IMG/VR virus record: IMGVR_UViG_3300031837_000059
Location: 1-23,142 of that record
DNA: 23,142 nt
Reading direction: 5' to 3' (one strand)
Origin: a virus
The position numbers and the translations under genes were made by a program. The first letter of the stretch is position 1. The number at the start of each line of letters is the position of its first letter. Under the pieces are notes generated by a model. The model ran no database searches. It was not told the DNA's origin and saw only the letters and a list, made by a program, of their open reading frames with translations. This document shows positions 1 through 23,142 of the stretch, piece after piece.

Positions 1-2
1 CA

Positions 3-440
3 GCCACAGGTACCGTTACCTTTAGTACTGGTGTGCCGACTGCAACTCAAACTGTTACTGTTGGGTCCGAGACCTATACTTTTGTTGTTACACGTACCAC
101 TGAATATCAAGTCGCTATCGGTGCAACCAATCTTCTAACTGCAACTAATTTTGCAGCCGCAATTACGTCTGATAGTGCTCTTGTTACTTCGTCTGATACC
201 GGAGGTGTTGTTACACTAACTAGTATTCTTGAAGGTGCTGTTGGTAATTATGCTCTTGCAACTACCGGAACTAATGTTGCTGTTAGTGGTGCTGCTATGA
301 CTGGTGGTGTTAATCCTAATACTGGGTTCCGTGTTGATTGTGGTTCTACTTACTTTACTGGTCCTTTCACAGGTAATGTGTACGGACGTATTGCTAACAA
401 CTCTAATGATAAAGTTTTCGTTTCGGTGTTTGCCAATTAA
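3..440 (+). CDS. C-terminal part of a phage structural protein (5' end outside window)
   Basis: The reading frame is open to the left edge, so this is the last ~145 residues of a longer protein; the first usable start inside (GTG at 33) is probably only an internal codon. The visible part is rich in Thr, Val, Gly and Ser. It contains one copy of a beta-type module that begins near 'VTVGSETYTF', runs through an 'NFAAAI' segment and a 'GAVGNYALATTGTNVAVSG' segment, and ends 'TGGV'. Related modules recur in the proteins at 1487 and 2818. The C-terminus is a further 50 residues of likely beta structure. Position directly upstream of a head-tail adaptor suggests a virion protein such as a capsid or decoration protein, but the family cannot be fixed from this fragment. 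The stop codon overlaps the next ATG (TAATG). Confidence 0.6.
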   Translation, partial: ATGTVTFSTGVPTATQTVTVGSETYTFVVTRTTEYQVAIGATNLLTATNFAAAITSDSALVTSSDTGGVVTLTSILEGAVGNYALATTGTNVAVSGAAMTGGVNPNTGFRVDCGSTYFTGPFTGNVYGRIANNSNDKVFVSVFAN

Positions 441-1228
441 TGTCTAGCTCCCCCATTCTCACTATCATCACAGAAGCTCTTCGTGAAACTAATCTAATTC
501 CGCTTGGTGTGATCCCCACAGAGAATCAACAAGCGGAAGCCTTTACCTTGCTTCAGTCTATTGTGTCTAGTGTTCTTGGTAATGAGGTGGGGGAGAACCT
601 TAATCCAATGCCATTGGGTCAAGACAATATAACCAGTCCTGTTGGTTATCCTTGGTGGAATAACAGTCTTCCTGGTAATATGTTCATTCAGACTAATGTC
701 AGGATTATGTGTAACCTGACAGCCGAAGGATTTGTTAATCTTCACCCTAAACCACATGATGGTGCCCGTATGGGTGTTGTTGACGTTAGCGGCAACTTTG
801 GTGTGAACGAATTCACAATCTTTGGCAATGGTCGCCAGATTGAGGGTGAGAGTGAAATGACCTACAACACTCCGGGTGAAATCCGTGAGTGGATCTACCG
901 AGAAGATCTCGGTGATTGGGTTGTTGTAAGTCCACTTGATCCTAGCGGAAATATGCCGTTTCCCAGTGAATTTGATGACTTCTTTGTTATCCGTCTGGCT
1001 ATGCGCCTTAATCCGCGTTATGGTCAGATCATGCATCCGGCATCTATGGAGACCCTAAAGGAGATGACTAGTAAACTTACTGCCCGTTATAGTCAGACTA
1101 CCACACAACGTCCTGTCGAAAGTGGTCTCCTATATCTCACCCACTGGAATAGGTTCTGGGGTTATGGGGCTTATGGTCCTACCTACGGTGACCCTAATGA
1201 TATGTTTAATTCCGGGTTCCCTTACTAA
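440..1228 (+). CDS. P22 gp4-like head-tail adaptor / tail accessory protein
   Basis: 262 residues. The N-terminus ('ILTIITEALRETNLI' followed by an 'AEAFTLLQSIVSSVLG' helix) and the late helix 'DDFFVIRLAMRLNPRYG' (about 179-195) match the layout of P22 gp4-type tail accessory proteins, in which helices at both ends dock under the portal ring. Those family members are usually ~150-200 residues. The extra length is a central segment (about 85-170) with 'DVSGNFGVNEFTIFGNGRQI' and 'WIYREDLGDW', probably a beta domain. It lies immediately before the gp10-like gene, as gp4 precedes gp10 in P22. The ATG overlaps the previous stop and its own stop overlaps the next ATG (TAATG both times), indicating translational coupling. 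Role inferred: closes the DNA exit channel and extends the neck. No enzymatic motif is visible. Confidence 0.6.
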   Translation: MSSSPILTIITEALRETNLIPLGVIPTENQQAEAFTLLQSIVSSVLGNEVGENLNPMPLGQDNITSPVGYPWWNNSLPGNMFIQTNVRIMCNLTAEGFVNLHPKPHDGARMGVVDVSGNFGVNEFTIFGNGRQIEGESEMTYNTPGEIREWIYREDLGDWVVVSPLDPSGNMPFPSEFDDFFVIRLAMRLNPRYGQIMHPASMETLKEMTSKLTARYSQTTTQRPVESGLLYLTHWNRFWGYGAYGPTYGDPNDMFNSGFPY

Positions 1229-1515
1229 TGCCATACAGCCGAGGAAAAGAACGTAGAGCTGCTAAACTAGTTAAGTGGCCTGATCTTCGCTACGATCCAA
1301 ATACTGGGGTCACAAAACTATTTTATTGTGCAGAAGAAGTTCCGGTTGGCTGGGTTGAAAAAAAACCTCGTATTGTTGAAGCGCCTGTTGGAACAACCCT
1401 AGATAGAGAAGAACTTGTGTCAGAACTTTATAAAAGAGGTTTAGCAATTGATCCTCTTTGGTGCAACGCCCACATGAAGAAAGTGATTGATCTTGACATC
1501 AGTACCCATAGGTAA
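1228..1515 (+). CDS. small hypothetical virion-module protein
   Basis: 95 residues with a basic N-terminus ('SRGKERRAAKLVKW'), a 'DPNTG...CAEEVPVGW' segment and a helical C-terminus ('DREELVSELYKRGLAIDP'). I do not recognise the family. Small genes with a 'VPxGW' patch sit between gp4-like and gp10-like genes in related phages, so a neck or tail assembly role is possible, but nothing in the sequence proves it. It starts on the TAATG overlap with the preceding gene, and its last 29 bases overlap the start of the gp10-like gene. Confidence 0.55.
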   Translation: MPYSRGKERRAAKLVKWPDLRYDPNTGVTKLFYCAEEVPVGWVEKKPRIVEAPVGTTLDREELVSELYKRGLAIDPLWCNAHMKKVIDLDISTHR

Positions 1516-2821
1516 AGGTGCTTACGAGCGTCTTTACGCTGGAGCTCCGATAGTAGAACTACTTAATCGCTGGTTGGAACAAAACCCTGCCAATCTTCGG
1601 GAAGGTACTTCTGTATTAGCCCGCCCAGGTACTACACAAATTGTACCCGCATTCAACCAAGGCTCTTTTACAGGATTTGGTTCTATGCGAGGCAACTACA
1701 GTCTTAGTGGTCTTTTTGGTGGCGATCTCTTTGTTGTCTGTGGTTCTAATCTTAATCGCCTAACTGACAACGGTAATGGTACGATAACTGTCACACCAAT
1801 CACTGGGACTATAGCTGGGACAGGTTGCCCAGAAGTTGCCTGGCAAGCTGGAGCTGGTTATCAGCGTCTTTGGATTTCAGACGGACTTCTTCTACAATAT
1901 TATGCTGGTCTGTCTACTGCTAATGGTACCTTGACACTGGTTCATGCTGTTGTTGATGGTACAGACGTATTTGAAGTAGGTGGTGTGTACTACGGTTTTG
2001 GAACCACATTTAGCGGATCTGATGCTGGTACAATCACTAATCCATTTATTGTCAATCCGACTACAATCGGTACAATTCTAGACCCGCTCAATCAGGTGGT
2101 TCTCGCTGTAACTGCTACTGGCACCCCAGGTACCGATTATAGTACCACACTGACTGGACCTAATACCTTGGTCACAGCGGCAAATAATAGTGGCGTTACT
2201 CCTGCAACGTCAATACTGTTTAACGCTCTGACTGCCGGAACTGGTGGCGACACTATTACCTTCACAGTGACCTCAGGAAGCGCACTGACGGCAAGCGGTA
2301 CAGGTACCCTAGCCAATGGTGGTCTCAATGTTCTGCAGGGCTGTACAATGCCTGGAGGGGTTACACCAGGATCTATTACTCAGGTGTCTAGTTATGTACT
2401 TGTAGCCGAGTCAAATACTCAAGAATTCTTTTGGGTTGAACCTGGTAATATTACTATTGACCCACTTGACTTCGCTAGTAAGGAGAGTAGTCCCGATCCT
2501 ATTATCTGTATGAGAGCGGTTGGTGATCAGGTGATGATAATGGGCTCTAAGTCAACAGAGAATTGGTATGCTACCGGTAATCTCGCTGCACCTTTTGCGC
2601 CTATTGAAGGTCGTGTGTACGCTAGAGGAGTTATAAATGGAACCCCAGTGGTCGTGGACGATGGTGTTGTTCTGGTCGGCGATGACGGTCGAGTGTATAG
2701 TATTGGTTACCAGCCTGGCGATAGTACTGACACGCCTTGGGGTGTGAATAGAATTTCAAATAATGGTATCGAGGAAAGAGTCCGATATCAGATCAGACGA
2801 GAGGACGGACTAACCCCATGA
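1487..2821 (+). CDS. gp10-like packaged-DNA-stabilisation / tail-hub protein, N-terminal part
   Basis: 444 residues starting at TTG (an in-frame TGA lies immediately before it, and no ATG precedes the conserved start 'VPIGKGAYERLYAG'). Residues 1-150 ('IVELLNRWLEQNPANLREG', 'LARPGTT', 'YQRLWISDGLLLQYY') and 295-440 ('GSITQVSSYVLVAESNTQEF', 'TIDPLDFASKESSPDPI', 'GSKSTENWYATG', 'APFAPIEGR') match the phage gp10/'packaged DNA stabilisation' family, which forms the tail hub between gp4 and the needle. About residues 160-282 are an additional Thr/Gly-rich module. The family normally continues with a further ~190 residues ('DGHxFYVL...W.YD...TW'). Here the frame ends at 'REDGLTP', and that continuation is found 2.4 kb downstream in the gene at 5011. 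The stop overlaps the next start (ATGA). The product would need to assemble with the downstream half to make a complete hub. Confidence 0.65.
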   Translation: MILTSVPIGKGAYERLYAGAPIVELLNRWLEQNPANLREGTSVLARPGTTQIVPAFNQGSFTGFGSMRGNYSLSGLFGGDLFVVCGSNLNRLTDNGNGTITVTPITGTIAGTGCPEVAWQAGAGYQRLWISDGLLLQYYAGLSTANGTLTLVHAVVDGTDVFEVGGVYYGFGTTFSGSDAGTITNPFIVNPTTIGTILDPLNQVVLAVTATGTPGTDYSTTLTGPNTLVTAANNSGVTPATSILFNALTAGTGGDTITFTVTSGSALTASGTGTLANGGLNVLQGCTMPGGVTPGSITQVSSYVLVAESNTQEFFWVEPGNITIDPLDFASKESSPDPIICMRAVGDQVMIMGSKSTENWYATGNLAAPFAPIEGRVYARGVINGTPVVVDDGVVLVGDDGRVYSIGYQPGDSTDTPWGVNRISNNGIEERVRYQIRREDGLTP

Positions 2822-5007
2822 CAGCTTTGTGGCTAGACGGATTTGATCACTATGGTCCGGGCGGAACTGGACTAACTAATATGCTCGATGGGGCCTATGC
2901 TCAGGTTGGGGCTCAACCTGGTCCAGGTGTGCCTTCTTTTGGCGCTAGAACGGGCGAGTATGCTCTTTCAGGCACACAAGTAACCTATGAAGGTGCAAGC
3001 TATTTCGGTGGTTATCGTTATGTTCTACCCGCAAGTCAAGCGAAACTATTCGCATCTTTTGGGTTTGCAGTTAACAATCTTCCGACTAATAATTTCCTAA
3101 ATCAGATCTGTTCTTTCTGTGATAGTGGCAACAATATTATAGCCAGTTTGTTTGTTCAGTCTACTGGAGCAATTGTACTTGCAGATGCTAGTGATGATGT
3201 CCTAGCAACTACTCAAGGTCCGGTGATTGTTGCGAGTAATTGGCATCTTATAGAGTTCGAATATGATGAAACTGATCAGACATTTACACTTCGTGTTGAC
3301 GATGCTAGTGGTACTAATACACCTGCAATAGCGGCCACAGGACTTTCGTTGTCTGGATCTGTTTATCAGTTGAGACTGCTTGACGCACAAGAAGTGTCTG
3401 GTGGTCCAGCCCCTGCAGTTACGTGGATGGACGATCTATTCATCCGTAATGCTAGCGGTTCAGTTAACAATAGTTGGCTCGGTGATCGTCGTGTGACCAC
3501 AATGTTTGCAGACGCAGACACGACTACTATGGGTTGGACACCAAACTTCTACCAGAAACTTGGTGCAGGTATTCTCAATAATACTTTTGTGAGTGGTACT
3601 CAAGGAGGAGCTGCGTGGGCTAATTCTGGTACTCAGCAAAATCTTGGTTCTGGTGATTTTACTATTGAAACCTTTGTTCGCTTCAAGACTCTGCCAACGG
3701 GTGCTGGTGTGTACTCGACTATCTTTGGTAAGTGGGATGAAACTTTCAATGAGCGCAGTTATCAATTGTTTCTTGGTTCAACCGCACTGAATAATGGTAA
3801 CCTATGTTGGAGGTATTCCACTGATGGTACTACTGTTGTTGAACCCATCTCGTATCCATGGACCCCAAACCTAGATCAATGGTACAATGTAGCTATTGTA
3901 CGCGCAAGTGGGCAAGATCTCCTGTTCATTGATGGTATTCAACAAGGTCTTCCTCAGACCGACTCTGCCACCTACTTCAATAGTACTGCGATATGGCAGA
4001 TTGGTGGTAAGGCTGAAGTGCCTGGTCCGCCGACAGTTAGTACGAGTCTTGATGGATGGTTTGACGAACTTCGTCTAACTGTTGGATTTGCTAGATACAC
4101 AACAAACTTTACCCCAACTACTGTTGAATTTCCTCGTGGTTCCTCGGACCCTCACTGGGCAGATGTCGGTCTTCTCTGCGGATTTGACACAGCTATTGTG
4201 GATGAAAGTTCGTTCGCAACTGCTATGTCTGAATATGGTGCTGTACAGCAAACTGTAAGTGATGGTCCGTCAGTGGGGAACTGGTCAACTCTTGGTACGA
4301 CTAAACAAGTTCCAGACGACAACACCTTTATGTCTGCCCCATTCATTCCTGCCACAAGTGTGCTGACTGTTACTGTTAATCCTAGTAATGGCAACACCGT
4401 AACTGTTGGTACTAAAAATGGTAGCACAGCCGCTGTGTACACATTTAAAACCGCTATTACTACCGCATTTGACGTACTGATTGACACTAATATTCAGAAC
4501 AGTCTTCAGAACCTCTTCAATGCTATTAATACTGGCTCTGGCGCGGGTACTAAATATGGTACGGGAACGACCGCTAATTTTGATGTTAATGCAATACAAC
4601 TACCTGCTGGTCAAATGAAAGTAAGTGCTAACATTCCCGGTACTGGTGGTAATAGTATCGCCACATCTGTGTCTGGGATTACAGGCAGTTGGACAGGTTC
4701 CACACTAAGTGGTGGTGTCAATATTCCTGGTCCCAGTAATTTTCTGACTCAACGTCTTCCCCCGACTACCACTATCATTAGTGCTATCCAAATTAATACA
4801 CGATCATATAAGTCAGACGCTGGTGCTGGTTCGATCAATACGGCCTTCATTGGTCCGCTAGGTGGTGTGGTTACTGGTCCAACACATTCTCTTACGGTGA
4901 GTCCTGTGTACTACGGAGACATCTATGAGACTGACCCTGACACGTCTGGACCAATTTCCCCGACGACTCTCACGAGTGGTAAGATTGAGATCAATAGGGA
5001 CGCCTAA
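2818..5007 (+). CDS. ConA/LamG-domain virion protein inserted between the two gp10-like halves
   Basis: 729 residues. Residues 1-245 look like a concanavalin-A-like sandwich ('ALWLDGFDHYG' at the start, 'WHLIEFEYD', 'TWMDDLFIRNASGSVNNSWL'). Residues about 252-440 are a second, LamG/pentraxin-like sandwich ('LGSGDFTIETFVRFK', 'WYNVAIVRASGQDLLFIDG', 'LDGWFDELRL'). Residues about 514-635 carry the module ending 'TGGNSIATSVSG...WTGSTLSGGV' that also occurs in the proteins at 3 and 1487. Residues 650-729 look like the end of the first lectin domain family ('SYKSDAGAGSINTAFIGPLG', 'YETDPDTSG'). Lectin-like sandwiches on virions usually bind cell-surface sugars, so a receptor-binding or decoration role is inferred. 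It begins on an ATGA overlap and ends three bases before the next ATG. Confidence 0.6.
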   Translation: MTALWLDGFDHYGPGGTGLTNMLDGAYAQVGAQPGPGVPSFGARTGEYALSGTQVTYEGASYFGGYRYVLPASQAKLFASFGFAVNNLPTNNFLNQICSFCDSGNNIIASLFVQSTGAIVLADASDDVLATTQGPVIVASNWHLIEFEYDETDQTFTLRVDDASGTNTPAIAATGLSLSGSVYQLRLLDAQEVSGGPAPAVTWMDDLFIRNASGSVNNSWLGDRRVTTMFADADTTTMGWTPNFYQKLGAGILNNTFVSGTQGGAAWANSGTQQNLGSGDFTIETFVRFKTLPTGAGVYSTIFGKWDETFNERSYQLFLGSTALNNGNLCWRYSTDGTTVVEPISYPWTPNLDQWYNVAIVRASGQDLLFIDGIQQGLPQTDSATYFNSTAIWQIGGKAEVPGPPTVSTSLDGWFDELRLTVGFARYTTNFTPTTVEFPRGSSDPHWADVGLLCGFDTAIVDESSFATAMSEYGAVQQTVSDGPSVGNWSTLGTTKQVPDDNTFMSAPFIPATSVLTVTVNPSNGNTVTVGTKNGSTAAVYTFKTAITTAFDVLIDTNIQNSLQNLFNAINTGSGAGTKYGTGTTANFDVNAIQLPAGQMKVSANIPGTGGNSIATSVSGITGSWTGSTLSGGVNIPGPSNFLTQRLPPTTTIISAIQINTRSYKSDAGAGSINTAFIGPLGGVVTGPTHSLTVSPVYYGDIYETDPDTSGPISPTTLTSGKIEINRDA

Positions 5008-5010
5008 TGA

Positions 5011-5838
5011 ATGACAGCAGTTGTTTCTCAGCTCTCTCTACTAGGAGCTATAGACACTAATGATGGCAAACCACGAGTCAGCCAACTATCTGTACTTGCT
5101 GCTTACGGACCACCTGAAGCAAGATTTGGTTACATTTCGCAGGGAGTTCTTCTTGCAGCTATCGCCCAAGGACATAATGTGACTACTAAAGTTAGCCAAC
5201 TAACACTTCTAGGCGCATATGGTATGGGTGTGCCAAGTACTGCTAGTCAAGCAGCTTGGACATTCGTGCTTGATGGTCACCGTTTTTATGTTCTGCCGCT
5301 TGGACCTGAAGGTGATTGGGCCTACGACATGACAACCCAGGAGTGGTGCCAATTACAGACCCAAGGATTCCCTGGAATGAACTTCACTCATGGCGTTATG
5401 TGGGGTCTTCGGGTGATTGGCGGGGACGCACTTTACACCTATCTCTATGAACTTGACCCTAATCAACCCCTAGATGAACAATGGCGTGCGGTTCAACATA
5501 TGGTGACTGGTGGTATTCCAACTAGAACTCGTTCAGTCATCGGTGTGGCTAACTTCACCGTTACCGCGTCTGTGGGTCTTGAGTCTGAGGATATGGACAT
5601 TAGTCTTGCCTACAGTGATGATAATGGTATGACCTGGAGTCAAGAGTTTGACATTCCACTAACAGACGCGACTACCCAATCTCTTATTTGGAATGCGCTT
5701 GGTAGTTTCGCAGCTCCTGGTAGAGTATTCCGTATTACTGATTATAGTGGTCCTATACGACTGGACGGGGCAGATGTTGTTCTAACTGTTGGTACGGGTG
5801 CTGATAGTGGTCAAGATCAGGATGGTCAGCATAGATGA
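5011..5838 (+). CDS. gp10-like tail-hub protein, C-terminal part, preceded by VSQ repeats
   Basis: 275 residues in two parts. Residues 5-71 hold four short repeats of the type 'VSQLSLLGA' (starting at about 5, 23, 42 and 61). From about residue 78 the sequence matches the C-terminal portion expected of gp10-like stabilisation proteins: 'AAWTFVLDGHRFYVLPLG', 'DWAYDMTTQEWC', then 'MTGGIPTRTR', 'YSDDNGMTWSQEF', 'APGRVFRITDYSG'. None of the N-terminal family signature is present; that is in the gene at 1487. The two genes look like the halves of one family separated by the adhesin gene. The stop overlaps the following ATG. Expected site: tail hub, contacting fibres encoded just downstream. Confidence 0.6.
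   Translation: MTAVVSQLSLLGAIDTNDGKPRVSQLSVLAAYGPPEARFGYISQGVLLAAIAQGHNVTTKVSQLTLLGAYGMGVPSTASQAAWTFVLDGHRFYVLPLGPEGDWAYDMTTQEWCQLQTQGFPGMNFTHGVMWGLRVIGGDALYTYLYELDPNQPLDEQWRAVQHMVTGGIPTRTRSVIGVANFTVTASVGLESEDMDISLAYSDDNGMTWSQEFDIPLTDATTQSLIWNALGSFAAPGRVFRITDYSGPIRLDGADVVLTVGTGADSGQDQDGQHR
5023..5223 (+). repeat. four in-frame VSQLxLLGA-type repeats
   Basis: Within the gene at 5011, residues 5-13, 23-33, 42-54 and 61-71 read VSQLSLLGA, VSQLSVLAAYG, ISQGVLLAAIAQG and VSQLTLLGAYG, spaced 18-19 residues apart. They are diverged in DNA sequence, so they are old protein repeats, not a recent tandem duplication. Confidence 0.65.
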
Positions 5839-7928
5839 CTAAACAGCTAGGTCCTCTTGATTGGCGTATTGCTATTACCGATGGTAATGGTAGACCAACA
5901 CCCGAATTCCAACGTAGATGGGCTATCCAAAATCAGAATAATCTCCTGGTAGGGGTCACACTGGGGAACGGTCCACCGCCAATCACACCTGTTCCAGTCG
6001 ATGGACAAGAATACGTAAATACAGCTACAACTCCGTGGACTCTATACGTAAGTCAGAACGGTACGTGGACTATTGTGGGTGTGTACAAATTTACACAGTT
6101 GTCAGACGTACCGCATAACTATAGTGGTGCGGCCAACAAACTGGTTGCAGTTAATGCGGGTGCTACTGGTCTTACATTTATCGCCCCTCCAGTAATCCCA
6201 CCTCTTTTGTCCTATAATGGTCCCCCAGGGTCAGACGGCATTGACGGAGAAGATGGATGGTCAATTCCTGGTCCTCCAGGTAAGGCAGGGGTCGCTGGAG
6301 TTAGTGGTCTGTCTGGATACCCTATTCCAGGTATGGATGGGATGGATGGCGATGATGGCTGGACAATTCCTGGTCTGACCATCTCTAATCCTTGGACCAT
6401 CGGATCAGCAAAAGTGTACTCTGGTTCTGGCGCACCTGCCCCCAATTCACCTCCCGAAGGTTCTCTATATATGAGAACAGATACGGGAGTTGCATACAAC
6501 TATTTCGGCGCAGGAACCTTAGTGCCTATTGTTGTTATATTAACATCAGGGACTTCGTGGACAGTACCCTCTAATTGGGCGAGTGGTAGTAATACTATTG
6601 AATGTATTGGGGGTGGTAGTAATGGTGCCGGTTTTGCCGGTATTGGCGGCACTGGCGGTACCTACTCTAAAATTACAAATCTCGCCCTAACTGCGGGCGG
6701 GACTGTGACTTACTCTGTTGGGGCAAGTGGAGGAGGCGACACATGGTTTAATGGTACTTCTGCTTCTGTCGCTTCTGTTACCGCTCCTGGCGGTGGTTCT
6801 GCGACTACTGCGATTGGTTCTGCTATTAATTCTGGCGGTGCTGGTGTAAATGGTAGTTCGGGTGGCGGCGGCGGTGGTGGTGCTGGCGGTCCACACGGGG
6901 TTGGCGCTAGTGGTGGTTTTATCTCCGGTAGTCCTAATGGCGGCGGTGGTGGCGGCGGCGGTGGTGGTACTGCTGGCTCTAGTGGGACCGGTGGTAATAA
7001 CTATCTAGGTGCTGGTGGCGGTTCTGCCGGAGGCGCTGCGGGCACTAATGGCGGCGGCGGCGGCGGGGGTCTTAGTTTCTCCAGTGCTGGTGGTGCTGGT
7101 GGTGCGGGTGCCGAATGGGTAACTGCTGGTTCTGGTGGTGGCGGTGGTGGCGGTGGTGAAGATGAAACCGGCGGAGCTGGGGGCAACTACGGCGGTGGTG
7201 GCGGTGCTGGCGGTAATATCACAGGCGCCTTTGGTTCAGGTGCTGCCGGTGTAATTGTCATCACATATCTGATATCTGCTGCGGGAGCACTTCAGAACTG
7301 GGAACCACTATCTAATCTGACTACAATAAAGTCTAGAGGAGTTACAACAACTTCTGGAGCTCAATCCCTGAACTTTACGTCAGGTATGACTGTTTCAGAT
7401 GACGGGTTTGGTAATGAAACCGTATCTCTCTCCGTTCCATTTCAGGGTATTCCCGGCATGGACGGAGCAGATGGCGACGATGGGTGGTCTATCCTCGGCC
7501 CCGCTGGTCCTGTAGGCGCTACTGGCGCGACCAGGGTCTCGGGCTATCCCATTCCGGGGATGGACGGAACTGATGGCGATGATGGATGGCCAATTCCTGG
7601 TCCTCCTGGCCCAGTAGGTGCAACAGGACCTTCTGGCGGATTTACAGGTACATATCACACCGTAACCGGGTCAAGGTCTGTTGGCACCACATACACAAAC
7701 TCTACTGGTAATGTTATGTTCATAGCCGTTACATTCTATCAATCCGGCGGCGCTGGCGTGACTTTGGAGATGGAGATAAATGGCGTTGCGGTCAATGCTG
7801 AAACAACCACCGTCGCCGGTGGATATAATAAGACATTATACGGATTTGCTAATCCCGGCGACACATATGCCGTTATCCAGTTTGGCGCCGGTACTATTGT
7901 TCAAAATGGCTGGGTTGAACGCTACTAA
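5835..7928 (+). CDS. tail fibre with glycine-rich and collagen-like domains
   Basis: 697 residues. The N-terminus ('LGPLDWRIAITDGNGRPTPE') resembles fibre attachment regions, followed by a 'VYKFTQLSDVPHNYSGAANK' linker. Four acidic collagen-like stretches of the type 'IPGMDGxDGDDGW' or 'GPPGSDGIDGEDGW' lie at about 129-150, 163-182, 538-556 and 572-593. A glycine-rich domain spans about 235-478, opening 'TSGTSWTVPSNW' and closing 'GAAGVIVITY', with runs of up to nine consecutive glycines. This pattern is common in phage adhesins and is compatible with packed polyglycine-II helices as known for some T-even tip adhesins. The C-terminus (600-697) is a compact beta domain and a plausible receptor-binding head. 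It directly follows the hub half gene. Confidence 0.75.
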   Translation: MTKQLGPLDWRIAITDGNGRPTPEFQRRWAIQNQNNLLVGVTLGNGPPPITPVPVDGQEYVNTATTPWTLYVSQNGTWTIVGVYKFTQLSDVPHNYSGAANKLVAVNAGATGLTFIAPPVIPPLLSYNGPPGSDGIDGEDGWSIPGPPGKAGVAGVSGLSGYPIPGMDGMDGDDGWTIPGLTISNPWTIGSAKVYSGSGAPAPNSPPEGSLYMRTDTGVAYNYFGAGTLVPIVVILTSGTSWTVPSNWASGSNTIECIGGGSNGAGFAGIGGTGGTYSKITNLALTAGGTVTYSVGASGGGDTWFNGTSASVASVTAPGGGSATTAIGSAINSGGAGVNGSSGGGGGGGAGGPHGVGASGGFISGSPNGGGGGGGGGGTAGSSGTGGNNYLGAGGGSAGGAAGTNGGGGGGGLSFSSAGGAGGAGAEWVTAGSGGGGGGGGEDETGGAGGNYGGGGGAGGNITGAFGSGAAGVIVITYLISAAGALQNWEPLSNLTTIKSRGVTTTSGAQSLNFTSGMTVSDDGFGNETVSLSVPFQGIPGMDGADGDDGWSILGPAGPVGATGATRVSGYPIPGMDGTDGDDGWPIPGPPGPVGATGPSGGFTGTYHTVTGSRSVGTTYTNSTGNVMFIAVTFYQSGGAGVTLEMEINGVAVNAETTTVAGGYNKTLYGFANPGDTYAVIQFGAGTIVQNGWVERY
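6219..7613 (+). repeat. collagen-like acidic repeats flanking a (GGN)n glycine-rich tract
   Basis: The fibre gene has two pairs of collagen-like repeats: 6219-6284 with 6321-6380, and 7446-7503 with 7548-7613. Between them the DNA is dominated by GGC/GGT codons, densest from about 6858 to 7218. The GGN tract is prone to slippage and recombination, giving length variation of the fibre. Confidence 0.7.
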
Positions 7929-7933
7929 CTAAG

Positions 7934-7940
7934 AAAGGAA
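7934..7940 (+). promoter_or_regulatory. strong ribosome binding site
   Basis: AAAGGAA lies seven bases before the ATG at 7948, in the only clear intergenic spacer of the left arm. Most neighbours depend on overlapping stop/start coupling, so this gene may be translated at a higher level. Confidence 0.55.
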
Positions 7941-7947
7941 CTAAACA

Positions 7948-8367
7948 ATGGCTTCTCCTAACAAAATCGTTCGTATCGGCCCGGTGGCCCTTACCACGAC
8001 CACGACTACCAATATCTTCAACCCCGGTACTACCACTGGTGGTACGGGTATGCCACTAACGTCTGGCAATCTTTACTTTGTCCTTCGCCATATTCGCGTC
8101 ACTAATAACACTACTGGTGCGCTTCAGGCAGCTCTCTGGCTCGGTACTACTGGTATTAATACTACAGGTGCATCATATGTTCTTGGTGGTATTGCCAGTG
8201 CTGGTGCCTTGACTGATGGTGTCAGCATTCCTGGTTCTGGTGCTGGTAACGTGAACTACGTGGATTGGTACGGTGCTACCCGTATGGACGCTGCCGACTT
8301 CCTCGTTGGCGGTGCTAGCGGTGCTGGTCTGACCATCACAATCGACGCGGAGATGGGCGTTAACTAA
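7948..8367 (+). CDS. small beta-rich virion protein
   Basis: 139 residues, Thr/Gly/Ala-rich with no signal peptide or membrane segment. It starts 'MASPNKIVRIGPVALTTT' and contains alternating hydrophobic strands ('LYFVLRHIRVTN', 'ALQAALWLGTTG', 'LTITIDAEMGVN') that suggest a single beta-sandwich. I recognise no named family. It is set apart by its own strong ribosome binding site after a 19-base spacer, which suggests a product made in many copies, such as a fibre chaperone, decoration or head-fibre protein. That role is inferred only from position and expression signals. Confidence 0.55.
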   Translation: MASPNKIVRIGPVALTTTTTTNIFNPGTTTGGTGMPLTSGNLYFVLRHIRVTNNTTGALQAALWLGTTGINTTGASYVLGGIASAGALTDGVSIPGSGAGNVNYVDWYGATRMDAADFLVGGASGAGLTITIDAEMGVN

Positions 8368-8369
8368 AT

Positions 8370-8783
8370 ATGAGAATCTGGGACGCCACGAAGATTGCAG
8401 CAGCTATTAAGCATTTTCTCAAAACAGAAGAACAGGTTGATGTAATTGAGTGGCTTTCCGACCCCGCCAATATAGTATTAGAGAATGATAATGGTGATCT
8501 AGCTATATTCGAGTATGGTGTTCAGGCAAATAAAATCTATTCTGGACACTACTATTTTAAATCTCGCGGTAAGCAAGCAATAAAAGCTGGTAAAGCATTT
8601 CTTGACGAACTCTTTAATTCATGTTATAATATACACATACTGATAGGTATGGTTCCAATTGAACGCAATGAAGTAAAGTGGATGACTCGTCAACTTGGAT
8701 TTAAGTCTTATGGCCTTCAAGAAGCTCGTGGAAAACAGTACGAACTCTTTATAATCACAAAGAAAGAATTTAATAATGAGTAG
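8370..8783 (+). CDS. GNAT-fold-like protein, T7 gp13-like
   Basis: 137 residues. The order of elements is like a small GNAT acyltransferase fold, and the end 'LGFKSYGLQEARGKQYELFI' followed by 'ITKKEF' closely resembles the end of T7 gp13 and related phage proteins that sit just before internal virion protein genes. The middle has 'FKSRGKQAIKAGKAFLDELF' and a hydrophobic strand 'NIHILIGMVPIERN'. A convincing acetyl-CoA loop (R/Q-x-x-G-x-A) is not obvious, so catalysis is doubtful. In T7, gp13 is needed for virion assembly; an assembly role here is inferred. The codons are more A/T-rich than those of the flanking structural genes. It overlaps the next gene by eight bases. Confidence 0.45.
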   Translation: MRIWDATKIAAAIKHFLKTEEQVDVIEWLSDPANIVLENDNGDLAIFEYGVQANKIYSGHYYFKSRGKQAIKAGKAFLDELFNSCYNIHILIGMVPIERNEVKWMTRQLGFKSYGLQEARGKQYELFIITKKEFNNE

Positions 8784-9273
8784 TCTATTTGGTAGTGGTA
8801 GTGGGGCTCTTGCTGGTGGGACTAATGCTTCTAGCAGTAACCAGGCTTATCCATATCTTCAGCAAGCCCTTAGTGGAAATGTAAGTAATGGTGCGGGTGC
8901 AGGAAACCAACTTGCCAGTATGCTTGGATTGAATGGTACTCCTGCTCAGAACCAAGGATTTACTAATTGGCAAAATAGTACAGGCTATCAGTTCGGTAAA
9001 CAACAAGGCATGAATTCCATTACTGGTAATGCTGCTACCCAAGGTCTACTCAATTCTGGTGGCACATTAAAGGCCCTAGACACCTACGGACAGAACTATG
9101 CAAACACCCAATATGGGAACTACACTAATCAACTTCAAGGTCTACTGAATTCAGGTAATCAGGCAGGTAGTGTAATTGGTAATGCAGGTAATGTGAGTCA
9201 AAGTACGGGCACGAATAATATATTTGGTCAGGGCGGTATTCCTGCCGGTATCGGACAACTGTTGGGCAAATAA
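8776..9273 (+). CDS. putative DNA-transfer (ejection) protein
   Basis: 165 residues of low complexity, dominated by Gly, Asn, Ser and Gln. The core 'NSTGYQFGKQQGMNSITGNA', 'GLLNSGGTLKAL' and 'YGQNYANTQYGNYTNQLQGL' is a pattern repeatedly seen in phage DNA-transfer/ejection proteins encoded between the tail-fibre and large internal-protein genes (P22 gp7 occupies the equivalent place). It is predicted to be carried inside the capsid and released at infection. It starts inside the end of the GNAT-like gene and is followed three bases later by the next ejection-type gene. Assignment rests on composition, motif and position. Confidence 0.5.
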   Translation: MSSLFGSGSGALAGGTNASSSNQAYPYLQQALSGNVSNGAGAGNQLASMLGLNGTPAQNQGFTNWQNSTGYQFGKQQGMNSITGNAATQGLLNSGGTLKALDTYGQNYANTQYGNYTNQLQGLLNSGNQAGSVIGNAGNVSQSTGTNNIFGQGGIPAGIGQLLGK

Positions 9274-9276
9274 GAC

Positions 9277-10638
9277 ATGGCCCTAATGGATCTTCTTCAA
9301 TCCTTAATTGACCCCCAATCTTCTCAAGGTGGTGGAGCTAGTTTTGGACAAACTCAAGGAGCTATTGCCCCAGGTCAGTCCGCTGCACCAGGGGGACAGA
9401 CGAGTACGCCTCTGGCTGAGGTAGTTGTACAAGCTAAGAAAAGAATGGCGCCCCCTGCCCAGTCTGTTGCACCACCCGCTAATCCTGGCCCACTAGCCGC
9501 ACCTCCTAATATTGGCACTCCTCAAGTTGATCCTGGGGTTCCAGATCAAACACCACAACCCCCAGGTATAAACTACGACAATAGTGGAGCTGCTCAAGCT
9601 GTTAATTCGGCTATTTCGGGCGAGCATCCTCGTGGTGGAATGGCTAATAGTGGTGTGTATGGGCTACTTCCTCAGGGTCTTCAGCATGGTACCATGCGTA
9701 ATATCCTCGGTGCTCTCGGGGACGCCCTTCTTGTGTCCGGTGGGCGACAACCTGCTTATGAAGAGCGGATGCAACGTCAAGAACTCGGCCAAGCTATGGC
9801 AGGGATGGATATTAATGATCCGTCATCTGTAGCTGCAGCTAGTCAACGAGCCCTAGCTACTGGTGCAACTGGTGGTGCTGACATCTATGATAAGTCTACC
9901 GCACTCGCTGAACAGGCTAGGTTGCGCCAACAGTACATGGAATACAACAATACCTATCGAACCGGAATGCTTGGTGTTAGACAGGAAGCCCAACAAGCAC
10001 AAGCCGCTGGTATTGCTGATCGATATAGACCACAAATCGGCGGAATGCTGAGCGGTATTAAAGACCCCGCTATATATGCCCAGAAGTACCAATCACTAGC
10101 ACCTCTTGCTAAACAGATTGGTGGCCCTCTTGCAACCCCAGCTAGTTTGTGGTCTATACCCGAACCTGGTGCCTGGACACCTGACCTAACTGGTACGTAT
10201 GGTATGACATCTAATAACATTCAACAGGCGTCTGATCGTAGTGCTCAACGAAATGTCAGTATGCGTAATGCTGATGTGAATGCTGGTGCTAGGGTTCAGG
10301 CTGCCGGTATCAGTGCTAGTCGTCCAAGTGCGACTACAGAAATTCAAGGACTTGAACAAGCAGTAACCGACGGTAGTGCTACTCCTGCTCAAACTGCTCG
10401 GTTCAACTACTTGACTACACACGCCACAGGAAGAGCACCCAGACCCCTACTTAATACGGGTGGTGGTGGAACTGCTCCCCCGGCTGTACCCGCCTCCACA
10501 AATCGCAACGCTGCAGTTAGTTATCAAGGAGGAGTCCCGGTATTTACAGAGGAACAAGCTCGGGCTCATGCAACCCCCGGTAATTCTGGTAAGCACTTCT
10601 ATATCCAAGGTCAACCCGGACTACAGGTCTTCCATTAA
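9277..10638 (+). CDS. putative internal virion / ejection protein
   Basis: 453 residues. Residues 15-110 are Pro/Gln/Ala/Gly-rich and probably disordered ('PPAQSVAPPANPGPLAAPP'). The middle (about 115-280) is Ala/Gln-rich and helical with 'LPQGLQHGTMRNILGALGDA' and 'ALAEQARLRQQYMEYNNTYR'. The C-terminal third ends in a small segment 'PVFTEEQARAHATPGNSGKH'. Such an architecture, a disordered head followed by long helices, between a small DNA-transfer gene and a giant internal protein, is typical of phage ejection proteins (P22 gp20/gp16, T7 gp15 positions). No enzyme motif is visible. The stop codon shares its last base with the ATG of the next gene (TAATG). Confidence 0.45.
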   Translation: MALMDLLQSLIDPQSSQGGGASFGQTQGAIAPGQSAAPGGQTSTPLAEVVVQAKKRMAPPAQSVAPPANPGPLAAPPNIGTPQVDPGVPDQTPQPPGINYDNSGAAQAVNSAISGEHPRGGMANSGVYGLLPQGLQHGTMRNILGALGDALLVSGGRQPAYEERMQRQELGQAMAGMDINDPSSVAAASQRALATGATGGADIYDKSTALAEQARLRQQYMEYNNTYRTGMLGVRQEAQQAQAAGIADRYRPQIGGMLSGIKDPAIYAQKYQSLAPLAKQIGGPLATPASLWSIPEPGAWTPDLTGTYGMTSNNIQQASDRSAQRNVSMRNADVNAGARVQAAGISASRPSATTEIQGLEQAVTDGSATPAQTARFNYLTTHATGRAPRPLLNTGGGGTAPPAVPASTNRNAAVSYQGGVPVFTEEQARAHATPGNSGKHFYIQGQPGLQVFH

Positions 10639-13600
10639 TGGCTGACCCTTGGGGTCCTGCACAGCCTACACCAACTTCTGGGGGCAATCCCTGGGGTCCT
10701 GTAAGTGCGCCTGTACCACAGTCGAATGATCTGTGGCATGAGGTTCTTGGTTATGCTGGTGGTAATAATGACACTGTAAATAAACTGGGCAACGCTGCTG
10801 GTGCGGTGTACAAACAAGCTGTCGCCAGCGGACCAATTATGAATGGTCTTCCTGGTGTTGCTGATGTGATCTCAGCAGTTCCTGGTTTGCATGATGTTGG
10901 TCAGAGTCAGGTTGCTCAGGGTATCCAGAAAGTCCTTCCGCCGCTTATGGGCGGCCGTACCCCTGGTGTACGTGACATCATGGAGCAGTCTGGTTTTGGT
11001 CGTCAACCGGGTGAGACGGACGCGCAGTTACATCAGCGTTACAACCAAGGTCTGACTGACATCAACCAGCAAACTACCGCCGAAGCGACTGCTAATCAAA
11101 TTGGCAATGCTAATGGTAGTCTTGGTGACAAAGCCGCTCGTGTGGGCCAACAGGTCCTCAATATTGGTGCGGGTGTTGCTGCTAATCCCCAGTATCTTCT
11201 TGCTCCTCAGATGGGTCTTGGTGCCGGTATGGCTGGTCGTCTTGGTGGTGCTATGGCGGGTAATGCTATTATAGGCGCTGCTGGAGATGCGGCTGCTCAG
11301 ATGATGGATATGGCTCAGGGTCAGAAGAAAGACTTCGACATTGAGCAGAACCTTAAGTCTGCTATGATTGGTGGTGCTGTGGGTGGCGCTATTCACGGGG
11401 CCGTAGAGGTCAGTCCATTTGTCAAGGGCCTCTTCGGTAACAGAGGTATTGACACAACCCCACAGGCTGATCCTAGGCCCAGTCAGATAACGCCTATGAC
11501 ACAGGATCATGTGCAACTTAATGCACAAGACCATGCTCAGTATCAGCAACTGTTGCAGACTGGTAGTGTGGACGACATCAAGAACTTCTTCCAGGGTAGG
11601 CAAGGTCCTCAGCCTAACTGGCAGGATGTCAATACCTGGGTTGAACATCGTGATGGACAGAGCCGTACTGGTCCAGTTCAACAGACGCTGCAACCAGATT
11701 TCAACTATCAGGATCAATACAATCAACACGCGGAGATGGTACAGAATGAACAGCACCGCCAAAATGTTGAAGATCATGTCAACAACCAGACTGCTGGCTG
11801 GACTAATGCTCCTAATGTGGAGGTTGTTCATGGGCCTGCTGACATTGCTGATCCTGGAGTTCGCGCTCAAGCACTAAAAGAAGATAGACCGGGTAGTTCT
11901 AGTGAAGGCGCTCCCGGATTCTATGGTAAGGACGGTACTGTTCGAATTTACAGTGGCCGTAACGCCACCCCTGAAGATGTGAATGCACTCTTGTATCATG
12001 AGGGCCTTGGCCACTTTGGTCTTGCCCAACAGTTCGGGGACAAACTTGATAGTACTCTGACTAGTCTTCTTGATCGTAATGTGAACCAACTGAGTCGCGA
12101 CACAGACGCTTGGCAGAAAGCAAATCCCAAGGCGTATGGTGGTAACAGATTACGGGCTGCCGAGGAAGTTCTGGCTGAACGGTCTGAGAGTGGTGCTATG
12201 CCAAAGAACTGGAAGGACGCCATGGAAAGTGCTGTCCGCCAGTTTGGTCGTAAGATGGGGCTTAATCTCAGCTATAATGATGCGGAAGTGAGTCATATTC
12301 TTGCTATGTCTCATGACGCTGTGATTAACGGCAAGTCTGGTGCTCGTGAGAATGGGTTCAACAGTGCTGGTAATCGGTTCATGTTTATCGGAAAGAACTC
12401 TCGTGGATTTGACCCATATGATGCGGGCACTTTCAGAGCGTCTGATGGCCAACAGCGTTCTGAAATTAGCGATAAAGATGCTAAACTTATTCCTCATCTC
12501 CAAGGCCCCACACTAGCGGATCACCTAGATCACCCAGAGTTGTTTGATCGATACCCTGAGCTACGCGATATTCCTGTGTCTTATAAACCTCCTGCTGGTT
12601 CAGACGGAGCGTACTGGGCTAAGGAACAGGGTGGTCCTCACATTGCAATTAGGCCAGATTCCCCTGACGTACTTAGGTCAGTTCTGCATGAAACGCAACA
12701 CGCAATTCAAGATATTGAAGGCTATCCCGATTTCAGAAAACTAGTTAATAATGGCGAAACTACTTCTAAGAATAGTGAATTTGGTTATCGAGATCACCCT
12801 AGCGAACAAGAAGCCTTTACCACTGAGGATAGGGCTGGTATGTCTATGCGTGAACGTGATGCTAATCCAATCAAGTTCATGCGGTCTAGAGATGAAGACG
12901 GTAAACCCCCTTATCTCGGGTTCAACCGTAGAACAGGCGATACTGATTCGCCTGCGTATCAAGACACACTAAAAGATTTTATAAATAGTGTCGAAAATTT
13001 CACCAGTAAACATACCGAGGAGATTAGTAGGTTTCAACAAAGTGCTGAACGGTATAAGAAAGACTGGGAAGAGGGGCGGAAAGGTTCATTTGATGGGCCT
13101 CCTAGTGAAAGTCAGGAAATTGCAACCTCTCGCAGGCTTGCACTATTCAATATGCTTGATAAAGAATTGTCTGGTTTTCATGAAGCAGATATTCATAATC
13201 TTAAGTCTAGCCTAGAAAGCCCATATAGTCATGAGAGTTATATGGATGCTCTTTATGCGAAAGCTAATGAAAGTCTATCTAAAGATCAGAATAAGTTCAT
13301 GACTCGTGCCCAACAACTTCGGAATCAAATTGCTCGTACTGGTTATATCCCCGAAGATCTTCAAGGCATTCATGACGAAGTTGAGAAGTACAATGAAGGT
13401 AAGGAACCAATCAGTTGGGAAGAAACCCGCGCCAGAGCTTTTGAACTTGGCCTCAACCCTAATAAGATTCCTCAAGTCAAACAAGGTGAACTGACTGCTC
13501 GTATCATGCGTGCTGGTGCTAGTGCTGACTTGGCTGCCGCAAAGGCTGATGACATTTTAAGTCGTCTTGGAACTGACCAATGGAAAGAGACAGATCAAAC

Positions 13601-15806
13601 CGATCTTGCTAAAGCAATTGCAGATCGTAATTGGGCAATGCACACTTTTCTCGGTCACACCTCGGAAGCTGGTCGTGCTCTGAATGTGAGTAAGGTGTTC
13701 AGGCAATATAGTGCGGGGCATATTGGCCCACTGCTAGACGCACTTCGTGAGAATGAGAGTGGTCTAGCACTCTTGGCTGATCCTACTAATCCTCAGGCCA
13801 TGTTGTTCATGCAACAACTAAAGGCTGACCTCAAGGATGGTGCTAACCCTAAGGCGGCTAATGTTCGTATGGACGCGGTTAACAAACCCTATTGGTGGCA
13901 GTATCTTACTACCTTCCATATGAATATGATGTTGAGTGCGCTCTCCACTCACGTCAAAGCACCTATTGACATGACTACAGGTATTCTCCGCAATGTAATT
14001 GAGAAGTCAGTAGCGATACCAATCAGTAAGACCAAGCAACTATTGGGTGGTGGTCCTGGGGTTGAGTTCGGGGAATTAGCTAGTCATATCTTTGGCTTGG
14101 GTGGTGCTGTTGCGGACGGGGAAGTTTATCGTGCTGTGGCTAGGGCCGCTAAGACTGGTGACAGTTCATATGTACGTCCCATAAATAATACAACCCTTAA
14201 TGAGAGGATCAATCAACTTAGCGGTCAAAACGATCCTGTTTTGCAAGACCAAGCTAAACTTGACACTGGACGTATTACACAAACCAATTTCGCCAATCAG
14301 TTTGGGGCTATTTCTAGTCCCAGATTTACTGGTGCTGCTAGTATTATCAATAAACCTACTGACCTCATTTCAGCCCAGGACACCTTCTTTCGGTCTGTTG
14401 AGATGAATGGTCAACTGCGTTCTATTGCTTATCGAGAAGCTACAGAACAACTTGGACCTAAGGCATCTATCTTTGATAAGATGTCGCTCGGTAAAAGTCT
14501 TGCACTCAATCCTACCGAGAGTATGATTAAAGAAGCATACCTTCAGACTAATAAAACCCTTCTATTGAATGACAACCCACTTAATACTGCGATCAATAAA
14601 CTGCGTGTGGTCAAACCTGGGATGAATGGCTTTCAACAGTTTATTTCATTTGTGGTTAGCAACCTCGCACCCTTTATTCGCGTGGAGTCTAACAACCTGC
14701 TGAACCGTGTGATTGATCGGTCACCACTTGGTTTGTATCAGCTATTTGATCCCCGCTCTGACATCCGTCAAGGTGGTGCTAAGGCCGACATTGCTTGGGC
14801 TAGGATTGCCTATGGTAGTGCTCTTCTTGGACTTTACTGGAACATGGCAGATCCGGCAAGAAAACTACAGACTGGTAGTGGTCCAGACAATGTGGACAAG
14901 TACAAGGAGAAGATTGCTGGTGGGTGGAGACCTAATGCTGTCAGCGAGAATGGCGGCTACAATACTGGTGGTCAGTTGGGTATGTCTGTTAATCCTTTTG
15001 ACGTACATAACAAGACCGCCCAGCTAGTTGCCAGTGCTCGGCAAGCCTATGATGCTGGTATGAGCACACAAGGTTGGGGTTCGGCTCTAATGATTGCTGC
15101 TGGGTCTGTTGGTTCTAATCTAGCTAATATGTCTTGGTTGTCTGATGTACACCCGGCTATTGAAGCTGCCACTGCACATGGTCAAACTGCAAGACAGGCT
15201 GTTACCAGTTTTGCCAGCAATACTGCTAATACTTGGTTACCTGCGGGAATGAACCAAGCTGCACGACTTAATGATCCTGATCAACGTGACACTAATGCTA
15301 CAGGAACAACCGCGCAAAGATTTGGTGGGGCTATTGCTAATTCACTTCAGTCTGAGATCCCCGGTCTGCGTAAAGATCTACCAATCAAATACAATGTGTA
15401 TGGCAGTCCGCTAGCTAATGGAGCTAGCCTTACTGGTGTCCACACAATCATTCCAGGTTTGAGTGGCAATGGTACGACTGAAACCAATGATCCTGGCGAG
15501 CGTGAACTTGACCGTCTTCAAGCAATGTCGCCCAACAAAGCGTTGATGACACCAGTCCAACATTCGATCTCTAAAGACCCACAAGATAGTTCAGCAGGGA
15601 AAATACAACTGACTACAGCTCAGTTCGAGGAGTATCAGCATTTGGCTGGTAGTAATACAGTCAACTATGTCAAGCAAATGATGAACGATGGTAGTTGGTC
15701 CAAAATGACTGATGAACAGCGAGCTGAAGAAGTGTATGGCAAGAATGGCATTGAACAGGATATGAAGAAGGCAGCAGCAGAAGTGATAAGATCGGGGATT
15801 AAATGA
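10638..15806 (+). CDS. giant internal 'polyvalent' virion protein with two zinc-metallopeptidase motifs
   Basis: 1722 residues, the largest gene here. The N-terminus repeats 'WGP' motifs. About 170-260 is a Gly/Ala-rich hydrophobic stretch ('GLGAGMAGRLGGAMAGNAI') that could be membrane-active. H454-E-G-L-G-H459 in 'LLYHEGLGHFGL' is an HExxGH zincin-like motif, followed by an acidic helix 'RAAEEVLAERSE' that could give the third ligand. H684-E-T-Q-H688 in 'LHETQHAIQDIEGY' is a standard HExxH, with 'SEQEAF' (E723/E725) downstream as a candidate third ligand; this resembles the HExxH module of phage polyvalent proteins. Residues ~780-1050 are helical and charged, and the last 650 are mixed helices with hydrophobic patches. 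Giant proteins of this kind are packaged and injected, where they open the envelope and may act on host proteins. Those roles are inferred. Confidence 0.65.
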   Translation: MADPWGPAQPTPTSGGNPWGPVSAPVPQSNDLWHEVLGYAGGNNDTVNKLGNAAGAVYKQAVASGPIMNGLPGVADVISAVPGLHDVGQSQVAQGIQKVLPPLMGGRTPGVRDIMEQSGFGRQPGETDAQLHQRYNQGLTDINQQTTAEATANQIGNANGSLGDKAARVGQQVLNIGAGVAANPQYLLAPQMGLGAGMAGRLGGAMAGNAIIGAAGDAAAQMMDMAQGQKKDFDIEQNLKSAMIGGAVGGAIHGAVEVSPFVKGLFGNRGIDTTPQADPRPSQITPMTQDHVQLNAQDHAQYQQLLQTGSVDDIKNFFQGRQGPQPNWQDVNTWVEHRDGQSRTGPVQQTLQPDFNYQDQYNQHAEMVQNEQHRQNVEDHVNNQTAGWTNAPNVEVVHGPADIADPGVRAQALKEDRPGSSSEGAPGFYGKDGTVRIYSGRNATPEDVNALLYHEGLGHFGLAQQFGDKLDSTLTSLLDRNVNQLSRDTDAWQKANPKAYGGNRLRAAEEVLAERSESGAMPKNWKDAMESAVRQFGRKMGLNLSYNDAEVSHILAMSHDAVINGKSGARENGFNSAGNRFMFIGKNSRGFDPYDAGTFRASDGQQRSEISDKDAKLIPHLQGPTLADHLDHPELFDRYPELRDIPVSYKPPAGSDGAYWAKEQGGPHIAIRPDSPDVLRSVLHETQHAIQDIEGYPDFRKLVNNGETTSKNSEFGYRDHPSEQEAFTTEDRAGMSMRERDANPIKFMRSRDEDGKPPYLGFNRRTGDTDSPAYQDTLKDFINSVENFTSKHTEEISRFQQSAERYKKDWEEGRKGSFDGPPSESQEIATSRRLALFNMLDKELSGFHEADIHNLKSSLESPYSHESYMDALYAKANESLSKDQNKFMTRAQQLRNQIARTGYIPEDLQGIHDEVEKYNEGKEPISWEETRARAFELGLNPNKIPQVKQGELTARIMRAGASADLAAAKADDILSRLGTDQWKETDQTDLAKAIADRNWAMHTFLGHTSEAGRALNVSKVFRQYSAGHIGPLLDALRENESGLALLADPTNPQAMLFMQQLKADLKDGANPKAANVRMDAVNKPYWWQYLTTFHMNMMLSALSTHVKAPIDMTTGILRNVIEKSVAIPISKTKQLLGGGPGVEFGELASHIFGLGGAVADGEVYRAVARAAKTGDSSYVRPINNTTLNERINQLSGQNDPVLQDQAKLDTGRITQTNFANQFGAISSPRFTGAASIINKPTDLISAQDTFFRSVEMNGQLRSIAYREATEQLGPKASIFDKMSLGKSLALNPTESMIKEAYLQTNKTLLLNDNPLNTAINKLRVVKPGMNGFQQFISFVVSNLAPFIRVESNNLLNRVIDRSPLGLYQLFDPRSDIRQGGAKADIAWARIAYGSALLGLYWNMADPARKLQTGSGPDNVDKYKEKIAGGWRPNAVSENGGYNTGGQLGMSVNPFDVHNKTAQLVASARQAYDAGMSTQGWGSALMIAAGSVGSNLANMSWLSDVHPAIEAATAHGQTARQAVTSFASNTANTWLPAGMNQAARLNDPDQRDTNATGTTAQRFGGAIANSLQSEIPGLRKDLPIKYNVYGSPLANGASLTGVHTIIPGLSGNGTTETNDPGERELDRLQAMSPNKALMTPVQHSISKDPQDSSAGKIQLTTAQFEEYQHLAGSNTVNYVKQMMNDGSWSKMTDEQRAEEVYGKNGIEQDMKKAAAEVIRSGIK

Positions 15807-16042
15807 AGTTACTAATTGGTTCCATTAATATAGCGGATGTTGTTGCACTTGGTGTAATTGCTGGTACAATAGCAAAACTACTACCAGAGTTGGCCGCGCT
15901 ATTGGCTGTAGTCTATTATGGATTTGTTATCTACGACAGAATACGATATGGTCCTGAGCTAGAACGCCGTACAACTTATGATCAAAAAGACATGACTAAA
16001 AGTGAGAAAAAGGAAAATAATGATGCAATTGGTAAAACCTAA
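15803..16042 (+). CDS. small membrane protein
   Basis: 79 residues. A hydrophobic stretch from about residue 9 to 45 ('IADVVALGVIAGTIAKLL', 'ELAALLAVVYYGFVIYDRI') forms one or two membrane segments, followed by a strongly charged tail ('MTKSEKKENND'). The layout is holin-like, but a virion or membrane-anchor role is equally possible, and a better holin candidate lies on the other strand at 16646. It starts on an ATGA overlap with the giant gene, so it is translated as part of the late block. Confidence 0.55.
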   Translation: MKLLIGSINIADVVALGVIAGTIAKLLPELAALLAVVYYGFVIYDRIRYGPELERRTTYDQKDMTKSEKKENNDAIGKT

Positions 16043-16259
16043 CTATTCGGCCAGGTCACCAATCGTTAATGACAACAACTTTGTAGATGGGAATCCCCCT
16101 ATAAGCACTCCAACGATTGGTAGCCCACAGGCCACATTCAATCCTGGTGCTAAGTCCGGGCCACTGCCAAACGGACCGCCCAAGTACATCCAACCTCAGG
16201 GGAAGAGGCCGATGTCAAAGGGTATGAGTAATAAACGACTACCGATGAATAATGTGTAA
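16020..16259 (+). CDS. small proline-rich hypothetical protein, last gene of the left arm
   Basis: 79 residues, Pro/Asn/Gly-rich and probably disordered ('PNYSARSPIVNDNNFVDG', 'PGAKSGPLPNGPPKYIQ') with a basic C-terminus ('GKRPMSKGMSNKRLP'). The frame could be extended to a GTG at 16002, but AGGAA at 16011-16015 sits correctly for the ATG at 16020 (or the adjacent ATG at 16023), so I place the start there. It overlaps the end of the membrane-protein gene. The stop TAA is only a few bases before the terminator hairpin. Family not recognised. Confidence 0.5.
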   Translation: MMQLVKPNYSARSPIVNDNNFVDGNPPISTPTIGSPQATFNPGAKSGPLPNGPPKYIQPQGKRPMSKGMSNKRLPMNNV

Positions 16260-16262
16260 TAA

Positions 16263-16292
16263 AAAACCCCTAGGCGCAAACCTAGGGGTTTT
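16263..16292. terminator. bidirectional rho-independent terminator between convergent blocks
   Basis: AAAACCCCTAGG, loop CGCAAA, CCTAGGGGTTTT is a perfect 12-bp inverted repeat with an A-run on one side and a T-run on the other. It can stop transcription from both arms, whose last genes end at 16259 (+) and 16305 (-). Confidence 0.95.
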
Positions 16293-16304
16293 CTTTTATG
16301 TTCT

Positions 16305-16649
16305 TTAGAGTAGAGCTGGAAGTGATTTAATCGCTAGACCGAGAAGTGATTGAACCAATGTGGACCCAATCGTTTCTGCGTCTTTAATCAGATTACCACC
16401 TTGGCCTTCACCCCATTGAAGAAACATCTGTTCGAGGTTCTCCAATGTGGTACCAGAGAGAACAGCCTTTTCAATGGTTGGAAGGAAAACCTTGGCAGAA
16501 CTAACCACACTGTTAACCACAGTGGCTTCAGCAGCGCCAAAGACAGTCTTTACAACCGACCACACTTCTTCAGCAGCACCTTCAACCTCATGCTCAAGCC
16601 AGCCACCAGCCGCTTCTAGATCATGTTCGATAGTTTGAATAAAACTCAT
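16305..16649 (-). CDS. helical hypothetical protein, last gene of the right arm
   Basis: 114 residues, almost entirely amphipathic helix: 'FIQTIEHDLEAAGGWLEHEV', 'VWSVVKTVFGAAEA', then a hydrophobic C-terminal stretch 'TLVQSLLGLAIKSLPALL'. Proteins starting with an 'EHDLxxAxxWLEHEVE' pattern occur in many phages as short uncharacterised genes, often beside holins. Its ATG lies in an ATGA overlap with the holin-like gene, so the two are co-translated. A lysis-related or membrane-peripheral role is possible but unproven. Confidence 0.55.
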   Translation of the reverse strand: MSFIQTIEHDLEAAGGWLEHEVEGAAEEVWSVVKTVFGAAEATVVNSVVSSAKVFLPTIEKAVLSGTTLENLEQMFLQWGEGQGGNLIKDAETIGSTLVQSLLGLAIKSLPALL

Positions 16650-16840
16650 TTAACTGGGGTGACCTTTCCACGAATAAGCATACCAACTGCCAGAGTGACA
16701 ACCAGAGCGATGATGTTCTTGTAATCTTGTTGCATGGCACTAGCTTGCACAGCAGCAACCACAGCGGCACCACCACTAGTCCAAACGATAGCAGGCTCAG
16801 AGCTGATAGCCAGCTTGATCCAGTTTAGAAATCCATTCAT
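16646..16840 (-). CDS. putative holin
   Basis: 64 residues with two predicted membrane segments, about 17-36 ('AIVWTSGGAAVVAAVQASAM') and 42-57 ('NIIALVVTLAVGMLIRG'), a short N-terminus and a basic end 'RGKVTPVK'. Size, topology and the 'R.KVTPV' ending are typical of small two-segment phage holins. Holins permeabilise the inner membrane to release endolysin; the M15 endolysin of this arm is encoded 4.5 kb upstream in the same transcript. A GAGG sequence in the end of the ribonucleotide reductase gene serves as ribosome binding site. Confidence 0.55.
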   Translation of the reverse strand: MNGFLNWIKLAISSEPAIVWTSGGAAVVAAVQASAMQQDYKNIIALVVTLAVGMLIRGKVTPVK

Positions 16841-16841
16841 A

Positions 16842-18734
16842 TTATATTACCTCGCAATAGCCCGAAGAGCAAGCGTACTCTTGGGAGCCTGTTGTGTTGT
16901 CTTCTTGTTCGTAGGTCTTTAGCAAATCCCAATCGATCTGCTTGGGCATCCTACTTACCCATTCGTTGTATTGTTCTTCTGTGATCTCTTGGTAGGGAGC
17001 CTGTCGATAGGTGTGTTCAGAATAGGGTAGAAAAGCCACACCAGAAAGAATATCGAAATTATCCCACACCCAAGATCCCACACCAATCCATTCATTTTCT
17101 TTTACATTCACCGTTATACTGGGTTTATGTTCACACCAATGTTCTTGGACATTACGCCAGATTTCAAGGTGCTCGATTGCAGTGATATCCGACCTGCACA
17201 AACTAGCATCTGGGCTTGCGATGGGGAAAGAGAAGACAGCCGTATGGTCTGGGTTTGTGACATCTGGTTCAAAGGGTACACCTTGGTCAATTAGGAATGT
17301 GGTTAGCGGATCTTTTACATCTCCTCGTACCGTCCTAATATAAAAAGGACTATGCCGAGGGTGAATGCCAGAACTACTGTCCACCAACTGGGAGACGGTA
17401 CCTGAAGGCTTAACACAAGTAATAGCCACAGACTGCTGAATACCAAGAGTAGTAGCCAGATTCTTATTTGTTGCAACTGCTATCTCCCGAAGGCGTTGGA
17501 GCCACAGACAACCTTCACCAGTTCGTCCGAGGATTGGGTGGTCGAGGATTCCGGTAAGGCTAACGCCAAGTAGACGTTCTTCTTCTGTATTTTTCCGCCA
17601 GCAACGTCTGAGATACGCAAACTGAGTAAGAGTGGACTGAAAGGTCCCAAGAATGGTGGCCAGTCGCACTTTTCGTTCCAGGTCTGACAAGTTATCTCCA
17701 GATCGTACAACGACTTCAGTGAGGTTACAGAACTGATTAGGTCGAAGAATGATCTCGCTGCAAGGATTAGTCCCGTACTCGAAAGAGACATCTCGTCTGG
17801 CATTTCGACTAGCTTGTCGCACGCTTGCCTTACGGTTGAATATCCCTCGCTCCCCACTTTTACTGTCGTATAGAGATTGCCACTCTCGTAGGAATTCTCC
17901 GACGGATGGTTTTCCCAAGTACACCGCGCTGTTATTAGATAGACCTCGTTGTCCATTCTGCTCCCACCAAGCTCCGTGCTTTGCCTGCCTTGCTCCTTCA
18001 TCACTTAGATCGCTTAGACTGATCATGGCTGACCGTCTTACACCACCGACAACAACAACCTCTGCAATCTTACACAAAAGATCGTGGCACTCTAGCGACG
18101 ATAGTTGCCTTCCTCGGGCTCGATTACAAACTTCTGTAGCATAAGTAAATAACTCGACAAGCGGCTCAGGTCCGCTAGCACGACCCCCAAAAGTCTTGAG
18201 TCGAGCGCCTGCAGGCCGTACTCGCGAAACGTCCCATCCAGGTGTGTAACCCTCAAAGAGGTAACTGAGGAGGGTTCTAAGGGCTGATGCCCACCCTTCC
18301 TTACTGTCTGGTACTGTGACAATTGGTTGATCTTGTCCACCAATAGTTTCTCCGATGGTTGGAAGTTGATCCACATATTTCTTTTCCACGCTGAAACCAA
18401 CACCAGTCCCACAAAGTAGGATGTACATGGCCTCATCGAAGGCGCGTAGGTTGTCAACTACAAGATAAGCACAATTATAACCAGCTACGTGAGTCCTGTC
18501 AAGAGCTGGACCAGCAGTCATAAGACATCTCATTGATGGCATGACTTCTAGATTAATTATCGCATCTTCAATTTCAAGCCATTCTTTTGAACCTAGAGAA
18601 CCACCTTTGGTGTAAAGCATCATCCAATCAATATAGCGTCGGACAGTTTCTTCCCAGGTTTCTCGTCGGTTCTCATCAGGTATCCACCTAGCGTAGCGAC
18701 TTGTGTGTATAAATCTTTGATAATCAGTTAGAAT
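16842..18734 (-). CDS. nrdJ: adenosylcobalamin-dependent (class II) ribonucleoside-triphosphate reductase
   Basis: Makes deoxyribonucleotides from ribonucleotides using a B12 coenzyme radical. Numbered from the ATG at 18623, C51 ('YNCAYL') and C299 ('FCNLTEV') are the likely redox pair. C288 and E290 in 'GTNPCSEI' are the thiyl-radical cysteine and catalytic glutamate. The tail 'CSSGYCEVI' supplies the CxxxxC shuttle pair that re-reduces the active site. 'LLCGTGVGFSV' and 'VKPSGTVSQLVDSSSG' are further family blocks. Conserved N-terminal sequence ('SRYARWIPDENRRETWEETV') continues in frame upstream of that ATG, but no ATG, GTG or TTG exists before the in-frame stop at 18753-18755. An ATT at 18734 lies 7 bases after a perfect AGGAG, so I set the start there (630 residues). 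Lactobacillus-type enzymes have ~740 residues, so this is a compact phage form. Confidence 0.9.
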   Translation of the reverse strand: MLTDYQRFIHTSRYARWIPDENRRETWEETVRRYIDWMMLYTKGGSLGSKEWLEIEDAIINLEVMPSMRCLMTAGPALDRTHVAGYNCAYLVVDNLRAFDEAMYILLCGTGVGFSVEKKYVDQLPTIGETIGGQDQPIVTVPDSKEGWASALRTLLSYLFEGYTPGWDVSRVRPAGARLKTFGGRASGPEPLVELFTYATEVCNRARGRQLSSLECHDLLCKIAEVVVVGGVRRSAMISLSDLSDEGARQAKHGAWWEQNGQRGLSNNSAVYLGKPSVGEFLREWQSLYDSKSGERGIFNRKASVRQASRNARRDVSFEYGTNPCSEIILRPNQFCNLTEVVVRSGDNLSDLERKVRLATILGTFQSTLTQFAYLRRCWRKNTEEERLLGVSLTGILDHPILGRTGEGCLWLQRLREIAVATNKNLATTLGIQQSVAITCVKPSGTVSQLVDSSSGIHPRHSPFYIRTVRGDVKDPLTTFLIDQGVPFEPDVTNPDHTAVFSFPIASPDASLCRSDITAIEHLEIWRNVQEHWCEHKPSITVNVKENEWIGVGSWVWDNFDILSGVAFLPYSEHTYRQAPYQEITEEQYNEWVSRMPKQIDWDLLKTYEQEDNTTGSQEYACSSGYCEVI

Positions 18735-19288
18735 AGGTTTTCTCCTGCTGGTTCAATATTAAAAGCTAGATCGAACCCTTTAAATTGTGGGTTAAGCCAG
18801 CCGTACTTATCTGCTTTCTTTTGTGCCCGTGCCAAGGACTTAGCAACTGCTTTAGGTTCTTTATTCTTGCTAATGTACTCAATAGTTTCATTCTGTACGG
18901 ATTCAAAAGCCTTACGATGAATGAACATACCTTTATTGCTGAACACACCAAGAGTTAGACTATGATCAAAGGATTTGAAATGCTGCTTTGGGTCAATAAA
19001 GTGCACACCTATTAGTTGTATCCTATACACCCCATCAACTAGATAATCATAGACAGATCCGATGTGATTACCATTACCTTGTTCATACTCATTCTGATTA
19101 TCCTGATCAAGTTTTACCCAATTAGGTGGTAGAACTGGTAGACCAACCTGATATGTATAAAAGATATCGTAGTCTTTCGGTTGAAGATGTACACTATATG
19201 CGTAGTCAACAACTGCTCCACCCATCAGAACAGAGTTCTTTGGGGCCTCAGAGATCAATTTCATCCAGAGTTTCGGACCGTTCGCCAT
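18728..19288 (-). CDS. nucleotidyltransferase-fold protein
   Basis: 186 residues. The N-terminal part carries a nucleotidyltransferase (pol beta-like) signature: G23-G24 in 'VLMGGAVVDYAYSV', followed by the DxD pair D39-Y40-D41 in 'PKDYDIFY', the usual metal-binding carboxylates. The rest ('IGVHFIDPKQHFKSFDHSLT', 'KGMFIHRKAF', 'AVAKSLARAQKKADKYGWL') resembles phage-encoded members of uncertain substrate. CCA-adding enzymes and antibiotic or tRNA modifying enzymes share the fold but are longer or have other domains. Its neighbours are nucleotide-metabolism genes. AAGGA lies about six bases before the ATG. Its 3' end contains the ribosome binding site for the ribonucleotide reductase. Confidence 0.6.
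   Translation of the reverse strand: MANGPKLWMKLISEAPKNSVLMGGAVVDYAYSVHLQPKDYDIFYTYQVGLPVLPPNWVKLDQDNQNEYEQGNGNHIGSVYDYLVDGVYRIQLIGVHFIDPKQHFKSFDHSLTLGVFSNKGMFIHRKAFESVQNETIEYISKNKEPKAVAKSLARAQKKADKYGWLNPQFKGFDLAFNIEPAGENLF
18742..18746 (-). promoter_or_regulatory. AGGAG ribosome binding site selecting an ATT start
   Basis: On the minus strand AGGAG, inside the end of the preceding gene, is followed by seven bases and then ATT (18734-18732) in the ribonucleotide reductase frame. The preceding gene's TAA (18730-18728) falls just after, so termination and re-initiation could be coupled. Confidence 0.5.
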
Positions 19289-19397
19289 CCCAGTTCCTTT
19301 TGGGTTTCTGTCGTTGTTGTTTAGGTAGTTTCAGATCCTTATCAAAGTGATTCTGCCTACGCTGTCTTCTACGATCCTTAAGATCGAACTTGTTCAT
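19248..19397 (-). CDS. possible 49-residue basic protein
   Basis: Short frame from the ATG at 19397 to a TGA at 19250-19248 that fills the only gap between the DUF4406-like and nucleotidyltransferase genes, overlapping each by 20-40 bases. The product is highly basic in its first 35 residues ('KFDLKDRRRQRRQNHFDKDL', 'KLPKQQRQKPKRNW') and acidic at its end ('SETLDEIDL'). Such a peptide could bind nucleic acid. An AAGGG lies very close (one base) to the ATG, which is poor spacing, so translation would rely on coupling to the upstream stop. No family recognised; it may be a chance frame. Confidence 0.35.
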   Translation of the reverse strand: MNKFDLKDRRRQRRQNHFDKDLKLPKQQRQKPKRNWDGERSETLDEIDL

Positions 19398-19731
19398 ACC
19401 CTTGCTCAACGTCGTACTCCGATAGTTCCCAAATCTTGAGGCTAAGGAATTTAGCTAGTGCCACTTCTGCCGCAACCCCTTTTGACTTCTGCCACCCAGG
19501 AAGAAGAGCAATTGCGTCCGCTTCATTTGCAATATAATTGAGATCATCCATAATCATACAACGCATAACCTTACCATCAAGTTCTAGTTTATCATAACCT
19601 TTTTGGCGATCATTATCCGCTGGACTAAAAACTTCATGTCCATGTTTTCTTAGTGTCAGGGCAGCCATATCAAAGGCTGGAAAGTTAAACTCTGGAATGC
19701 CTCTCATAGGGCCAGCTAGGTAGACGTTCAT
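19378..19731 (-). CDS. DUF4406 / nucleoside 2-deoxyribosyltransferase-like protein
   Basis: 117 residues from the ATG at 19731, which has GGAG five bases upstream; an in-frame GTG at 19764 lacks a ribosome binding site and would add eleven unconserved residues. The start 'MNVYLAGPMRGIPEFNFPAF', the 'EVFSPADND' strand, and 'ADAIALLPGWQKSKGVAAEV' with E89 in the place of the catalytic glutamate match the DUF4406/nucleoside 2-deoxyribosyltransferase-like fold. True transferases swap bases on deoxyribosides; phage DUF4406 members are mostly untested and may hydrolyse or remodel nucleotides. It lies among nucleotide-pool genes, consistent with salvage or base remodelling. The 3' end overlaps the small basic ORF. 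Confidence 0.7.
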   Translation of the reverse strand: MNVYLAGPMRGIPEFNFPAFDMAALTLRKHGHEVFSPADNDRQKGYDKLELDGKVMRCMIMDDLNYIANEADAIALLPGWQKSKGVAAEVALAKFLSLKIWELSEYDVEQGYEQVRS

Positions 19732-19759
19732 TGGTTCTCCAATATTTCGAATAACCAAT
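19730..19759 (-). promoter_or_regulatory. inverted repeat around the ribosome binding site of the DUF4406-like gene
   Basis: On the minus strand ATTGGTT and AACCAAT form a 7-bp stem with a 16-base loop. The GGAG sits at the end of the loop and the right arm runs into the ATG at 19731. It could modulate initiation. It lies in the only sizeable untranslated stretch of the right arm (19732-19824), in which I see no convincing promoter. Confidence 0.3.
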
Positions 19760-19824
19760 ACCACAATATTTGGTTTGGTTCTATATTTTTATGCCGGAAA
19801 TAAGCATAACTACTCGTCCAATAA

Positions 19825-20148
19825 TCAAGATTTTTGTTCAAGAATTAGTTCCAAACGAGCTAGACTATTCCAGGCAACGTGGGCAGCATGTAGAAGTTCA
19901 CTATCAGCATCACAAACCTCTCCAGATGCTTCCTTGAGCAGGTGTCGAGCCAGTGCGTCAGTGTAACGATTAAGTCCGTCTGGGACATGTCTCCAACCAG
20001 CCCAGGCATATTTTCTGGCACCAAATTCACTGACACGAGATAGTTCTTCAATTGCTCGCGGAAAGTATCCGATTGCTCCACGATAGACTGGAGCCTTTCC
20101 TTGGTCATACTTAACTGCGCCAGGTATTGACCCCTCGGCATCAGACAT
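19825..20148 (-). CDS. DUF5664 / phage dATP-dGTP diphosphohydrolase-like protein
   Basis: 107 residues, all helical. 'KYDQGKAPVYRGAIGYFPRA', 'EFGARKYAWAGWRHV', 'RYTDALARHLL' and 'DSELLHAAHVAWNSLARLEL' are the conserved blocks of the phage DUF5664 family, often annotated as the N-terminal domain of dATP/dGTP diphosphohydrolase. The His/Asp/Glu pattern in the last two helices resembles MazG-like all-alpha nucleotide pyrophosphohydrolases. The likely job is trimming of purine deoxynucleotide pools, which fits its place upstream of the deoxyribosyltransferase-like and ribonucleotide reductase genes. I see no PurZ-like gene here, so a link to 2-aminoadenine DNA cannot be claimed. Its ATG overlaps the end of the preceding 51-residue gene. 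Confidence 0.65.
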   Translation of the reverse strand: MSDAEGSIPGAVKYDQGKAPVYRGAIGYFPRAIEELSRVSEFGARKYAWAGWRHVPDGLNRYTDALARHLLKEASGEVCDADSELLHAAHVAWNSLARLELILEQKS

Positions 20149-20296
20149 TATCTTCCATCACACCAAATAGATTGGTTGGGTCTTCAATCGGTACGATCAT
20201 AAAACCCCATTCAGCAAGTTCTCGTTCGAGAGTCTTAGCATCAAAGGGTTCGCCTTCGTAGATACGATCAATGATGTCATTCAGCATATCATCCAT
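20141..20296 (-). CDS. 51-residue hypothetical acidic protein
   Basis: Starts at the ATG at 20296 with AAGG six bases upstream, directly after the TGA of the exonuclease gene. A longer in-frame reading back to 20443 is rejected because it would run antiframe to the conserved zinc ribbon of that gene. The product is acidic and helical ('MDDMLNDIIDRIYEGEPF', 'LERELAEWGFMIVP') with no recognised domain. It shares eight bases with the start of the DUF5664 gene, so it lies in a coupled chain. Function unknown; small acidic phage proteins often bind host or phage enzymes. Confidence 0.5.
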   Translation of the reverse strand: MDDMLNDIIDRIYEGEPFDAKTLERELAEWGFMIVPIEDPTNLFGVMEDNV

Positions 20297-20297
20297 C

Positions 20298-21002
20298 TCA
20301 AACCTTCTTTCTGGCGCCTGTATGCCAAGAACCACAGTCAATGCACTGAAGTCGTTGTACTTTAAAAAACTTCGTCCTTCGAAATCCTCTAGATTGTACA
20401 TGATTACTCCCACAAGCTCCACAAGCTCCCTTGTTATCCCCAAGATGCGGGTGATCTTGAATGAAAGGTTTAATTCGCTGATAGAGATTAGCAGTTACCT
20501 TGACATCCTGAATACAATACTTCTGCATCCGCTTCTGGGCCTTGACATCGCCTTCAAGAACAGACCGCCAGAGTGCAAAGCCTTCATGCTTCATCTTAGA
20601 TCCAACACCAAGTAAGGGGCCAATATAAGCCAACTTGGCCATCACAAATCCCAAGCCTTTTACGGTCTTAATCAAATCGATAGAGGTAGGTGGTGCAAAA
20701 GGTTTCAAACCCTCAAGCATTAGATGGCCTTTAATCTTAGGCAAATCATATCGATTGCCGTTGTAAGTAATTACAGCGTCTGCCTCATCAAGAAGATTGC
20801 GAAGAACATATGCCATGTCTGTTGCACCATACTCCCACTTAGAGAGGAAGATGAACTCTTTAGAGCCAACCCAATGAGCACAGAAGCAGAGAAGACCGCC
20901 GCTATCAATCAACTGATCAGGACTAATATTCTCATCATACATCCGCCAGACATAAGCCTTGGCAGGTGCCCATTCGATATCTATAACTAGGATTTTACTC
21001 AT
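20298..21002 (-). CDS. DEDDy 3'-5' exonuclease (RNase H-like fold) with C-terminal zinc ribbon
   Basis: 234 residues from the ATG at 21002, chosen because AGGAG lies seven bases upstream and the product begins directly with the first exo motif; a longer frame to 21155 would add 51 unrelated residues that overlap the endonuclease gene. D8 and E10 ('VIDIEW') form motif I, 'YNGNRYDLPKI' (N81, D86) motif II, and 'YCIQDV' (Y162, D166) motif III, the DEDDy set of two-metal exonucleases. Residues 194-223 carry CGACG...QCIDCG (C194, C197, C220, C223), a zinc ribbon probably for DNA contact. No polymerase domain follows, so this is a stand-alone exonuclease, suited to recombination or end processing beside endonuclease I. 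Its start overlaps the end of the endonuclease gene. Confidence 0.75.
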   Translation of the reverse strand: MSKILVIDIEWAPAKAYVWRMYDENISPDQLIDSGGLLCFCAHWVGSKEFIFLSKWEYGATDMAYVLRNLLDEADAVITYNGNRYDLPKIKGHLMLEGLKPFAPPTSIDLIKTVKGLGFVMAKLAYIGPLLGVGSKMKHEGFALWRSVLEGDVKAQKRMQKYCIQDVKVTANLYQRIKPFIQDHPHLGDNKGACGACGSNHVQSRGFRRTKFFKVQRLQCIDCGSWHTGARKKV

Positions 21003-21345
21003 CAATCCACTCCTGGGGTACGACACCAACGGCCCACTTGTAGCCGTTCCGGTCTGCCCACTTCTCGTGGGTCTGCTTCTGAAAGGGAACTTTCTTGTTG
21101 GCCTCCATAAATAGGAAGCGAATGTCATGATCAGGATATTGTTTACGTACCGCAATCATCTTGCGAATACTCTCCCGATCTAGTCTACCTTTGACTTCGA
21201 TAATAATTCCGTTGTCTAGTATGAAGTCTGGATGATAAATTCCGTTTAAAGTGTAAGGAAGTTCCAAAGTCTCGTAGGTATATTTCACCCCACGAGACCT
21301 TAGATTGGCATCGACCGTGCGCTCGAAGCCTGACTTAAAAGCCAC
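20995..21345 (-). CDS. T7-type endonuclease I (Holliday-junction resolvase)
   Basis: 116 residues. Cleaves branched DNA so that replication intermediates can be packaged. The match to T7 gp3 runs end to end: 'FKSGFE', 'YETLELPY', 'YHPDFILDNGIIIEVKG', 'QYPDHDIRFLF', 'VPQEWIDE'. E8, D40, E50 and K52 correspond to the catalytic E20, D55, E65 and K67 of T7, with identical D-E-K spacing (10 and 2). It lacks the basic C-terminal tail of the 149-residue T7 protein and a few residues in front. It uses a GTG start overlapping the endolysin stop (TAGTG) without a clear ribosome binding site, so translation is probably coupled. A dimer is expected, as in T7. Confidence 0.85.
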   Translation of the reverse strand: MAFKSGFERTVDANLRSRGVKYTYETLELPYTLNGIYHPDFILDNGIIIEVKGRLDRESIRKMIAVRKQYPDHDIRFLFMEANKKVPFQKQTHEKWADRNGYKWAVGVVPQEWIDE

Positions 21346-21770
21346 TAAGGATATTTAGCCGGATCAAGTTGGTAATGGCCCCAGTCCTGGAAGTGACTAA
21401 CCACACCGTCTACCCAAGCACCAACTGCTTGGCCACCCCACTGAACGTCAATACCCAACTCCTGAGCAGCAGCCAAGACTTGTTTACTTACCGCAGTGTA
21501 GACCACAGCCACAGTGGGACCAGAGCCAAGATAGACGCCATTGACAAAAACCCCAATATCAACAGCCATAGCAAGATTATTGTAATGACTGTCTGGGAGG
21601 TGTCTCGAATGAAGTGTTTGGGAAAATCCCTCAAGAACCAATTGCTTTTCTTCGGCGAGAGTTCTAATTCCATAGATCACCTGAAATGGTTGTGGAGTTT
21701 GACTAGCAGCGTTGATGACTTTGACAAGATCGGGATGAACTTGAGAAAGAAGATTATGTGGATCTAACAT
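21345..21770 (-). CDS. M15-family peptidase endolysin (L-alanyl-D-glutamate or similar peptidase)
   Basis: 141 residues. Cuts peptide crosslinks of the host cell wall at lysis. Family blocks are visible: 'VHPDLVKVINAA' at the start, 'YGIRTLAEEKQLVLEGFS', the zinc ligands H57 ('HSRHLPD') and D71 ('AMAVDIG'), and 'DWGHYQLDP' in which D129 and H132 take the places of the catalytic acid and third zinc ligand. The length is that of a single catalytic domain, with no cell-wall-binding domain or signal peptide, so export must depend on a holin. A 'DVQWGGQ' strand before the last motif is typical. It overlaps the stop of the secreted ClpP-like gene by seven bases and is followed at once by endonuclease I. 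Confidence 0.85.
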   Translation of the reverse strand: MLDPHNLLSQVHPDLVKVINAASQTPQPFQVIYGIRTLAEEKQLVLEGFSQTLHSRHLPDSHYNNLAMAVDIGVFVNGVYLGSGPTVAVVYTAVSKQVLAAAQELGIDVQWGGQAVGAWVDGVVSHFQDWGHYQLDPAKYP

Positions 21771-22201
21771 GTCTTGTAAAACTTCCCAGCTTCGCTCTGA
21801 TTCAATATCAACAAATGACCACTATTAGGTTTAGGAAGCCCACCTCGAGATTGAATGTACTTATTCAACCCTGGTGTCTTGTAAATAATGTCTCCGTACT
21901 CAGGTCCATCTTCTGTCATCATAACTGATTGATGATAACCTAGTACCGCGTTCTTAGTGATACAAACATTATCACGAGCTTCATCGACCAAGATAGTGCA
22001 AGCACTCAAACAAGGACCATCCACGATTACAGGCGTCTTGTCAGCAGCAAGTTGCCTACCTTGAGCGGCAAATAGATCGATGATACCACCAGGACTAAAC
22101 TCAACCACACAGGGAACTGAGCAAGGGACCGGAGGATAACTAAAGTCAGACTGACCTAGACCAAAAATCGAAAGAATAAGAAGACTAATCATAAATATCA
22201 T
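21764..22201 (-). CDS. secreted ClpP/crotonase-fold serine protease-like protein
   Basis: 145 residues from the ATG at 22201 (another ATG at 22192 and a GTG at 22204 are possible; a frame to 22282 would overlap the previous gene fully and is not supported). Residues 1-16 form a hydrophobic export signal ('MIFMISLLILSIFGLG'), so the product should reach the periplasm or membrane. 'VIVDGPCLSACTILV' holds the nucleophile-type S66 between C64 and C68, and 'CITKNAVLGYHQS' holds H90, matching periplasmic ClpP-like proteins common in Alphaproteobacteria. Five cysteines (27, 31, 64, 68, 80) may form disulfides. The third catalytic residue is not obvious and the C-terminal oligomerisation helices of ClpP are absent. 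Placed directly before the endolysin, it may take part in lysis or superinfection control; this is inference. Confidence 0.65.
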   Translation of the reverse strand: MIFMISLLILSIFGLGQSDFSYPPVPCSVPCVVEFSPGGIIDLFAAQGRQLAADKTPVIVDGPCLSACTILVDEARDNVCITKNAVLGYHQSVMMTEDGPEYGDIIYKTPGLNKYIQSRGGLPKPNSGHLLILNQSEAGKFYKTC

Positions 22202-22463
22202 CACTCTCTTCTTCTTCCAATTCGTCGCACATCTGAGCGGCCTTAACGCGGCCAATGGGTATAACAATATCAGGAACCGCACCGAGTTCTGTAGTCTTCA
22301 TGATGGCAACGTGATGCGGGGTGAAGATCAGAAAACCCTCGGCGAACCATTCCACATCTTCGATGTCTGTAATTACGTAATGATTACTCGGAAACTTAGC
22401 CTCTTCTTCCTTACCCTTACCACCATTAATGGTACCGAGATGAAAGATGTTATCGTCGTCCAT
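22185..22463 (-). CDS. small acidic hypothetical protein
   Basis: 92 residues with a good AGGAA ribosome binding site six bases before the ATG. It reads as a small beta-strand domain ('NHYVITDIEDVEWFAEGFLI', 'HHVAIMKTTE', 'DIVIPIGRVKAAQM') with a very acidic tail ('CDELEEEESDDIYD'). No known family is recognised. Strand pattern and acidic tail recall small phage proteins that bind DNA-binding enzymes, but there is no direct evidence. It overlaps the start of the ClpP-like gene and follows the nuclease gene by 15 bases. Confidence 0.55.
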   Translation of the reverse strand: MDDDNIFHLGTINGGKGKEEEAKFPSNHYVITDIEDVEWFAEGFLIFTPHHVAIMKTTELGAVPDIVIPIGRVKAAQMCDELEEEESDDIYD

Positions 22464-22478
22464 ATTTGCTTCCTTGCT

Positions 22479-23142
22479 CTAGAAGTTCACTTTTTCGAAT
22501 ACCTTCGGTTCTCTTTTTACTGTCGTGAAAAACTTAGGGCCATTAGAATAAAGAAAGGTCCGAAGACCCAAACCACCATTGCTATCAGCCCAACAACGCC
22601 TCTTATGATCACAGTAGGAGCAATTTGTTCCAAGAACTCGGTTACCACTTGCTCCATCTTCTTCATCGGGGTAGCACCTTTCAGGTTCGACATCTGACTC
22701 AACAGCAGACTTTAAATAGTCAATACGTTCTTCAACATTAACTGTGGCAGCAAGTTCGTCCTTAGTGAATGGAAGATAAGCTAGGTGTCCGCTGACTTTG
22801 TCCATTGCAAGAAATGCACCGTCTGTGTTTCTTGCTTTACTATAACCGGCGATCTGTTCAATATAACCGAAGGCGTCGTCTTCAGCCAAAGATCCATTAG
22901 CGAACTTCTTAAACGAATAGGGGCTAGCACTCTTGACATCAACAGTTACTCCGTCGATGTCGGCGTCGATATGTCCTTTAATTCCTTGGATAGCCACTTC
23001 ATCTTGGCGAGCCGTAACATTGTGGCCCGACACGCTGGCGAGGAATAGTAGGACAGACTCTGTAATGTGGCCAACGAGGAACTTGAGGAGAGTGTGGCCT
23101 TTGAGTGGTTCTTCTGGTTCATACCGTTTCTGATACCAAAGT
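22479..23142 (-). CDS. Cas4/RecB-like PD-(D/E)XK nuclease (5' end outside window)
   Basis: The frame stays open to the right edge, so at least 221 residues are visible and the true N-terminus is missing; a GTG at 23033 is internal because conserved sequence ('GHTLLKFLVGHITESVLLFL') precedes it. Catalytic elements: 'IKGHIDADIDGVTVDVKSAS', giving the acidic D of 'HIDAD' and the D-x-K of 'VDVKS', then 'YIEQIAGY' with the conserved Q..Y helix. A late 'CSYCDHKRRCW' (three cysteines) after an earlier 'RCYPDE' cysteine resembles the iron-sulfur cluster cysteines of Cas4/AddB-type exonucleases. No cas genes are nearby. Phage members of this family are stand-alone exonucleases in recombination or replication. 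It heads the visible part of the right-arm transcript. Confidence 0.75.
   Translation of the reverse strand, partial: LWYQKRYEPEEPLKGHTLLKFLVGHITESVLLFLASVSGHNVTARQDEVAIQGIKGHIDADIDGVTVDVKSASPYSFKKFANGSLAEDDAFGYIEQIAGYSKARNTDGAFLAMDKVSGHLAYLPFTKDELAATVNVEERIDYLKSAVESDVEPERCYPDEEDGASGNRVLGTNCSYCDHKRRCWADSNGGLGLRTFLYSNGPKFFTTVKREPKVFEKVNF

What the first reader, a model, noticed from the sequence alone, without database searches (positions are those of the whole stretch)
1487..5838. A gp10-like tail-hub gene split in two by a 2.2-kb adhesin-like gene
The N-terminal family signature of the packaged-DNA-stabilisation/tail-hub protein is in 1487-2821 and the matching C-terminal portion is in 5011-5838 from about residue 78, with a complete 729-residue ConA/LamG gene between them. 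Each junction is a clean ATGA or near-adjacent stop/start, not a ragged frameshift. A hub made of two chains with an adhesin gene lodged between them would be an unusual tail architecture and would fix adhesin stoichiometry next to the hub genes.
Basis: partly seen in the sequence, partly recalled or inferred. Interest (0 to 1): 0.72.

Follow-up and report, generated by a model that had tools for sequence, protein, structure and literature searches.

The report
Phage tail hub split around adhesin
In a large group of uncultivated short-tailed phages, the gene for the tail hub (one protein in every cultured relative found here) is always cut in two at the same place, and the gap nearly always holds a fast-changing, lectin-like gene that probably helps the phage grip its host, so the hub seems to have become a mounting slot for exchangeable adhesins.

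Summary
The products of 1487-2821 (N) and 5011-5838 (C) tile one hub family, PHROG 578 (P22 gp10), without overlap: profile 3-277 and 287-466. Both predicted folds have the same best PDB matches (Pan3, Pam1, P22 and Sf6 hubs). In 12 near-complete genomes these two ORFs are the only gp10 copy. About 100 distinct viral contigs, down to about 30% identity, share the same break and form one clade against single-chain gp10 (SH-aLRT 99). The 80 best loci for a single-chain query are all unsplit. No cultured phage with the split was found. The gap is never empty in a locus that can be judged: it holds a phrog_2448-type gene (with a LamG insert in this sub-clade), tandem copies of it, or an adhesin-like domain fused to C. 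Between close relatives N and the C core can stay about 95% identical while the middle gene and C's first ~80 residues fall to 50-65%. Best reading: a conserved two-chain tail hub whose break site is a slot for a hypervariable receptor-binding module. The split is the norm for this clade; nothing shows that it sets adhesin stoichiometry. N-C assembly and adhesin docking remain unproven. New variant of a known kind.

The parts
440..1228 (+). Probable tail adaptor (gp4-like) gene just upstream of the hub
   Evidence: Profile of 11 relatives matches Pan3 and Pam1 adaptor chains weakly (E 0.002 and 0.008); position matches the adaptor-gp10 order of Pan3 and DSL-LC05
1228..1515 (+). Small ORF (95 aa) overlapping the start of N; no tblastn hit in several relatives
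1487..2821 (+). N chain of the split gp10/Hc3 hub (most of the beta-propeller); likely start TTG 1493
   Evidence: PHROG 578 profile 3-277; Pan3 and Pam1 hub chains by profile; AF2 pLDDT 84 and Foldseek best hits Pan3, Pam1, P22 gp10
1940..2338 (+). Domain of about 130 aa inserted in N relative to single-chain hubs; related to a domain of the middle gene
   Evidence: The profile gap between positions 136 and 274 maps to a single point (residue 118) of the Pan3 hub; cross-matches of the A profile 502-646 to N of relatives
2818..5007 (+). Middle gene A: phrog_2448-type protein with LamG insertion, probable receptor-binding adhesin
   Evidence: phrog_2448 at residues 4-242, E 2.4e-14; LamG PF13385 at 263-420; profile-profile match to the core A family, E 7e-45; fastest changing of the three
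3604..4077 (+). LamG/ConA-like domain inside A; absent from core-A relatives
4696..5004 (+). C-terminal domain of A, shared with core-A genes and kept in the A-C fusion of L024/L069
5011..5838 (+). C chain of the split hub
   Evidence: PHROG 578 profile 287-466; Pam1 hub residues 367-434, E 4e-11 for the chain; Foldseek best hits are the same hub chains as for N
5011..5256 (+). Repeat-bearing prefix of C (four VSQ-type repeats in this phage), absent from single-chain hubs, hypervariable
   Evidence: Alignment A2; prefix median 85 aa over 63 loci; low AF2 confidence at residues 1-74; prefix identity falls together with A
5835..7928 (+). Downstream glycine-rich/collagen-like tail-fibre-like gene, the second variable island

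Best explanation
The podovirus tail hub (P22 gp10, PHROG 578, called tubeB or nozzle in other phages) was split once, in the ancestor of a large phage clade, at one loop of its beta-propeller. SHOWN: the two ORFs tile the family, fold like it, are under purifying selection and are the only copy in 12 near-complete genomes. INFERRED: N (most of the propeller) and C (end of the propeller plus the C-terminal beta-sandwich) associate as two chains into the usual six-fold hub below the adaptor. SHOWN: the break is always occupied by a phrog_2448/LamG gene or by an adhesin-like domain fused to C, and this segment plus the repeat prefix of C is hypervariable while both hub parts are conserved. INFERRED: the break site is a docking slot, where the C chain's prefix holds receptor-binding protein A on the hub, so that adhesins can be changed without disturbing the DNA channel. 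Translation as separate chains is indicated by stop codons, overlaps and ribosome-binding sites, not by fusion.
For: Tiling of PHROG 578 and of the solved Pam1 and Pan3 hub chains. The same six hub chains appear at the top of both Foldseek lists. In 12 near-complete genomes phrog_578 matches just two ORFs, with profile breaks at 277-294 and 281-289 and no other copy. 106 distinct loci split and 7 intact; all 104 split rows in the tree form one clade, SH-aLRT 99. Control: 80 of 80 loci found with a single-chain query are one ORF of 468-559 aa without gene A. No split locus that can be judged has N followed directly by a plain C: A alone, tandem A (L127, L144), A core fused to C (L024/L069), or an unrelated 370-420 aa extension on C (L064, L070, L095, L101); the only apparent exception, L140, is cut at the contig start. 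N and C distances correlate, Mantel r 0.90. dN/dS N 0.03-0.09, C 0.09-0.19. Variable island: L129/L130 N 0.96, A 0.64, C prefix 0.52, C core 0.95; nucleotide profile falls at the A start and recovers at the C core. No read-through: TAA-TGA-ATG here; A-to-C frame offsets 37/18/40; TAA in 77 of 95.
Against: No direct evidence that N and C bind each other or that A is in the virion; no cultured member and no proteomics. AF2 of C alone is modest (pLDDT 72, pTM 0.50), Foldseek TM-scores are 0.28-0.45 because each model is part of a fold, and the complex could not be predicted. A's function rests on a LamG domain, on its variability and on one cultured homologue annotated as putative tail fibre. The variable island could partly reflect relaxed selection rather than receptor-driven change. 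The loci were found with split-clade queries, so the counts are not a census.
Confidence: 0.77

Rival explanations
1. Two-chain hub, but the middle gene is a passenger: an insertion of a mobile or auxiliary tail gene at a tolerated site, with no physical link to the hub beyond gene order.
For: phrog_2448-type genes occur in long-tailed phages without gp10-type hubs nearby (Tetraselmis virus S20, Sphingomonas phage Lucius), so the gene is portable. Gene order alone does not prove contact.
Against: The slot is never empty in the loci that can be judged, and where A is missing an adhesin-like domain is fused to C; A core is itself fused in frame to C in L024/L069. A and the C prefix diverge together.
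Confidence: 0.17
2. The hub is made as one polypeptide after all, by programmed frameshift, stop read-through or protein splicing that joins N, A and C.
For: A and C lie in the same frame in this window and in 37 of 95 loci; one relative has A and C in one ORF.
Against: TAA followed by in-frame TGA before the C start; TAA stops in 77 of 95 loci; all three frame offsets occur; ribosome-binding-like sequence before A in many core-A loci; no splicing domain found in the family searches.
Confidence: 0.03
3. N or C has lost hub function (degenerate remnant) and another protein supplies the hub.
For: The C chain alone is short, and its prefix is poorly modelled.
Against: dN/dS 0.03-0.19 for both parts, invariant residues across 50-59 diverse sequences, both parts in every near-complete genome tested and no other phrog_578 copy.
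Confidence: 0.03

Closest known systems
P22 gp10 / Sf6 hub / Pam1 and Pan3 hub (PHROG 578, head closure Hc3)
   Same: Profile, predicted fold, gene position after the adaptor and before the ejection genes, sole copy
   Different: Two chains instead of one, an extra domain of about 130 aa in N, a repeat prefix on C and an adhesin-like gene between the halves
T7 gp12 and SU10 nozzle
   Same: Beta-propeller hub; N-terminal strands pack with the C-terminal platform; domains inserted between blades; fibre dock on the hub (PMC6702177, PMC9509320)
   Different: Inserted domains are in cis within one chain; here the chain is broken and the adhesin has its own gene
Dual tubeA (adaptor) arrangement of Sulfitobacter phage phiGT1
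   Same: A clade-wide rebuilding of a podovirus tail hub discussed together with tail-fibre number (PMC10386132)
   Different: There the adaptor is duplicated and gp10/tubeB is not described as split in the passages read; here gp10 itself is split
phrog_2448 proteins (e.g. Sphingomonas phage Lucius putative tail fibre)
   Same: Gene A core matches the family nearly full length in core-A relatives
   Different: In this sub-clade A carries LamG and a further inserted domain and sits inside the hub gene

Membership tests
gp10 / head closure Hc3 (PHROG 578) | Sequence profile match over the family length | tested here: met
   N 3-277 plus C 287-466 of 486 positions; 12 of 12 genomes
gp10 / head closure Hc3 (PHROG 578) | Hub fold | tested here: met
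   Foldseek best PDB hits for both halves are Pan3, Pam1, P22 and Sf6 hub chains
gp10 / head closure Hc3 (PHROG 578) | Podovirus head-neck gene context | tested here: met
   TerL, portal, scaffold and major head protein upstream in the identical contig L004; DNA-ejection family match downstream
gp10 / head closure Hc3 (PHROG 578) | Single polypeptide | tested here: not met
   Two ORFs in 106 distinct loci, so filed as a split variant of the family, not as an ordinary member
gp10 / head closure Hc3 (PHROG 578) | Hexameric ring below the adaptor in the virion | not testable with these tools
   Needs complex prediction or cryo-EM
LamG / ConA-like (PF13385) | Profile match above the curated cut-off | tested here: met
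   35.1 bits against 27.6, residues 263-420 of A
LamG / ConA-like (PF13385) | Glycan binding | not testable with these tools
   No binding data; needs an experiment
phrog_2448 | Profile match over the family length | tested here: met
   Window A 4-242 on profile 3-214 of 335, E 2.4e-14; core-A relative L121 on 1-327 of 335

The most novel reading that the evidence does not exclude
The break in the hub is a dedicated adhesin dock: the repeat prefix of the C chain, projecting from the propeller at the break, binds the adhesin encoded between the hub halves, so that receptor-binding modules are exchanged inside the hub gene while the DNA channel is kept. I know of no solved podovirus tail with such a fibre-docking arrangement.
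Probability: 0.45. Interest if true: 0.72.

Novelty: new variant of a known kind. Interest (0 to 1): 0.62.

Why it matters
gp10-type hubs close the DNA channel and pass on the signal to eject, and every cultured or solved relative found here has them as one chain. A widespread clade with a stable two-chain hub and a hypervariable adhesin gene in the break points to a different way of joining receptor binding to the channel gate. It also gives a simple marker: general libraries leave the halves and the gene between largely unnamed (Pfam and NCBIfam do not call either half), so hub and probable adhesin of many environmental phages can now be named.

Tried and rejected
Assembly artefact: rejected, four identical contigs and about 100 distinct ones. 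Read-through or frameshift fusion: rejected from stop codons and frames. Extra intact copy elsewhere: none in 12 near-complete genomes. Cultured phage with the split: none by tblastn with N, C or core-clade N and C. Host assignment: the genome-contig scan gave L148 (a 46-kb phage-like contig in a Patescibacteria MAG, split too) and a short weak match, L149; binning makes that host doubtful. VSQ repeat outside the clade: no match in phages at E 1. Extension in L064 etc. as a diverged A: not supported, hhalign probability 0.5%. Literature: no report of a split gp10 found in the open-access library; most subscription-journal papers and bioRxiv preprints are not held.

Full report
CHECK OF THE OBSERVATION. 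The three ORFs exist at the stated places. PHROG 578 (head closure Hc3, the family of P22 gp10) matches the 1487-2821 product over profile positions 3-277 and the 5011-5838 product over 287-466 of 486; they tile the family with a small gap and no overlap. Profiles of either half find the same solved single chains, Pan3 stabilisation protein (9vyg) and Pam1 hub (7eeq): N maps to Pam1 residues 2-81 and 125-244, C to 266-305 (weak) and 367-434. AlphaFold models built on 50 and 59 relatives (pLDDT 84 and 72) have as best Foldseek hits the hub chains of Pan3, Pam1, P22 and Sf6; for C those six chains are the only matches with E up to 0.001. TM-scores are low (0.28-0.45) because each model is only part of a fold. 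The chance explanation is excluded.

SIDE CORRECTIONS. The N start is probably TTG 1493, aligned with ATG/GTG in relatives. The middle protein A is not simply ConA/LamG: residues 4-242 and the last ~100 are a phrog_2448-type core, into which a LamG domain (263-420) and a further beta-sandwich-like domain are inserted. N also carries an insertion of about 130 residues, between positions that are adjacent in the Pan3 hub.

DISTRIBUTION. Scans of IMG/VR gave 106 distinct loci with N and C in separate ORFs and 7 unsplit ones, the latter cultured or distant phages. The split loci break at the same profile position. On a tree of N plus C core, all 104 split rows form one clade against the single-chain hubs (SH-aLRT 99; quick search, long outgroup branches), with a mostly LamG-bearing sub-clade of 33 rows that includes this window's sequence and a core-A sub-clade of 71. 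As a control, the 80 best loci for a single-chain query are all one ORF of 468-559 aa with no A gene in the stretch held. The 50,697 cultured-phage records gave only single-chain relatives where checked. In 12 near-complete genomes of 41-51 kb PHROG 578 matches these two ORFs and nothing else, so the split pair must supply the hub. These counts come from queries inside the clade and are not a census.

WHAT SITS IN THE BREAK. No split locus that can be judged has N followed directly by a plain C (the one apparent case, L140, is cut at the contig start). The break holds A with LamG; core A (about 360 aa); tandem A (L127, L144) or A with a decaying second copy (L206); A core fused in frame to C in one ORF with the LamG part gone (L024/L069); an unrelated 370-420 aa extension fused to the front of C and no A (L064, L070, L095, L101; weak beta-propeller signals); A followed by a C with a 330-aa tail-fibre-like extension (L199); or A plus further genes including a tail-fibre-like one (L097). 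C itself begins with a prefix (median 85 aa) that single-chain hubs lack, with four VSQ-type repeats in this phage.

VARIABLE ISLAND. In 25 pairs of close relatives mean identity is N 0.87, C core 0.90, A 0.72, C prefix 0.68; in L129/L130 0.96, 0.95, 0.64 and 0.52. Along the DNA of L129 against L138, identity is 82-92% in N, falls to 39-57% at the start of A, climbs to about 70%, returns to 87-94% at the C core and falls again in the gene downstream. dN/dS is 0.03-0.09 for N, 0.09-0.19 for C and 0.08-0.25 for A in the pairs where it could be computed; the script stopped at an ambiguous base after eight pairs. N and C distances correlate at 0.90, N and A at 0.72. Two conserved hub parts thus enclose a variable adhesin-like island, as expected of a receptor-binding module.

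TRANSLATION. A-to-C frame offsets are 37/18/40 and stops are mostly TAA; in this phage TAA and an in-frame TGA precede the C start; many core-A loci have a GGAG-like site before A. Separate chains are much likelier than read-through or frameshift.

MECHANISM. From T7 gp12 and the SU10 nozzle (PMC6702177, PMC9509320): the hub is a hexamer of beta-propellers whose N-terminal residues add strands to a C-terminal platform sandwich and whose blades accept inserted domains; in T7 fibres sit between hub and adaptor docks. The C model here has strands that fit the end of a propeller followed by a beta-sandwich, and the conserved first 50 residues of N are poorly modelled without C, which fits two chains completing one fold. 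I infer that N and C assemble into the usual hub, that the break lies at a propeller loop, and that the C prefix mounts A there. Shown: tiling, fold, sole copy, conservation, one clade, occupied slot, variability. Inferred: N-C binding, A in the virion, A docking on the prefix, receptor binding.

COMPARISON AND NOVELTY. It works like a gp10/nozzle hub and belongs to PHROG 578 by sequence, fold and context, but fails the single-chain feature, so it is a split variant. phiGT1's dual adaptor (PMC10386132) is the nearest described rebuilding of a podovirus hub. I found no report of a split gp10 in the open-access library; papers outside it were not searchable.

Noticed in passing
window 3-440, 1940-2338 and within 2818-5007 (A residues ~510-630): A related beta-sandwich-like domain seems to recur in N, in A and, in relatives, in the gene before the adaptor (L048, L052 matches to A 499-629); the window's first ORF looks alike by eye.
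   Followed up: partly
window 5835-7928: The fibre-like gene after C shares only its N-terminal part with relatives and is a second variable island; it carries collagen-like and glycine-rich stretches.
   Followed up: partly
L037 4253-6434: The middle gene is broken by a frame change between residues ~329 and ~348; sequencing error or real disruption was not resolved.
   Followed up: no
L097 3447-5746: Extra ORFs between A and C, one matching a tail-fibre family (phrog_863) and Gly_rich_2, so the slot can hold several genes.
   Followed up: partly
L206 1528-3181: A truncated A (189 aa) next to a full A in the slot, as after tandem duplication and decay.
   Followed up: no
L148: A 46-kb phage-like contig with the split hub is binned in a Patescibacteria MAG; host doubtful because of binning.
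   Followed up: no
window 16842-18623 (-): A phage ribonucleotide reductase (phrog_367, E 1e-163), near a nucleoside 2-deoxyribosyltransferase-like gene (19378-19764) and a DNA polymerase exonuclease subunit (20298-21155).
   Followed up: no
window 1228-1515: Small ORF between adaptor and N with no tblastn hit in several relatives (e.g. L012, L016, L017); role unknown.
   Followed up: no
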